NCBI GenBank assembly: GCA_013314775.1 | Contig: JABUFB010000009.1 | Span: 124,001 to 188,000, forward strand | Direction of reading: 5' to 3' | Source: Armatimonadota bacterium | GTDB lineage: Bacteria > Armatimonadota > Zipacnadia > Zipacnadales > JABUFB01 | DNA: 64,000 nucleotides | Shown: positions 1 through 64,000 of the stretch, one piece after another | Position numbering within the stretch: position 1 is the stretch's first letter | Layout of the letters: each line of letters opens with the position of its first letter | Notes under the pieces: model-generated | Seen by the model: only the letters and a program-made list of their open reading frames with translations | Database searches by the model: none | Told to the model about the DNA's origin: nothing | Translations under genes and position numbers: made by a program

Positions 1-185
1 CGGATCTGTTCCATGGCGTACCGGCAGGCATCCTGCATGCCCACGTTGGCCCGCCCACTGGAAACCCATTCGAGCCCCGCAATCATGGGGGCGAAAAGCA
101 GGGCGAACAGGATCACCATGATGGCCAACGCGACCATCACTTCGATCAGGGTGAAACCTGCACACCTTCCGCCGGCGATTCTCAC
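1..185 (-). CDS. Type IV pilin-like protein, N-terminal part (runs off the window)
   Basis: This is the start of a pilin-like (pseudopilin) protein; only about 61 codons lie in the window. The reading frame from the GTG at 185 gives a short basic leader ending in CAG, then FTLIEVMVALAIMVILFALL, the class III signal with Phe after the cleaved Gly and Glu at mature position 5. Leader cleavage and N-methylation by the prepilin peptidase at 3899-4789 would be expected. An AAGGTGG ribosome site lies about 8 bases upstream of the GTG, and no earlier in-frame start looks better. It is the last visible gene of a run of pilin-like genes, so a minor pseudopilin role is an inference from position. The C-terminal part, which would separate pilin from pseudopilin, is missing. 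Confidence 0.75.
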   Translation of the reverse strand, partial: MRIAGGRCAGFTLIEVMVALAIMVILFALLFAPMIAGLEWVSSGRANVGMQDACRYAMEQI

Positions 186-270
186 CACACTACCACCTTC
201 TTCGAGACTAGCGTACACCGCTCCAACTCACCGCTCACTCGCCGTCCTCGGCCCCTTCTCCAATTGCCCA

Positions 271-999
271 TCACGGCACCGGGTCGTCCGATGGCTTGAT
301 GCGCCACGCTTCCGCCACATCCACACCATCCTGAAGAAGTGCGGCGTCCATCCGGTGCACCGAACCGTCCCAGAAGAGCACCTGGTACTGGCCCTCGCCG
401 CCCTTTGTGATGGTCTTCGCGTGGTAGTTGCACCACGTCACAACCGTCGTATCATCAGGATGCCACTCTCGCGAAAACTCCGGGACCAAGCTTGTGCTCG
501 GGCTCGGCGGCAAGGGCGCAAGCTGGCGCCGAACGTCCGGGTCCGCTGAGTCCCTGCGCAGGCCGCGGCTGGTCAGGTACTTGGACTGGTTATCTACCCC
601 GTATTCCGTTGAGCCATCGCACATGGCATCGTCGTCGAGGTTCATGTAGCTGAACGAAAAGAGCGGATCGCCTGCCGGATGCTTCGAATCTGCCGGACAG
701 TGCAGGGAACTCTCCCCCGCCAGATACCCCGTCTCGAACAGCGCCTGTAGCCCCGGTCCCAGGTAAGCGCCCGTGCCTGCGGGGTCCGGGTAGTACGGCG
801 GCACGCATCCCTCATCCAGGACGTACATCTTCAGGGCCTGGCTGATTCGTTGCAGGCGCGTGGTGCACCGCAGGCCTTTATTGCTATTGGCCAGGTTGCG
901 GGCGACGGGCACGGTGATGGCCACGAGCGCCGCGGCGATGCCCATGACGACCATCAGTTCAATGAGTGTGAAGGCTCGATTGCGTCGCATCCGCCTCAT
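271..999 (-). CDS. Pilin-like (pseudopilin, PulG/DUF1559-style) secreted protein
   Basis: A 242-residue protein with a class III prepilin signal: MRRMRRNRA followed by FTLIELMVVMGIAAALVAI, so processing by PilD/PulO is expected. The mature part has the layout of DUF1559-like secreted pilins: an N-terminal helix, a tract LQRISQALKMYVLDEG, a Cys around LHCPADSK, and a C-terminal box with FWDGSVHRMD, equivalent to the usual FADGHAKW. The ATG at 999 is chosen because it sits directly before the basic leader and has GGGAG six bases upstream; a longer frame to 1158 adds an Arg-rich stretch without pilin character. It lies 43 bases after the gene at 1043-2728 and 85 bases before the next pilin-like gene, so co-transcription is likely. 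Its partner or substrate is not visible. Confidence 0.85.
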   Translation of the reverse strand: MRRMRRNRAFTLIELMVVMGIAAALVAITVPVARNLANSNKGLRCTTRLQRISQALKMYVLDEGCVPPYYPDPAGTGAYLGPGLQALFETGYLAGESSLHCPADSKHPAGDPLFSFSYMNLDDDAMCDGSTEYGVDNQSKYLTSRGLRRDSADPDVRRQLAPLPPSPSTSLVPEFSREWHPDDTTVVTWCNYHAKTITKGGEGQYQVLFWDGSVHRMDAALLQDGVDVAEAWRIKPSDDPVP

Positions 1000-1042
1000 C
1001 CCAGTCTCCCTTCGGGCGCAACTTCCAGCACGCCCCGGACGG

Positions 1043-2728
1043 CTAAATCCCAGTGTCCGGGAACATGATATTCGCCACGTCGAACCTGTTGACGCGTCCG
1101 TCCTCAGTGCGCCACCAGCCCACGATCCGCGCCGACGCACCCGTGACCTCATAGACACCCGTCACGTTTGAGTGATTGAGCACGAACCCGAACCCCAGAC
1201 CAGGGTCCCCGAGGTCGGCGATCACATGAACCTCGTTTGATACCGGAGTCGGACGGCCATCACCGGCATCATACGTGTAGTCCACCTCCACCGCCTGGTC
1301 CTCGAGGTACGCCGGGAAGTCACACAGATAGTAGTAGGTCTCGCCGGTGGCCACCTGAGTGCCGATGCGGAACCTGCGGTGCTCCCAGTTAGGCAGGTAG
1401 GCGTTCGCTGGATGGCTCAGCGACTCGACTTCGACGAACTCGGTCGGTGCCTTCTGCACCTGGATGGTGTGTTCATTCGCCGTCCGGTAATAGATGCGAA
1501 TGGGATTCCCAGCGCGACTGGTGCCCGATGCTCCGGTCACCACCGAGCTGTTCATCCAGAGCTTGCCCCGGTTGAAGTCTACTTCGGTGATGGCGCCTGT
1601 CCCGTCACTGTTGTCGTCCCAGAGCCACGTGGCTCCGTCCGTAAGATCCACCACAAGAACCCAGATATCGGCGATGTCAGTGCCATCCAGGGCATTGGTG
1701 ATCAACGGATACTCGTCACTCAGGCCGTCGAAATTCAGGTCCAGCTGGTAAGGTGGCGCGGAGGGCAGCCGCTTGTCCTCGAACATGATCTTTGCCCGGC
1801 GCGAGGTGCCCTCAGCCTGGAGGTCTTCCCGGCGCACCCGGTAGTCTATCCGCAGCTTCGTGCCGGCTGCTGTTGCCGGGAAGAACATGCTCTGCCCTGC
1901 CGTTGCATCCACCCAGCAGACCCGCCCCGAGATGCTTGCCGGCGGACCAAAGGTGCAGGCCCACGGATATCGGGCGTAGGCCCTCACACTGCCCGGGACC
2001 ACTCGCCCGCCACGGCTGGCCACGGCCTGCACGTAACTGCCCGAGTTCGGAACAAACTCCCCATTGGCGCGCCGAACGATTCCGCCCGGCTGCACCCAAT
2101 CGTAATAGACGATAGCGCCGTTGCTTCCACCGCCGGGTCCATTGAACAGGAACTGGCCATCTGTCCGCAGGTAGAATTCGCCATCACGAGGAGTCGTGCT
2201 TGCCCCGGGGTCTCGATACGCTTCCTTCATCTCGCGGTAGGAATAGACCACCGGCACCATACTGGGGTCCACGAGCCCGAGCTTCGGAACGTAGCATGGG
2301 TACCCGCCCGGTGTTGTCGGTGCGGGAACGGTCACACGCTCTCCGTACACCTCAATGAAGTCATCCCGACTGTTCAGAGGGTTGGTTCCTGTAAGGTTAC
2401 TGTCCGGGTCATTCGGGCTGCTGCCGGGCTCAACGGCGTCAACCTGAGTGTAGTGCGGAGCCGTGGCGTCGGGCAGCTCAAGCTCGCCGCTACGATAACC
2501 TTCGGCAAGACGCTGTGTCGCCCGACTCATGCTGGTGCGCGTTTCTTCATCGCTGATGCTGCGCGAGAGTTTCGGGAAAAGCGCCGCGATGGCGTATACG
2601 CCGACCAGGAGCACAACCATTGCGGCAAGCAGCTCAACCAGGGTCAAACCCCGGCGAGAGCCCAAGCCTGTGCGGACGTGTCCCGCTTGCTGGTGCCGCA
2701 TCCGTCGCCCTGTGCTCATTGCTTGCAT
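1043..2728 (-). CDS. Large pilin-like exported protein with N-methylation signal
   Basis: A 561-residue protein beginning with a 25-residue basic leader and the prepilin helix GLTLVELLAAMVVLLVGVYA; Leu replaces Phe at the cleavage site but Glu5 is kept. Most pilins are under 250 residues, so this is a long member: the body is rich in Gly, Asp and Tyr and looks like extracellular beta structure, with several repeated turns of the kind IRIYYRTA, LRIDYRVR and VEVDYTYD. The start at 2728 has GGAGGAG five bases upstream; an ATG three codons later is also possible. Position beside other pilin-like genes suggests a surface-exposed minor component at a pilus tip or pseudopilus. I do not recognise a catalytic domain. 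Confidence 0.8.
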   Translation of the reverse strand: MQAMSTGRRMRHQQAGHVRTGLGSRRGLTLVELLAAMVVLLVGVYAIAALFPKLSRSISDEETRTSMSRATQRLAEGYRSGELELPDATAPHYTQVDAVEPGSSPNDPDSNLTGTNPLNSRDDFIEVYGERVTVPAPTTPGGYPCYVPKLGLVDPSMVPVVYSYREMKEAYRDPGASTTPRDGEFYLRTDGQFLFNGPGGGSNGAIVYYDWVQPGGIVRRANGEFVPNSGSYVQAVASRGGRVVPGSVRAYARYPWACTFGPPASISGRVCWVDATAGQSMFFPATAAGTKLRIDYRVRREDLQAEGTSRRAKIMFEDKRLPSAPPYQLDLNFDGLSDEYPLITNALDGTDIADIWVLVVDLTDGATWLWDDNSDGTGAITEVDFNRGKLWMNSSVVTGASGTSRAGNPIRIYYRTANEHTIQVQKAPTEFVEVESLSHPANAYLPNWEHRRFRIGTQVATGETYYYLCDFPAYLEDQAVEVDYTYDAGDGRPTPVSNEVHVIADLGDPGLGFGFVLNHSNVTGVYEVTGASARIVGWWRTEDGRVNRFDVANIMFPDTGI

Positions 2729-2780
2729 TGTGCTCCTCCACTGCTTCCCGGATTGCTCCCCCCACGCCCGGCACGCCCAC

Positions 2781-2843
2781 AAAAAAGGGGCTGCAGACGA
2801 TGCTTCGTCGCCGTGCGGGCAACCCCCAGCATCGCTGCGCCCC
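2781..2843 (-). terminator. Intrinsic terminator after the pilin-like gene at 2850-3689
   Basis: Read on the minus strand, a stem built from GGGGC, GCAG and CGATGCT pairs with AGCATCG, CTGC and GCCCC with two single-base bulges, and is followed by six T. It lies directly after the stop codon at 2850. It separates the gene at 2850-3689 from the two genes downstream, which therefore probably need another promoter or read-through. Confidence 0.8.
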
Positions 2844-2849
2844 TCCGCG

Positions 2850-3689
2850 TTACTCTTGTATCTTCCAGGCCGATGCCCCGCCTGACACCACGTTGGTCAT
2901 CGGTGCGTAGTCCACCGTTTCCGCCTCGCCGCCGAGCCTCACGATGACGTCGCGCCATTTACCGGGTTCCGGATTGGCGTCGGTCTCGTCCCGGCCGTAC
3001 CATTTGTGGTGCGCGCGACAGCGGCAGATGATGGTGTTATCAGGGGCCCGCGGGTTGGCAAGGCGCGGGAAATGCCGCCACTTCTTCCCTTCAGACGCCA
3101 GCCAGGCCGGCACTGCGCCGCCCTGTGGCACGAGCATGTTCCAGCCCGGCGGCGTGAGTGTCGAGTCCCACCATGACTCATCCCAGCCGTTGTTGCTGAA
3201 ACCGCCGTAGTTATACGTGATCAAGCACAGGACCGACCCGTTGCCTACCCCGCCGGCAGCCGCCTCAAACCGCCAGTAGTCTGCCTGGGTGGAGTCGGTG
3301 AAAGAGCTGTCCGCGATCCCGTGGATCAGCCCGTTGTAAGTACTGTAGTTCTTGGGCTGATTGCTGACGCCACGCAGGTTCGAGGCGTCATTGGGGCAGA
3401 CGAGGTTCGCGTTTGAGCTCAGGTAGTCCGGGTACAGAGCGCTCACCCCGCCCATGTACATCCACGCGGCATCATCGAAGTAGGGTCTGAACGGATAGCG
3501 GTGATAGTCGGTCTTGTACGCCCGGATCGCTGTGGCGATCTGCATGAGGTTCGCTGAACAACGTCCCTGGCGGGCCTTCTCCTGGACGCTGCTGATAACG
3601 GGCATCAGGATGGCCACCAGGATCGCGATGATCGCGATGACAACCAGCATTTCGATCAGGGTGAATCCGGCTTTCTTCCGACTGTTCAT
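2850..3689 (-). CDS. DUF1559-like pilin-related secreted protein
   Basis: A 279-residue protein starting MNSRKKAGFTLIEMLVVIAI, a textbook prepilin signal with Gly at -1, Phe at +1 and Glu at +5. The helix continues to VAILMPVISSVQEKARQGRC, and the body keeps the pattern ANLMQIATAIRAYKTDYHRYPF found in this family, several Cys residues and Trp/Gly-rich loops. The start at 3689 is set by the signal; the frame is open to 3794 but the extra residues are not signal-like. The ribosome site is weak (GGGGG about 12 bases away). A good intrinsic terminator follows. It lies 209 bases after the prepilin peptidase gene. A role as a major or minor pilin is plausible but not shown. Confidence 0.85.
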   Translation of the reverse strand: MNSRKKAGFTLIEMLVVIAIIAILVAILMPVISSVQEKARQGRCSANLMQIATAIRAYKTDYHRYPFRPYFDDAAWMYMGGVSALYPDYLSSNANLVCPNDASNLRGVSNQPKNYSTYNGLIHGIADSSFTDSTQADYWRFEAAAGGVGNGSVLCLITYNYGGFSNNGWDESWWDSTLTPPGWNMLVPQGGAVPAWLASEGKKWRHFPRLANPRAPDNTIICRCRAHHKWYGRDETDANPEPGKWRDVIVRLGGEAETVDYAPMTNVVSGGASAWKIQE

Positions 3690-3898
3690 TTTGAGGGCAG
3701 GCCCCCTTAGGCTTTGGGCCGAGCGCATGGCGGTTTGAACCGTGGGTGAGCACACATTGCGCGCAGCCACTGACTGATTACCCGCAACCGTCATTCACTA
3801 AACCTTCCACGACAATTGTGCGTATCTTGAGAAAACCACATAGACCCCAGCGTTGTGGCATGATGCGCGATGGTTCGTCGGGCCAATAGCCCTTGGTA

Positions 3899-4789
3899 TC
3901 AACCACCGTAGCGGCTCACTACCCATAGTCCCACTTCGGGGAAGAGCAAAAGAACAATCCCACCCACTGCCAGCATTGGACCAAAGGGAATGTATTCCCC
4001 ACGACGCCGAAATCCAAACATCATCAACAACACCGCTACGACTGCACCAACGACCACAGAAACCACGAACCATGCGGCGAAAAGCCAGCCCGGACCGAAC
4101 AGCGCCCCCATGGCTCCAGCGAGCTTCACGTCGCCGTAACCCAGTACCGGCCTGCCGTAGAAACGCTCGAAGACCCAGCTCACGAACAGGAACACCCCGC
4201 CACCCAGGCAAATGCCGACCAGCGAGGACGGCAGGAAAGCGGTCTTGTTCGCACCCGCGATCTCCTGGGTATACACCAGGGCGTGAGTGACCGGCCATCC
4301 CTGCCCCGGTTGGCCGGGTTGCAAGCCCCCTGCACCGTGCCACAACAGATTGTAGGCGTTCAGCCCAACACCGATGAGCATGATCGCGATTACAAGCTCA
4401 TCCGGAATGATCATATGGTCGAGATCAATGAAGAAAATCACCAGGAGACAGCAGCAGACGATGAAGACGAGCAGCCCATAGACTGAGCCGCCAAAGGCCC
4501 AGGCGCTTCCCACCATCAGCAGACCGGTGAGCAGTTCCACAAGGGCATATCGGGGGCTGTACGAGTGGCCGCAGTGCCGGCAGCGTCCGCGCAGGAGAAC
4601 GTAGCTGATTATCGGGAACAGGTCGATGATGCCCAGGCGGGCACCGCAGCTCATGCAGTGGGAGGGCGGCGCTACGATGGACTCTTGCCGCGGCCAGCGG
4701 TAGATGACCACATTCAGGAAGCTGCCGATGACAGCGCCCGTCACGAACAGCAACGCCCACACGATCGGGTTGTCAGGCAGATAGACCAT
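3899..4789 (-). CDS. pilD: Prepilin peptidase / N-methyltransferase (A24 family)
   Basis: A 296-residue polytopic membrane enzyme that cleaves prepilin leaders at the inner membrane and methylates the new N-terminus. After a first helix (IVWALLFVTGAVIGSFLNVV) comes the cytoplasmic domain with two Cys pairs, CMSCG and CRHCG, as in bifunctional GspO/PilD enzymes. The two catalytic Asp are visible in FIDLDHMIIPDEL and in GYGDVKLAGAMG, the GxGD-type motif. At least seven hydrophobic segments follow. A loop of about 40 residues between the two Asp helices, containing GQPGQGWPVTHAL, is longer than in many homologues. The ATG at 4789 fits the family start; the ribosome site is weak. The substrates are presumably the pilin-like proteins in this window. 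Confidence 0.95.
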   Translation of the reverse strand: MVYLPDNPIVWALLFVTGAVIGSFLNVVIYRWPRQESIVAPPSHCMSCGARLGIIDLFPIISYVLLRGRCRHCGHSYSPRYALVELLTGLLMVGSAWAFGGSVYGLLVFIVCCCLLVIFFIDLDHMIIPDELVIAIMLIGVGLNAYNLLWHGAGGLQPGQPGQGWPVTHALVYTQEIAGANKTAFLPSSLVGICLGGGVFLFVSWVFERFYGRPVLGYGDVKLAGAMGALFGPGWLFAAWFVVSVVVGAVVAVLLMMFGFRRRGEYIPFGPMLAVGGIVLLLFPEVGLWVVSRYGG

Positions 4790-5046
4790 GGCGCGCTCAC
4801 ATGAGCCCACCGGGGGCCGGGGATGGTGGAACGGCCGCGCGGTCACGCGGCCGGGCGCATAGATGATAGCCGCCGCCACACTCAGAGGTCAAGCGGCGCT
4901 CTGTGAACAAGTTGAGCAAGTAACATACATGGGTTACAGCGGGCAGGGAGGTTGGTGGCGCCCCCGGCTGGACAGGTAGGGGATGTCGTCGCCGTCTATC
5001 CCACAGCCCCCGGTATTCCGGCCCAACCACGTGAACCGCAGTGCAT

Positions 5047-5157
5047 CTACCACGGCCAGTCTCTGTACCAGGCCAGCGCCTGAATGCCCAGCACGCAGAG
5101 ACCGAAAACAAGGATGGTATACGCGATCTTCGCCGTGTACTGGCCTTCACCGAACAT
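5047..5157 (-). CDS. Small single-span membrane protein (36 residues) in the pilus operon
   Basis: A short open frame between pilC and the prepilin peptidase: MFGEGQYTAKIAYTILVFGL, then a continued hydrophobic segment and the end LAWYRDWPW. One membrane helix is predicted from about residue 10 to 30, with a Trp/Tyr-rich tail. A GGAGGA ribosome site lies nine bases before the ATG. I do not recognise the family. The surrounding 4790-5295 stretch has no other gene that I can support: 5158-5295 contains the pilC terminator and 4790-5046 shows nothing recognisable. Conservation of this frame next to pilC in relatives would decide whether it is real. Confidence 0.45.
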   Translation of the reverse strand: MFGEGQYTAKIAYTILVFGLCVLGIQALAWYRDWPW

Positions 5158-5240
5158 GCAGATGATTCCTCCGATGGGTACCCGAGGTATCCGCGCCAAT
5201 GCCGCAGGCAGCAATCGGCATGCCAGGTGGATAGAGCAAA

Positions 5241-5271
5241 TGGGCCGAACTGCTCTGCGCAGTCCGGCCCA
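5241..5271 (-). terminator. Hairpin after pilC
   Basis: The 13-base arms TGGGCCGAACTGC and GCAGTCCGGCCCA pair with a single mismatch around a TCTGC loop, 24 bases past the pilC stop. On the minus strand it is followed by ATTTGC, a weak T run, so termination may be partial. Confidence 0.6.
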
Positions 5272-5295
5272 CGATTCGCTGCTCGACCCGAGCGT

Positions 5296-6528
5296 CTACT
5301 GAGACAACTCGGAGATGATACCAATCAGGGGGAGAAACATGGCGACAACGATGAAGCCGACGACCACACCCAGGAACACAATGAGCACCGGTTCGAGCGC
5401 CGCTGTCAGGGATTCCAGGGCCGCGTCCACTTCACTCTCATAGAAGTCAGCGACCTTCTCCAGCATCTGGTCAAGCTGACCGGTTTCCTCGCCAATGGTG
5501 ATCATCTGGACGACCATCGGCGGGAACATGCGGGAGTTCGCCAGCGGGTCGGCGATGGTGTCACCCTCGCGGATGCTCGTCCGAGACAGAAGGATCGCGT
5601 CGGCAATGACATCATTATCAACTGTACCGGCAACCGTTTCCATTGCCTGCAGGATTGGAACCCCGGAAGCCAGAAGCGTCGAGAGGGTGCGAGCGAAACG
5701 GGCGACGGCGATTTTGTGGTTTAGAGAGCCGAAAACCGGCAGACGCAACATCAGCGTATCATAGTAGCGTTTCCCGGTCTTCGTGGCGCGCAGACGGTTG
5801 ATCGCCATCACCAGGGCGACTACGATGGCGACCATGATGTACCACTTGCTGGTCATGAAGTTGCTAACGCGCATCAGGATCAGCGTGGGCATGGGGAACT
5901 GGTCTTCAGTCATGCCAAGCTCGAGAAACAGAGCCATGAACTTGGGCAGGATGAAGGTGACCAGAAAGGTCACGATGCCCACCGCGACGATCATGACCAG
6001 AATCGGGTAGGTCATGGACGACTTGACCTTCCGGCGCAGTTCAAGGTCTTTCTCAAGGAAGCCTGCGAGGCGGTCAAGGGTTTCGTCGAGCACACCGCCG
6101 ACCTCCCCGGCGCGCACAAGACCCACTGCCAGGTTCGAGAAGACCCGAGGGAATCGCGCCATGGAGCGCGAGAGCGTGGCGCCGCCCTCAACCTCCGCTT
6201 CGATCTCCCGGATAATCTCCTTGAGGCGCGCGCTGTCCGTCTGCTGCTCAAGAACGTCCAGACAGCGGACCAGCGACACACCTGCATTGATCATGGTGGC
6301 GAACTGTCGGCAGAAGATGGACAAATGCCGAAGGTTCACCTTGCCGCCGAAGATGCGGCGCTTGGTCTTGCTCCTCACAACGGTAGCGGCCTTCTGCTCC
6401 TGGACCGAGCTGACCATGAGACCGCGCTGGCGAAGCTGATCCACCAGCGCCTCCTTGGTCTTCGCGTCCATAGATCCCCTGTGCTCCTCCCCGGTCTTGT
6501 CCCTGGCCACGTATTCGAATGTTGGCAA
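5296..6528 (-). CDS. pilC: Type IV pilus inner-membrane platform protein PilC (T2SS F family)
   Basis: A 410-residue protein with the F-family layout: a short N-terminal segment (MPTFEYVARDKTGEEHRG), then two repeats of a cytoplasmic helical domain. The first begins LSIFCRQFATMINAGVSLVR and the second VARFARTLSTLLASGVPILQ. Three strongly hydrophobic helices are near residues 165-190, 215-235 and 375-400. It is the membrane platform that couples the PilB and PilT motors to pilus growth. The length matches the family. It follows pilT by 82 bases and is read in the same direction, so one operon is likely. The ATG at 6528 gives the conserved N-terminus; no strong ribosome site is visible. Confidence 0.95.
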   Translation of the reverse strand: MPTFEYVARDKTGEEHRGSMDAKTKEALVDQLRQRGLMVSSVQEQKAATVVRSKTKRRIFGGKVNLRHLSIFCRQFATMINAGVSLVRCLDVLEQQTDSARLKEIIREIEAEVEGGATLSRSMARFPRVFSNLAVGLVRAGEVGGVLDETLDRLAGFLEKDLELRRKVKSSMTYPILVMIVAVGIVTFLVTFILPKFMALFLELGMTEDQFPMPTLILMRVSNFMTSKWYIMVAIVVALVMAINRLRATKTGKRYYDTLMLRLPVFGSLNHKIAVARFARTLSTLLASGVPILQAMETVAGTVDNDVIADAILLSRTSIREGDTIADPLANSRMFPPMVVQMITIGEETGQLDQMLEKVADFYESEVDAALESLTAALEPVLIVFLGVVVGFIVVAMFLPLIGIISELSQ

Positions 6529-6610
6529 GGGCCCTCACATCCTCTCTGGCTGGCCGCGGTAAGCTCCACAAAACAGACGGCGCGGAGCTTGTCTTTGCAG
6601 AACGTCCCGC

Positions 6611-7828
6611 TCAGACTTCCGTTCCATGAATCAGCTTTTCCAACTCGTCCGGGTTGTGCGACCGGCGCATCGCCATCTCGTAGGTGATGAGGCTTTGCTT
6701 ATACAGGTCGCAGAGCGCCTGGTCCATGGACTGCATTCCGTGCTCGCGACCAGTCTGAATGATGGAATGCATCTGGTGGGCCTTGTTTTCGCGGATGAGG
6801 TTGCGGATGGCCGAGGTCGCCACCATGACCTCGATCGCGGCGACACGGCCTTTCTCACCAGCGCGAGGCAGCAACTGCTGTGACAAGATCGCGACCAGGT
6901 TATTCGAAAGCTGGACCCGGATCTGCTCCTGCTCATTGGCAGGGAACACGTCGATCATGCGGTCTACGGACTCCGCCGCATTATTCGTGTGCAAGGTGGC
7001 CATCACGAGGTGACCCGTTTCCGCACAGGTAATGGCCAGCTGAATTGTGGCCAGGTCGCGCATCTCACCCACGAGGATGACGTCGGGGTCTTCCCGCAGA
7101 GACGCGCGCAGGGCCGCGTTGAAGGACAATGTGTCCTGTCCAAGCTCGCGCTGGTTGATGATCGACTTGCGGTGCCGGTGCAGATACTCGATGGGATCCT
7201 CAACAGTGAGAATATGCTCGGCACGCTCCATGTTGATCTGATGGATGATGGACGCCAGCGTGGTGGACTTGCCCGAACCGGTGGGCCCGGTGACCAGCAG
7301 AAGACCGCGAGGTCGGCGCGCGAGATCCTCGACGACCGGCGGCAGACCAAGCTGCCTGATGGTGGGGATTTCCTGAGGAATGAGACGCAGGGCAGCGGCG
7401 ACATTGCCGCGGTCCCGGTACACATTCACGCGGAAACGGGCGACCTGGCGCATCTGGTACGAACAGTCTAGTTCAAGATCGGTCTCAAAGCGCTGAATCT
7501 GGTCGTCCGTGAGAACATCGTAGATCATTCGCTGAACGACGGGCGGCGTGAATTTCTCGTAGCGCATCGGACGCAGTTCGCCGTCAACGCGGATCATGGG
7601 CGGCAGACCGACGCTCAGGTGCAGGTCCGAAGCGTTATTCTCAACAACAATCTCGAGAAGTTCATCGATGTGCACGTCATCAAGGGGGCGGGCCTGGGGC
7701 TTCTGGGCGGCTGCTCTTTGTTGTTGCGCGGCAACGGCGCGAGCCATGCCAGGGCGCGGGGCACCGCCCGATGCACCATTCGTGCCCGAGGGCGGAGATC
7801 CGGCTCCGGGGGGGCCTTGTTGTACCAT
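6611..7828 (-). CDS. pilT: Twitching motility ATPase PilT
   Basis: A 405-residue hexameric ATPase that drives pilus retraction. After a Pro/Gly/Ala-rich N-terminal tail of about 50 residues, which is longer than usual, the PilT core begins at IDELLEIVVENNASDLHLSV. Visible motifs are Walker A GPTGSGKSTT, the Asp box EDPIEYLH, Walker B LVGEMRDL, the His box CAETGHLV, and the retraction-specific AIRNLIRE near the C-terminus. The ATG at 7828 has a perfect AGGAGG six bases upstream; the frame extends to 7870 without a better start. It lies 99 bases after pilB in the same direction. The PilT identity rather than PilU rests on the AIRNLIRE motif and the gene order. Confidence 0.97.
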   Translation of the reverse strand: MVQQGPPGAGSPPSGTNGASGGAPRPGMARAVAAQQQRAAAQKPQARPLDDVHIDELLEIVVENNASDLHLSVGLPPMIRVDGELRPMRYEKFTPPVVQRMIYDVLTDDQIQRFETDLELDCSYQMRQVARFRVNVYRDRGNVAAALRLIPQEIPTIRQLGLPPVVEDLARRPRGLLLVTGPTGSGKSTTLASIIHQINMERAEHILTVEDPIEYLHRHRKSIINQRELGQDTLSFNAALRASLREDPDVILVGEMRDLATIQLAITCAETGHLVMATLHTNNAAESVDRMIDVFPANEQEQIRVQLSNNLVAILSQQLLPRAGEKGRVAAIEVMVATSAIRNLIRENKAHQMHSIIQTGREHGMQSMDQALCDLYKQSLITYEMAMRRSHNPDELEKLIHGTEV

Positions 7829-7927
7829 TGAGTTCCTCCTGATTGTGTGCGGACGCGGCCTATCGGCCACACAGTTGCATCGTCAAATGCCCGACCATGC
7901 AGCCAAGCCCCGAAGAGCCTTGCTCCC

Positions 7928-9733
7928 CTATCCGCTGTAACTGCCCGCGGTGAAGACGATGCGGGTTAGCTCTTCCACAGTGGTAACACCCTTCAGTACC
8001 TTGCGGAAACCGTCCTTTTGCAGAGTAACCATTCCGGCCGCGAGCGCCGCTTCCTTGATCTGACCGGCGGAAGCGCGCTTCACAATAAGCTCAGCGATTT
8101 CCTGGTTCATGGTCATCAGTTCGTACACGCCGATACGGCCACGGTATCCCGTCTGGCGGCAGTTCTCACAGCCGCGGCCATGGTAGAAGACAACGTCCCG
8201 GTTCTCCGGTGCATCTGGGTCGAAGCCGAAGCCCATGAGCATGTCGCGCGGCGGGTCGTAGGGCTCGCGGCAATTCTCGCAGATCTTCCGGGCCAGACGC
8301 TGGGACATGGATGCGATAACCGAGGAGGAGATGAGGAAGGGCTCAACGCCCATGTCAACCAGACGCGTAATCGTGGACGGCGCGTCGTTCGTGTGCAGCG
8401 TGCTGAGAACAAGGTGGCCGGTAAGAGCGGCCTGGATAGCGATTTCTGATGTCTCGAGGTCGCGGATCTCCCCGACCAGGATGACGTCCGGGTCCTGGCG
8501 CAGGAAGTACTTCAGCGCGACCGCGAAAGTCAGACCAGCTTTGCGGTTCACGTCCACCTGCGCGATACCGTCCAGCTGGTATTCAACCGGCTCCTCGATG
8601 GTGATAATGTTGATCTCCACCGAGTTGATGCGGTTCAGAATGGAGTATTGCGTGGTGGTCTTCCCCGAACCCGTGGGGCCCGTGGACAGGATCATTCCGT
8701 TTGGCTGGTGGATAAGCTTCTCGAGTTCCGCGAGCATCGCCGGGTCAAAGCCAAGAGACTCCAAACCGATCTGAACGGAACTCTTGTCAAGGATCCGCAT
8801 GACGAACTTCTCGCCCAGCGTAGTCGGGATGACCGAGGAGCGCAGGTCGAACTCCTTCTCGCTGTGCCGCACGTGGATGCGGCCGTCCTGGGGGACGCGG
8901 CGCTCAGCGATATTCATGTCAGACATGATCTTGAAGCGGGAAATCAACGGGGCATGAACGTACTTCGGAACTTGCATGACCTCGTGCAGCACGCCGTCGA
9001 TGCGGTAGCGGATGCGTACACGGTCGCGGTACGGTTCGATGTGGATGTCGCTGGAGCGCTCCTCAATGGCGCGCTGCAGAACCACCTTGGCGATCTTGAT
9101 GATCGGAGCCTCGTCGGCCATGTCGCCGATGCGATCGGTGGTGACCCGGTTTTCCTCGCGCTCATACCCGTCCTGGGCGCCGAGTGAGCCTTCCTTCCTG
9201 ACCTGGTCGGCGAGGGCCTGCATGTCGAATCCGCCGAAGGTGCCGGTTCTGGCTGGAGCGGCGCCCTGCTGGGCTGGGGCACCACCCGCAGCGGGCTGCT
9301 CGAAGGCCTTCGTAATGGCCCGCTTGATGGCGTCCGGGTCCGCCAGGAGCGGCTCGATGTTCTGCTGCAGGTGCATCTTCAGGTCGTCCGCGGCCATAAC
9401 GTCGCCGGGTTCCGCCATGGCGACCCGAATACAACCGTCGCCGCGGGCGATCGGGATCGCCTGGTGCCGCATTGCGACATCTTGGGGCACCAGCGTGGCC
9501 ACCTTGGGGTCCGCCGCCTGGGCGGTCAGGTCCACGTACGAGACACCCATCTGCTCGGCGAGTGTCTCGAAAAACGCTGTGCGCTGAACGTAGCCCAGAT
9601 CCACCAGGATCTCGCCCAGCATCTGCGTGGTTTGCTGCTGGGTCTTCAACGCCTCATTGAGCTGATCCTCATTGATGAGACCTTTCTCAATGAGCATCTG
9701 GCCGATACGCTTGCGGCCACCGGGCCTGCGCAT
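7928..9733 (-). CDS. pilB: Type IV pilus assembly ATPase PilB
   Basis: A 601-residue pilus extension ATPase. The N-terminal MshEN/GspE_N domain (residues about 8-150) starts IGQMLIEKGLINEDQL, followed by a Pro/Ala/Gln linker and the catalytic domain. Motifs: Walker A GPTGSGKTTT, Asp box EEPVEYQLDG, Walker B LVGEIRDLET, His box ALTGHLVLSTLHTND, and a zinc-binding tetracysteine site formed by CENC and, about 35 residues later, CENC again. This is the first gene behind the consensus promoter at 9814-9843, so the leader would be about 75 nt. Related MshEN domains bind c-di-GMP; whether this one does cannot be told from the sequence. Confidence 0.97.
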   Translation of the reverse strand: MRRPGGRKRIGQMLIEKGLINEDQLNEALKTQQQTTQMLGEILVDLGYVQRTAFFETLAEQMGVSYVDLTAQAADPKVATLVPQDVAMRHQAIPIARGDGCIRVAMAEPGDVMAADDLKMHLQQNIEPLLADPDAIKRAITKAFEQPAAGGAPAQQGAAPARTGTFGGFDMQALADQVRKEGSLGAQDGYEREENRVTTDRIGDMADEAPIIKIAKVVLQRAIEERSSDIHIEPYRDRVRIRYRIDGVLHEVMQVPKYVHAPLISRFKIMSDMNIAERRVPQDGRIHVRHSEKEFDLRSSVIPTTLGEKFVMRILDKSSVQIGLESLGFDPAMLAELEKLIHQPNGMILSTGPTGSGKTTTQYSILNRINSVEINIITIEEPVEYQLDGIAQVDVNRKAGLTFAVALKYFLRQDPDVILVGEIRDLETSEIAIQAALTGHLVLSTLHTNDAPSTITRLVDMGVEPFLISSSVIASMSQRLARKICENCREPYDPPRDMLMGFGFDPDAPENRDVVFYHGRGCENCRQTGYRGRIGVYELMTMNQEIAELIVKRASAGQIKEAALAAGMVTLQKDGFRKVLKGVTTVEELTRIVFTAGSYSG

Positions 9734-9813
9734 GACGGTTACACCTCGCGTTTGGTGTGGCCAAACTTCAGCGGCAACCCAAAGTGCGACTGCTTCTGGC
9801 AGCCAGTGCAGGG

Positions 9814-9843
9814 ATTATAGGTTACCGACTTCGGGCAAGTCAA
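9814..9843 (-). promoter_or_regulatory. Sigma-70 type promoter of the pilus operon
   Basis: On the minus strand TTGACT (9843-9838), an 18-base spacer and a perfect TATAAT (9819-9814) face pilB, giving a leader of roughly 75 nt. It is the best promoter upstream of pilB. The remaining 9850-10089 stretch shows only a small CCCGC-TTC-GCGGG hairpin and no gene that I can support. Confidence 0.8.
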
Positions 9844-10089
9844 CAAAGGGTCCGGCGGGCCGGCGCGTACCCCCAAAGCAGGTGGATGCGGTCGCGCCGG
9901 GGCCTCGTCTCCCCTGTCGGCTCTGCACGCGGACGAAAAGACAAGCCGCCGTTACCTTGCAGCCCGCGACACAGGCCGCAGTCCCGAAACACCGACACCC
10001 GCTTCGCGGGCTGTGATGCAAGATGCCTAGCAACGAGATTTAGACACGCGCGGACCAACGATCAGATGACACGCAGACGCCTGAAAACT

Positions 10090-10124
10090 GAAAAGTCCCG
10101 CCGCAGGGTCCAGAGCACGCGGCG
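10090..10124 (-). terminator. Possible weak terminator after aroE
   Basis: Minus-strand hairpin CGCCGC / GCGGCG with a 14-base loop, followed by GGGACTTTTC, just after the aroE stop. The stem is short, so termination here is tentative. Confidence 0.35.
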
Positions 10125-10131
10125 AAGCCTT

Positions 10132-11025
10132 TCATCCTGCGGCACGACCCTCGCGGCTCTCCAGAGCTTTCAGCAGAGCATCCCGCATGACCTGCACGGG
10201 AGCGGCCTGTCTTGTCCACAATTCCAGCGCAATTGCGCCCTGGTATACCAACATTCCGGATCCGTCCAGGGTCCGTGCATTTCTGCGCCGCGCGGCTTTC
10301 AAGAGCGTGGTATCCCGCGGCGTATACACCAAATCGCACACCGTCTGGCCTTCTTGTATCCACTCTTCCGGGATGGCGGGCGGCTCATCAACATTCGGAT
10401 GCATCCCGCAGGGGGTGCAGTCAATCACGATGTTGGCTTGCCGCACCGCATCTTCCGCAGCCGGACTGTCCAGGGCAAGCGCCTCCGCCGGAGCGGCAGT
10501 GGTCTCGCGCACGAGCCGCGCAACGTCCTCTGCTTTCGAAGCCGTCCGATTGATGACCTTCAAGTCTCCCACTTCGTCTCGCGCAACCGCCAAGGCCACC
10601 GCACGCGCCGAACCACCGGCGCCGATGATCGCGACCCGCTTCCCGCCTACATCCTCACCGATTTCCCGCAGGGAGCGCAGAAAGCCCTCGCCGTCCGTAT
10701 TGTGGCCGATCAGTATTCCGTCCTGATTGCGCACGGTGTTCACGGCGCCCAACGCCTGCGCGGTCTCGCCCAGTTCATCCACAAGCTGCGCCACTGCGGA
10801 CTTGTGCGGCACGGTGACATTGAGACCCACGAGATTGAGGGCGCGGATGCTCTCGATGGCGCACTCGAGCCTGGTCGGAGAGACCGCGAAGGGCACGTAC
10901 ACCCAGTTCAGGCCCAGCGCGTCGATGGCCGCATTCTGCATGGCTGGAGACAGGCTGTGCTTTACCGGCCAGCCGATGACTCCCACCACCCGGGTCTCGC
11001 CGTCGAGGTCAGTAAGGGTTCTCAC
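10132..11025 (-). CDS. aroE: Shikimate dehydrogenase (NADP)
   Basis: A 297-residue enzyme that reduces 3-dehydroshikimate to shikimate in aromatic amino acid synthesis. Visible family motifs: SLSPAMQN, which binds the shikimate carboxylate; the catalytic Lys in NVTVPHKSA; NTDGEGF with the paired Asp; the dinucleotide loop GAGGSARAVA; and NRTASKAED, the NADP-selective basic patch. The C-terminal MLVYQGAIALELW is typical. The GTG at 11025 is preferred: it overlaps the stop of the yqeG-like gene as GTGA and has GGAGG five bases upstream. An ATG at 11037 would place the start inside that ribosome site. It is the last gene of a long overlapping operon. Confidence 0.95.
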   Translation of the reverse strand: MRTLTDLDGETRVVGVIGWPVKHSLSPAMQNAAIDALGLNWVYVPFAVSPTRLECAIESIRALNLVGLNVTVPHKSAVAQLVDELGETAQALGAVNTVRNQDGILIGHNTDGEGFLRSLREIGEDVGGKRVAIIGAGGSARAVALAVARDEVGDLKVINRTASKAEDVARLVRETTAAPAEALALDSPAAEDAVRQANIVIDCTPCGMHPNVDEPPAIPEEWIQEGQTVCDLVYTPRDTTLLKAARRRNARTLDGSGMLVYQGAIALELWTRQAAPVQVMRDALLKALESREGRAAG

Positions 11026-11555
11026 GCGCACCTCCAACCATCGGGGAGAATGCCCAGCTTGCGGAAATGGGCAATCAGCAACCGTTCCACGAACCGCGCG
11101 GGCTTGGTGCCGATGAAATCCTTCTCACACAGTGGCCGTACCCAGATGGTATACAGGCCCATCCGGTTGCCGCCCCAGATGTCCGTCATGATCTGGTCGC
11201 CGATCATCGCCGTCTCATTGGGCTGCGCCCCCAGCAGTTTGAGGGCCGCCCGGATACCGCCCTTGAAGGGCTTGCGCCCCAGACCCCAGCGTCCCACCGA
11301 GGGAATGCCCAGGGCTGTCGCGATCCGGTTCAGACGCTTGGGGCGGATACTGTTGGATACGATGCAGAGACTGAACCGCTCCTGCGCGCGCCTGATCCAG
11401 TCCGCTGTGCTCTCGCTGATATCCTCGCACTTCCACCGGCAGAGGGTGTTGTCCAGGTCGAGCAGTATTGACCGGATGCCCCGCTCCTGGAGCGCGTCCA
11501 GGTCCACGCCGCACAGGCTCTCGCAGATGAGATCAGGAGTCAGGCTCTGGAGCAC
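11022..11555 (-). CDS. YqeG-family HAD phosphatase
   Basis: A 177-residue HAD superfamily IIIA phosphatase. Motif I is LLDLDNTLCRW with both Asp, motif II is IVSNS, motif III is the Lys in GRKPFKGGIR, and motif IV is MIGDQIMTDIWGGNRMG. The family (YqeG/GEP4) includes the eukaryotic phosphatidylglycerophosphate phosphatase Gep4; the bacterial substrate is not settled. The GTG at 11555 has GGAGG six bases before it. In many Gram-positive genomes yqeG neighbours aroE, as here. It starts 17 bases after the mltG stop and ends in a GTGA overlap with aroE, so translational coupling is expected. Confidence 0.88.
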   Translation of the reverse strand: MLQSLTPDLICESLCGVDLDALQERGIRSILLDLDNTLCRWKCEDISESTADWIRRAQERFSLCIVSNSIRPKRLNRIATALGIPSVGRWGLGRKPFKGGIRAALKLLGAQPNETAMIGDQIMTDIWGGNRMGLYTIWVRPLCEKDFIGTKPARFVERLLIAHFRKLGILPDGWRCA

Positions 11556-11572
11556 CGCGTGCCTCCACTGGG

Positions 11573-12607
11573 TTACCTCGACCGGATCTGGTTGATCGCG
11601 CGCTGGTGTTCCGCGAAGGTCCGCGAGAATACATGGGTGCCATCGTTACGCGACACAAAATACAGGGCATCGGTCTCGCCGGGCTTGAGCGCTGCGAGAA
11701 GTGACGCCTCCCCCGGACTGCAGATAGGCCCCGGCGGCAAGCCCCGATGTATGTAGGTATTGTAGGGCGAGGCCACCTTCAGGTCCTCATATAGCAGCCG
11801 AGTCTTGTGCTTGCCAAGGGCATACTGTACCGTAGCGCAGGACTCAAGCTTCATGCCGATGTCGATGCGGTTCAGGAAGACCCGGGCCACCAGCGGCCGC
11901 TCCTTGTCCGCGGCGGCTTCCCGCTCCACAATGGATGCCAACGTCACGATCTCATGCAGGCTCCGGCCACTTCTCTCGATGGCATCCTGATTCCTGCTCA
12001 GAAATCGGTCACGGAAGGCAGTGAGCATCTCATCGACGACCTCGGATGCACTCGCTCCGGCCGGGAACTCGTACGTGGCCGGGAAGAGATACCCTTCCGC
12101 CGTGGGCGTGGGGACTGTTACGCCCAGGCGCTTTTCAACGGCCTGAGCGGTGGCTGCCTTCCTGATCTCCGCGGCCCTCGGCAGATGGGGCCCACCGCCG
12201 AGCGCCCCCGCCTTCTCAATCCTCTCCGCGATCTGTGTTAGCGACAGGCCCTCCGGGATACTCACCCGGATGCGCCACGTCTCCTGGTTCACGATCTGCT
12301 GCGCGATCTGCTCCGCATCCTGGCTGCGCTGCAGCCGATAGACACCCGGCTTGAGTTTCGTGCCCCAGTCCTTGCGCTTGAGCATCGCCTGGAAGGCTTT
12401 CGCACTCCGGATCAGCTCAGCCTTTTCGAGATCCCGAGCGATCTGCCCCGCTGTCTGGCCCGACTTGACCACGAAAACCACCGAGGCGGCCCCGGGGGAA
12501 GCATCGGGAGCCTCCAGAAGCCTCTCCTGGACGCGGGGCAACACAACGGTCATGTAGACCGCGACAATGACGACGGCGATCACGGCCAGCAGAACGATTA
12601 CTCTCAT
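11573..12607 (-). CDS. mltG: Endolytic transglycosylase MltG (YceG family)
   Basis: A 344-residue inner-membrane enzyme that cleaves nascent peptidoglycan glycan strands inside the periplasm and so sets strand ends. One N-terminal helix (VIVLLAVIAVVIVAVYMTVV) anchors it. A LysM-like segment around FVVKSGQTAGQIARDL follows. The YceG domain shows EGYLFPATYEF, the catalytic Glu in TLASIVEREA, ATVQYALG and the signature SPYNTYIHRGLPPGPI. The length fits the family. The ATG overlaps the ruvX stop as ATGA. In many bacteria mltG and ruvX are neighbours, as here. Confidence 0.96.
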   Translation of the reverse strand: MRVIVLLAVIAVVIVAVYMTVVLPRVQERLLEAPDASPGAASVVFVVKSGQTAGQIARDLEKAELIRSAKAFQAMLKRKDWGTKLKPGVYRLQRSQDAEQIAQQIVNQETWRIRVSIPEGLSLTQIAERIEKAGALGGGPHLPRAAEIRKAATAQAVEKRLGVTVPTPTAEGYLFPATYEFPAGASASEVVDEMLTAFRDRFLSRNQDAIERSGRSLHEIVTLASIVEREAAADKERPLVARVFLNRIDIGMKLESCATVQYALGKHKTRLLYEDLKVASPYNTYIHRGLPPGPICSPGEASLLAALKPGETDALYFVSRNDGTHVFSRTFAEHQRAINQIRSR

Positions 12608-13020
12608 GATTTGCGGGAATCCAGGAAACTCTGAAGAATGAGGGCGGCGGCGACCTGGTCGATCTTCTCCCGCCGACTTTCACGCGACAGGTTCGCTTCG
12701 AGCAGGACGCGTTCGGCGATAGCGGTAGTCAGGCGTTCGTCCCAGACCTCGATGGGCAGGCGAGTGTGCTGTTGCAGGAGCGCGATGAACTCCCGCATAT
12801 GCTGGGCCGCAATCTCCTCGGTGCCGCGCAGGCTGATGGGAATGCCCACTACGATGAGTTCCGCGCCCTGTAAGTCCGCGATCGTCGCCAGGTCGCGGGC
12901 ATCCTGGTCGGGGTCATCAGACCGGGTGAACACCCGCAGTGGGCTGGCAAGCACGCCGGACGGGTCGCTGGTGGCGATCCCGACCCGGCGCGTGCCGATA
13001 TCAAAGGCGATGGTTTTCAT
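12604..13020 (-). CDS. ruvX: Putative pre-16S rRNA nuclease / Holliday junction resolvase-like RuvX (YqgF)
   Basis: A 138-residue RNase H-fold protein. The first acidic motif is AFDIGTRRVGIATSD, followed by VVGIPISLRGTEE, and the last acidic motif is VWDERLTTAIAERVL, the three conserved catalytic blocks of YqgF. The family trims the 5' end of 16S rRNA precursors in Escherichia coli; a Holliday junction role has also been proposed. The ATG at 13020 gives the usual short N-terminus; a TTG at 13032 is possible. It lies 30 bases after alaS, and an alaS-ruvX (yqgF) neighbourhood is common. It ends in an ATGA overlap with mltG. Confidence 0.93.
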   Translation of the reverse strand: MKTIAFDIGTRRVGIATSDPSGVLASPLRVFTRSDDPDQDARDLATIADLQGAELIVVGIPISLRGTEEIAAQHMREFIALLQQHTRLPIEVWDERLTTAIAERVLLEANLSRESRREKIDQVAAALILQSFLDSRKS

Positions 13021-13050
13021 GGTGAGGGCCAAGTGCTGCAGGCGCGGGTC

Positions 13051-15702
<2,652 letters not shown>

Positions 15703-16997
15703 CGTCTGAGACATCCTTCTGCTCGGTTGGTGCGTGCGGCCCGTCAGATTCGTCTTCGGGCCCAATGCCAATAGCGTTCTCCACCCGACGAGTGAGATCC
15801 TGAACACCCGCCGAGAGCATCTTCCCCGCGGCTGATATATCTAGCAGGAGCGGCGCCACACGTCCCGGCCGGACTTGCACTTCCTTGAGCGGTAGCCACC
15901 GCGCAAGGATGATCTTGATACTGGCCACCGCAGGAGCCGCGATGATCATCCCCGCGACGCCCATCACCTGGTATCCCGCCAGCATCGCGAAGATCACTGC
16001 AAGCGGGTGAAGACCCACCTGGCGTCCGATGATGCGCGGCATGATGAGCTGATCGCAGATCTGGTTGTTCACGGTCATAAGAACGGCCGCAATGATCGCC
16101 GCGTGCAGCGGGTCATGGGTCGCCGATACGTAACTCAGAACCGCCGCCAGCACAGTGCTCGCGGCGGCGCCGATCCAGGGGATGATGTAGGTAATCCCGG
16201 TCACGAGCCCCACGACCAACGAGTACTCGGTACCGTAGAACATGCGCAGGCCGACCATGAACACCGTGGCGACACAGCCGGCTACGAGGATCATGCTGGC
16301 CTGCCCGCGAAGGTACTGTCCCAACATGAGACCGACCTTGCGGCTTATGTCCTCAACATCATCACTGGCCGCCTGTGGGAGCATATCCCGGATCGCCGCT
16401 CGGAATGGGTCGATGACCATCATGAAGTGAACCGTGATGATGGCCAGCAGGATCAGCGTCCCGGTAAAGGACACGGAACGTACCAGGCGGTCGGTCACCA
16501 TTCTAAGGAAGGCCGGCAGACGGGCCTCCAGCCACGCCTGTCCTTCCTCAACCTTCGCGTCCAGGTACGGTGCCGCGTCGTATTCCGGGAAAAGCTCCTG
16601 CGCGTATGCCCGAACGGCGCTCTCCAGGTTGGCGTAGGCCTGATCGATCGCTTCGCTGTAGCCGCTCCAGTGCTGTGCGAGGCTCTGGGCCTGGGCCACG
16701 AGGGCAGGGATGATCCAACTCAGGGCCAAAGCCACCAGCACCACGGCGCAGCCAGCCACGAGGGCAACTGCCTTTGCGCGCGACCACCCCCGGGCCTCGA
16801 GCTTGTCCAGGAGCGGGTCGAGGACAAACGCGATCAGCAGTCCGGCGGCAAAGAGCCACAGGGTCTGGGATATGCGGTTCACAAACCAGACGGCAGCAGC
16901 AGCCATCAGGACGCCGGCACACACTGCGCTCGCCATCTGCAGCCACCGACGCCAGCTCATTGCTTCTCCCGGAGTGCCTGTCGAAGCTCGGGCGAAA

Positions 16998-17756
16998 TCA
17001 GCGCTCACGCCCCAGGATTTGCCGCAATCTCCTCAGCGCCCTCGCCTGTAGACGGGATACATGCATCTGCGAAATGCCCAGTCGCTCCCCCACTTCTTGC
17101 TGGGTCATATCCCGGAAGAAACGCAGGACTATGATGACCTGTTCCCGCGGAGGCAGCTGCCGCAGGGCCTTGGTGATCTCGTCCCGCGCCCCTATCTCTT
17201 CCAGCGCGTCATCCTCCTCACCGGCCCTGTCGATCGCGGCGAGACCGTTGTTGCCGTCCTCGTTGGGGCCACCGTCCTCGATGCTCAGAAGCTCGTACTG
17301 CCTGCCGACTTCCATCGCCTCGATAACATCTTCCTCGGTCACGCCCAGTTCCACCGCAAGCTCGGCATAGTTCGGGGCCCGCCCCAGTTGCTGCGCCAGC
17401 TCATCACTGAGCTTCCGGGCTTGCATTGACAGCTCCTGGATGCGCCTGGGAACCCGCAGGCCCCAGGTGCGGTCACGGAAATGCCGCTGCATCTCGCCCT
17501 TGATGGTGGGGACAGCGAAGGTGGCGAACTTAGTGCCGCGCTCGGGGTCGAAGCGGTCCACCGCATGGATGAGGCCCAGGTGACCCACACTCACGATGTC
17601 CTCATACGACTCGCCCCGGGACATATAGTCCCGGGCAACGTGGCGTACGAGCCCCTCGTGCCGCTCGATCAGGTATGCCCGCAGTTCAGGGTCTCCAGAG
17701 CGCCGCAGCTCCACGAACAGCTCGTTGGTGGACATGTTGTCCCAGCGAGATGTCAC
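16998..17756 (-). CDS. SigB/SigF-type alternative sigma factor
   Basis: A 252-residue group 3 sigma factor. Region 2 begins HEGLVRHVARDYMSRGESYE and continues DIVSVGHLGLIHAVDRFDP and FATFAVPTIKGEMQRHFRD, the signature of the sporulation/stress SigB-SigF-SigG group. Region 3 contains RVPRRIQELSMQARKLSDEL, and region 4 has LPPREQVIIVLRFFRDMTQQ and ISQMHVSRLQARALRRL. The GTG at 17756 has an AGGTG site eight bases away; a GTG at 17765 that overlaps the rsbW stop as GTGA is the alternative. It is the third gene of an RsbV-RsbW-sigma set, which argues for partner switching. Its regulon is unknown. Confidence 0.93.
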   Translation of the reverse strand: MTSRWDNMSTNELFVELRRSGDPELRAYLIERHEGLVRHVARDYMSRGESYEDIVSVGHLGLIHAVDRFDPERGTKFATFAVPTIKGEMQRHFRDRTWGLRVPRRIQELSMQARKLSDELAQQLGRAPNYAELAVELGVTEEDVIEAMEVGRQYELLSIEDGGPNEDGNNGLAAIDRAGEEDDALEEIGARDEITKALRQLPPREQVIIVLRFFRDMTQQEVGERLGISQMHVSRLQARALRRLRQILGRER

Positions 17757-17761
17757 GTGGG

Positions 17762-18187
17762 TCACCTCGCCAGGCGCTTGGTCATGATCACTTTCGTCCC
17801 ACTGCCCGGCGCACTTTCGATCTTCACTTCGTCCATGTATTGGTGCACCAGGTACAGCCCGAGACCACCTTCGCCGGTGAGGTCGCCAACCTGGGTGAAG
17901 TCCCGAGAACCCGGATCGAAGCCTAACCCCTCATCGATTACCTCAATGCGCAGGGCGGCATCAGACGGGATCATGCGCACGGTGACCATACCGGCTTCTC
18001 GTCCCTGGTAGGCGTGGTCGATGGTATTGGTGAAGGCCTCGGAGATCGCGACCTTCATATCATCCACCTCGTCCACGTCTATCCCCACCCGGGATGCGAC
18101 ACCAGCCACCATGAGGCGCACCACGGCAATGTACTTGGCGTCCGGCGGCAACCGGAGTTCAACCACGTCCTGAGGGACCGTATTCAC
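17762..18187 (-). CDS. rsbW: RsbW-like anti-sigma factor serine kinase
   Basis: A 141-residue GHKL-fold protein. The N box is MKVAISEAFTNTIDHAY, the G1 box IEVIDEGLGFDPG and the G2 box LTGEGGLGLYLVHQYMDEV, which together form the ATP site of SpoIIAB/RsbW proteins. These bind and block the sigma factor and phosphorylate the Ser of the anti-anti-sigma partner. The GTG at 18187 overlaps the rsbV stop as GTGA, and its own end lies against the sigma start, so the three genes should be translated together. No serine phosphatase (RsbU or SpoIIE-like) that would reset the switch is visible in the window. Confidence 0.92.
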   Translation of the reverse strand: MNTVPQDVVELRLPPDAKYIAVVRLMVAGVASRVGIDVDEVDDMKVAISEAFTNTIDHAYQGREAGMVTVRMIPSDAALRIEVIDEGLGFDPGSRDFTQVGDLTGEGGLGLYLVHQYMDEVKIESAPGSGTKVIMTKRLAR

Positions 18188-18588
18188 TGCGCCTCGCCCC
18201 CCGGCTTGCAGACCTGACCGCCGCTCCGCGCGGCCCGTTCAGTGGCCAGTATCTCCACGGCGTGCGCCAGTTCGTCCACAACATTCAGCAATTCTGCGGT
18301 TCCGGACACCTCGAAGACCCGCCGGACATTGGGCCTGTCGCAGGCCACCGCCATGTCCCCGTTCTTCTCGCCCGCGCGCTTGGAGCCGCCGATGAGAATC
18401 CCCAGGCCCACGCTGTCGATGAACTCCACCTGGCGCAGGTCAACCACCAGCCAGGAGAAGCCCTCGTCAAGAGTCTGGGTGACGGCCTCCATGAACTGTG
18501 GCGCAGTATACGCGTCCAGTTCGCCCTCCACGCGGATGGTCTGAAGCCAGCCGTCCACGACGTCAACATCAATTCTCAAGTCACTCAC
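18184..18588 (-). CDS. rsbV: Anti-sigma factor antagonist (STAS domain, RsbV-like)
   Basis: A 134-residue STAS-domain protein. The domain covers about residues 12-110 with VEGELDAYTAPQFMEAV and the phosphorylation loop VDLRQVEFIDSVGLGILIGG, where the Ser after ID is the expected RsbW target. The unphosphorylated form would bind RsbW and free the sigma factor. A C-terminal extension of about 20 residues (ATERAARSGG and onward) is longer than in typical RsbV. The GTG at 18588 overlaps the rarA stop by eight bases; the upstream frame, still open, lies inside rarA. A TTG at 18579 with AAGGGTGAG before it is a possible alternative start. Confidence 0.9.
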   Translation of the reverse strand: MSDLRIDVDVVDGWLQTIRVEGELDAYTAPQFMEAVTQTLDEGFSWLVVDLRQVEFIDSVGLGILIGGSKRAGEKNGDMAVACDRPNVRRVFEVSGTAELLNVVDELAHAVEILATERAARSGGQVCKPGGEAQ

Positions 18589-19933
18589 CCTTGGAGGGAT
18601 CTGCCGCCTCGCCGCTTTCCCCGGGCGCCGCTCCACCAGCGCCCTTCAGATCCGCGAGATAGGCCGCTATCCTGGCCTCGCGGGGGTTATCCCCGGGATG
18701 GTAGAACTGAACCGCCTCAACCTGGGATGGCAGGTACTGCTGCGCAACCCACCCCCGGGGGTGGTCGTGGGGGTACAGGTAGTCTTCCCGGGAATCCCCG
18801 GGCCGGGGCCCGCCTGCGAGATGAGGGGGCACGGCCTGTGCTCCCTGCTTGCGCACCAGTTCCCGGGCCTGCGAGATCGCCTTGTACACCGAGTTGCTCT
18901 TGGGCGAGACGGCAATGTGGATCGCCGCCATCGCCAGCGGGATCTGAGCTTCCGGGAGCCCTACGTATTCTACCGCATCGGCGGCGGCCACCGCAACCCT
19001 CAGCGCCGTGGGGTCAGCCAGACCAACGTCCTCCGCCGCCTGGATGATGATCCGTCTCGCGATGAAACGAGGGTCCTCCCCCGCCTCAAGCATCTTCGCA
19101 AGCCAGTACACAGCGGCGTCGGGGTCCGACCCGCGCATGCTCTTGATGAACGCCGAGATCGTGTCATAGTGCTCCACGCCGTCGCGGTCATACTTCAGCA
19201 CCGGTCTTTGCAGGGCTTCCTCGGCATCGGCAATGGTGATAACCCGTTTCCCGTCCCCGTCCGGCTGCACACTCAGTGCCGCCAGTTCCAGGGCGTTGAG
19301 CGCCGCCCGGGCATCCCCCGAAGCTCCCCGCGCAATATGCTCCAGCGCGTCCGGGGCAATTTCCACCTCCAGACCGCCCAACCCTCGTTCACTGTCCTCA
19401 AGGGCCCGGCGAAGCAGCAGCTTTAGCTCCTCCTCGGTGAGCTTCTCCAGGGCGAACAGCCGGCAGCGGGACAGGAGCGGGGACGTCACACTGAAGTAGG
19501 GGTTCTCTGTCGTGGCGCCGATGAGAGTGAAGGTTCCATCCTCAACATGGGGCAGCAACTGGTCCTGCTGGGCCTTGTTCAGCCGGTGAATCTCGTCCAC
19601 AAACAGGATCGTGCCCACATCATTGAGCGACAGGCGCTGACGGGCCTGCTCAGCGATGGCGCGGATCTCCTTCACACCGGCACTCACCGCCGACAATTCC
19701 ACGAAATCCCGGCTCGTATGGTTGGCCACGATCCGCGCAAGAGTGCTCTTCCCTGTCCCGGCCGGTCCGTGAAAAATGATGGATGGCAGACGGTCGCCCT
19801 CCAGCGCGCGTCGCAATACAGACTGAGGTGCCACCAAATGATCTTGCCCGACCACCTCGTCCAGGCTGACGGGTCTCATGCGCGCGGCGAGGGGAGCATT
19901 GGAGCCGGTGGGAGAACGGTCAAAGAGATTCAT
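18581..19933 (-). CDS. rarA: Replication-associated recombination protein A (RarA/MgsA)
   Basis: A 450-residue AAA+ ATPase that acts at stalled replication forks, related to eukaryotic WRNIP1. The start MNLFDRSPTGSNAPLAARMR gives the usual N-terminus. Walker A is GPAGTGKSTLARI, Walker B FVDEIHRLNKAQQD, sensor 1 IGATTENPYFSV, and the Arg finger region SPLLSRCRLFALEKL. The C-terminal MgsA tetramerisation part includes HYDTISAFIKSMRGSDPDAA and YLYPHDHPRGWVAQQYLP. The frame runs back to 20254 but the extra 107 residues lie across the proposed RNA gene and look non-coding. It heads the overlapping operon that continues into rsbV. Confidence 0.97.
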   Translation of the reverse strand: MNLFDRSPTGSNAPLAARMRPVSLDEVVGQDHLVAPQSVLRRALEGDRLPSIIFHGPAGTGKSTLARIVANHTSRDFVELSAVSAGVKEIRAIAEQARQRLSLNDVGTILFVDEIHRLNKAQQDQLLPHVEDGTFTLIGATTENPYFSVTSPLLSRCRLFALEKLTEEELKLLLRRALEDSERGLGGLEVEIAPDALEHIARGASGDARAALNALELAALSVQPDGDGKRVITIADAEEALQRPVLKYDRDGVEHYDTISAFIKSMRGSDPDAAVYWLAKMLEAGEDPRFIARRIIIQAAEDVGLADPTALRVAVAAADAVEYVGLPEAQIPLAMAAIHIAVSPKSNSVYKAISQARELVRKQGAQAVPPHLAGGPRPGDSREDYLYPHDHPRGWVAQQYLPSQVEAVQFYHPGDNPREARIAAYLADLKGAGGAAPGESGEAADPSKGE

Positions 19934-19950
19934 GGCTGCGGCCCCACATA

Positions 19951-20149
19951 GGGAGACAAGAGGGCCCCGCAAGTGCCGTGCATCCGCGAGTTTTTGGACC
20001 CATAGGCAAGGTGGGTGCTCTCTCGCGCAAGTTGCATATCCCGCGAAGCGGGACGTCGCGCCCGGCGCGAAGCCCGAGCTCCCTTGGCATGGGTGTTGGC
20101 CCAAAACTGTTGTGATGTCACGCGCAGCGCAGGGCGACCTCTTGGTGTC
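19951..20149 (-). ncRNA. ssrS: Candidate 6S RNA upstream of rarA
   Basis: About 200 nt with strong long-range pairing lies behind a consensus promoter. On the plus strand, arms read from the outside in are GACAAGAGG with CCTCTTGGTGTC, GCCCC with GGGC, GTGCATC with GATGTCAC (one bulge), AGTTTTTGG with CCAAAACT, ACCCAT with ATGGGT, and CAAGG with CCTTG; small hairpins sit at the tip. Between the second and third helices both strands stay largely unpaired, which would be the central bubble. A closing stem, bubble and long terminal arm of about 200 nt is the 6S plan that mimics an open promoter. My recollection is that 6S genes lie next to rarA (ycaJ) in several phyla. I infer the identity; no covariance search was possible. 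A structured rarA leader is the alternative. Confidence 0.55.
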
Positions 20150-20152
20150 TTT

Positions 20153-20181
20153 ATTATACCCCCTCGCGGTCCCCCATACAA
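20153..20181 (-). promoter_or_regulatory. Promoter of the candidate 6S RNA / rarA transcript
   Basis: On the minus strand TTGTAT (20181-20176), a 17-base spacer of GGGGG-ACCGCGAG-GGGGG and a perfect TATAAT (20158-20153). Transcription would start at about 20146-20149, at the outer end of the self-complementary RNA. The G-rich spacer is unusual. Confidence 0.8.
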
Positions 20182-20224
20182 GGAGGCGACCGGGCTTCGC
20201 GGGGGGAAACAGGGTCCCTGGAAT

Positions 20225-20296
20225 GTCAAGAGCCGTCTCGGTTTCCATCCTCACGCATGATTGCCTGCGCCCTGGGCCTGGGACGTGGCTCTTGAC
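20225..20296. repeat. Inverted repeat flanking the padR promoter
   Basis: GTCAAGAGCC (20225-20234) and GGCTCTTGAC (20287-20296) are perfect complements, 52 bases apart. The right arm contains the first five bases of the padR -35 element. The left arm carries a TTGACA-like hexamer pointing the other way, but no -10 follows it. It could be a looping operator or a cruciform. Confidence 0.6.
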
Positions 20297-20320
20297 GCCG
20301 TCATTGTTTGTGAATAATAT
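20292..20320 (+). promoter_or_regulatory. Sigma-70 type promoter of padR
   Basis: TTGACG (20292-20297), a 17-base spacer and TAATAT (20315-20320) give a near-consensus promoter. A start near 20327 would fall inside the palindrome at 20321-20341, so a bound repressor would block initiation. Confidence 0.8.
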
Positions 20321-20341
20321 CTATATGTCGTAAACATATAG
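20321..20341. promoter_or_regulatory. Palindromic operator, probable PadR autoregulation site
   Basis: CTATATGT and ACATATAG form a perfect 8-base inverted repeat around CGTAA, directly after the -10 element and overlapping the expected transcription start. PadR repressors bind ATGT/ACAT dyads of this type, and the gene immediately downstream encodes a PadR protein. Binding is inferred. Confidence 0.75.
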
Positions 20342-20352
20342 GGGTGATTGGT

Positions 20353-20745
20353 GTGCCACGAGGAGGCCCTCGAGGAGGGGGGCGAGGATTCGGGTTAGGT
20401 GGACCGGGCGGTTTCGGGCGGTTCCCGAGAATGGTCGAACCCGCGCTGTTATACCTGCTGGCAAAACGCGACAGCACCCACGGTTATGATCTCATTCAGC
20501 AGGCCAACGAACTTGGAATCTGCGAGACCACGGTGGATGCGGGAGCGGTCTACCGCGCTCTTCGGCAGCTCGAAGATGCGGGCCTGGTGGAGTCCACCTG
20601 GGATACCACCGGCGGCGGTCCGGCCCGGCGGGATTACGCGGTGACCGATGCCGGCCGGGCGCATCTCAAGGCCTGGGCAGACGTCTTGCGGCGTAGAGCC
20701 GAGATGATGTCCCGCTTCGCGCAGTTGTGCGATGAGATCGACTGA
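20353..20745 (+). CDS. PadR-family transcriptional regulator
   Basis: A 130-residue winged-helix regulator. A Gly/Arg/Pro-rich tail of about 25 residues (MPRGGPRGGGRGFGLG) comes before the PadR domain: MVEPALLYLLAKRDSTHGYD, then DAGAVYRALRQLEDAGLVES and the wing RRDYAVTDAGRAHL, with a C-terminal dimerisation helix. The GTG at 20353 has AGGGG eight bases upstream; the GTG at 20344 has none and would leave almost no leader. It is read from a strong promoter overlapped by a palindrome and is followed after 11 bases by the metallo-hydrolase gene, so it very likely controls the cluster. The ligand is unknown. Confidence 0.9.
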   Translation: MPRGGPRGGGRGFGLGGPGGFGRFPRMVEPALLYLLAKRDSTHGYDLIQQANELGICETTVDAGAVYRALRQLEDAGLVESTWDTTGGGPARRDYAVTDAGRAHLKAWADVLRRRAEMMSRFAQLCDEID

Positions 20746-20756
20746 GGCGCGGCGAC

Positions 20757-21626
20757 ATGGTTGAGCACCCGAGAGTCTTGCGGATAACAGTGCTGTGCGA
20801 CAACCGGGCCCGCCCGGGTTTCGGCTGCGAGCACGGCTGGGCTGCGTTAGTGGAGTCCGCTGGACGCCGGGTGCTGTTGGACACGGGCTCGGGGCCCACG
20901 CTCTTGCCCAATGCGGACCGGGCGGGGGTGGACCTGACCACGCTGGATGCCCTGGTGCTCAGCCACGGGCACTACGACCACACAGGCGGGCTTGCGTCAC
21001 TCCTGGAGCGGTCGGGGCCGCTGGACGTGTGGGCTCACCCGGCAGCCTTCGACCCCACCTTCGCCGACCGTGGCCAAGGGGATGCCCGGTACATCGGAAT
21101 GCCCCTTGCCCGGGCCCAGTACGAGGCGCTTGGGGCGCGGTTCCACCTGTCGGAAAACCCGGTCGAGGTGGCGCCCGGAGTGCGGACCACCGGCTTCGTG
21201 CCCCGCTCCGTCACCGGCAGTGTACCGGCGCCGCACCTGCTCAGGACCCGCGACGAGCTGATCGGCCCCGATGATTTCGCCGATGACGTGTCCCTGGTCC
21301 TCAGTGCGGGCGAAGGCATCTTCATCCTCACCGGCTGCGCCCACGCGGGACTGCGCAACATCCTGGCAAGAGCCCGGGAAATCGCCCCGGGCGCTCCGGT
21401 CTGGGCAATCGTCGGCGGAACGCACCTGGTAGCGGAGCCGGTTGATGAAGTCCGAGCGCTTGCGCGAGACCTGGCGGCGGCTGGTCTGTCCGCAATCGGT
21501 GCCTCTCACTGCACAGGGGAGACGTCCGCGCAGGTGCTGCGCGAGGCATTCCCAGGCCGCACGCTGGACATTGCTGCCGGGGTGGTCCTGTCCGTCTCCC
21601 CTGACGGCGTGATCCGAATCTCGTAA
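20757..21626 (+). CDS. Metallo-beta-lactamase-fold hydrolase
   Basis: A 289-residue protein of the MBL superfamily. The metal motif SHGHYDHTGG is intact, and later ligands are in LTGCAHAGLRNI and GGTHLV, with a final SHCTGETSA block. The pattern DTGSGPTLLPNADRAG followed by the motif, and the Cys-Ala-His segment, matches the branch annotated as dihydropterin-ribofuranosyl-aminobenzene-phosphate synthase-like, known from methanogens and anaerobes. The real reaction is not known for most bacterial members. It sits between padR (11 bases) and the first MinD-ferredoxin ATPase (44 bases), all on the plus strand, so one operon is likely. Confidence 0.85.
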   Translation: MVEHPRVLRITVLCDNRARPGFGCEHGWAALVESAGRRVLLDTGSGPTLLPNADRAGVDLTTLDALVLSHGHYDHTGGLASLLERSGPLDVWAHPAAFDPTFADRGQGDARYIGMPLARAQYEALGARFHLSENPVEVAPGVRTTGFVPRSVTGSVPAPHLLRTRDELIGPDDFADDVSLVLSAGEGIFILTGCAHAGLRNILARAREIAPGAPVWAIVGGTHLVAEPVDEVRALARDLAAAGLSAIGASHCTGETSAQVLREAFPGRTLDIAAGVVLSVSPDGVIRIS

Positions 21627-21670
21627 CCTCTGTCCGGCCAGTCTCCCAACGCTTGAGAGGTTGGTGTGAT

Positions 21671-22552
21671 ATGCAGACGGATCTAGATCGAGCTGCGCTG
21701 ACGGTGTCCGTCGCGGCAGGCAAAGGCGGAACGGGAAAGACGCTGCTTTCCACGTCCCTCGCCTATGCTCTGGTTGAACGGCACCCCGGCGCCGTGCAAC
21801 TGCTGGACGCGGACGTTGAGGAGCCCAACGCGGACCTGGTGCTCCCGGTGCAGTTCACCGGCACGCAGCCCGTGGAGCTGCTGGTGCCCCAGGTCGACCC
21901 GGAGACGTGCGTCCGTTGCGGCAAGTGTGCCGAAGTATGCGCCGCAAGCGCCATCGCGCGCATCCGACAGACGGTGATCACGTTCCACGAACTGTGTACC
22001 GGCTGCGGCGCATGTGCCTGGATCTGCCCGGTTGATGCCATCACCGAAATCCCCCGAGTCGTCGGGCGAGTGGACACGGGCATGGCAGAAGGCGGCATTG
22101 AGTTCGTCCAGGGACGCTCCGAGGTAGCCCAACAACACACCGGCGCAATCACGGGCGCCGTGAAAAAGCACGCCAAAGACGACTGCATCACCATCATCGA
22201 CGCCCCGCCGGGAACTGCCTGCCCCATGCAGGAAACCGTTGCCGAGAGTGATTACTGCATTCTCGTCACCGAACCCACGCCCTTCGGCCTGAGCGACCTG
22301 GGAGCGGCGGTCGAGACCTGTCGGGCGCTCTCGGTGCCCTGCGGAGTGGTGGTCAACCGCGATGGTGTGGGTGATGCCGGCGTGGATGACTACTGTGAAC
22401 GCAGCGGCATCCCCATCCTCCTGCGCATCCCTCACGACCGTGAGATCGCCCGGGCATACTCACGCGGGCGCACGCTGGCCCTGGAGTTCCCCGACTGGCG
22501 ACCGAAGCTGGTGAGCCTGCTCGACGCCGTGGCCAGGGAGGTGTCGCAATGA
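21671..22552 (+). CDS. MinD-superfamily P-loop ATPase with inserted ferredoxin domain (first copy)
   Basis: A 293-residue protein joining a ParA/MinD-type ATPase to a two-[4Fe-4S] ferredoxin inserted near residues 68-125. The deviant Walker A is AAGKGGTGKTLLS, switch I LLDADVEEPNADL, and Walker B IIDAPPGTACPM. The ferredoxin Cys clusters are CVRCGKCAEVC and CTGCGACAWIC, each with a following Cys-Pro or Cys-Ala. This architecture occurs in pairs in the ORP/Mrp clusters, where these ATPases are proposed to work on iron-sulfur or Fe-Mo carrier proteins. The ATG at 21671 gives the normal short N-terminus; the frame opens at a TTG at 21653. It ends with an ATGA overlap to its paralogue. Confidence 0.92.
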   Translation: MQTDLDRAALTVSVAAGKGGTGKTLLSTSLAYALVERHPGAVQLLDADVEEPNADLVLPVQFTGTQPVELLVPQVDPETCVRCGKCAEVCAASAIARIRQTVITFHELCTGCGACAWICPVDAITEIPRVVGRVDTGMAEGGIEFVQGRSEVAQQHTGAITGAVKKHAKDDCITIIDAPPGTACPMQETVAESDYCILVTEPTPFGLSDLGAAVETCRALSVPCGVVVNRDGVGDAGVDDYCERSGIPILLRIPHDREIARAYSRGRTLALEFPDWRPKLVSLLDAVAREVSQ

Positions 22553-23427
22553 CCCCGTACAGGCAGATCACCGTCGTCAGCGGCAAGGGTGGCACCGGAA
22601 AGACCAGCGTGGTGGCATCCTTCGCCGCCCTGGGGCCGGAAAAGATACTGGCCGATACTGACGTCGATGCCGCAAACCTGCACCTCATGCTTCACCCACA
22701 GATCAATCGGCGGGAGCAGTTCTACGGCGCGAAGATTGCAGTGCGGGACGAGAGCCTCTGCACGCGCTGCGGGGAATGCGAGCGCCACTGCCGATTCGAG
22801 GCGATCACGGTCGAAGCCGTGAATCCCTTCGCCTGCGAAGGCTGCGGCTTTTGCACCCTCGTGTGCCCCCGAACTGCCCTGCACATGGAACCGGCGCTCA
22901 CCGGCGACCTGTTCATCTCGCAAACGCGCTACGGCCCGATGGCCCACGCCAAACTGGTGCCCGGCGCGGAAAGCTCGGGCCGGCTGGTCACCATGGTGCG
23001 CCAGGCCGCTGAAGATCTGGCGATGCAAAACGGAACAGACCTGGTGCTCATTGACGGGCCGCCCGGAATTGGCTGCACCGCAACCGCAGCCCTCGCGGAT
23101 GTTGATCTCGCGCTGATCGTCACCGAGCCCACGCCGTCGGGCATCCACGATATGCGCCGCGTAATTGGGACTGCCGCGCATTTCGGCATACCCACCGCGC
23201 TCATCGTGAACAAGGCCGATCTGAACCTGGACCGGGCCCGACAGGCAGAAAGCGTCGCGCGAGAAATGGGCGCCGGCATCGTTGGCAGGCTGCCTTACGA
23301 TGAGACGGTGACGCGAGCGGTGGCAGCGGCAACCCCGCTGGTGGAGTTCGACCCGGATGGCCCGGTGTCCCAGTCCCTGCGCGAATGCTGGAGCAGGACG
23401 CTGGCACTCATCGGGATGTCGGTGTAG
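22549..23427 (+). CDS. MinD-superfamily P-loop ATPase with inserted ferredoxin domain (second copy)
   Basis: A 292-residue paralogue of the gene before it, with the same order of parts: Walker A VSGKGGTGKTSVV, LADTDVDAANLHL, ferredoxin Cys groups CTRCGECERHC and CEGCGFCTLVC, and Walker B LIDGPPGIGCTA. The start overlaps the stop of the first copy as ATGA, so the two should be made in equal amounts and may form a heterodimer. The pair occurs in anaerobe clusters with a NifX/NifB-like ORP protein, but no such gene is next to it here. A loss or a separate location of that partner is possible. The final target is unknown. Confidence 0.92.
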   Translation: MTPYRQITVVSGKGGTGKTSVVASFAALGPEKILADTDVDAANLHLMLHPQINRREQFYGAKIAVRDESLCTRCGECERHCRFEAITVEAVNPFACEGCGFCTLVCPRTALHMEPALTGDLFISQTRYGPMAHAKLVPGAESSGRLVTMVRQAAEDLAMQNGTDLVLIDGPPGIGCTATAALADVDLALIVTEPTPSGIHDMRRVIGTAAHFGIPTALIVNKADLNLDRARQAESVAREMGAGIVGRLPYDETVTRAVAAATPLVEFDPDGPVSQSLRECWSRTLALIGMSV

Positions 23428-23556
23428 ACGGCCCCGGCGCGTTTGAAGGCACCCCCGTCCGGCCAATGATGTCTAAGGATATTGAGAGCGCGCGGGAAGG
23501 CTCATCACAGCGTCTGCGAGCCGTGATCACCGACACAGATACGGGGAGCGTGTGCC

Positions 23557-23997
23557 ATGAAACGTTGCGCCGCAATTCTCATCACCAGCCTCGCACTCAT
23601 CGGGTTCCTGACCGGGACGGCCTTTTGCCAGGGGGATGATATGGGCCTGGGAGACCTGCTCGGAGGGATGGGCGGTATGGGAGGGCTGGGTCTGCTGGGC
23701 GGACTTGGGGGACTGAGTGCGTCCGCGCTGGGTGCGGGTGGTGCAGCAGCACCGAGCGTAGTCATTTCCCAGCCTGCGATGCTCATCAGCGGAGACAATC
23801 TGTATATCGCCTGCAATGGCAAGGTGATCCGCTTCAACGCGCTGACCCTGGAGAAGAAGGCCGAAGCCTGGTACGAAGAGCCTCAGACCCAGCTTATACC
23901 CACGGGCACAGGAACTGGACCGTCATTGATTGCACCTGCACCCGGCGGGGCTGTGCCGCCGCTTGTCCCGGGCGCGACGCCATCCACGGGACCGTAA
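23557..23997 (+). CDS. Secreted Gly/Leu-rich protein of unknown function
   Basis: A 146-residue protein with a clear signal peptide (MKRCAAILITSLALIGFLTG, cut after a following AFC-type end). Then comes a Gly/Met/Leu-rich tract of the kind GGMGGMGGLGLLGGLGG, a short folded-looking segment ISGDNLYIACNGKVIRFNAL, and a Pro/Thr/Gly-rich tail. The GGGGAG ribosome site lies eight bases before the ATG. I do not recognise the family; the middle segment resembles the one-blade repeats of beta-propeller proteins (NLYIA..G.VIRFNALTL), but only one copy is present. It follows the MinD-ferredoxin pair by 129 bases and may be read from the same promoter. Confidence 0.75.
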   Translation: MKRCAAILITSLALIGFLTGTAFCQGDDMGLGDLLGGMGGMGGLGLLGGLGGLSASALGAGGAAAPSVVISQPAMLISGDNLYIACNGKVIRFNALTLEKKAEAWYEEPQTQLIPTGTGTGPSLIAPAPGGAVPPLVPGATPSTGP

Positions 23998-24020
23998 CCG
24001 CACCCACCCGAAGACTGATC

Positions 24021-24083
24021 GGTCGGGCCGGATGGGGAGAGTCACCCTCGTGACAGTGATCTGCTTCCCCGTTCGGCCCGACC
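24021..24083. terminator. Large hairpin between convergent genes
   Basis: GGTCGGGCCG (24021-24030) and CGGCCCGACC (24074-24083) are perfect complements, with a further inner GTCAC/GTGAC hairpin. It lies between the stop at 23997 and the convergent sulfatase stop at 24100. It can serve both strands, but neither side has a long T run. Confidence 0.5.
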
Positions 24084-24099
24084 TGCCGAGATCCCCTGA

Positions 24100-25443
24100 T
24101 CAGATCCTTGTGAATGCCTGGATGTACCCCTCGTCCGCGCCCTGCCGTCGCATGAACTGGATCAGCGCCCCCTGCATCTTCCGCGCGATCTCCGGGTGCT
24201 TTCGGATGATGTTCCGCACCTGACCCGGATCCTCTCGCCGGTCATGCAACGCCGGCTTCCAACCTTCGGGTCCGGTGACAAGGGTGTAGCGCGGACCGGT
24301 CACGGTGATGCACGAAGGCAGGTACTGGATGCGGCCCGGACCGGGGCCGCTGTGGCACGAAGTGAAGACATAGGGGTGATGGGTCCGCGTTTCCCCCCGC
24401 AGCAGCGGAAGGACCGATCTGCCTGTCATTTCCGGAGCCTTCACACCAAGCGCCTGGAGAATCGTCGGGGCAAGGTCCGCCGCCTGCACCAGTGCCCCGC
24501 AGCGTCGCGGCAACTTCGCCTTCGGCAGGTAGACCAGTAGCGGTATCCGCCCCACCTCATCGTAGATCGGCCAGGGGTCTTCCGGGTCCACCGTGTGCTT
24601 CCCCGTGCGCTTGTGCTCCCCGATATAGATGCCATGGTCGGACACCAGCACGATCATTGTGTTCTCTAACAGCCCCATGAGCTCCACGCTGCGCAGGAGA
24701 TGGCCCACCCACCGGTCAGTGAGGGTCACTTCGGCCGCATACCGGGCCCGCAGGCGCTTGAGTTCCGCGGGCTTGTAGATATCCGTGTAGCCGTAGTTCG
24801 GGTAGGAGTAGTCCACCCCGCGGTAGTTCGGGCTGTAATGCTCGGTGTAGAAGTCCGGCGCATACCAGTCCTCGTGGATCTCGAAGCTGTCCACCCACAG
24901 GAAGAACCTGTCGCGCTTGTGGTTGTCCTCGAGCCACTCGCTGGCGGCGGTCATGGTGCGCGCCACGAACCAGTCCTCCTCATGCCTGCAATGGAGGGTT
25001 CTCGCCCGGTCTCGTATGTACCCGCCGGCATTCTGGCGGTAATGCTCACGCGGGACGGGCACCTCGATCTTCTCGATGTTGCTCTCCCACCCCGGCGGCG
25101 GCTCCAGGAGGATGTCGTCGTGGAAGTCTCGCCCGAACCCTGTGGGCACCATGTTCCAGGTGTCGTGGATGAATGCCGTGTGGTATCCCGCATCCGCGAG
25201 CATCCGGACGAAAGTGGTCTCGTCCTCCCCCAGGTTCTTCCAGCCGTAGACCGGCCAGCGCACATTGCCCGTGAAAGCGTCAGTACGCATGGGGATGGTC
25301 GGGAAACTGGCGCAGTAGGCAGCATCGAACCGGGTGGCAATGCGCGCCAGCCAGTCCATACCCGGTGTCTCCACCACCGTGTTCCCATAGCAGCCCAGGT
25401 GATCCCAGCGCAGCGTGTCCAGGCAGATGACGATGCAGTTCAT
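24100..25443 (-). CDS. Sulfatase / alkaline phosphatase superfamily hydrolase with Thr at the nucleophile position
   Basis: A 447-residue protein of the alkaline phosphatase/sulfatase fold without an obvious signal peptide. Metal-site residues appear in ICLDTLRWDHLGCYGN at the N-terminus and in VSDHGIYIGEHKRTGKH. The nucleophile region reads FPTIPMRTDAFTG: true sulfatases need Cys or Ser before xPxR to make formylglycine, but here Thr49 occupies that place. A phosphodiesterase or phosphatase activity is therefore more likely than sulfatase, as an inference. The C-terminal LYDRREDPGQ-type pattern (here LHDRREDPGQVRNI) is standard. Its neighbours are exported pilin-like proteins and it has its own direction. 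Confidence 0.88.
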   Translation of the reverse strand: MNCIVICLDTLRWDHLGCYGNTVVETPGMDWLARIATRFDAAYCASFPTIPMRTDAFTGNVRWPVYGWKNLGEDETTFVRMLADAGYHTAFIHDTWNMVPTGFGRDFHDDILLEPPPGWESNIEKIEVPVPREHYRQNAGGYIRDRARTLHCRHEEDWFVARTMTAASEWLEDNHKRDRFFLWVDSFEIHEDWYAPDFYTEHYSPNYRGVDYSYPNYGYTDIYKPAELKRLRARYAAEVTLTDRWVGHLLRSVELMGLLENTMIVLVSDHGIYIGEHKRTGKHTVDPEDPWPIYDEVGRIPLLVYLPKAKLPRRCGALVQAADLAPTILQALGVKAPEMTGRSVLPLLRGETRTHHPYVFTSCHSGPGPGRIQYLPSCITVTGPRYTLVTGPEGWKPALHDRREDPGQVRNIIRKHPEIARKMQGALIQFMRRQGADEGYIQAFTRI

Positions 25444-25644
25444 GGGGCAGCCTCCCCGACGTTGCAGCGAATTGCCCGCGTCCCGTGGGATTTCCTGATT
25501 TCACTGCGAACAACCTGCGCCGCGCGTTAGCAGAGTCTTAACCCGGGCTTCCGTCGGGCTTAACTGACGCAGGCTAACCTTCGACTGGCCCCGCTGAGGG
25601 GCGACACAGACGGACGCGGTACAGGCCAGGAAGGAACGGACACG

Positions 25645-25827
25645 ATGGCGCAGGCGGACTCCCAATGGCATCAAGCACTCACCCCCACACCCCGCGAGGC
25701 GATGCGCGAGCGTGTGTACATGATTGGTTCGGCGCTGGCGCTGGTCCTCGTTTCTGCGGCACTTGGCGTTGTCAGCAGTGTACCCGGCCTGGTGGTTCAG
25801 GCCATCCGGGACGCTTTGACCCGCTGA
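25645..25827 (+). CDS. Small membrane protein (60 residues), uncertain
   Basis: A 60-residue frame with one clear hydrophobic helix (MIGSALALVLVSAALGVVSS) after a charged N-terminal segment, and a short end VVQAIRDALTR. AGGAA lies about ten bases before the ATG. It ends 39 bases before the pilin-like gene at 25867, in the same direction. I do not recognise it. The 25444-25644 stretch before it has no recognisable signal. It could be a real small membrane protein or a chance frame; conservation is needed to decide. Confidence 0.4.
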   Translation: MAQADSQWHQALTPTPREAMRERVYMIGSALALVLVSAALGVVSSVPGLVVQAIRDALTR

Positions 25828-25866
25828 CTCTTGCGACATCGACGCGCAAGCATCAAAGGAGAGATC

Positions 25867-26574
<708 letters not shown>

Positions 26575-26612
26575 TCGGTTCACCCAGCCTGTGAAGGCTG
26601 ATCACATAGCGA

Positions 26613-26638
26613 AGGCCCCGGCCAGTCCGCCGGGGCCT
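26613..26638 (+). terminator. Terminator of the pilin-like gene
   Basis: A perfect 10-base stem AGGCCCCGGC / GCCGGGGCCT with a six-base loop, followed by ATCGTTT, 39 bases past the stop codon. Confidence 0.75.
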
Positions 26639-26715
26639 ATCGTTTGGTGCGGACATTGCAGGAAGTCCGGGGCAAGTGCGGGAAATGTCGGACGACCCGT
26701 AAGGAGGCGCCCACC

Positions 26716-27522
26716 ATGAAAGTCTATGTCATGACCGACCTCGAAGGCTGCGCAGGCATCCCGAGCTGGCACGATTACGGCGCGCCCGAACATCGCTGGT
26801 ATGAATACGCGCGGGAGATCGTTACTCTCGAGACCAGCGCCGCAGTGCAGGGCTGCCTGGATGCCGGGGCCGGCGAGGTGCTTGTGGTGGACGGGCACGG
26901 TCACGGTGCAATCAACCCGATACTCCTGCACCCCGAGGCGAAACTGCTTTTTGGTCGCCCCATCGGCTACCCATTCGGCTGCGACGACCGCTTCGACGCC
27001 GCAATCATGGTGGGCCAGCACGCGAAATCCAACACCGACGGCGGGCATCTGAGCCATACAGGGTCTTTCGACGTTGAAGACGAGACGATCAATGGTGTCT
27101 CGGTGGGCGAGATGGGCGTAAACATGCTCTTCTGCGCCTACTACGGGGTCCCGACGGTCCTGGTCTGCGGGGATGTCGCGGCGGCGGATGAGGCCACGGC
27201 GCTGGTGCCGGACATCGAGACGGCAGCGGTAAAGGAAGGGCTGAAACGCGGATCGGCAACGGGGCTCACGGGCGCCGAGAACAGTCGCTTCAACGGCGCG
27301 GCGGTCCACCTGCACCCCACGAAAGCGCGGGAACTGATCCGACACAAGGCATGCCGCGCAATCGAGAGGGTGTCGGAGATCGGGCGCTTCTGGCTTGACC
27401 CACCGTACGAACGAATCCTCAAGCTGCGCCCCTCAGAAGACGCCCCGGCAAAGATCGGGATCGCCCACGCCGACGACTTCATGGAGCTCCTGAGAACCCC
27501 GTTCCAGTGGAAGACCGGCTAG
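26716..27522 (+). CDS. dppA: D-aminopeptidase DppA-like (M55 family)
   Basis: A 268-residue zinc peptidase of the M55 family, which in Bacillus subtilis forms a decameric D-amino-acid-specific aminopeptidase. Metal and active-site pattern: MTDLEGCAGIP at the N-terminus with the first Asp and Glu, VVDGHGHGAINP, VGQHAKSNTDGGHLSHT with the paired His, and the ISVGE-like segment VSVGEMGVNM. The start at 26716 has AAGGAGG eight bases upstream. In Bacillus dppA belongs to a dipeptide transport operon, but no transport genes lie next to it here. A role in using cell-wall peptides is likely but not shown. Confidence 0.9.
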   Translation: MKVYVMTDLEGCAGIPSWHDYGAPEHRWYEYAREIVTLETSAAVQGCLDAGAGEVLVVDGHGHGAINPILLHPEAKLLFGRPIGYPFGCDDRFDAAIMVGQHAKSNTDGGHLSHTGSFDVEDETINGVSVGEMGVNMLFCAYYGVPTVLVCGDVAAADEATALVPDIETAAVKEGLKRGSATGLTGAENSRFNGAAVHLHPTKARELIRHKACRAIERVSEIGRFWLDPPYERILKLRPSEDAPAKIGIAHADDFMELLRTPFQWKTG

Positions 27523-28006
27523 CCGAGCCCCGTGCTGAAGCACGGGTCTGAGGGTCCGGCGCTCCGTGGCCGGAGCGCATCGGACCAAGCGTCCTGACGG
27601 ACGCAAAGAACGCCTCCCCGTCCGGAGGACGGTCGGCCAAAGGCCTGTAGCCCCGTGCTTTAGCGCGGGGCCGATTTGGCGTCCGAATTCCGTAGCCCCG
27701 TGCCGAGCCCCGTGCTGAAGCACGGGTCTGAGGGTCCGGCGCTCCGTGGCCGGAGCGCGTCGGACCAAGCGTCCTGACGGACGCAAAGAACGCCTCCCCG
27801 TCCGGAGGACGGCCGGCCAAAGGCCTGTAGCCCCGTGCTTTAGCGCGGGGCCGATTTGGCGTCCGAATTCCATAGCCCCGTGCTTTAGCGCGGGGCCTCC
27901 GCAACGCCGTCGCCTCCCCGTCCGGAGGACGGCCGGCCAAAGGCCCATAGCCCCGTGCTTTAGCGCGGGGCCTTCGCACCGGCCGACCCGGCATCAATGC
28001 GGGGCC
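27523..28006. repeat. Left REP-like palindrome array
   Basis: A block of short palindromes beginning one base after the dppA stop. Two 180-base units, with near identity over the first lines, start at 27529 and 27709, each opening with CCCGTGC-TGAA-GCACGGG. Other stems are CGCTCCG/CGGAGCG, GCGTCC/GGACGC, CCGTCC/GGACGG and GGCC-AAA-GGCC. The common palindrome P (CCCCGTGCTTTAGCGCGGGG) occurs at 27651, 27831, 27876 and 27951. The block ends in a hairpin containing CCGGCATCAATGC that overlaps the last codons of the transposase. The ORFs read through it are repeat shadows. Confidence 0.9.
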
Positions 28007-28428
28007 GAACGCTCAGCATCACCGCACCTCTCCCAGAAAGCCTCGACGTTACCCCTCCGATGGTGCTCCTCCTGCATCGCAATATACGCAGCAATTCTAT
28101 CCAGCTGATCCGCGCCTGCGGAGAAGACACCGTATCCCGGCTGCCAATAGAACCCACCCGCCGCTGGGCGGGTCTCACTGACCGTGTAGGAGGAAACGCC
28201 CTTCACCCTCTGTGCAACGCTTGACGCGCAGACCTTGGCCGGAGTCCGCACTAGCATGTGAACATGATCCTCCGTCCCCCCCAGAGCCAGCAGGACGCAA
28301 CCAAGTTTTGCCACTTCCGCCCCGATACATCGGTACACGGGACGCCTGATTTCGGGCACAAGCAACGGGAGGCGTCCTTTGGTGGCCCAGACAAAGTGGA
28401 GGTAGATCTCAGACTTGGAATTAGGCAG
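27994..28428 (-). CDS. REP-associated tyrosine transposase (TnpA_REP, IS200-like)
   Basis: A 144-residue Y1 HUH transposase. Reading from the CTG at 28428 gives PNSKSEIYLHFVWATKGRLP, the typical N-terminus, and then the metal motif HVHMLV and the catalytic Tyr in IAAYIAMQEEHHRRG. The only canonical start is the TTG at 28365, which would remove about 20 conserved residues. A GGGGGG site lies six bases before the CTG, so either CTG initiates or an old ATG has decayed. The C-terminus ends in repeat-derived codons (ERSAPH). Palindrome arrays flank it on both sides, which is how RAYT genes that mobilise REP sequences are found. Confidence 0.8.
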   Translation of the reverse strand: MPNSKSEIYLHFVWATKGRLPLLVPEIRRPVYRCIGAEVAKLGCVLLALGGTEDHVHMLVRTPAKVCASSVAQRVKGVSSYTVSETRPAAGGFYWQPGYGVFSAGADQLDRIAAYIAMQEEHHRRGNVEAFWERCGDAERSAPH

Positions 28429-28466
28429 GGGAATCCCCCCAGGGGCGGTCGATCCCGCCGTTTGGT

Positions 28467-28972
28467 GCCCCGTGCTGAAGCACGGGTCTGAGGGTCCGGC
28501 GCTCCGTGGCCGGAGCGCGTCGGACCAAGCGTCCTGACGGACGCAAACAACGCCTCCCCGTCCGGAGGACGGCCGGCCAAAGGCCCATAGCCCCGTGCTT
28601 CAGCGCGGGGCCGATTTGGCGTCCGAATTCCATAGCCCCGTGCTTCAGCGCGGGGCCTCCGCAACGCCGTCGCCTCCCCGTCCGGAGGACGGCCGGCCAA
28701 AGGCCCATAGCCCCGTGCTTTAGCGCGGGGCCTCCGCAGCGCCGTCGCCTGGCCTCCCCGTCCGGAGGACGGCCGGCCAAAGGCCCATAGCCCCGTGCTT
28801 CAGCGCGGGGCCTCCGCAACGCCGTCGCCTGGCCTCCCCGTCCGGAGGACGGCCGGCCAAAGGCCCGTAGCCCCGTGCTTTAGCGCGGGGCCGATTTGGC
28901 GTCCGACTTCCATAGCCCCGTGCTTCAGCGCGGGGCCTCCGTACCGGCCGACCCGGCATCAATGCCGGGCCG
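28467..28972. repeat. Right REP-like palindrome array
   Basis: The second array, on the other side of the transposase, opens with the same TGAA-loop hairpin (28469-28486) and the same roughly 100-base unit as the left block with single-base differences. The palindrome P occurs at 28591, 28636, 28711, 28791, 28871 and 28916, so steps are 45, 75 or 80 bases. CCGTCC-GGA-GGACGG hairpins alternate with P. It ends with the perfect hairpin CCCGGCAT-CA-ATGCCGGG (28952-28969), the same end element that overlaps the transposase stop on the left, where it has changed. Confidence 0.9.
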
Positions 28973-28982
28973 ATCCTGCATC

Positions 28983-30029
28983 CTATCCGAACCTCACCCC
29001 AACCTTCACCGTCTCCTCGGGGTTTTCGAAAATCATCCGCAGCGCATCAGGGCAATCCGCAAAGGGCACAATTGGCGCAACAATCCCCTCTCCGGTGATC
29101 GTGCCATCGCGAAACAGCTGGATCGCCGCCTCGAAAGCGCGCTCGTGGGTCCAGCGCGGGAAGTCTCGGTCAGCATTGCCCCAACCCGCCCATGCTTGGC
29201 TTCCGATCATGCTGATCCGGTTCAGGTGGAACTCTTCGTTCAGCCGCAGGTCGCTGCAGTTGGCGGGCCCCCACGGCACATGAACAACCGTTCCGCACTG
29301 CATGAGACAGCGGATTGACTCATGCAAGGCCCGGGCATTGCCCGAAGTCTCGATGGAGATGTCCGCCCCCCGGTCTCCTGTGGCACGTTTGATCTCCAAA
29401 GCCGCGTCGCAGGCAGTCGGGTCCAGCACGAGGTCCGCTCCGAAACGGGCCGCGCAGTCGCGTCGAACGGCGATGGGGTCAACGGCAAAGACCTTAAAAG
29501 CTCCTGAAGCGCTGGCAATCTGGACTGCCATGAGGCCGATGGCTCCAAGGCCGAACACGGCCACATTGTCCCCCACCCGCACGTTCCCGTCGCGCACCGC
29601 CACGAAGGCCACGTGCGCCGGGTCCACGCAGACCCCATCGGAGTCCGAAAGCTTCCCAAGCGGCCACCAGTGGCTTTCTCCCTGCTGGTGCTCCTCCTGA
29701 ATGGGCCCGTAGCCGAACACCCTTTCACCCACCGCGAAGCGCGTCACATCGGGTCCGATCGCGGTGACCGTGCCCACCACCATGTTGCCCATCCCCCGGG
29801 CCCTACGTTCATCGGGTTGCACAGGCTCCTCCCGCTCGAAATACATGCGCAGGTGAGGGTCGAAACGCTTCAGTTCCAGGGGGCTGCCCTGGATAAGCTG
29901 CTTCTCCGTGCCATGCTTGGGTGCAGCGAACTCCACCCGCACCCGCACGTCGCAAGGCCCGGTCTCGGGCATCTGGTACTCCTCGAAGGCGAAAGAAAGA
30001 CCGTCGATTGTGGTGATGCGAGTGGGCAT
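28983..30029 (-). CDS. Zinc-less MDR-superfamily dehydrogenase
   Basis: A 348-residue protein of the medium-chain dehydrogenase/reductase superfamily. The GroES-like part is at residues about 25-150 and the Rossmann part follows, with [20 protein letters not shown] and the acidic end of beta-2 in [12 protein letters not shown], so NAD is preferred. The usual catalytic zinc ligand Cys is replaced in [13 protein letters not shown], and the four structural Cys are missing, so the enzyme probably lacks zinc. The ATG at 30029 has GAGGAGGG six bases away. It begins ten bases beyond the right REP array. The substrate is unknown; sugar or polyol oxidation is a guess from the neighbourhood. Confidence 0.8.
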
Positions 30030-30198
30030 GAGACCCTCCTCTTTCGTTTCGGCTCACTGCAGCCTTCTTTATCTGAAGCAAGGGAAAAACACAGCAAAAC
30101 TTGCGCAAATTGCTTCAATACTGTATCGTTCAGCCTCCTGCTCGTGGCTTTCGCCACGCAGTGAGTCACACCAAATCCAAGCACGAGGAATGCATCGA

Positions 30199-30843
30199 AT
30201 GAGGCGCCATGGTTTTACACTGATCGAGCTGTTGGTCGTCATCGCGATCATCGCGATTCTGGCCGCAATCCTCTTCCCCGTCTTCGCACGTGCCCGTGAG
30301 AAGGCCCGGCAAACCAGTTGTCTCAGCAACCTGAAGCAGTTGCAGCTTGGCATGATGATGTACGCGCAGGACTACGACAGCCGCAATGTGCAGGGCGCTT
30401 TCGTCACCAGCAACCCGCCCACATCCACCGGACCGTACTCCCGTAATGGCGCGAACCGATACTGGTGGTTCGATTGCGTCACCCCGTACCTGAAGAATGT
30501 CCAGATCATCATCTGCCCCAGTGACGACGGCGTCACCAACTGCTGCGGTTTCCCGAACCGCTCTTACCAGCCCAACACCAGCATGAGTGGGATCAAGGAC
30601 TCGCAGGTCGCAGATGCTGCGAACACGATTCATCTCATCGAGTCCAAGCTGAACTACCAGGCGTCCCACACCGACCCGGGCAGCTACATCAACCAGAAGT
30701 TCCACAATGGCGGTTGGAACATGTCTTTCGCCGATGGCCACGCAAAGTGGATGACGGTCAACGGCGAGAACCTGTCCTGGAACGGCAACACCTACCCCGG
30801 CATTCATAATGCCTACTGGACTCCCGCCGCCGACGGTCCGTAG
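30199..30843 (+). CDS. DUF1559-like pilin-related secreted protein
   Basis: A 214-residue protein with the prepilin signal [20 protein letters not shown] and the family block [20 protein letters not shown], then [18 protein letters not shown] and the C-terminal box [16 protein letters not shown]. It is the clearest member in the window and strongly resembles the multicopy families of Armatimonadota. The ATG at 30199 has GAGGA nine bases upstream; an ATG at 30190 has no spacer. An excellent intrinsic terminator follows, so it is a single-gene unit. Divergent to the MDR gene, with about 170 bases between them in which no clear promoter stood out. Confidence 0.94.
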
Positions 30844-30895
30844 GTTGCGACGAGCTCAGCGACAGCCGGATCGGAGACGGACGACAGCAGCAAAC

Positions 30896-30942
30896 AAGGA
30901 CGGGGATGCGGCCCACAGGCCTGTGTCCCCGTCCTTTTTCTT
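30896..30942 (+). terminator. Intrinsic terminator of the pilin-like gene
   Basis: A stem AAGGACGGGGA / TCCCCGTCCTT with an inner short GGCC helix, followed by TTTTTCTT. It is the strongest terminator in the window and lies 52 bases after the stop. Confidence 0.9.
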
Positions 30943-30978
30943 GTCTCGCGGTCATACCTGGCTCGCGTCACGCAGACC

Positions 30979-33900
30979 CTAACCGCCCGGCCTCGCCTGA
31001 AGGCCGCTGATCTTCATTCTCGGCTGGTTGCGCATGTCCAGCGTATCGCGCACCGAATTGAGCAAGGCCGCCGGGTCGCCCTGGACCTTGTCTGCAAGGA
31101 TGACGAAGTGCGCCGCCGGTTTGCTCTGCTCGATCCCCGTGCCACCCCATCCGCCCCCGGGCCCGGTCATGTGTGTCGCGTCCTCCACCTCCGGCGTGAT
31201 GTTCGCCAGCAGCAGGCCATCCGGCCGGGTCTTGGCTCCCCATGTTGCCCCGCGGGCAACCGCGTGAATCTGCTCGTCAGATGCGCAGACTGGCTCACTG
31301 TGGCCGTTGGAGAAGATAGCCGTGCCCGGATTGCCCTTGTCTCTCGCGAAATTGGTCACATTGTCGTAATTCCAGTAGAAGTCCGTGGGATTGGCCAGCA
31401 TTACTTCCACATACGGCTTGCCCGCGTAGAAGGTGAACAGCTTCTCGGCCATTGCCGAAGGTGCGGTCGCTTTGATGCGCGCCATCACCGGTCCGGCAAC
31501 CTCCACGGTGATCTGGAAGTTCGCGTCCCGGCCACCTTCGCGCCCCACATCCGCAAAGCCGGCCCACCCGAAGCGCCCCGGCTCAGTGATGTCCAGGTTC
31601 CCCAGAGCCTTGACTTCCCACACGAACAGGTGCGCGCCGTGGGTCCCGAGAAGCGTGCGGTAGACCGAGTTCTCGATCCACCGGTCGCCGCCTTCTGCCC
31701 TGACAGTGACCGCTTCGCCCTCCTGGGCCGGCTTGGGCGCGGACCCCTTCACGTCGAAATACGCGGCGAATCTGCGCACAGCCCCTGGCGCGGTCTCCCC
31801 CGGCATCAGGAAAACCACATTGCCGATGCTGGCTTCCACTGGAATGAACTGGGTGAGCAGCGGCTTGAGCTTCCCGTCCGCCGCAACCTCGACAACGCGC
31901 ACCGACTCAGCCGCGACATCATACGGGGCGAAATTCAGGCGTAGTTCCACCGGGTAGTCGACCCGCGCCTTCCCGGCCCCCTCAACGCTGAATGGGATGC
32001 GGAACGGCCAGCGTGCATCCCACCAGGCGGCGTCTGCCGGGATGATCGGCTCGGCTGATACCGTGGCGACCACATTCCGACGGCTGGTCTCGCCGAGTTC
32101 GAGACCGATTGCCGCCGGGTCTGGCGGCGTGCCGGTTTGCTCAAGCTCGGCCCGGGCGTCCTCAAGGGTCGCTTGGTGATTGCGATAGGCCGCGATCAGC
32201 CCGTCGTACTTGCCCGCCATGCGGTCCAGCCACCAAAGCCGGTTCTCCGCGAGCCACACCCGCCGGTATTCGGTCTGGAGGGCCTCCACGGTGTCGCCCA
32301 GTTCCCGCGCGGAGGCGATTGCCCGGTCCAGCGCGGTCTTCGACGGGCCGATCTCGGGGAACCGCGCAACTGCCTCTGTGTACTCCCGCGCCATGCCAAG
32401 CTGGAGTTCTCGCGCCCTGCCGATGAAATGCAGCCTGCGCGCGGCGAAGGCGATGGTGTCCAGATCCGCGCTGTCGACACGCACCTGCCCCTTCGCCTGT
32501 TCCAGAAGCTCCAGGGCCCGTTCGGTGCGGTCGCACAGATCGGCAGCCTGCTCCATCACCAGGTCGAAGGAGGTTGCCAGCGCGCCAAGAGGCTTCACGT
32601 AGAAGGCCCCGTTGCTGTTGCCGTGGGTGAGGGGGTTAGCGCTGCAGGAGGCCAGAAGGTTGATGGCCTGGGTCACCTTGTCGTCCGGGGTGCCGTAGCT
32701 AACCTGCGCGTACGCCGCGTCGTAGGCCTCCAGGTCCGCGTCCTCGGGACGCCAGGCACAAGCGCCGCCCCAGTTGGTGCCGTAGAAGTTCCAGACGAAC
32801 AAGTTCTCCCCGTCGTCATCCCAGGTCGTATTCAGCATGCCGATGGCCCCGAACTTTGCCCCGTCACGCACGTAGTTGCGGATGTTCACCGTGGCGTTGG
32901 AGTACACAGGGAAGATCCGCGACCAGCATGATGTGCCCGGACAGACCATGAACTCCAGCCCGGCCTTGACGAAAGGCTCGATCGCCCGGTCGTAATTGGC
33001 CGCCGCGCCGTAGCCCCACGACAGCAGGATCGTGTCCTTCGCAAGCTGATCGATAATATCCGGGTGCTGCAGGGCGATGTCGCCCCACATCATCATGCGT
33101 TTGCCGTACTTGTCGCGGAGCATGTCGTGAATACGGTTCATGTGGCGCAGGTAGACGCCGCCCACACCGATTTGTGCGGCCAATTCCTTGCTGGGTCCCT
33201 CACCGAGGCCCCACGTCTCGTCGCAGTTCACATTGAACAGCTTCGACTCGTAAGCGGGGCAGATCTCGCTGTACACATCGTCCAGGAACTGGTAGCTCTC
33301 CTCCTTCGCCGGAGTGATGACCGACCCGGTCTCCCGGAGGTTGGCGTACTGCTCGTGGCGCAGGATGTTGTAGAAGTGGCCGAAGGACTGGAAATTGCCC
33401 ACCAGTTCCACGTGATGCTTCCGGGCATAGGCGGACAGTTCCCGCACCTCGTCTGCGGTGATCCCGTCCGGCGGCGCAATAATGGGGTGCTTGTCCAGCT
33501 TGAACACATGCTCTGTATAGAAGGTGAGCATGTTCTGTTTGAACTCCGACATGGTACGGATTTCGCGCTTAAAGAACTCCATGGTCGGGATCGGCCCGCG
33601 GCTGATATCGTCCGAGTACCCCCTCCAGGTCAGACCGGGCCAGTCCAGAATGGTCACGCACGGAATCGCGCCATTGCGGGAGTTCCCCCGCAGAAGCTGC
33701 TTCAGTGTCTGGATCGCGTAGAAGGTCCCCGCAGAACCGTTCCCGGCGGCGATGATTTTGTCCGGACGTACCGCTAACAGGTAGGCCTCGGTGCTCTTCC
33801 CGACGAGAGGCGCCAGATCGACTCCCAGGCGATTGACCTCCGCCGAGACTGCCGCCTGGTTCAGGGCGCCGATGAGCACATCCAAACGCGCGCCGCTTGT

Positions 33901-34131
33901 CTCTTTGCCCGCGGAGGGTGTCCGGGCCACCTCTTCGCGCAACTGATCCGCAGCGAAGACATCGTCGCTGTCCGTCAGATCCGCGAGAGTAATGTGATAG
34001 CCATCAGACCAGTTGCACAGGGACCTGTGCACTTCCACCAACCGTGGCGATGGGATCAGCTTGAGGTCCGTCTGAGAGCAAGCGGCGCCGAGAAGACAGA
34101 TCACGCAGACGGCGGTGAAGATCGGGCGCAT
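30979..34131 (-). CDS. Exported GH20-like beta-N-acetylhexosaminidase
   Basis: A 1050-residue protein with an N-terminal signal (MRPIFTAVCVICLLGAAC), possibly a lipoprotein although the lipobox is imperfect. Residues about 20-165 form a GH20b-type alpha/beta domain with AGNGSAGTFYAIQTLKQLL. The catalytic barrel follows: WRGYSDDISRGPIPTMEFF and the acidic pair Asp304-Glu305 in FNVNCDETWGLG. A helical segment and a C-terminal beta-rich half of about 400 residues (WDARWPFRIPFSV, LFTFYAGKPYVEV) are unlike standard hexosaminidases. The ATG at 34131 has GGAGG six bases away. It is divergent from the beta-helix protein; the two could act on one glycan. Confidence 0.82.
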   Translation of the reverse strand: MRPIFTAVCVICLLGAACSQTDLKLIPSPRLVEVHRSLCNWSDGYHITLADLTDSDDVFAADQLREEVARTPSAGKETSGARLDVLIGALNQAAVSAEVNRLGVDLAPLVGKSTEAYLLAVRPDKIIAAGNGSAGTFYAIQTLKQLLRGNSRNGAIPCVTILDWPGLTWRGYSDDISRGPIPTMEFFKREIRTMSEFKQNMLTFYTEHVFKLDKHPIIAPPDGITADEVRELSAYARKHHVELVGNFQSFGHFYNILRHEQYANLRETGSVITPAKEESYQFLDDVYSEICPAYESKLFNVNCDETWGLGEGPSKELAAQIGVGGVYLRHMNRIHDMLRDKYGKRMMMWGDIALQHPDIIDQLAKDTILLSWGYGAAANYDRAIEPFVKAGLEFMVCPGTSCWSRIFPVYSNATVNIRNYVRDGAKFGAIGMLNTTWDDDGENLFVWNFYGTNWGGACAWRPEDADLEAYDAAYAQVSYGTPDDKVTQAINLLASCSANPLTHGNSNGAFYVKPLGALATSFDLVMEQAADLCDRTERALELLEQAKGQVRVDSADLDTIAFAARRLHFIGRARELQLGMAREYTEAVARFPEIGPSKTALDRAIASARELGDTVEALQTEYRRVWLAENRLWWLDRMAGKYDGLIAAYRNHQATLEDARAELEQTGTPPDPAAIGLELGETSRRNVVATVSAEPIIPADAAWWDARWPFRIPFSVEGAGKARVDYPVELRLNFAPYDVAAESVRVVEVAADGKLKPLLTQFIPVEASIGNVVFLMPGETAPGAVRRFAAYFDVKGSAPKPAQEGEAVTVRAEGGDRWIENSVYRTLLGTHGAHLFVWEVKALGNLDITEPGRFGWAGFADVGREGGRDANFQITVEVAGPVMARIKATAPSAMAEKLFTFYAGKPYVEVMLANPTDFYWNYDNVTNFARDKGNPGTAIFSNGHSEPVCASDEQIHAVARGATWGAKTRPDGLLLANITPEVEDATHMTGPGGGWGGTGIEQSKPAAHFVILADKVQGDPAALLNSVRDTLDMRNQPRMKISGLQARPGG

Positions 34132-34315
34132 ATCGGGCCTCCAGTCAACGGAAGTCGCGTCCGGGTACATACCGAACCAATTCGACGTGAGTACGCCGTG
34201 GGCCTTCGTCGCAGCACAACCGGGGGAGGTTCCGGGGGTACCCGAGGTGAATTGCCTCAGTTAGCGTCGGCCCTGCACCGTTCCGTACGCAGCGCCCAAT
34301 TCGGAGGACCCTGTC

Positions 34316-36997
34316 ATGTACGCCCTGCCCATGCTCATCATCGTCGCACCGATGGTCCTCATCGCCACAAGCTGCGCCCAGACCGGCCCTGTGTTCACGG
34401 TGTCACCGCAAGGCAATGACGCCTGGTCCGGGACTCTCGAGGCGCCCAATGCCACCGGCGACGACGGTCCCTTCGCCACCCTCGCCCGGGCCCAACAGGC
34501 CGCCCGCCAAGCCGGACCAGGTGCAACTGTGCAGGTCCGCGGTGGCACGTACACGCTCGACGGGCCGATCGTCTTTACCCCCGAAGATTCCGGAACCGAG
34601 GGCAAGCCCATCATCTATGCAGCTTACCCTGGCGAAAAGCCGGTCTTCACTGGCGGCACGGTCATCACGGGCTGGCGCAAGGGCGAAGGCAGCCTGTGGG
34701 TCGCCGAGATACCCGAAGTCCGTGAAGGCCGCTGGTACTTTCACCAGCTTTTCGTGAACGATGCCCGCAGAACCCGTGCCCGCACACCCAATGAGGGTTA
34801 CCTGGCCATCGAAGACAATCTGGTGCCGATGACCGATCGCACGGCGGCTCGCAGCGACAACCAGTACAAGATCGGGTTCAGGTTCCGGGCCGGTGATATC
34901 CAGCAGTGGGACAACCTTGACGATGTACAGATCGTCCTCTACCACTCCTGGACCGCCTCCCTTCACTGGATCGACAGCATCAACATGGACACGCGGGAGC
35001 TGAAGTTCACCAACCGCTGCGGCTGGCCCGTCGGGTACTGGGATGCCAGGCAGCGCTACCACGTGGAGAACTGTTTCGAGGCTCTGGACTCTCCGGGCGA
35101 ATGGTATCTCAACCGCAAGACCGGGATGCTCTATTACTGGCCCATGGACGGAGAGGACATGACCGCCGCCCGGGTTATCGCCCCGCGAATCCAGCATCTT
35201 GTCGAGATCCGGGGCGACGCCGAACTCGGCCTGCCTGTGTCGAATCTGGTTATTCGCGGCCTCAGTTTCCAGCACGCCGACTGGGTGGCCGATGACCGCC
35301 AGGAGGTTCTCGACGGTCAGGCCGCCGTGCATCTCAGCGCCGCGGTGGTTGCCTCAGGCGCTCGAGACTGCACCATCGAAGACTGCGAAATCGCCCATGT
35401 CGGGGAGTACGCGATAATCCTCGGCGAGGGCTGCAAACGCAATCTCATCTCCCGCTGCCATATCCACGATCTGGGCGGCGGCGGGGTGCGGCTGGGCATG
35501 ACCGACCTGCCCAATGAGCCCGAACGCCGCAGCGAGTACAACACGGTCGACAACTGCTTCATCCACGACGGCGGCCACGTGTTTCGGGCCGGCATCGGTG
35601 TCTGGGTCGGCCGCAGCAGCTACAACACCGTCTCGCACAACGAAATCTGCGACTTCTACTATTCCGGTTGCTCCGTGGGCTGGAGTTGGGGCTACGCGCC
35701 CAGCACCGCACACCACAATGTCTTCGAGTACAACCACATCCATAACCTCGGCAAGAACGTCCTCAGTGACATGGGCGGCATTTACTCCCTGGGCCTGTCT
35801 CCCGGAACCGTGGAGCGTTTCAACCTGATCCACGACGTCTTCAGCTACAGCTACGGCGGCTGGGGCCTGTACACCGATGAGGGCTCCACCGACATCCTGA
35901 TGGAGAACAACATCTGCTACAACTGCAAGACGGGGGCCTTCCACCAGCACTACGGGCGGGACAACATCATCCGCAACAACATCTTCGCCTTCAGCTCACA
36001 CACGCCGGACATCATCCGTTCGCGGCAGGAGGAGCACAGTTCCTTCACCATCGAGCGCAATATCGTGCTCACCAGCCACGGCGAGCCCCTGGGCGGAAAT
36101 TGGAGCAACGGGAAGTACACCATCGACCGCAACCTGTACTGGGATATCAACGGGACCGACCTGGACTTCGCGGGCATGGAGTTCGGGGAATGGCAGGCCC
36201 TCGGGCGCGATGTGAACTCGATCATCGCCGACCCGCTATTCGTGGATGCGCGGAGCTACGACTTCCGCCTGAAGCCGGACTCGCCGGCGTTCAAGCTGGG
36301 CTTCCAGTCCTTCGATGCGTCCGACATCGGCCTGTACGGCGACGCGGAGTGGGTTGCGCTGCCATCGAAGGTGGTGCGGCCGGTGCTGGACCTCCCCGAA
36401 CCGCCCAAACCCCAGCCGTTGGATGATGATTTCGAGGACACTGCGGTGGGCGATCCCCCGGGCAAGGGTGCGCGCGTCGGCATCGCGGAGCAGGCGTTCA
36501 TCCGGGTAACGGACGAGACCGCTTCCTCCGGCTCACATAGCCTGAAGTTCACCGACGGCCCCAATTTCCAGCACGAATGGCAGCCGCACCTCACGTACTC
36601 CCCGACCCACAACAAGGGCACGGTTCGCATGAGCTTCGATGTGCGCACTGAACCGGGCGCCATCTTCTGGCACGAATGGCGGGACGCGTCGAGCCCGTAC
36701 AAGGTGGGGCCGTCTCTGCGCATCGAGGCTAACGGGGACCTGAAGGTGGGCGGCAAGACGCTGACTTCGCTGCAGCACGGCCGGTGGGCGAAGCTCACCA
36801 TCACCTGCCCGCTGGGCAAGGACGCGGGGACGTGGGACCTGGACGTGCAGGTGAAGGACGGCCCGGCAATGAGCTTCGAGGGCCTGAAGATCGGCACGGC
36901 TGACTGGCGCCAACTGCGATGGCTGGGCTTCATCAGCCTCGCAACGACCGAGACGGTGTTCTACATCGACAACCTGAAGCTGGACCCGGTGAAGTAG
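34316..36997 (+). CDS. Exported right-handed beta-helix protein
   Basis: An 893-residue protein with a signal sequence (MYALPMLIIVAPMVLIATSC), possibly lipidated. Residues about 27-110 hold the conserved entry FTVSPQGNDAWSGT and ATVQVRGGTYTL of secreted beta-helix/polysaccharide-active proteins. A parallel beta-helix covers roughly 300-660 with repeated NTVDNCFIHD, NTVSHNEICD and NVFEYNHIHN-type rungs. A jelly-roll-like C-terminal domain (residues about 700-890, DFEDTAVGDPP to VFYIDNLKLD) looks carbohydrate-binding. GGAGG is eight bases before the ATG. The family includes lyases and hydrolases; which one cannot be told here. A strong hairpin follows the stop. Confidence 0.85.
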   Translation: MYALPMLIIVAPMVLIATSCAQTGPVFTVSPQGNDAWSGTLEAPNATGDDGPFATLARAQQAARQAGPGATVQVRGGTYTLDGPIVFTPEDSGTEGKPIIYAAYPGEKPVFTGGTVITGWRKGEGSLWVAEIPEVREGRWYFHQLFVNDARRTRARTPNEGYLAIEDNLVPMTDRTAARSDNQYKIGFRFRAGDIQQWDNLDDVQIVLYHSWTASLHWIDSINMDTRELKFTNRCGWPVGYWDARQRYHVENCFEALDSPGEWYLNRKTGMLYYWPMDGEDMTAARVIAPRIQHLVEIRGDAELGLPVSNLVIRGLSFQHADWVADDRQEVLDGQAAVHLSAAVVASGARDCTIEDCEIAHVGEYAIILGEGCKRNLISRCHIHDLGGGGVRLGMTDLPNEPERRSEYNTVDNCFIHDGGHVFRAGIGVWVGRSSYNTVSHNEICDFYYSGCSVGWSWGYAPSTAHHNVFEYNHIHNLGKNVLSDMGGIYSLGLSPGTVERFNLIHDVFSYSYGGWGLYTDEGSTDILMENNICYNCKTGAFHQHYGRDNIIRNNIFAFSSHTPDIIRSRQEEHSSFTIERNIVLTSHGEPLGGNWSNGKYTIDRNLYWDINGTDLDFAGMEFGEWQALGRDVNSIIADPLFVDARSYDFRLKPDSPAFKLGFQSFDASDIGLYGDAEWVALPSKVVRPVLDLPEPPKPQPLDDDFEDTAVGDPPGKGARVGIAEQAFIRVTDETASSGSHSLKFTDGPNFQHEWQPHLTYSPTHNKGTVRMSFDVRTEPGAIFWHEWRDASSPYKVGPSLRIEANGDLKVGGKTLTSLQHGRWAKLTITCPLGKDAGTWDLDVQVKDGPAMSFEGLKIGTADWRQLRWLGFISLATTETVFYIDNLKLDPVK

Positions 36998-37015
36998 AGG
37001 CTTGAGCTGAAGAGG

Positions 37016-37051
37016 CCCTCGCCGGGCCCGGGGGCAGGGGCCCGGCGAGGG
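37016..37051. terminator. Strong hairpin between convergent genes
   Basis: A perfect 14-base stem CCCTCGCCGGGCCC / GGGCCCGGCGAGGG with an eight-base loop lies between the beta-helix gene (stop 36997) and the convergent gene at 37092-38024. The T run is weak on both sides. Confidence 0.7.
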
Positions 37052-37091
37052 ATTCGTGGCGAACCCATCCAACTGCAGAGCGCGCGGTCGC

Positions 37092-38024
37092 CTACCAACG
37101 CTGCCCGAATATCTTGGTGAATATGTCCACGTTGTAGGTGACGCCAAAGATGAGCGCCCCGTCCCACTTCTCGACTGTCGGCAAGCTCCCCGTGGCGTCA
37201 ACAACGTCGCCGAGCTTGTAGCCCGGAGCCAGGTCGGCTATCTTCCCCAGCCCGTAGCCCAGCATCAGGTTCGCCCCTGGGGTGAACTCCCAGCCCACGC
37301 CGGCGAATACGGTGTTGAACGGATCGGAAAGGTCCGTCCCCACCATGAGGCATGTCTGCTGTTTCCATCCAGCTCCCTTCCGAGACGCGGGACGCTCCTC
37401 CATATACATGGCGACCGCGAAGCTGAGCGCCACTTCGGTACCGCCATCGTACATAGCCAGGACAGAGTTCTCCCCGCTCGGTCTGCGCGTCAGCTTGTCT
37501 GATCCGAGATCCGTGCCAAGAATCCCGATCTGCGTCGTGAAGCGGTAGAGATCCTCCACCCAGACGGGCGATAGAACCTGTTCGAAGTCGAACGTGGCGG
37601 GGTCGTCGGCGGACTTGCGTTTCAGCGTGACCGTCACCAACTGATCTGCAGCGAAGCGCCCAAGCGGCCAGGTGAGAATGTACTGCTTCAGGTCCCTTTT
37701 GCCGCCCTCGGCCACAGGCACTTCCTGTTGCGTCGACGGTAACGCGATTCCGCGTACCGGAGTGGGCCCTTGCCACGCGGCACCATCGACCTGGACCACG
37801 TAGCGGGACAGCGTGCTATCGTTGGGGGCGGACACCGTCGCCTCCAGCCTGATGGGCATGCCCTCATCGACGGACTTTGGGCTTTCACTCCCCTGGAAGA
37901 GGGGAATGGCTCCGGACGTAGTCTCCATCACCTTCGCAGTGAGTACTGCATCCCCCAGAGCCTGGGTAATCGGCAGCAGCAAGACGCAAACGCTGAGGAC
38001 CGCAACGACGGGGCGCATTGTCAC
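37092..38024 (-). CDS. Exported protein of unknown function
   Basis: A 310-residue protein with a signal peptide (MTMRPVVAVLSVCVLLLPIT, cut around ALG-DA). The mature part is beta-rich: an Ig-like N-terminal half with PIRLEATVSAPNDSTLSRYV and LVTVTLKRKSA, then a segment with short alternating strands near the C-terminus (VFAGVGWEFTPGANLMLGYG, ALIFGVTYNVD) and a final FGQRW. That end resembles outer-membrane strands, but the protein has too few of them for a barrel. I do not recognise a family. The GTG at 38024 has GGGGAG seven bases upstream. It lies 150 bases beyond the terminator of the putative small RNA, so it may share that promoter. Confidence 0.7.
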   Translation of the reverse strand: MTMRPVVAVLSVCVLLLPITQALGDAVLTAKVMETTSGAIPLFQGSESPKSVDEGMPIRLEATVSAPNDSTLSRYVVQVDGAAWQGPTPVRGIALPSTQQEVPVAEGGKRDLKQYILTWPLGRFAADQLVTVTLKRKSADDPATFDFEQVLSPVWVEDLYRFTTQIGILGTDLGSDKLTRRPSGENSVLAMYDGGTEVALSFAVAMYMEERPASRKGAGWKQQTCLMVGTDLSDPFNTVFAGVGWEFTPGANLMLGYGLGKIADLAPGYKLGDVVDATGSLPTVEKWDGALIFGVTYNVDIFTKIFGQRW

Positions 38025-38173
38025 GTTAGGTCTCCCCTTCAGCCATATTAGTCATGTGCGACTTCATTCGCTCAGGGTACGCCTACCGCAGGCGGGCCGC
38101 GACTCGAAGGCAGGCTTCGCGGTTGGGACCGAGCGTGAAGCGGTCGAACCAACGACCGGCGGCGGAGAACACG

Positions 38174-38287
38174 AAAAAGCCCGGCACCTTGCGCACGGAT
38201 GCGCTCCAGGTGTCGGGCTTCTGGTCTGCCCAAGAATAGTGGCCACTGGCCGGAACACTCCCTGCGTCCGGTACGTGAAGCGGCGAC
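38174..38287 (-). ncRNA. Putative small RNA or attenuated leader, about 113 nt
   Basis: A promoter at 38294-38321 and an intrinsic terminator bound a short transcript with no credible coding frame. The terminator arms GCCCGACACCT and AGGTGCCGGGC pair with one mismatch around an inner GCGCA-TCCG-TGCGC hairpin and are followed by TTTTTCGTGTT. Within it CCGGA/TCCGG and GGCC-AGT-GGCC hairpins can form. Reading through would reach the exported protein gene at 38024, so it could be a riboswitch-like leader. A 7-base helix GAATAGT/ACTATTC would close the fold, but its first arm starts slightly before the expected transcription start. No known RNA family was recognised. Confidence 0.5.
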
Positions 38288-38293
38288 TATTCA

Positions 38294-38321
38294 ACTATAT
38301 TCACATATCGTCCCACGTCAA
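38294..38321 (-). promoter_or_regulatory. Promoter of the putative small RNA
   Basis: TTGACG (38321-38316), a 16-base spacer and TATAGT (38299-38294) on the minus strand. The surrounding 38285-38395 stretch is clearly more AT-rich than the rest of the window. Confidence 0.7.
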
Positions 38322-38323
38322 TC

Positions 38324-38346
38324 AACAATATGCACAAGATATTGTT
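38324..38346. promoter_or_regulatory. Palindrome next to the -35 element, possible operator
   Basis: AACAATAT (38324-38331) and ATATTGTT (38339-38346) are perfect complements around GCACAAG, two bases upstream of the -35 hexamer. The position fits an activator site. The cognate regulator is not known. Confidence 0.5.
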
Positions 38347-38397
38347 ATTTCAGTGTCTAGATGTGACTATTCAGTAGGACAGAAGCGTACAGAATGC

Positions 38398-39444
38398 TCA
38401 AATCAACCCCGCGATGATGTCGCCGGCCTTCTGGCAGCTTCCCGGATCGCCTGTGACGGCCTGGACCTTGCCCTCGCCCAATGCCTGGATAACCGCATTC
38501 TCTACGGCCTTGCCGGCTTCGACCTCACCCAGATGCTCCAGCATCATGCCCGCCGCACAGATTGCCGCCACCGGGCTCGCCTTCCCGGTTCCCGCATGTT
38601 TCGGGGCCGAACCGTGGATCGGCTCGAACATACTCACGCCCTCCGGGTTGATGTTCCCGGAGGCCGCAACGCCCATGCCGCCCTGGATCATGGCGCCGAG
38701 ATCGGTGATGATGTCGCCGAACATGTTGGTGGTGACGATGACGTCGAACCACTCGGGGTTCTTCACGAACCACATGCAGCAGGCATCCACGAAAGCGAAT
38801 TCCTTGGTCAGGTCCGGGTAGTCCTCGCCCACTGCGGCGAAAGTCCGGCGCCACAGGTCATGGCCGTAAGTGAGGACGTTGGCCTTGTCCACGCTGTGGA
38901 TGGTCTTTTTCTTGTTGCGCTTGCGGCACAGTTCCATGGCCCAGCGCATCACACGCTCGCAACCCTTGCGGGTATAGACGGCTTCCTGCACGGCCACCTC
39001 ATCGGGAGTGTTCTTCTTCAGGAACCCACCGACGCCCGCGTACAGGTCCTCGGTGTTCTCGCGCACCACGACGAAGTCGATGTCCTCTGGTCCCTTGTCC
39101 TTGAGGGGACACGGGACGCCGGGGTACAACTTGACGGGGCGTAGGTTGATGTACTGGTCGAACTCGAAGCGCAGGCGCAGGAGGATGCCGTGTTCCAGGA
39201 TGCCCGGCTTGACCTGGTCGTGGCCGACCGCGCCGAGATAGATAGCGTCCATCTGGGACAGTTCCTGCATCTCCGCGTCGGTGATGATGTCGCCGGTGCG
39301 CAGGTAGCGGTCGCCGCCGATCTCGTAGGGAATTGTTTCATATTTGACGCCGAACTTCCGCGCGGCCACGTCCATGACTTTCAGGGCCTCCGCGGTAACT
39401 TCGGGCCCGATACCGTCACACGGCAGGACAGCAATCTTGTACAT
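38398..39444 (-). CDS. Isocitrate/isopropylmalate dehydrogenase family enzyme, probably 3-isopropylmalate dehydrogenase
   Basis: A 348-residue beta-decarboxylating dehydrogenase. Substrate residues are in LLRLRFEFDQYINLRPVKLY, with the Arg pair, and in FVVVRENTEDLY. The metal Asp are in VDACCMWFVKNPEWFDVIVT and NMFGDIITDLG, and NAD contact is in EPIHGSAPKHAGTGKASPVA. The NAD-type end suits leucine synthesis. The RFEFDQYINLRP run also occurs in tartrate dehydrogenase-like relatives, so the substrate is less certain, and no leuC or leuD lies nearby. AAGGAAGG is about six bases before the ATG, and a promoter is visible upstream. Confidence 0.88.
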   Translation of the reverse strand: MYKIAVLPCDGIGPEVTAEALKVMDVAARKFGVKYETIPYEIGGDRYLRTGDIITDAEMQELSQMDAIYLGAVGHDQVKPGILEHGILLRLRFEFDQYINLRPVKLYPGVPCPLKDKGPEDIDFVVVRENTEDLYAGVGGFLKKNTPDEVAVQEAVYTRKGCERVMRWAMELCRKRNKKKTIHSVDKANVLTYGHDLWRRTFAAVGEDYPDLTKEFAFVDACCMWFVKNPEWFDVIVTTNMFGDIITDLGAMIQGGMGVAASGNINPEGVSMFEPIHGSAPKHAGTGKASPVAAICAAGMMLEHLGEVEAGKAVENAVIQALGEGKVQAVTGDPGSCQKAGDIIAGLI

Positions 39445-39477
39445 TCGGGGTGCCTTCCTTTTCGTAGGGGTCCAGCG

Positions 39478-39506
39478 ATTATAGCACAGAGGGCGATACG
39501 CGTCAC
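39478..39506 (-). promoter_or_regulatory. Promoter of the isopropylmalate dehydrogenase family gene
   Basis: On the minus strand GTGACG (39506-39501), a 17-base spacer and a perfect TATAAT (39483-39478), about 34 bases before the start codon at 39444. Confidence 0.7.
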
Positions 39507-39640
39507 CACGATGGACTCGCGCGTCTCGCGCGGGAAGGTGTGTGCGCGCCTGTAGCGAATCATGTCACACGTAGGCGGACCGCTGACAGGCATCGCTCTG
39601 CAGCGGCCTTCTCTCCGAGCGCCCGAAGGAGGCTCCTGTC

Positions 39641-40699
39641 ATGTGTTCGACTTGCCGGGTCGTTCTCGCATTGGCACTGCTGTGTCTCACCCTGCTGGCC
39701 ATAGCCGGATGCCCGAGTAAGCCCCAGGAGGCCCGGGAACCGCTGGTGGGTCCCCAGGATGCGGGGCTGGCCCCCGAGGCCAAGACCGATGCACCTGCGG
39801 CGTCGGAGATCGAGATCGCCCTGATCAGCAACACCGTCTCGCCTTTCTGGACGGCGGTGGAAGCCGGCCTGGAGAAGGCTGCCGAGGACCTTGGCTGCAA
39901 AGCGTACATGGTCGGCTGCAAGAGCGGCCAGCTTGAGGAGCAACGCAGGCTGTTGGAGAGCGCTGAGGCCAAGGGCGTCAAGGGTATCGCTGTGTCCCCC
40001 CTGGACACCAAGGCGCTAACCCCGGTCATCAACGAGATCGTGGACAGGGGCACGCCGGTGGTGGCCATCGACTCCGACTGCCCGGGCAGCAAGCGCTATT
40101 GCTACGTGGGCTCGGACAATGCAGCCGCCGGCAAGCTCCTCGCGGATTACGCGAAGGAAAAGCTGCCTGAAGGCGCCAAATGTGTGCTGTTCGTGGGCGA
40201 GGCGGGCGTGGAAAACTCCCAGGCTCGCATCAACGGGTTCAAGGAAGGGGTCGCGGAGAAAAAGATCGAGGTCCTAGACGTCATGCAGGACCACAGCGTC
40301 ATCGGCCGCGCCCGGTCCAATGTGGAAGACGTCATCCAGAAGCATCCGGACATCGATGCGCTGGTGGGCATCTGGTCCTATAACCTGCCCGCGATCGCCG
40401 CGGCGGTGAAGGAATCCGGCAAGCGCGACCAGATCCTCGTGATCGGCTTTGACGCCGAGCCGGCAACCCTGCAGAGCCTCGAGGCCGGGGATATCGACGG
40501 CACCGTGGTGCAGAACCCGTACGGGTTCGGGTACAAGTCGGTGGAGATTCTCTTCCATCTCGCTTCGAAGAACGAGGACAAGCTCAAGGAACTCGTGCCC
40601 GAGAACAAGATCGTGGACACCGGGGTCGAGCTTGTGACCCCCGAGAATCTCGGCGAGTTCAAAGCGAAACTCAAGGAACGCGGGATCGAGTCCTCTTAG
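39641..40699 (+). CDS. Sugar ABC transporter substrate-binding lipoprotein (RbsB/LsrB class)
   Basis: A 352-residue lipoprotein with the lipobox LLAIAGC (Cys about residue 24), a polar linker and a periplasmic-binding-protein type 1 fold. The core starts IEIALISNTVSPFWTAVEAG and contains GVKGIAVSPLDTKALTPVIN, TPVVAIDSDCPGSKRYCYVG and VIGFDAEPATLQSLEAGDID. This is the class used with RbsA/RbsC-type importers, whose ATPase and permease genes follow. The sugar cannot be named. AAGGAGG is eight bases upstream of the ATG. A stable hairpin after the stop may keep the binding protein in excess over the other two subunits. Confidence 0.93.
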   Translation: MCSTCRVVLALALLCLTLLAIAGCPSKPQEAREPLVGPQDAGLAPEAKTDAPAASEIEIALISNTVSPFWTAVEAGLEKAAEDLGCKAYMVGCKSGQLEEQRRLLESAEAKGVKGIAVSPLDTKALTPVINEIVDRGTPVVAIDSDCPGSKRYCYVGSDNAAAGKLLADYAKEKLPEGAKCVLFVGEAGVENSQARINGFKEGVAEKKIEVLDVMQDHSVIGRARSNVEDVIQKHPDIDALVGIWSYNLPAIAAAVKESGKRDQILVIGFDAEPATLQSLEAGDIDGTVVQNPYGFGYKSVEILFHLASKNEDKLKELVPENKIVDTGVELVTPENLGEFKAKLKERGIESS

Positions 40700-40708
40700 C
40701 CGTATGCC

Positions 40709-40743
40709 GGGGGCAGGACGAACCGAAGGACCCGCCTGCCCCC
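40709..40743 (+). terminator. Intercistronic hairpin after the binding-protein gene
   Basis: GGGGGCAGG (40709-40717) pairs with CCTGCCCCC (40735-40743) around a 17-base loop. No T run follows, so it more likely stabilises the upstream mRNA than stops transcription. Confidence 0.5.
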
Positions 40744-40805
40744 GCTTGTCGTGTCTCCCGACGCACCGCCAGGCTGCAGCCTACTTCCGCCGGAGAGAAT
40801 GATCC

Positions 40806-42302
40806 GTGCCCGATTCGCCGCGTCTGAGCCTGCGAGGCATTCACAAGCGTTTCGACAACACCGTCGCGTTGGGTGGCGTCGATCTGGACTTGCTGCCAGG
40901 TGAAGTCCTCGGCCTGGTCGGCGAGAACGGCGCGGGGAAATCTACCCTCGCCCGGATCATCGCGGGTGTGCACCAGCAGGATGCCGGTGCCATTGAGGTC
41001 GAGGGCGAACTTCGCGCGATTCCGGATGTGCGCACCGCGCAGAGTCTGGGCATTGCGGTGGTTCATCAGGAGCTGAACCTGGTCCCTCACCTCAGTGTGG
41101 AGAGCAACATCCTCCTGGGCCGCGAGCCGTGGCACGTACCGCTGCTCAGGCTCTCGGACCGCAAGGCTCTGCGCGCGCGAGCCCTGGAGATGCTGGAACT
41201 CGTGGGCCTCGAGGTGGACCCTGGCACGCTGGTGATGAACCTGAGCATCGCGGCGCAGCAGCGAGTCGAAATCGCCCGAGCCCTTTCGCTGAACGCACGC
41301 ATCCTCATCATGGACGAGCCCACGTCTTCGCTGGCCACGAGTGATGCCGACGCGCTCCTGCAGATCGTGGCCGGACTGCGCGAACAGGGCATGTCGGTAA
41401 TCTACATCTCCCACAAGCTGGATGAGATTCTACGGATATCGGACCGCATCGCGGTCTTTCGCGACGGCCTCAAGGTGGCCGAGATGCGTTCCTCCGAGAC
41501 CACTCAGGACCAGCTCGTGACGGCCATGGTCGGACGCGATCTGTCAACGCTCTTTCCGGGTCGCCCCGAGAGCTTCGGCGAAGTCGTCCTTCGGGTCGAA
41601 GACCTGCTGGCTGCCGGGATCGCGGAGCCAGTTTCCTTCGAGGTGCGCTCAGGGGAAGTGCTGGGGATCGCAGGACTTGTCGGAGCAGGACGGACGGAAC
41701 TCCTGCGGGCCATTTTTGGCGCGTCGAAAAGGAGAGCCGGGCGCGTGTCGGTGCTGGGGCGACCGGTGGGCGATTCTCCGGCAGAGGCAATGCGCGCCGG
41801 GATCGGCTTCGTTCCCGAAGACCGCAAGTCGCAGGGGCTCCACCTGCCGCTCAGCCTGCGCGACAATATCACATTGGCGGTATTGCGCAATCTCGCACGA
41901 GGGATGTTCCGCCGCGAAAGCCGGGAATGCAGCGTCGCTGACCGGTTCATCGCACAGCTCGACGTGCACGCCGCGTCCCGCGAACAGCCGGTCGTGAGTC
42001 TCAGCGGTGGCAACCAGCAGAAGGTTCTCCTGGCGAAGTGGCTGGCAATCGAGCCGAAGGTGCTCCTGTTGGACGAGCCGACTCGGGGGATAGACGTGGG
42101 AGCCAAGCAGGAAGTGTACCGGCTGATTGCCCGTATCGCAGGAAGCGGTGTGGCGGTGGTGGTGGTCTCCTCCGAGATGGAGGAGATCATTGGCCTGTCT
42201 CACCGGGCGCTGGTGATGCGAGAGGGCAGACCGGCAGGCCAGCTGCCCGGAGACCGGCTCTGCGAAAGAGAGATCATGGCCCTTGCGGCGCAGAAGGGCT
42301 GA
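40806..42302 (+). CDS. Sugar ABC transporter ATP-binding protein (RbsA-like, two NBDs)
   Basis: A 498-residue double ATPase. The first domain has Walker A GENGAGKSTLARI, signature LSIAAQQRVEIARAL and Walker B ILIMDEPTSSLA. The second has the degenerate Walker A GLVGAGRTELLRA that is typical of carbohydrate importers of this class, then VSLSGGNQQKVLLAKWL and VLLLDEPTRGIDVG. The GTG at 40806 has GGAGA nine bases upstream. It lies between the binding protein and the permease genes, so the importer is complete in this operon: one binding protein, one fused ATPase and one permease gene, whose product would act as a dimer. Confidence 0.95.
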   Translation: MPDSPRLSLRGIHKRFDNTVALGGVDLDLLPGEVLGLVGENGAGKSTLARIIAGVHQQDAGAIEVEGELRAIPDVRTAQSLGIAVVHQELNLVPHLSVESNILLGREPWHVPLLRLSDRKALRARALEMLELVGLEVDPGTLVMNLSIAAQQRVEIARALSLNARILIMDEPTSSLATSDADALLQIVAGLREQGMSVIYISHKLDEILRISDRIAVFRDGLKVAEMRSSETTQDQLVTAMVGRDLSTLFPGRPESFGEVVLRVEDLLAAGIAEPVSFEVRSGEVLGIAGLVGAGRTELLRAIFGASKRRAGRVSVLGRPVGDSPAEAMRAGIGFVPEDRKSQGLHLPLSLRDNITLAVLRNLARGMFRRESRECSVADRFIAQLDVHAASREQPVVSLSGGNQQKVLLAKWLAIEPKVLLLDEPTRGIDVGAKQEVYRLIARIAGSGVAVVVVSSEMEEIIGLSHRALVMREGRPAGQLPGDRLCEREIMALAAQKG

Positions 42303-42372
42303 GCAACGCGGGCGCGGGCGCCGCCTGGGACGGCGTATCGGGGCCCGCCAATCCTGATGGACAGTTGACCAC

Positions 42373-43377
42373 ATGAAAGCCCAAAACTCGCCGTCAAATC
42401 AGTTCGCAATGCCTGCTTCACTGAGCTTTCTGCGCACGCGCGAAGCCGGCATCTTCCTGAGCCTCGCATTGATCGTCGCGGTGATCCTGCTCATGGGTGA
42501 GGGCCCGCGGGAGAGCTTCCTGCGGCCTGCGAACCTGCAGAATCTGTCTCGCCAGATCGCACTGCTCGCCATTTTCGCTATCGGGGAGACTTTCGTCATC
42601 ATTGCCGGCGGGATTGACCTGTCGGTGGGTTCGCTGATCGCCTTCGCGGGAGTGCTGGCCGGGCTGCTGACGGTGAACCTGGGCATGCCTACGGTTCCGG
42701 CTGTCGCCATCGTCCTCGCGGCCTCTCTCGGAGTGGGCGCCCTGCACGCCACACTGATCTCGCGCATCGGTCTGCAGCCTTTCGTGGCGACCCTTGGCAC
42801 CATGTGCATCCTGCGGGGAGTCTCGCTCCTGCTCACGGACTCCCTGCCCATCCCCATTGTAGACGAGGGCTTGACCTGGCTGGGCAATGGTCGTCCCGCC
42901 GGCATTCCCACCCCCGCGCTTGTGCTGGTGTTGGTCGCTCTCATCGCCGTGGTGATCCTGCGCAACACGATCCATGGCAAGTACATGATCGCACTGGGGA
43001 GTAATGAAGAGGCCACGCGGCTGTCGGGGATCAACGTGGATCGGGTGAAGCTGCTAGCCTATTGCCTTTGCTCGCTGCTCACCGGAGTTGCGGGCGTGGT
43101 TTTCGCAGGATACGCACGGCAAGGCAATCCGTCCAGCGGTATCGCCTACGAACTGAACGCCATCGCTGCATCCGTCATCGGGGGCTGCAGTCTCACCGGC
43201 GGTGAAGGCAGCGTTCTCGGGACGCTCCTGGGGGCAACCATCCTGAGCGTCATCCTCAATGGCTTGAACCTGGTGATCAGCAAGAACGCGTCCTTGTGGG
43301 AGGGCGTGATCGTGGGCTCGGTGGTGATCGTGGCGGTGGGCATGAACACGATCCGGCGCAAGGCGAGACGGTCGTAG
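42373..43377 (+). CDS. Sugar ABC transporter permease (RbsC-like)
   Basis: A 334-residue membrane protein of the RbsC/branched permease family, with about eight to ten helices. Family motifs are GGIDLSVGSLIAFAGVLAGL, FVATLGTMCILRGVSLL, and the EAA-like ATRLSGINVDRVKLLAY followed by GLTGVAGVVFAGYARQG-type glycine-rich helices (here CSLLTGVAGVVF). The block LNAIAASVIGGCSLTGGEGS is diagnostic. It starts 70 bases after the ATPase. A perfect hairpin follows the stop, closing the operon. Confidence 0.94.
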   Translation: MKAQNSPSNQFAMPASLSFLRTREAGIFLSLALIVAVILLMGEGPRESFLRPANLQNLSRQIALLAIFAIGETFVIIAGGIDLSVGSLIAFAGVLAGLLTVNLGMPTVPAVAIVLAASLGVGALHATLISRIGLQPFVATLGTMCILRGVSLLLTDSLPIPIVDEGLTWLGNGRPAGIPTPALVLVLVALIAVVILRNTIHGKYMIALGSNEEATRLSGINVDRVKLLAYCLCSLLTGVAGVVFAGYARQGNPSSGIAYELNAIAASVIGGCSLTGGEGSVLGTLLGATILSVILNGLNLVISKNASLWEGVIVGSVVIVAVGMNTIRRKARRS

Positions 43378-43399
43378 CGCGGGAAGCCGAAGAAATGAA

Positions 43400-43427
43400 A
43401 CGGCGCGGGAGCAATATGCCGCGCCGT
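43400..43427 (+). terminator. Terminator of the sugar ABC transporter operon
   Basis: ACGGCGCGG / CCGCGCCGT form a perfect 9-base stem with a 10-base loop, 22 bases after the permease stop, followed by CTATGTGT. Confidence 0.65.
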
Positions 43428-43455
43428 CTATGTGTGCGGTTGGGGTCTCCGCGTA

Positions 43456-43903
43456 TCAGTTCCAGTAGTACAGGAGCTTCCGCAGGCGATTGCTGTTGTT
43501 CTCCGGGGCGAACTGGTCGCCCTTGAGCCACTTGGCGTGACCGCGGTAGCAGGACATCACGTGGTTCATACCGTGCATGGCCTTGGCGGCGGGGGCGCTG
43601 GAAAACCTGTGCTTTCTTCAAGCAGGGCATGAGCCGGGACTGCAGATTCCCCGAGGAATCCACGTAAACCCACATGTACCAGGGGTTCGAGGCGTCGTCG
43701 TACGTTGGACACGTCACCTTATCGAAATATCGGACATATACCCACGAACCAAGCGGCCGCAAGCTGCTTGATGTTCGACAGGCAGCCTGCGACCGCTGCG
43801 CTTACTCTCTCGCTCGGGCGAAGACCGGGAACAGGACCGCCGCGAGGATCGCGATGATGGCGATAGGGAAGGGCAGCTCGCTCAGGGCGAAGCCTCGTTC
43901 AAT
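43456..43903 (-). pseudogene. Decayed DUF1559-like pilin-related gene
   Basis: The remains of a gene like those at 25867 and 30199. An intact AGGAGG site precedes ATT (43903) in place of ATG, followed by IERGFALSELPFPIAIIAIL, where the conserved TLIE and VV positions are mutated, then [13 protein letters not shown] and a TAA stop near codon 30. A shifted frame gives CLSNIKQLAA, and another gives CPTYDDASNPWYMWVYVD. The end reads HGMNHVMSCYRGHAKWLKGD and stops at 43456. A changed start, a nonsense codon and at least one frameshift make translation unlikely. It lies convergent with the ABC operon. Confidence 0.85.
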
Positions 43904-43978
43904 GTCCGTACCTCCTGCGAAGATTGATCGACGGCGGGACCATTCTGCCGAGACGGCGCCCAATCGCACAGGCCGATC

Positions 43979-45166
43979 TTACTGGCTTTCCAGCTTCCGG
44001 ATACCCGTCGGCGTCAATTCGTAAGTGGTTCGCCGCTTGTCGCGCGCCTGGACGATCATGCGGTAGCTGCGCCCGCCGGGTCCCACCTCGTATTTCTGGA
44101 TCGCATTCCCGTGGAAGGCCTTGAGCATCCGGCTGGCCTCGTCGTACGGGACGTTCAGTTCCTCCAGGGTAATCGGATTCACGAAGGGCGGGTAGCGCGG
44201 GTAGCCCTCGAGCATCTGCATAATCCGCCGCAATTGCTCCTGAGCGGCGGTGCGACGCGCAATGTCCGCTGCTCCTCGCGCCCAGGAGGACTTTCCGATG
44301 CCGAGGATCGACAGGGGCGCGTCCAGAGTCTGGGTGATGGTCAATTCGACGGTCTTCAACCATAGTTCCGGCGGAATCGGCCTGAAGAGCGATGCCTGAG
44401 CCTGGAACATCGCGCGCTCCTCATCACTCATCCATTCCGGAGCCTTTGGTGGTCTTCCGTAGGATACCGTGCTCATACCGCCCTGGGCGACGTACGTGGG
44501 CGTCCCCGTGAAGCCTTCCACCTGCACAAATCCGTCAGTGCAGGTGACCGCGGTGGTGCGCTTGTCTGGTTCATACCGCACTGCATAGATGGTGCCCCGC
44601 ACCGCAGCCACCGCCGAAGGCGTGTAGACCTTCATTTCGGATTGAGCACCGAAGTTGGGCCCAACGCTGGACCACACCTGCCCTGCCTTCAGCATCAGCG
44701 CCCGAGAGCGCCAGCGCCCGCCACGGCTGTACTCGAGGAGCTTGATCACCAGTTGTGCATTGGGCCCGAGATTCGTTACGCTCCCGTCGGGATACTCCAG
44801 GCTGGCGTACGAGTTCTGGCCCGTCAGAAGCACGTTATTATCTCCGAGCTGCTGGTTCGTCTGGGCCGGTACGCCCTGCGCCCCCTCGGACGGCGCCACC
44901 AGAACCTGCCCGCCGAAATCAGTCAGTGTTGCCGAGAACTCCTGATTCTCCCGTCGCACGCCATCCGCCACGAGCACCACGAGGATAATCGCCAGCCCAA
45001 TGAACACGCGGCGATCCAGCCACGCAGGCAACAGGAACTTATGGTACCGCCGCTTCCGCCTGCGCTCCTTCCGATCCAGGTCGCCGGCCAGGTCCACCAG
45101 CGCATCAGACAGCAGCTCGTCTTCACTCTTCGGCTTCGCCTTCTTCCTGCCCCCGAGAAGTAGCAT
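43979..45166 (-). CDS. FecR-domain membrane protein
   Basis: A 395-residue protein with a cytoplasmic charged N-terminus (KERRRKRRYHKFLLPAWLDR), one helix (VFIGLAIILVVLVADGV) and an extracytoplasmic FecR domain, about residues 75-215: GDNNVLLTGQNSYASLEYPD, NLGPNAQLVIKLLEY, and MKVYTPSAVAAVRGTIYAV. The latter is the FecR signature with TP..A.VRGT. The C-terminal 150 residues are helical and unassigned. Its ATG lies 44 bases inside the end of the cyclase gene upstream, so expression is coupled. CHASE2 cyclases with FecR neighbours are seen in several phyla. It could sense or hold a ligand for the cyclase, as an inference. Confidence 0.85.
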   Translation of the reverse strand: MLLLGGRKKAKPKSEDELLSDALVDLAGDLDRKERRRKRRYHKFLLPAWLDRRVFIGLAIILVVLVADGVRRENQEFSATLTDFGGQVLVAPSEGAQGVPAQTNQQLGDNNVLLTGQNSYASLEYPDGSVTNLGPNAQLVIKLLEYSRGGRWRSRALMLKAGQVWSSVGPNFGAQSEMKVYTPSAVAAVRGTIYAVRYEPDKRTTAVTCTDGFVQVEGFTGTPTYVAQGGMSTVSYGRPPKAPEWMSDEERAMFQAQASLFRPIPPELWLKTVELTITQTLDAPLSILGIGKSSWARGAADIARRTAAQEQLRRIMQMLEGYPRYPPFVNPITLEELNVPYDEASRMLKAFHGNAIQKYEVGPGGRSYRMIVQARDKRRTTYELTPTGIRKLESQ

Positions 45167-47171
45167 TTATCACCGCTTCCTTGTCGTTGTTGTCTCCCCC
45201 CCGAGAGCGAAGGACCTCAAAGACCCGTATTTTTCCCTCCCTTCCACGTATCTCCGCCTCGCCGAGCTCGCGGACAGGCTCATCGGAAGCAATGAGCCGA
45301 GCGGTGGTCTCGCTGATGATGAACTCCACCTGGTAGCCTTTGCAGAGGCCCTCGATGCGCGAGGCGGTGTTCACCGTGTCGCCGATGGCAGTGAACTGCA
45401 TTCGCTCTTCCGAGCCCACATTGCCCATAACCGCCTGCCCCGAGTGGATACCGATGCCGATCCGCAGAGGCGTTCGGTCGGGCTCCCGCTCCCACTTCCG
45501 GTTGAGCAGGTCCAGGCGCGCCAGCATCTGCTTGCCCGCCCGCACGGCAAGCTGCGCGTGGTCATCCTCCTGGGTGCCGAAGGCGTTCCAGCACGCCATA
45601 ATCCCGTCGCCCATGAACTTGTCCAGGTAACCATCGAAAGCGAAGATTGCCCGACTCATCTGGGTCAGGTACTCGTTGAGTTGGGCCACCCAGACTTCCG
45701 GCGGGATGCTCTCCGAGAGCGTCGTCGAACCGCGCACGTCCGCGAACAAGAGCGTGACCTCGCGCCGGTGACTCTGGCGGATTACCTCGGGCTCTTTCAT
45801 CAGTTCGCGCAGGACATCCGGAGACACGTACGCGTCGAACTGTCGCTGGATCAGTCTGCGCTCCATGGTCAGGCGGTCGTACAGCCCCAGCACAAGAGGC
45901 ACTGCGCCGGCCAGAAGTATGGCCCCGTAAGGAATCCAGACATTTGCAAGCCGGAATGCAACGTAAAACGATGGTACCCCGAGCACGGCCACGATAAGCG
46001 TTGAGATCAAAACCGCAATGCTCTCGCCGCCGGTCAGCCAGACAGCGAGAGTCACCAGCGCGCCCAAGACCACGGCCAGCCCGGTGATGAGCGTCGAATC
46101 CGAGACGTCCAGGATGGGTGCCTCATGCAGGAGGGCATTGGCGATATTGGCGTTGGTCTCCACTCCGAAAAACACGCGGTTGCCCCTGCGGTACGGGGCA
46201 GGCCGGATGTCATACAGGCCGGGAGCGGTGGCGCCTATGAGCACGATCTTGTCACGGAACTTCTCAACCATGCCCTCCTGTCGCAGGGCGTCCACCAGGC
46301 TCACCCGGCCGATCGTCCCGGTGGGTCCGCAATAGGGGATGAGCGTGGCGCCATCGCGCTCGATGGGGAACTGCCCCTGGCCGTAACCGCGCACCGAGTA
46401 TTGGTCCTCTCCAACCTGGCGGATGATGTCCTCCGGCGCTGTGCCGGCAGCCACCTGGGCGATGGCGGTGCCGAAATGGGGGAACACCCGGCCGCCATCG
46501 CCGATCATCATCGCGCAGAAACGCCTGTACACGCCGTCCGGGTCGGGGTCGATCTGCACGTATCCCACCGCCGCCGCTTCCCGGGCGAGTTGCGGAGTGG
46601 GCAGTGCGAACCGTTCTCCTGTCTTTGCGCGTCGCAGGGCGCCACGGGCTGGTGGGTAGCAGAATCGCTCCAGCAGGGCCGGGTCGTCGCTTTCCGTGGC
46701 AGGCTGTGGTGTCCAGTGTGCGGCAAGAACCACGCGGCCGTGTTCGCGGATTGCCCGGGCAAATAGCTCATCGGCGGTACTCACATGTCTGGCGGAGCCG
46801 GAGGACGCTACCTGTACCGGCGCATCATCAGGCTCGGGGAAGAGAACATCGAAGGCGACTACGCGGGCCTGGCTGAGAGGACCGAAAAGCAGATTCGCGT
46901 AGATGTCCCGGTGCCAGGACTGGAAACGCCCGAGTTCGCGCAGGCTCTTGTCGTCGATCTCCACAATCACAATGTCGGAGGGCGGGTCAGGGGGTGTCCA
47001 GTCGTGGATCAGGTCGTATGCGTAGTGCTCGACCACTGAGAAGATGAACAGATCGGGTGTCCAGGGGGTACTGCGTAGGACGGCGATGAGCAATGCTAGG
47101 GTAATCCCCCACTGAATACCCCGCACGCGGCGGCTCTCCAGTGACCGGGTAGTTGCGTCCGAGCCGGGCAA
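45123..47171 (-). CDS. CHASE2-domain adenylate cyclase
   Basis: A 682-residue class III cyclase. One N-terminal helix (residues about 18-34), an extracytoplasmic CHASE2 domain (about 40-345, with VIVEIDDKSLRELG, FDVLFPEPDD and KFRDKIVLIGATAPGLYD), three membrane helices (about 355-430) and the cyclase domain (about 465-645). The metal Asp are in LLFADVRGST and FMGDGIMACWNAF. The base-selecting Lys is in DKFMGDG and the Asp is in FTAIGDTVNTASR, which point to ATP rather than GTP. Asn and Arg of NTASR complete the site. The TTG start at 47171 has AGGTGA six bases upstream. It overlaps the FecR gene downstream. Confidence 0.92.
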   Translation of the reverse strand: MPGSDATTRSLESRRVRGIQWGITLALLIAVLRSTPWTPDLFIFSVVEHYAYDLIHDWTPPDPPSDIVIVEIDDKSLRELGRFQSWHRDIYANLLFGPLSQARVVAFDVLFPEPDDAPVQVASSGSARHVSTADELFARAIREHGRVVLAAHWTPQPATESDDPALLERFCYPPARGALRRAKTGERFALPTPQLAREAAAVGYVQIDPDPDGVYRRFCAMMIGDGGRVFPHFGTAIAQVAAGTAPEDIIRQVGEDQYSVRGYGQGQFPIERDGATLIPYCGPTGTIGRVSLVDALRQEGMVEKFRDKIVLIGATAPGLYDIRPAPYRRGNRVFFGVETNANIANALLHEAPILDVSDSTLITGLAVVLGALVTLAVWLTGGESIAVLISTLIVAVLGVPSFYVAFRLANVWIPYGAILLAGAVPLVLGLYDRLTMERRLIQRQFDAYVSPDVLRELMKEPEVIRQSHRREVTLLFADVRGSTTLSESIPPEVWVAQLNEYLTQMSRAIFAFDGYLDKFMGDGIMACWNAFGTQEDDHAQLAVRAGKQMLARLDLLNRKWEREPDRTPLRIGIGIHSGQAVMGNVGSEERMQFTAIGDTVNTASRIEGLCKGYQVEFIISETTARLIASDEPVRELGEAEIRGREGKIRVFEVLRSRGGDNNDKEAVINATSRGQEEGEAEE

Positions 47172-47310
47172 GCGCTATCACCTGCTGGAAGTGGGGTGCG
47201 CGCCAGCGTCAGTCGACGATGCGCGTGTGTACCCCTTATTCTGCGCCCCGGCGCGCAAACCCTTTTCCGGGGGGCAACGACGGCGGAGAGAGGGCAACGG
47301 ACTGCGCTGC

Positions 47311-50300
47311 TCATCGTCGGCGCAGGCGCTCCAGGTACTCCCGGGTCACGCGCTCGAAGTCCAGGGGCAGATCCCGCGGACCGGTCTCGCGGCGTTCGCG
47401 CTGGGATCTTGGGGGACGGGTCTGATCGGGCCGCAGCACGGGCGGTTTCGGCGCGGGCTTGTAAGGCTTCGGAGCCTCGGCCTTGCGCTCTTTGCTCTCA
47501 CTCTTCTTCGAGTACAGCGACCGCTGGGCGTCCAGCATCTTGTGGAGGATCTCCCGCTGTCTTTCCACCGTCTCGCCACTCACTCTCCCTCCCCGCAGCG
47601 CGTCTTCCACCTTCTCCATCTCCGCGGGGGTGCCCCCAAGCTGATCCACGAGGTTGTTCGACCCCTGCCCGGACAGGAGCTTCTGCAGGGCCTGGCGGAT
47701 GAGGGCCTGCTCGAAAGCAAGCTGGGACAGGTCGCCGGGCCCGGGCATCGGCTGCCGGCCGGCGCTCCCGGGCTTGTCTCCGCCGGGCATGGGCTGCCCG
47801 CCTTCCTGCTGGGTGCGCTGGTTGAGGGCCTTCTGGCGCTGCGCCATCTCCTCCAGGCGCTTCATGTACTCCTGCAGGGCCATCTGCGCCGAGGCCTGCC
47901 CGAGCTGCTGGGACAGGTCCATGAGGTCCCGCGCGAGGTCATTCAGGCCGCGGAGCGTCTGCGCTTGGCCCGCGAGGGCGTCGGCCATCTCGCCGGCGTC
48001 GATCTGCCGTTCGGCGCGAGCCATTTGTTCCGCGAGGTCTCGGGCGCGGCCAGCGAACTCCGGCGGCACCACGGGGGTGAGCCGCGACAGGTTGTCCATC
48101 TGCCTCGCAAGGCCCTCCGCACCCTTGCGCGCCGCCGCCTGCCTGCGCTGGAGTTCCGTCAGGCGAGGCTTGGACTGGGCAACATCCACCCGCATGCGTG
48201 CCGCGAGGTCCTGCGAATCGGCGAGCAGGTCCTCCTGCGCGTCCGACACCGCCAGGGCATCGCGGGTAAGCCTGCGGGCGGCGTCCGACATCGCCTTGCG
48301 GTCGGCTGCGGTCAGGTCCGCGGCGGCTCCGGCCATTGAAGCGGCGGCGTCTCGCAATGCCTGCTCGGCCTTACGCTGGGGCCCGGTCGCCTGATCGGGG
48401 CTGCCGCTTTTCAGCGCCCCGGCCGCTCTGCGCATCTGTCCCGCCGGATCCTGCTGCTTCAGTGTGGCGGCGGCATTGCGAAGTTCAGAGGCAATCTGCT
48501 CACTCTCCTTCTGCATCTCCTCGGCAAGTTTCTCTATCTGCGCCGCAACCGGGTCGGTCTGATCCGCGAGTTCCCGCTGTCTGCCGGTCTCGCGATTGGC
48601 AGGGCGACCTTCAGGGAGCCTGCGGGTCTGCTCAGCCAGCTCCGCCTGCCTGTCCGCGAGCTGTTCCAGGTATTTGCGCAGGACTTCCAGCCCGGCTTCG
48701 AGCTTCGCCTTGCGGAGCATCTCGATGGTGCGGTCGAGCTTTTCCATGAACTCCTGCTGGGCCTGCCGGGCGCGCTCAAGATTCCGGGCGAACTGGTCGG
48801 TGCCAAGCTTCTTGAGGGCCTCGTGCATCTCTTCCATGACACGCTTGAGGTCCTCATTCATGAGCTCGGCCATGAGTTCGTGCAACTCGCGGACCTTCTG
48901 TACCAGGTCATCGCTGATCAGCGGGTTATCCGCGAGAGCCTGCTCGGCCCGGGCCATGGCCTGGCGCACATCCTCCGCACGTGCCTCGAGGCGGCGCTGC
49001 GCTTCCTGCAGGGCGCCTCGGGTCACATTGGGAGCGGCGCCGGCCGCGGACGCCTCCTGGACCTGGCGGATCAACTCCTGAAGCTGCTGGTCGAACTCAC
49101 GGGCCTCCGCTGCCAGCCTGTCCAGCGCGTCTTCCTGGCGCTCCTGAGTCTTCTCGATCTGCACCGGCGGCGCGTCAGGTTCCGGAGGCGAAGCGAGCTT
49201 GATGCTGTAGGTGCGGCTCACAGCGCTCTTCGGTCCCGAAATCGTGTCGTTGTCCCGCACCATCGCCCGGTACTCCAGCACCTGCCCCGGCCGGAGGCCC
49301 AGCGGAGTGATGTCCCACTGCGATGCGGACACGAACTGCTTCCCCCCAGACCCCAGGGGCAGCGCCTGCCATGTCTCTCCGCCCACGCGGTACTGAAGCT
49401 CTACCGCGGAAATGCCGAAGTCGTCGCTTGCCGCAATTTCCAGACGCACGGGCCTGGCGAAATCCAGTACCAGGTCGCGGCCCGGGTCCCTCACGCGAAC
49501 CGTCGGCGCGCGATCGAGCAAGACTCGCACGGAAAAGGGACCCGACGTCACGGACCGGTCACCAAGTGACGCGCGAAGCCCCCAGTCCAGGTCTTCGAGT
49601 ACCGCGAACCCGGCCTCGAACTCACCTTTGCCCAGCCTCACCGCATCGTGTCCGGTGACCGTGAGGAATGCCTGGGCGCCATCGGTATGCTTACCCCGGA
49701 CGATGATCTGCGTGCCCTTGATTACCCGCAGGCTCTCGTAACCGTCGGCATAGGTCTCAGCAGGAATGCCGGTGTACTCCGGGGGATGGACGGTCACGGT
49801 TACATCCAGCAGGCCCAGCGGAGCCGGGCGCGGCTTCTCGGGCTTGCTCTCGATTGCACCGTCCAGCCCGGGAGGTCCAGTGTTTGGCTGCCCCGCCAGT
49901 CGCGCGAGCCCGTTCGGGCAGGCCAGCGCGATGATAACCAGCGTGAGAACGCACGGGAGCGCCGCCAGGGACAGTCTACGCAGGCCATTGAGGTCCAGGC
50001 TGGTCCACAGCCGCTCGGACTCCAGCCGCCGGGTGACCTGCGCCGCCAGACGATCTGTGAGCCCTGGTGCGGCGCCCGGAGCAGGGTCGATCAGCGCCAG
50101 AAGTCGGTCGCGCAAGTCAGGATAGCGACGCTCCACCAGCCTTCCCAGCGCACGCGGAGTGACTGGAAGCAGCGGTGGCACGAAAACCAGGACGGCGAAG
50201 CTGAGTGCCGCGAGGATCGCCAGGGGAGTACTGGAGGCCGGAGCGCCCGGCAAGGCGTTGAGGACCAGCAGAAGCGTGCTGCCGAGTATGCCCCACAGCG

Positions 50301-50412
50301 CCAGCCACAGTACGAGACCCCTCACCGCGCGGTACAACCGCAGCGTCCGGCCCAGGGCGACCAGGCGCGCGTGCAAGGCAGCGGGGACAGTCGGCGGCAG
50401 TTTCGCGGACAT
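47311..50412 (-). CDS. Large DUF4175-like membrane coiled-coil protein
   Basis: A 1033-residue protein with three hydrophobic stretches near residues 30-50, 60-85 and 150-170, then a beta-rich region at about 200-420 (VTVTVHPPEYTGIPAETY, LEIAASDDFGISAVELQYRV) typical of the DUF4175 family of diderms. From about 430 to 960 it is almost unbroken Gln/Glu/Arg-rich helix, for example LQELIRQVQEASA, MEEMHEALKKLG and AEQTRRLPEG. The C-terminus is basic and Pro-rich (APKPYKPAPKPPVLRPDQTR). The ATG at 50412 has GGAGAGG nearby. No function is known to me for this family. It is followed by the CHASE2 cyclase gene, 139 bases on, in the same direction. Confidence 0.8.
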   Translation of the reverse strand: MSAKLPPTVPAALHARLVALGRTLRLYRAVRGLVLWLALWGILGSTLLLVLNALPGAPASSTPLAILAALSFAVLVFVPPLLPVTPRALGRLVERRYPDLRDRLLALIDPAPGAAPGLTDRLAAQVTRRLESERLWTSLDLNGLRRLSLAALPCVLTLVIIALACPNGLARLAGQPNTGPPGLDGAIESKPEKPRPAPLGLLDVTVTVHPPEYTGIPAETYADGYESLRVIKGTQIIVRGKHTDGAQAFLTVTGHDAVRLGKGEFEAGFAVLEDLDWGLRASLGDRSVTSGPFSVRVLLDRAPTVRVRDPGRDLVLDFARPVRLEIAASDDFGISAVELQYRVGGETWQALPLGSGGKQFVSASQWDITPLGLRPGQVLEYRAMVRDNDTISGPKSAVSRTYSIKLASPPEPDAPPVQIEKTQERQEDALDRLAAEAREFDQQLQELIRQVQEASAAGAAPNVTRGALQEAQRRLEARAEDVRQAMARAEQALADNPLISDDLVQKVRELHELMAELMNEDLKRVMEEMHEALKKLGTDQFARNLERARQAQQEFMEKLDRTIEMLRKAKLEAGLEVLRKYLEQLADRQAELAEQTRRLPEGRPANRETGRQRELADQTDPVAAQIEKLAEEMQKESEQIASELRNAAATLKQQDPAGQMRRAAGALKSGSPDQATGPQRKAEQALRDAAASMAGAAADLTAADRKAMSDAARRLTRDALAVSDAQEDLLADSQDLAARMRVDVAQSKPRLTELQRRQAAARKGAEGLARQMDNLSRLTPVVPPEFAGRARDLAEQMARAERQIDAGEMADALAGQAQTLRGLNDLARDLMDLSQQLGQASAQMALQEYMKRLEEMAQRQKALNQRTQQEGGQPMPGGDKPGSAGRQPMPGPGDLSQLAFEQALIRQALQKLLSGQGSNNLVDQLGGTPAEMEKVEDALRGGRVSGETVERQREILHKMLDAQRSLYSKKSESKERKAEAPKPYKPAPKPPVLRPDQTRPPRSQRERRETGPRDLPLDFERVTREYLERLRRR

Positions 50413-50562
50413 CGCCTCTCCAATAGGGGGTTGCGATCAACACGATTGACAGATCCTGACAGTCCACAGTTCCACGGGATATGGCGATGGACCTTGCGAG
50501 GGCGGTTGTGGACATGCTCGGAACGGCCCGTTCTCGCACTTTCCGCCCTCCGCCTTTTGCGC

Positions 50563-50568
50563 TATAGT
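50563..50568 (+). promoter_or_regulatory. Possible -10 element of the sugar isomerase gene
   Basis: TATAGT about 60 bases before the ATG at 50628, with a weak TTTCCG 17 bases upstream. The 50413-50560 region between the divergent genes shows no stronger promoter. Confidence 0.35.
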
Positions 50569-50627
50569 ACCCCACGGCGTTCGGCTCGACGATGAGTGCA
50601 ATTACCCAACCCCAAGGGGAGAGAAAC

Positions 50628-51380
50628 ATGGCAAAACCGATTTCCGTTCAGCTCTACTCGGTCCGTGAAGCTGCGGCCCAGGACTTCCCCGCCGTCCTCA
50701 AGCAGATCGCCGACATCGGCTACGTCGGCGTTGAGTTCGCCGGGTTCCACAACATGGACCTCAAGGAACTCAAGTCAATTATCGACGACCTCGGCCTGCA
50801 GGTGTCCAGCGCGCACATGCCGATGGTCACCGACGAGAATGCGTCCGAACTCATCGACCAGTGCAAGACTCTCGGCATCACCAAGCTCATTACCGGCCCG
50901 GGTGGGCCCATCGACACCATGGACGGCGTCATGGCCTGCGTCGCGAAGCAGAAGCGCGCCGTGGAGCTTCTCGAGGGCACCGGCATTAGCTTCGGCCTGC
51001 ACAACCACTGGCAGGAGTTCGAGCCTGTGGACGGCAAGCTGCCCGAAGACATCATGCTGGAGGAAGTCCCCTGCCTCTTCGCGCAACTTGACGTCTACTG
51101 GGTCGCCAAGAGCGGTCAGGACCCAGTCGAGACCGTGAAGCGCCTTGGTCACCGGGCTCCGGTCCTGCACATCAAGGACGGCCCCCTCGACCCACCGCAG
51201 CCCATGACCGCCGTCGGCAAGGGTGTCCTGGATATGCCGGCAATCATCGGCGCAGCCGATGAAAGCGTCCTGGAGTGGCTCATCGTTGAGCTTGACTCCT
51301 GCGCCACCGACATGATGGAAGCCGTCCGCGACAGTTACGCTTACCTCGTGGGCGAGGGACTGGCAGTAGGCAACAAGTAG
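50628..51380 (+). CDS. Sugar phosphate isomerase/epimerase (xylose isomerase-like TIM barrel)
   Basis: A 250-residue AP endonuclease 2/xylose isomerase-like protein. It starts AKPISVQLYSVREAAAQDFP and has the motif FGLHNHWQEFEPVDG with the metal His, FAQLDVYWVAKSGQDP with Asp, VLHIKDGPLDPPQPMTAVGK with His and Asp, and EWLIVELDSC with the last Glu, the four ligands of the metal site. Such enzymes act on inositols, tagatose-type sugars or hydroxypyruvate; the substrate is not readable. AAGGGGAG is six bases before the ATG. The gene is followed by a strong hairpin, so it seems separate from the exporter genes. Confidence 0.85.
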   Translation: MAKPISVQLYSVREAAAQDFPAVLKQIADIGYVGVEFAGFHNMDLKELKSIIDDLGLQVSSAHMPMVTDENASELIDQCKTLGITKLITGPGGPIDTMDGVMACVAKQKRAVELLEGTGISFGLHNHWQEFEPVDGKLPEDIMLEEVPCLFAQLDVYWVAKSGQDPVETVKRLGHRAPVLHIKDGPLDPPQPMTAVGKGVLDMPAIIGAADESVLEWLIVELDSCATDMMEAVRDSYAYLVGEGLAVGNK

Positions 51381-51394
51381 CCAAGAAAAGGATA

Positions 51395-51433
51395 CCGGCG
51401 CGGCGAGCAATCACCGAATAGCCGCCGCGCCGG
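51395..51433 (+). terminator. Hairpin after the sugar isomerase gene
   Basis: CCGGCGCGGCG / CGCCGCGCCGG is a perfect 11-base stem with a 17-base loop, 15 bases after the stop codon. No T run follows. Confidence 0.6.
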
Positions 51434-51476
51434 ACATCACACCGCCGTTCCCCTCGCTTGGAGGGCAGCTGACCGC

Positions 51477-52295
51477 ATGAGCATGACCGACAAACCCGGG
51501 GCGCTATCACCTGCCTGGCGCTGGGCCATCACCCAGTTGGTCCGGCGTGATCTCAAGGTCCGGTATAAGAACTCCGCTCTCGGCTTCTGCTGGTCGTTCC
51601 TCAATCCCCTGATGCAGATCGCGGTGATGACCATTGTCTTCCGCTATATCATGGGATCGCGGATTCAGAACTTCTCCATGGAGCTGTTCACCTGTTTCCT
51701 GCCGTGGATGTTCTTCTCGCAGGCGCTGAATGACGGAGCCGTGTGTGTCTCGAAGGACTTCCTGCTGGTGAAGAAGTACCCGTTCCCACGCATGATTCTG
51801 CCCATTTCCAGTCTTTGCTCCAACTTCGTGCACTTGTGCTTCGGCTTCGCAGTTCTCTTCATCATCTTCATCCTTCTGCCCGTGCATTTCAACGTCTACA
51901 TGCTTTGGGTGATCCCGTTCCTGGTCATCCAGGCCGCGCTGACGCTGGGGCTCGTGCTTCTCCTGTCCACGCTGCACATGTACTATGAGGATATCCGGTT
52001 CCTGCTGGGCTCTTTGACGCAACTGCTTTTCTTCCTCTGCCCCATCGTGTACACCATCGACCAGGTGCTGGAGAGCGACCGGCTGGCGCCGATCTGGAAA
52101 GAGCTGTACATCATGGGTAACCCACTGACGCCCCTGTTCATCGGTTACCGGACGGCGCTGCTGCATGGGGGCGAGTGGCCGGTGCCCGATTTCTGGCTGT
52201 ACGTGGGTATCTCGGCGGTGTGGTCCGCAATCATCCTTGCCCTGGGAGTGCTGGTCTGGCGGCGCTACCAGTGGCAGTTCCCCGAGATGGTATGA
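51477..52295 (+). CDS. wzm: Polysaccharide ABC exporter permease (Wzm/TagG family)
   Basis: A 272-residue ABC-2 type permease for export of a lipid-linked polysaccharide across the inner membrane. It starts with a cytoplasmic segment LVRRDLKVRYKNSALGFCWS, a hallmark of the family, then six hydrophobic helices, including MQIAVMTIVFRYIMGSRIQN, LCSNFVHLCFGFAVLFIIFI and VLLLSTLHMYYEDIRFLLGS. The ATPase gene starts inside its stop codon (ATGA). The following glycosyltransferases and methyltransferase suggest an O-antigen-like glycan, but the chain is not known. Confidence 0.92.
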   Translation: MSMTDKPGALSPAWRWAITQLVRRDLKVRYKNSALGFCWSFLNPLMQIAVMTIVFRYIMGSRIQNFSMELFTCFLPWMFFSQALNDGAVCVSKDFLLVKKYPFPRMILPISSLCSNFVHLCFGFAVLFIIFILLPVHFNVYMLWVIPFLVIQAALTLGLVLLLSTLHMYYEDIRFLLGSLTQLLFFLCPIVYTIDQVLESDRLAPIWKELYIMGNPLTPLFIGYRTALLHGGEWPVPDFWLYVGISAVWSAIILALGVLVWRRYQWQFPEMV

Positions 52296-53047
52296 TGTCC
52301 CAGACTGTGGTTGAGGTCCGCAATCTCGCAAAAAAATACCACGTGCGTCACGAGCGGATGCCCAGCATAAAGCGGGCGGTGGTCCGGGTATTCCGCCCCT
52401 ACCCCACCGAAGTGCTCTGGGCTCTGCGCAATGTGAGCTTCAGCGCGGTCAGAGGCGAGTCCGTGGGGATCATCGGCAGCAACGGGTCGGGAAAGAGCAC
52501 GCTGCTGCGGCTGATTGCAGGCATCCTCGTGCCCACCGACGGCGAGATCACTGTGCGCGGTGCAGCGGGCGGGCTGTTCGAACTTGCGGCAGGATTCCAT
52601 CCGGAACTCAGCGGAGCCGACAACATCCTGCTCAGCGGCGCGCTCATGGGGTACTCGCGCCGGCAAGTGGAGGACCGCTACCAGGACATCATCAGTTTCT
52701 CTGAACTCGGGGAATTCATCGATGTGCCGGTGAAGACATATTCCTCCGGCATGTCACTGCGACTGGGGTTTGCCACGGCCATCGCTTTCGAGCCTGAAGT
52801 CCTGCTGGTGGATGAGGTGCTTGCCGTGGCCGACGAGCATTTCCAGCGCAAAGCCTACGGCCACCTGGCGCGCCTGCGTGAAAAGGGCAGCACACTGTTC
52901 ATGGTGTCTCACGAACTGGCGTCCATTGAGCGCCACTGTACCCGGGCCATCTGGCTGGAGAAGGGCGAGCTGAGGGCCGATGGGCCCACGGAAGAAGTGG
53001 TGGGCGCGTACCTGGCCGAGCAGGGAAACGGAAATGGCACGGGATGA
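52292..53047 (+). CDS. wzt: Polysaccharide ABC exporter ATP-binding protein (Wzt/TagH family)
   Basis: A 251-residue ATPase with Walker A IIGSNGSGKSTLLRL, the family signature TYSSGMSLRLGFATAIAF and Walker B VLLVDEVLAVADEHF, then SHELASIERHCTRAIWLEKG. The N-terminal part up to VFRPYPTEVLWALRNVSF is the usual one. It lacks the C-terminal carbohydrate-recognition domain that Wzt proteins use to read modified chain ends, so the exported chain is probably not capped for that purpose. The ATG overlaps the permease stop as ATGA; an ATG one codon later is equally possible. The final bases overlap the glycosyltransferase gene by 14 bases. Confidence 0.93.
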   Translation: MMSQTVVEVRNLAKKYHVRHERMPSIKRAVVRVFRPYPTEVLWALRNVSFSAVRGESVGIIGSNGSGKSTLLRLIAGILVPTDGEITVRGAAGGLFELAAGFHPELSGADNILLSGALMGYSRRQVEDRYQDIISFSELGEFIDVPVKTYSSGMSLRLGFATAIAFEPEVLLVDEVLAVADEHFQRKAYGHLARLREKGSTLFMVSHELASIERHCTRAIWLEKGELRADGPTEEVVGAYLAEQGNGNGTG

Positions 53048-54107
53048 TCGGGCGGCCGGCGCGACTCAGATCACCGCGGAAACTCGCCGCGTGCTCATGC
53101 TTGCGCCGTCGTATTCACCGCGCTCGGGCGGGGTGGAGAGACACATCCGGCGCGTCTGCGCCGAACTTCGGGGCCGCGGGCACGAAATTCGCATCGCCAC
53201 GCCGCTGTGGGAACCGGACTGGCCACAGGCCGAGACCCTCGACGGGATCCCCATCCGCCGGGTGAGCCGGGACGGCGTCACCGGTCGGGGACAGCTACGG
53301 GACTGGTTCCAGTGGGCCGACATCATCCATACCCACGACGCCTATCCCTTCCTCAAGTACGCCCTCAACTTCCGGCTCCTGCTTCCGCGCAAGCGATACT
53401 TCGTCACTTTCCACGGGTACGAGGGCTACCCCATTCCCCTGGAAGCCAAGGTCCTGCGGCGGGTTGTCCTGTGGCTCACTGATGGGAGCATCTGTGCCGG
53501 AGCGTTCATCCCGAGATGGTACCGATTCCGCTGCACGCACATCACTCACGGCGGCGTGGACTGCCCCGATGAAATGCCCGTCGGCGGCGATGGCGCGGTG
53601 TTCGTAGGCCGGCTGGAGAAGGATACCGGGTTTCTCGATTCCCTCGAGGCCCTGAAAACGCTGCGGAATGTGCACGGGATCGCTTTGCCTCTCACGGTGT
53701 GCGGGGACGGGAGCTTGCGCGAATGGGGCGAGACTCTCGCGGATGAGTACGGGATCGATGTCAGCTTCACCGGCCGCGTGCCCGATGTCACGCCGTATCT
53801 CCTGCGCGCTCGATTCGCTTTCACCAGCGGCCTGCTCGGGATGCTGGAGGCCATGGCGACTGGATGCGCCGTGCTGGCCACCTACGACAACCCACTGAAG
53901 AGAGATTATCTGCGCCTGTTCCCGGGAGCGCCGTACATCGAAATAGCGCGCAGCCCGGGTGAGCTTGCGGCCCTCACCGCATTGCTCCTGCGCGACCGCG
54001 CGGCGCTGGACCAACGGCTGCGAGAGGCCTTCGAATTCGCGCGCACTCAGACCTGGGCCGCAGTTGCCGACCTGTACGAAGCCCTCTGGGAAGGTGGCGG
54101 CCGATGA
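53034..54107 (+). CDS. Glycosyltransferase family 4
   Basis: A 357-residue GT-B glycosyltransferase. The N-terminal Rossmann domain has MLAPSYSPRSGGVERHIRRV and the linker IIHTHDAYPFLKYAL, and the donor domain has AVFVGRLEKDTGFLDSLEAL, LTVCGDGSLREWG, VSFTGRVPDVTPYL and the acidic end AFTSGLLGMLEAMATGCAVL. The last contains an ExxxxxxE-like pattern with only the first Glu obvious, a partial motif. The start at 53034 overlaps the Wzt gene; a longer frame from 52980 exists but lies inside it. It would add a sugar to the glycan on its lipid carrier in the cytoplasm. The donor sugar is unknown. Confidence 0.88.
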   Translation: MARDDRAAGATQITAETRRVLMLAPSYSPRSGGVERHIRRVCAELRGRGHEIRIATPLWEPDWPQAETLDGIPIRRVSRDGVTGRGQLRDWFQWADIIHTHDAYPFLKYALNFRLLLPRKRYFVTFHGYEGYPIPLEAKVLRRVVLWLTDGSICAGAFIPRWYRFRCTHITHGGVDCPDEMPVGGDGAVFVGRLEKDTGFLDSLEALKTLRNVHGIALPLTVCGDGSLREWGETLADEYGIDVSFTGRVPDVTPYLLRARFAFTSGLLGMLEAMATGCAVLATYDNPLKRDYLRLFPGAPYIEIARSPGELAALTALLLRDRAALDQRLREAFEFARTQTWAAVADLYEALWEGGGR

Positions 54108-55051
54108 GGGCGGCGTTAGTCACCACATGCCTCAATGAGATCGACGCCATCGACGCCTTCCTGGACGCGGTGCTATCCCAGACCCGACAGCCCGATGACA
54201 TCGTGATCGTGGACGCCAATTCTCAGGATGGGACCATCTCCCGCATACTTGACCGCACGGGGAAAGGCGCGCCGATCAGACTCATCATCTCCGTTGGAGC
54301 GAGTCGTTCGACGGGACGAAACACAGGCATAGAGAAGACCAATTGCGAACTCATCGCAGTTACGGACGTGGGGGCGATCCCCCGCAAGGACTGGTTTGAG
54401 CGAATCATTGCGCCGCTGGAATCCAACCCCGATGTGGATGTGGTCTCGGGCTACTATGAGCCCGTTGCGAGCAGCCTGTGGGAAGAGGCAGTGTGCGCAG
54501 CAACGGTTCCCTCGGCCAGCGAAGTCGACCCGGAGAACTTCCTGCCCTCTTCGCGGTCCGTGGCCTTCCGCAAGAGCGCCTGGGAGAAGGTGGCAGGTTA
54601 CCCCGATTCAAGGGGCCTGCGGAACGACACGGCTGAGGACACCGCTTTCGACCTCGCCCTGCGCGCGTCGGGCGCGAAGTTCGTCTTCGAGCCGACCGCG
54701 ATTGTGGAATGGCGGCCGAATGCGGCTCCGCAGGCGCTGTTTCGGCAATTCGGGGCATACGCCCGGGGCGATGCGGTGCGCGGCCTGTGGTTCGGGCATT
54801 ACACCAAAGCTTTCGTGCTGCTGGTGCTCACACTGGCCCTGATTGCGGGCGGGTTCGTCTTCCCCCCTGTCCAGCTCGGGCTGCATGCACTGCTGGCCGC
54901 ATACTGGGTGCGTCACGCCTTGCGGGCGCGCCGTCGTACGAAGTCCCTGGAGGCCGCTCTGCTGGCACCTTTCGCAAACATGATCGTCGACTGCGCTCAC
55001 GTGGTCGGTTACGCTGCGGGGCTTGCTGGGAGGCACACGGATGGCCCTTGA
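54104..55051 (+). CDS. Glycosyltransferase family 2 with C-terminal membrane helices
   Basis: A 315-residue GT-A enzyme. It opens with the GT2 pattern ALVTTCLNEIDAIDAFLDAV, DIVIVDANSQDGTISRI, then GASRSTGRNTGIEKTNCELI and the DxD-like VTDVGAIPRKDWFERI, followed by FRKSAWEKVAGYPD and ED in NDTAEDTAFDLAL. Two hydrophobic helices lie near residues 245-280 (AFVLLVLTLALIAGGFVF). The ATG overlaps the previous stop as ATGA. The next gene starts within its last 11 bases. It probably extends the same glycan. Confidence 0.9.
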   Translation: MRAALVTTCLNEIDAIDAFLDAVLSQTRQPDDIVIVDANSQDGTISRILDRTGKGAPIRLIISVGASRSTGRNTGIEKTNCELIAVTDVGAIPRKDWFERIIAPLESNPDVDVVSGYYEPVASSLWEEAVCAATVPSASEVDPENFLPSSRSVAFRKSAWEKVAGYPDSRGLRNDTAEDTAFDLALRASGAKFVFEPTAIVEWRPNAAPQALFRQFGAYARGDAVRGLWFGHYTKAFVLLVLTLALIAGGFVFPPVQLGLHALLAAYWVRHALRARRRTKSLEAALLAPFANMIVDCAHVVGYAAGLAGRHTDGP

Positions 55052-56018
55052 GACCATTGACTGCCCGATCTGCGGGCCGGGGACCGCGCGTCTCATAATG
55101 CGCGCGCGAGACCTGAATCTGCTCATTCCGGGAGAGTTCGAGATCCAACGCTGTCAGTCGTGCTCCCTGGCGTTCATCAGCCCCAGGCCGGATGCGGAGA
55201 GCATCGGCGAGTATTACCCCACACGCTACTGGAGCCCTCCTACTCCCACAGGGCATCGCCCGTATCTCGACGCCGGCATGAAGCGCACCCTGGACGCCCT
55301 GGTGCGCGACTATCCCGGCGGGCGCGTTCTGGATGTGGGGTGCGCAGTGGGCAATCTCCCGGCTCAGATGAGACAACGCGGGCTGGATGCCGTGGGCCTT
55401 GAGCCTTACGAACACGCCTGCCGGATCGCGCGGGAGCATTACGGGCTGGAGGTGGACTGCGCCTTTCTGCAGGACACATCGTACCCGGACGGGTCTTTCG
55501 ACGCCGTCACCCTCTTCGATGTGCTGGAGCATGTCCACGACCCGCTGGGAGACCTGCGGAAGATTCACGCGCTCCTCAAGCCGGGCGGATCCGTCTATAT
55601 CAAGGTGCCCAATGTGGATGCCCTGCAGCGCAGCCTCTTCGGGCGCTACTGGCACTGGCTCGACACCCCGCGCCATTTGTTCCACTTCAGCCCGAAGTCC
55701 ATTGCGCGCATGCTGGAAGCGGCGGGGTTCGCGACCGTGAACTCCCGCGCAATCCCCGAACCCGAGGGCGCCATGGTGTTCGAGGTCAGCTGCCTGTACA
55801 CACTGCGCGCATTCCTGTGGCGGTGGCGCGGCGTCGAAGTCTCCCCGCAGGAGGGCCAGGAGATGACGCAGGTCCTGGAGGGCAAGGTGTACTCCAGCGT
55901 GCCTTCAGCAGGGAAGCGCGCATTCCGCTGGTTCATCAAGCGCATCGCCTACGCGCCGTGGGCTGTCGAGAACCTCATCGGAAGATCGGTGGAAGTGCTG
56001 GCGGTGGGCAAGAAGTAG
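55041..56018 (+). CDS. Class I SAM-dependent methyltransferase with N-terminal zinc-type Cys pairs
   Basis: A 325-residue protein. Residues 8-60 hold two Cys pairs (CPICG and CQSC) as in methyltransferases acting on nucleotide sugars or polysaccharides. The SAM domain starts GGRVLDVGCAVGNLPAQMRQ, followed by DAVGLEPYEHACR, DAVTLFDVLEHVHDPLGDLR and KPGGSVYIKVPNVD. The ATG at 55041 has GGGAGG seven bases upstream and overlaps the GT2 stop. It is the last gene before the lipid A promoter. A role in modifying the glycan or its precursor is inferred from position. Confidence 0.9.
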   Translation: MALETIDCPICGPGTARLIMRARDLNLLIPGEFEIQRCQSCSLAFISPRPDAESIGEYYPTRYWSPPTPTGHRPYLDAGMKRTLDALVRDYPGGRVLDVGCAVGNLPAQMRQRGLDAVGLEPYEHACRIAREHYGLEVDCAFLQDTSYPDGSFDAVTLFDVLEHVHDPLGDLRKIHALLKPGGSVYIKVPNVDALQRSLFGRYWHWLDTPRHLFHFSPKSIARMLEAAGFATVNSRAIPEPEGAMVFEVSCLYTLRAFLWRWRGVEVSPQEGQEMTQVLEGKVYSSVPSAGKRAFRWFIKRIAYAPWAVENLIGRSVEVLAVGKK

Positions 56019-56119
56019 GCGTGACCCTGGGCGAAGAGGGTCGCCGGTCCTGTCGACGTATTCAGATGTCTGCGAACGGATCTGATGGGAAGGGCTCCTG
56101 AAAGGACTGCCCCGCGGGC

Positions 56120-56148
56120 TTGCTAACACCCCTGCGATAGCCTATAAT
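56120..56148 (+). promoter_or_regulatory. Promoter of the fabZ-lpx operon
   Basis: TTGCTA (56120-56125), a 17-base spacer and a perfect TATAAT (56143-56148), about 110 bases before the fabZ ATG. The leader between them has no recognised element. Confidence 0.75.
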
Positions 56149-56259
56149 CACCGCTCACCCTGCGGCTGCCGCCAGCGCGAGGCCTGCCAGGGCCCCGCTC
56201 AGCGGAACCCTGTGTGAGCATGTTCGGGCTTCCGGCGACCGCACCAGGAGGAAATACTA

Positions 56260-56694
56260 ATGGATAGTTGCGCCATGGACATCCACGCGATTCTGGCCAC
56301 CTTGCCCCACCGCTACCCATTCCTGCTGGTGGACCGCGTTCTGGAGCTGGAGCCGGGCCAGCGGATCGTCGCCGTGAAAAATGTCACCGCCAACGAGCCG
56401 CAGTTCACCGGCCACTGGCCCGAGAATCCGGTGATGCCTGGGGTGCTCATCCTCGAAGCAATGGCCCAGGTAGGCGGCGTCATGCTCCTGTGCCAGGCGG
56501 AGGACGCGGGCAAGACTCCGTATTTTGTGGGGTGCGAAGCGGTCCGCTGGCGGCGGCAGGTTGTTCCGGGAGACCAGCTTATCATCGAAGCGCGGCTGGA
56601 GCGTCGCAAGGGGCGCATCGGGCGCGCTGAAGCCGTGGCGAAGGTGGGCGACGAAGTGGCCTGCGAGGGCATGCTCATGTTCGCCCTGGAGTAG
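56260..56694 (+). CDS. fabZ: 3-hydroxyacyl-ACP dehydratase FabZ
   Basis: A 144-residue hot-dog fold dehydratase of fatty acid synthesis. Catalytic His is in [13 protein letters not shown] and Glu in [19 protein letters not shown]. The remaining blocks [26 protein letters not shown] and [11 protein letters not shown] fit the family. AGGAGG is ahead of the ATG at 56260. FabZ draws the same R-3-hydroxyacyl-ACP pool that LpxA uses, and the two genes are often neighbours. It leads the lipid A operon behind a good promoter. In some phyla it is fused to LpxC; here it is not. Confidence 0.96.
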
Positions 56695-56824
56695 CCTCGC
56701 ACATCTGCCCGCGTTGGCGGTGGGCCGCGCCGATTCACGGCCCTGTTTGTCCTAGTAGACGTGACTGCGGCGATGCGCGCGGCGTGCAGCATTGTACCGG
56801 CCGTGCACTACCAGGAGGACCCCG

Positions 56825-57607
56825 ATGAGCATACACCCCACCGCAGTTGTGGACCCGCGCGCCGAGCTGGGTGCAGACGTGGTTGTCCACCCATATGCGG
56901 TGATTGAGGCCGGCGCCCGAATTGGAGATCGTTGCCAGATCGGGCCACACGTTCAGATCCACGGATGTACCCAGATGGGCTGCGACAACTACGTGGCTGC
57001 CGGCGCCGTATTGGGCGACCGGCCACAGGACCTGAAGTACAAGGGCGAACCCAGTTACGTGAAGATCGGTGACGGAAACCACATCCGTGAGTACGTCACC
57101 ATTCACCGAGCCACGGGCGAGGGCAATTCCACCGTCCTGGGCGACAATTGCATGCTCATGGCCTATTCCCATCTGGGCCACAACGTCCAGGTCGGCAGCA
57201 GCATTATGATGGCGAACATGGTCCAATGCGGCGGCCACGCGAGGATCGACGACTATGCGGTCATCGGCGCCATGGTGGGTCTGCATCAGTTCGTGCGCGT
57301 GGGCACCATGTGTATGGTTGGTGGCTTCTCGGTGGTCCGCATCGACGTACCGCCCTACACACTCGCCGATGGCAACCCGGCTCGACCCCGGAAGCTCAAC
57401 CTCGTGGGGTTGCGGCGCCGAGGGCTCAATTCCGAGGTTATCAAGGCACTGCATCACGCTTTTCGCACCCTGTACCATTCCGACCTCAATATGACCGATG
57501 CCCTGGCGGCCTTGCGTGCCGAAGCTGACCCTGCGCCGGAAGTACTGCACATGCTTGATTTCGTTGAGCGGATCAATGAGGGCGAGCGCGGGCGGCAGTT
57601 GGATTGA
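56825..57607 (+). CDS. lpxA: UDP-N-acetylglucosamine acyltransferase LpxA
   Basis: A 260-residue left-handed beta-helix acyltransferase, the first step of lipid A synthesis. Hexapeptide repeats start SIHPTAVVDPRAELGADVVV. The catalytic His lies in LMAYSHLGHNVQVG, and the diagnostic blocks are PQDLKYKGEPSYVKIGDGN, IREYVTIHRAT, VIGAMVGLHQFVRVGTMCMV and PPYTLADGNPARP. A C-terminal helical part follows. The ATG at 56825 has AGGAGG six bases before it. LpxC and LpxD are not in the window and would be needed for the next steps. Confidence 0.97.
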   Translation: MSIHPTAVVDPRAELGADVVVHPYAVIEAGARIGDRCQIGPHVQIHGCTQMGCDNYVAAGAVLGDRPQDLKYKGEPSYVKIGDGNHIREYVTIHRATGEGNSTVLGDNCMLMAYSHLGHNVQVGSSIMMANMVQCGGHARIDDYAVIGAMVGLHQFVRVGTMCMVGGFSVVRIDVPPYTLADGNPARPRKLNLVGLRRRGLNSEVIKALHHAFRTLYHSDLNMTDALAALRAEADPAPEVLHMLDFVERINEGERGRQLD

Positions 57608-57651
57608 TGACACGGGCGCAGACCCTGACACAGCGCAGGTGTCACCACAAC

Positions 57652-58829
57652 ATGGACCGGGCTGACACCGCGTTCTTCATCACGGGCGAACCTTCCGGCG
57701 ACCGGCACTCCGCACCCGTTGTGGCGGAACTGGTGCGGCGAGGATTCTCGGTGCGCGGCGTGGGTGGGCCAGCCATGCGCGAGGCCGGCGCCGACCTTAT
57801 CGCCGACAGCACCACGTGGGGCGGTCTTGGGCTTCCTGATTCTCTCAGGCGAGCCCCCGCACTGTTCATCCAGCGCCACCGCCTGCTTGCAGCGATCCGC
57901 AGAGAGCGCCCTTCGGTCGTGGTGCTCGTGGACTTCGGCGCCTTCAACGTCCGGGTGGCAGCCGCTCTGCGCGGGGCCGGGGATCCGCCGGTGTTCTACT
58001 ACTTCCCCCCTGGCAGTTGGCGTCAGGAGCCAAGGGACTGGTCCCGGCTGGCGGCTCTCACGGACCGCATCGCCACGCCTTTCGAGCGTAATGCCGAATA
58101 CCTGCGCCAGTCCGGTGCGGATGCCCACTTCGTGAGCCATCCGGTTCTCGACTCGCTCAGCCCGCCGTCGGATCGGGCCGCGTTGAGACGTAAGATGGGT
58201 CTGAACGCGCCGGGACCATACATCGGGCTCCTGCCGGGAAGCCGGGGACTGGAGCGAGCCACCATGTCCCGCCTGTTCCTGGATGCCGCCGAGGTCATCC
58301 GGACGCGTCTGCCGGGAGCGCAGTTCCTGTGGTCGCGGTTCGCGTCGGCAGACCGTCTTGCTCGAAATGCAGCGGCGCGTGCTCAGGCCCTTGGCGGAGT
58401 CAGCGTGCTGGATGACAGCCATGCTATACTCCGGGCGTGCGATCTAGCGATTGTGGCGATGGGGACCGTCACCGTGGAAGCTACGGCCTGCCTCACGCCC
58501 ATGATCGCTGCATTCGACACGGGCTACCTGGCAAAGTGGATCGCTGAGTACATTCTGCACCAGAAGCAGCCCCTCTATGCCATGCCGAACCTCCTGGCGG
58601 GACGGATGATCGTCCCGGAGGTAGTGCCGCTTGCGGCACGCGATCAGGTGACGCCTGAGCGCATCGCCGAGCCGGCCATTGACATCCTGACCAATCCGGG
58701 CCGGGCCGATGCCATGCGCGCCGAGCTTCTCAAGGTGCGAGCCATGCTTGGGACACCGGGAGTGGCGCCGCGCACCGCCGATCTGATCGTTGACCTGGCC
58801 CGTTCGCGGGCAATGAAAGCAGTTGGCGC

Positions 58830-58833
<4 letters not shown>
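57652..58833 (+). CDS. lpxB: Lipid A disaccharide synthase LpxB (GT19)
   Basis: A 393-residue GT-B enzyme that joins UDP-diacylglucosamine and lipid X. Family motifs: FITGEPSGDRHSAPVV at the N-terminus, FVSHPVLDSL, IGLLPGSRGLERATM and the donor-site region AIVAMGTVTVEATACLTPMI. The ATG at 57652 puts the GEPSGD motif near residue 12 as in relatives and has AGGTG ten bases away. An ATG at 57607 that overlaps the lpxA stop as TGATG is also possible. Lpx genes before and after agree. No lpxH- or lpxI-type gene is seen between lpxA and lpxB. Confidence 0.92.
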
Positions 58834-60983
<2,150 letters not shown>

Positions 60984-60989
60984 ATCGAG

Positions 60990-62369
60990 ATGCCAGAACG
61001 CGTATCGGCCAAGCCTCTGGACTGGCGCTTCTTCCTGTACAATACTCTCCTGGTGCTGGCAAGCCCGCTCTTGCTCTTGTACCTCCTGTACCGGATGGTC
61101 ATCAAGGGCAAGTCGCGGCAGGGGTTTTCGGCCCGTCTCGGGAAAATCCCGCCTGAGGCTGCCGAACTAGCCAGCCACAATGACCCCGTCTTCTGGTTCC
61201 AGGCCTGTTCCGTGGGCGAGGTAGCAGCGGTGCAGCCCATCATCCATGCGGTGCGCGAGCGCGAACCGTTGGCGCATATCGTGTTGTCCACCACCACCCC
61301 CACCGGGCGTGAGATGGCGCTAAAGCGCGAGTTGGAACTGGATGCGCTGATCTACTTCCCCTTCGACATTCCCTTCTGCATTCGCCGCGTCCTGAACGGC
61401 ATGAAGCCGGACATCCTGGTGATGGTGGATACGGAACTTTGGCCGAATATCGTGGCCATCGCCCGTAGTCAGGGCATCGTGACGGCTCTTGTGAACGGCC
61501 GGATATCGGACAAAGCCTATCCCCGGGACCGCATGGCAACGCCGTTGATGGCCTGGACGCTCAGCAATTTCTCTGCGATTATGGCCCAGTCCACCAAGGA
61601 CGCCGAGCGATTCATCTCCCTGGGCGCGGCCCCGGAGCAGGTGAGCACGCTCGGCAACTGCAAGTTCGATGAGCCGATGCCCGATGTGTCCGCCGCGGAG
61701 GCCAACAAGTTGCGTCTGGAGCTTGGACTAGCGCCGGAAGCCCCCATTTTCGTGGCCGGGAGTACCCGCGAAGGCGAAGACGAAAAGGTGCTCGAAGCCT
61801 ACGACCTCCTGCGCCAGGAGCACCGCGATCTGCAGCTTGTCATCGCGCCTCGCCATCCCGAGAGGGGCGACGCCATCGAACGGCTGGTCACGGAGCGCGG
61901 GTATGCCGCTTACCGCCGCAGCCGGGCGCTCCAGGACAGTGAGGCGGAACGCGCGAGGGTTGCTTCCGGCCAGGTGCGCGTGGTGATCCTCGATACCATC
62001 GGCGAACTCACCCGGGTATATGCTCTTGCCACAGTTGTGTTCGTGGGCGGCAGCCTCGTGCGCTGGGGCGGGCACAATATCCTGCAGCCGATTGCCCTTG
62101 GGAAGCCGACCTTGATGGGCCCATGGATGCACAACTTCCAGGATATCACCGATATAGCCCTTGGCGAACAGGCGGCAGTGCAAGTCTTCAGCGCAGAGGA
62201 GCTTGCCGAAAGAGCCGGGGCGATCTTGGCGTCACCGGCGGAGCAAGAGCTTCTTGCAACCCGCGGAGCAGCCATGCTTCAGCGCCACGGAGGTGCTTCC
62301 GTGCGTTACGCCGAGGCACTCGTCGCACTCCTGAGAGAAGCACGCAGGGAGACGATCTCGCCTTCGTGA
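60990..62369 (+). CDS. waaA: 3-deoxy-D-manno-octulosonic acid transferase WaaA (KdtA)
   Basis: A 459-residue GT30 enzyme that adds Kdo to lipid IVA. A membrane helix is near residues 15-40 (FFLYNTLLVLASPLLLLYLL). Then come GKSRQGFSARLGKIP, FWFQACSVGEVAAVQPI with the catalytic Glu, LSTTTPTGREMAL, VDTELWPNIVAIA and, in the donor half, FVAGSTREGEDEKVLEAY and GGSLVRWGGHNILQPIALGK, the family signature. It starts six bases after msbA. How many Kdo residues it adds cannot be told. The Kdo synthesis genes kdsA and kdsB are not in the window. Confidence 0.96.
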   Translation: MPERVSAKPLDWRFFLYNTLLVLASPLLLLYLLYRMVIKGKSRQGFSARLGKIPPEAAELASHNDPVFWFQACSVGEVAAVQPIIHAVREREPLAHIVLSTTTPTGREMALKRELELDALIYFPFDIPFCIRRVLNGMKPDILVMVDTELWPNIVAIARSQGIVTALVNGRISDKAYPRDRMATPLMAWTLSNFSAIMAQSTKDAERFISLGAAPEQVSTLGNCKFDEPMPDVSAAEANKLRLELGLAPEAPIFVAGSTREGEDEKVLEAYDLLRQEHRDLQLVIAPRHPERGDAIERLVTERGYAAYRRSRALQDSEAERARVASGQVRVVILDTIGELTRVYALATVVFVGGSLVRWGGHNILQPIALGKPTLMGPWMHNFQDITDIALGEQAAVQVFSAEELAERAGAILASPAEQELLATRGAAMLQRHGGASVRYAEALVALLREARRETISPS

Positions 62370-62392
62370 ACCGGATCGCGAGAAGACTTTGA

Positions 62393-63532
62393 ATGGCTTC
62401 GGACCGCATGCGCGACCGCTGGGAAGGGCTGATCACCGGACAGGCCACGGGTCCGATGGCGACCCTCGGGCGTCTCGGGCTCGAGGCGCTGGCGGGGCTT
62501 TACGGGGCAGGTCTGCAGGCGAACCACGCCATCTATAATTTTGGCCTGAAGGCGCGAACTGTTCCGGCCTTGCCCGTCATCAGCGTTGGCAACCTGAGTC
62601 TTGGCGGAACCGGAAAGACCACGGCAACCGCTTACATCGCCCGTTTGCTGAGCGACCGGTGCATGCCCGGCATCGTCCTTCGCGGCTATCGGCGGCGGTC
62701 CGAACGGGGACCCGTGTTGGTGTCCGATGGCGAGCGCGTCCTGGCGCCCCTGGAAGAGGCCGGCGACGAGGCCATCATGCTTGCCCGCAGTCTCCCTGGC
62801 TGCGCGGTTGCTGTGGGGAAGCGCCGAGAGGTAACCATCGAGCTACTAAGGAACTCCACAGGCGTCCGGATCGTCATTCTAGATGATGGGTTCCAGTATT
62901 TCCGGATGGCACGGCGTCTTGACATTGTGCTCCTCGACGCCCTGGCGGGCTCTGGCGGGACTGGCCTGTTCCCCGCCGGCCGTCTCCGGGAGCCCTGGCG
63001 GAACCTTGCCCGGGCGCACCAGATCTGGATAACCCATGCGGATCTGGCGCCGGTCGAAACGGTGGAGAAACTGGCCCAGCTCGCATCTCGGCACTGCCCC
63101 GGTGGCCTCCTCTGCGTGACACGTCACCAGACGGGAGCCCTGCGACCGCTCATCAATGGAATGAGGGTCTCGGAGCGACTCGAGGGACTGCACGTGCTGG
63201 CCTTGTCAGGCCTCGGGAATCCCGTGTCCTTCGAGCGCGGTCTCGAGGAACTCGGAGCCAGGGTGACGCCCCTGCGATTCGCAGACCACCACGCCTATTC
63301 GGAACGCGACTGGCATTGCGTTCGGCAGGCCTGTGAAGCAGCGAGTGCCGACCTGATCGTCACAACCGAGAAGGACGCGGTGAAGCTGCCTGATCCGCCG
63401 GCAGATTCACCTCCCGTGGCCGTGCTTGGGTGTGAACTTGCATTCATGCAGGGCGAGGACGCAGCCCGTCAGCAGATATCCGAGGTGTGTGAGGAGCTTG
63501 ATGGAGGAGAGAATCGTCGGGATCCACACTGA
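62393..63532 (+). CDS. lpxK: Tetraacyldisaccharide 4'-kinase LpxK
   Basis: A 379-residue kinase of lipid A synthesis that makes lipid IVA. Walker A is ISVGNLSLGGTGKTTATAYI, followed by GIVLRGYRRRSERGPVLVSD, GDEAIMLARSLPGCAVAVGK, and VIVLDDGFQ as VRIVILDDGFQYFRMARR, the Walker B-like site, with RLREPWRNLARAHQIWITHA. The N-terminal part (residues about 1-55) is longer than usual and polar before the first amphipathic helix. It starts 24 bases after waaA. The final bases overlap the acyltransferase gene. Confidence 0.95.
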   Translation: MASDRMRDRWEGLITGQATGPMATLGRLGLEALAGLYGAGLQANHAIYNFGLKARTVPALPVISVGNLSLGGTGKTTATAYIARLLSDRCMPGIVLRGYRRRSERGPVLVSDGERVLAPLEEAGDEAIMLARSLPGCAVAVGKRREVTIELLRNSTGVRIVILDDGFQYFRMARRLDIVLLDALAGSGGTGLFPAGRLREPWRNLARAHQIWITHADLAPVETVEKLAQLASRHCPGGLLCVTRHQTGALRPLINGMRVSERLEGLHVLALSGLGNPVSFERGLEELGARVTPLRFADHHAYSERDWHCVRQACEAASADLIVTTEKDAVKLPDPPADSPPVAVLGCELAFMQGEDAARQQISEVCEELDGGENRRDPH

Positions 63533-64000
63533 CCCTCGACTAGCCTACAAGGCCCGCAAGAGCCGCTTGCGACGGTTCGGCGAACGGGTGCTGGTGCGCA
63601 CCATCGCAGTCACCGTCTACCCGCTGCTGTGGGCTCTGCCGCTTCCGGCGCTGCGTGGGATCGCCAGGGTAATGGCCGTCCTGGGACGTTTGACTTCGCC
63701 TGCGCGGACACGTCTGGCAGACGAGAACATCCGCGGGGTCTACGGGGCCTCCATCACTGATGCTGAGGTCCTTCGCATACGCAACGGCGCGGCGCTCAAT
63801 GCATTCAAGACCATGGCGGAGCTCCTCAAGCTCCGGTGGCTGACGGACGATCAGGTGCGGGCGCTGACAAGGATTGAGGGCCGGGAGCATCTGGATGCCG
63901 CACTGGCGCGGGGGAATGGAGTCTGTATCGTAACCGCCCACCTGGGCAACTGGGAGCTTGCGGCCGCAGCGTTTGCCGTTGCAGGCTATCCGATGAACGT
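63501..64000 (+). CDS. lpxL: Lipid A acyltransferase LpxL/HtrB family (runs off the window)
   Basis: The first 166 codons of a lysophospholipid acyltransferase-like protein. Helix VRTIAVTVYPLLWALPLPAL spans the membrane. The family pattern RLADENIRGVYGASITDAEV and IEGREHLDAALARGNGVCIV leads to HLGNWELAAAAF, the HxxxxE-type catalytic motif (His-Leu-Gly-Asn-Trp-Glu). The ATG at 63501 has GAGGAG five bases before it and overlaps the lpxK end by 32 bases. It would add a secondary acyl chain to Kdo-lipid IVA. The C-terminal half is missing, so LpxL versus LpxM cannot be decided. Confidence 0.85.
   Translation, partial: MEERIVGIHTDPRLAYKARKSRLRRFGERVLVRTIAVTVYPLLWALPLPALRGIARVMAVLGRLTSPARTRLADENIRGVYGASITDAEVLRIRNGAALNAFKTMAELLKLRWLTDDQVRALTRIEGREHLDAALARGNGVCIVTAHLGNWELAAAAFAVAGYPMN

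Follow-up and report, generated by a model that had tools for sequence, protein, structure and literature searches.

A 6S RNA gene ahead of rarA and a SigB/F-type sigma-factor module in Armatimonadota

The 6S RNA gene and the genes that follow it

We analysed a 64-kb stretch of Armatimonadota DNA, referred to here as the window. On its minus strand, a 6S RNA gene is followed in the same orientation by rarA, rsbV-like, rsbW-like and sigma-factor genes, and then by genes for an AI-2E-type transporter and alaS. We scanned the whole window with the Rfam families. The results showed a match to RF00013 (6S) at 20138-19960 (minus), with 78.3 bits against a cut-off of 46.4 (E 9.6e-14 for the whole window), which spanned the complete model (positions 1-187), and RF00013 was the sole family at or above its gathering score. 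From this match and from covariation, the gene is predicted to cover 20146-19951 (minus), about 190-195 nt including an extended closing stem, and the 6.1-Mb genome holds no further copy. We also built a model from 29 sequences of the order, and it scored 185.6 bits on the minus strand and 13.4 on the plus strand; as the window's own sequence was among the 29, this result is informative only for the difference between the two strands. The region 20143-19951 (193 nt) folded into one long rod at -88 kcal/mol, compared with -74.2 ± 4.9 for shuffled sequences (z -2.84), which taken alone would be moderate evidence.

We then read the promoter directly from the sequence. A perfect -10 hexamer, TATAAT, lies at 20158-20153 (minus), after a 17-nt spacer from TTGTAT at 20181-20176 (minus), which matches TTGACA in three of six positions. 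The transcription start expected from this promoter is near 20146. Among the order relatives, TATAAT or a 4-5/6 match occurs in the corresponding position, indicating that the promoter position is conserved, and a TTG lies 17 nt ahead of the -10 at most loci. Judged by its sequence, the 6S gene thus has its own housekeeping-type promoter (TTGTAT-17-TATAAT). The preliminary description of this DNA had proposed a 6S RNA of roughly 200 nt, folding end to end behind a perfect TATAAT; the hexamer and the rod were both found, and the identity is supported by the full-length result of the Rfam search together with the covariation in relatives given below. We conclude that 20138-19960 is almost certainly a genuine, canonical 6S RNA gene, and that the Armatimonadota 6S described here adds a new member to a known family.

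The SigB-type promoter pattern GTTT-N12-16-GGGTA was found neither upstream of 6S nor inside the operon, and a SigB-driven 6S promoter is therefore unsupported; a GGGTAT does overlap the -10. Elsewhere in the window, four matches to this pattern were present (3246-3270, minus; 3411-3434, plus; 3779-3803, minus; 50603-50627, minus) versus 0.5 expected by chance, three of them inside 560 bases near 3.2-3.8 kb. From their sequence, these four sites could be targets of the sigma factor encoded in the operon. A gene for a PadR-family regulator (20344-20745, plus) diverges from the 6S promoter and is followed by a gene for a metallo-beta-lactamase-fold protein (20757-21626, plus), both retained in the nearest relative.

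The first protein gene downstream of 6S is rarA/mgsA, encoding an AAA+ ATPase (19933-18581, minus; MgsA_C PF12002, E 1.5e-62). Its start, MNLFDR, aligns with those of relatives, and its start codon is about 18-24 nt past the likely 3' end of 6S at the closing stem. An RsbV/SpoIIAA-like anti-anti-sigma (STAS) gene follows at 18588-18184 (minus; TIGR00377, 80.2 bits, cut-off 53.5), with a likely GTG start at 18588 within a longer open reading frame that begins at 18636. The RsbW-like anti-sigma kinase gene (18187-17762, minus) matched HATPase_c_2 with E 5e-29, and RsbW models gave it 110-123 bits, under their equivalog cut-offs. The sigma-factor gene (17765-16998, minus) scored 273.7 bits against the SigBFG model TIGR02980 (cut-off 234.35), and it cleared only the cut-offs of this subfamily model and of the broad sigma-70 models; equivalog-level identity was not reached for SigB (214.8 vs 315 bits) or spore SigF (181.1 vs 321.45). 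Since both proteins lie under the equivalog cut-offs, the sequence comparison places the sigma factor in the SigB/F/G family and the kinase as RsbW-like, short of an exact sub-type. With STAS, HATPase and SigB/F/G-family sigma genes adjacent, the three form an RsbV-RsbW-SigB/F partner-switch module. The genes overlap by 8 nt (rarA/STAS, with the STAS start taken as 18588), 4 nt (STAS/rsbW) and 4 nt (rsbW/sigma). No terminator-like site was recognised in 20260-16900 by a crude scanner; its negatives are weak, because at the threshold used it overlooked even the evident promoter of 6S.

The rarA reading frame is open upstream across 6S in the window (18581-20254, minus). We compared this frame among relatives, and the results showed that stops interrupt it over the 6S region in 27 of 32, and that most of the order shares a rarA start of the MNLFD or MDLFE kind. 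A longer rarA, and with it a coding reading of the 6S region, was ruled out because the frame is closed in these relatives. The stretch had been called not recognisably coding in the preliminary description, which agrees with the stopped frame of the relatives, whereas in the window itself the rarA frame happens to be open. Automatic annotation may call rarA too long (18581-20254, minus) and enclose the 6S gene in it.

Covariation and anatomy of the 6S RNA

Covariation across orthologous loci had been named in the preliminary description as a check on the proposed helices. We projected the structure from the Rfam alignment to the window and counted pairs on a sequence-only MAFFT alignment of 47 Armatimonadota relatives. 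The results showed that 82.9% of the cells could pair, compared with 74.4% after shuffling and 38-47% with one arm slid. Changes on both sides occurred in 34 of 51 pairs (27.2 when shuffled), and the covariation score was 0.306, compared with 0.170 for shuffled and 0.08-0.13 for slid alignments. No shuffle matched any of the observed values, and a subset of 29 sequences from the order gave a similar result, so the check came out strongly in favour of a covarying rod around a large central bubble. The 47 relatives were retrieved with the same Rfam model and are to some degree selected for fit to the structure; such selection is unlikely as a full explanation, because the contrast is large and the alignment was built from sequence only. 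A chance fold, or a piece of rarA coding sequence, would be compatible with the open frame in the window; the covariation and the frame stopped in 27 of 32 relatives refute this reading, and we assign it a negligible probability.

We further examined the closing stem, which extends beyond the Rfam model. Read by eye from the fold and sequence, a 5' arm CAAGAGG (20144-20138, minus) can pair with a 3' arm CCUCUUG (19963-19957, minus). The register shifts by about one base between families, and we therefore replaced a fixed register with a free pairing test and permutation. In the 29 order sequences, the cognate flanks paired at -10.8 kcal/mol, compared with -7.9 ± 0.5 when re-paired, and 0 of 5000 permutations were as good as the cognate sets.

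The 5' strand of the central bubble, the part that would mimic an open promoter, lies at 20097-20084 (minus); it is unpaired in the Rfam-projected structure, and the helices flanking it covary. The 3' strand (20012-20002, minus) is also unpaired in the Rfam structure; together with its flanks (ACCC...GGGU), it has the potential to fold into a small hairpin. RNAalifold on the 47 relatives paired part of this strand as a hairpin, and a small hairpin in the 3' bubble strand has been reported for B. subtilis 6S-1 (PMC8876501). Within the 5' bubble strand, the predicted product RNA (pRNA), 5'-GUUGGCCCAAAACU (20095-20108, plus), would be templated from C20095 of the 6S RNA. Known pRNA hallmarks, as given in PMC8414754, are an adenine directly upstream and GG at positions 4/5 or 5/6. 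All 47 relatives have the immediate upstream A and GG at 4/5, so that a start site for pRNA is predicted in the 5' strand of the bubble throughout this set, and 27 of the 47 have AA at positions 9/10. This conserved start region also bears on whether the locus could encode an Ms1-like RNA, which would bind core polymerase instead of the sigma-A holoenzyme. Ms1 is described as structurally related to 6S RNA (PMC9130861). The direct match to the 6S family, the conserved pRNA start region and the failure of any other Rfam family to reach its cut-off in the window all argue against an Ms1-like RNA, which we consider extremely improbable.

Distribution of 6S and of the gene row in Armatimonadota

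Among the best rarA matches, those with informative names came from Armatimonadetes or Candidatus Zipacnadia metagenome-assembled genomes, which places the window in Armatimonadota. To describe the distribution of 6S, we searched 251 sampled genomes of the phylum. Scanning with RF00013, under filters that lose weak matches, gave matches at E<=0.001 in 103 genomes, 89 of them above the cut-off, and the order-built model found 6S in 107. Among the nearest 41 genomes, 30 had 6S, and so did 18 of the 19 with a completeness of 90% or more and a contamination of 5% or less. Where order relatives gave no 6S match, the rarA-sigma contigs inspected mostly stop close to the sigma gene or to rarA, and in one genome (G193) 6S is cut by the contig end; the missing cases in the order mostly look like assembly gaps.

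The row 6S-rarA-STAS-RsbW-sigma is almost invariant within the order. Among 100 genomes of the phylum that carry 6S, a same-strand rarA comes directly after it in at least 49, from 18 family-level groups; the sigma gene comes after 6S in at least 41, and rarA and sigma both do in at least 39. These are lower bounds, as contigs are short and the counts come from the matches listed. In one genome (G045), for example, rarA was not among the matches listed and went uncounted, yet the locus reads 6S, rarA, STAS, RsbW, sigma. The placement of 6S ahead of rarA and a SigB/SigF-like operon, noted in the preliminary description for this locus, is therefore widely conserved in the phylum. In one family (genome G063, locus L182), 6S stands directly before a small open reading frame and then STAS-RsbW-sigma-AI2E-alaS; rarA was not found there, yet 6S still precedes the switch and the sigma gene in this family. 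In families f18, f26, f28 and f39-f41, 6S is elsewhere, although the link between rarA and sigma often persists. The 6S-sigma linkage is therefore not obligatory and was lost or never gained in some families.

We also examined 69 rarA loci beyond the best Armatimonadota matches (L062-L130) and left out one (L068), a Zipacnadia contig ending inside rarA. In the remaining 68 other-lineage loci, the sequence flanking rarA (up to 1.5 kb on each side) contained no STAS, RsbW or sigma gene. In three loci outside the best Armatimonadota matches (L067, L076 and L079), one of them labelled Bacillota, a same-direction 6S lies directly upstream of rarA.

Most loci of the order have 17-190 nt between 6S and rarA, and the two are 2.4-4.2 kb apart in G184 and G127. 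These distances bear on two other readings of the locus. The structure could be chiefly a cis-acting 5' leader of rarA and not a free RNA, as the closing stem and the start of rarA are 18-24 nt apart and no terminator was recognised between them. The fit to RF00013 is full-length, however, and pRNA hallmarks, needless for a leader, are present in 47 of 47 relatives; moreover, 6S is away from rarA in many genomes and ahead of other genes in G063, and the gaps vary from 17 nt to 4.2 kb. We consider a leader very unlikely. Alternatively, 6S could be a separate, fully terminated gene, whose place before rarA and the sigma module would be inherited gene order with no shared transcription or joint function. 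In Firmicutes, 6S adjoins rarA and both are reported as monocistronic (PMC8414754), and the kilobase gaps in G184 and G127, together with the families in which 6S is elsewhere, also suit a separate gene. The mostly short spacing in the order, the lack of a recognised terminator in the window and the retention of 6S ahead of the sigma module in G063, where rarA was not found, point the other way. Given both sides, we regard a separate gene as quite possible, if short of probable.

Comparison with known systems and proposed role

In E. coli, ssrS and ygfA are co-transcribed, with 6S first. The arrangement proposed here likewise opens with 6S and continues into a protein gene; ygfA differs in function, and the E. 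coli unit is without a sigma factor. In the Firmicutes operons rsbV-rsbW-sigB and spoIIAA-spoIIAB-sigF, the genes for anti-anti-sigma, anti-sigma kinase and sigma factor follow in this order. The module in the window has the same order; in contrast, it is preceded by 6S and rarA, and its kinase and sigma factor lie under the equivalog cut-offs.

The 6S RNA itself resembles the B. subtilis 6S-1 (bsrA) type in its whole-length model match, its rod with a central bubble, its pRNA template with an upstream A and GG near 4/5, its potential 3' bubble hairpin and its proximity to rarA. It differs in that the closing stem is about 6-8 pairs longer than the Rfam model in many members and in that a SigB/F partner-switch module follows. 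The preliminary description had likened the placement ahead of rarA to that in other phyla, which is partly right. According to PMC8414754, the association itself is published for B. subtilis and lactic acid bacteria, whereas rarA there is opposite in direction (B. subtilis) or upstream (lactic acid bacteria), and not downstream in the same direction as in the window. The lactic acid bacteria share the place beside rarA and a conserved pRNA motif; their 6S lies between rarA upstream and uspA downstream, a terminator follows it in most species, and no sigma-factor module is described in the sections consulted (PMC8414754). The position of ygfA next to the E. coli 6S gene is also given in PMC9130861. 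In Synechocystis, 6S (ssaA) influences the exchange of housekeeping and alternative sigma factors, and the abstract of that work mentions no sigma operon genetically linked to 6S (PMC5721685).

We found no description of a 6S RNA in Armatimonadetes/Armatimonadota in the open-access literature searched. By title and abstract, the open-access papers retrieved on 6S with RsbW or partner switching dealt with no such linkage. The gene row 6S-rarA-sigma module is likely to be novel.

RNAs of the 6S family bind the housekeeping holoenzyme as promoter mimics and are released by pRNA synthesis. By analogy with the family, the 6S RNA described here would accumulate as growth slows, imitate an open promoter and thereby bind the housekeeping sigma-A RNA polymerase; when nutrients return, the polymerase would copy about 14 nt of the RNA (GUUGGCCCAAAACU), which would thereby be released. 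From this family knowledge and the conserved anatomy, we infer that 6S may trap the housekeeping polymerase and act as a second growth-phase switch, as the preliminary description had suggested.

The short spacing, the overlapping genes and the failure to recognise a terminator suggest that some transcripts begun at the 6S promoter would read through into rarA and the sigma module, with the 6S portion cut or trimmed from the longer transcript. We lean slightly towards such partial read-through. One promoter would then supply both a polymerase-restraining RNA and a stress sigma factor, the latter presumably kept inactive by RsbW until stress. More tentatively, in much of Armatimonadota, 6S and a complete stress-gated SigB/F-type module might form one conserved transcription unit, set together from one promoter. 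Read in this way from the gene arrangement, 6S and the sigma module could be two coordinated ways of moving RNA polymerase off housekeeping promoters.

As the 6S family is widespread, a member of it in this poorly studied phylum was to be expected. Through its place in the conserved row, the RNA is tied to a sigma factor of the general-stress type and to the switch of that factor. Co-transcription, if it occurs, would be a simple genetic means of coordinating the exchange of sigma factors, and it would suggest asking whether 6S favours the use of alternative sigma factors far from E. coli.
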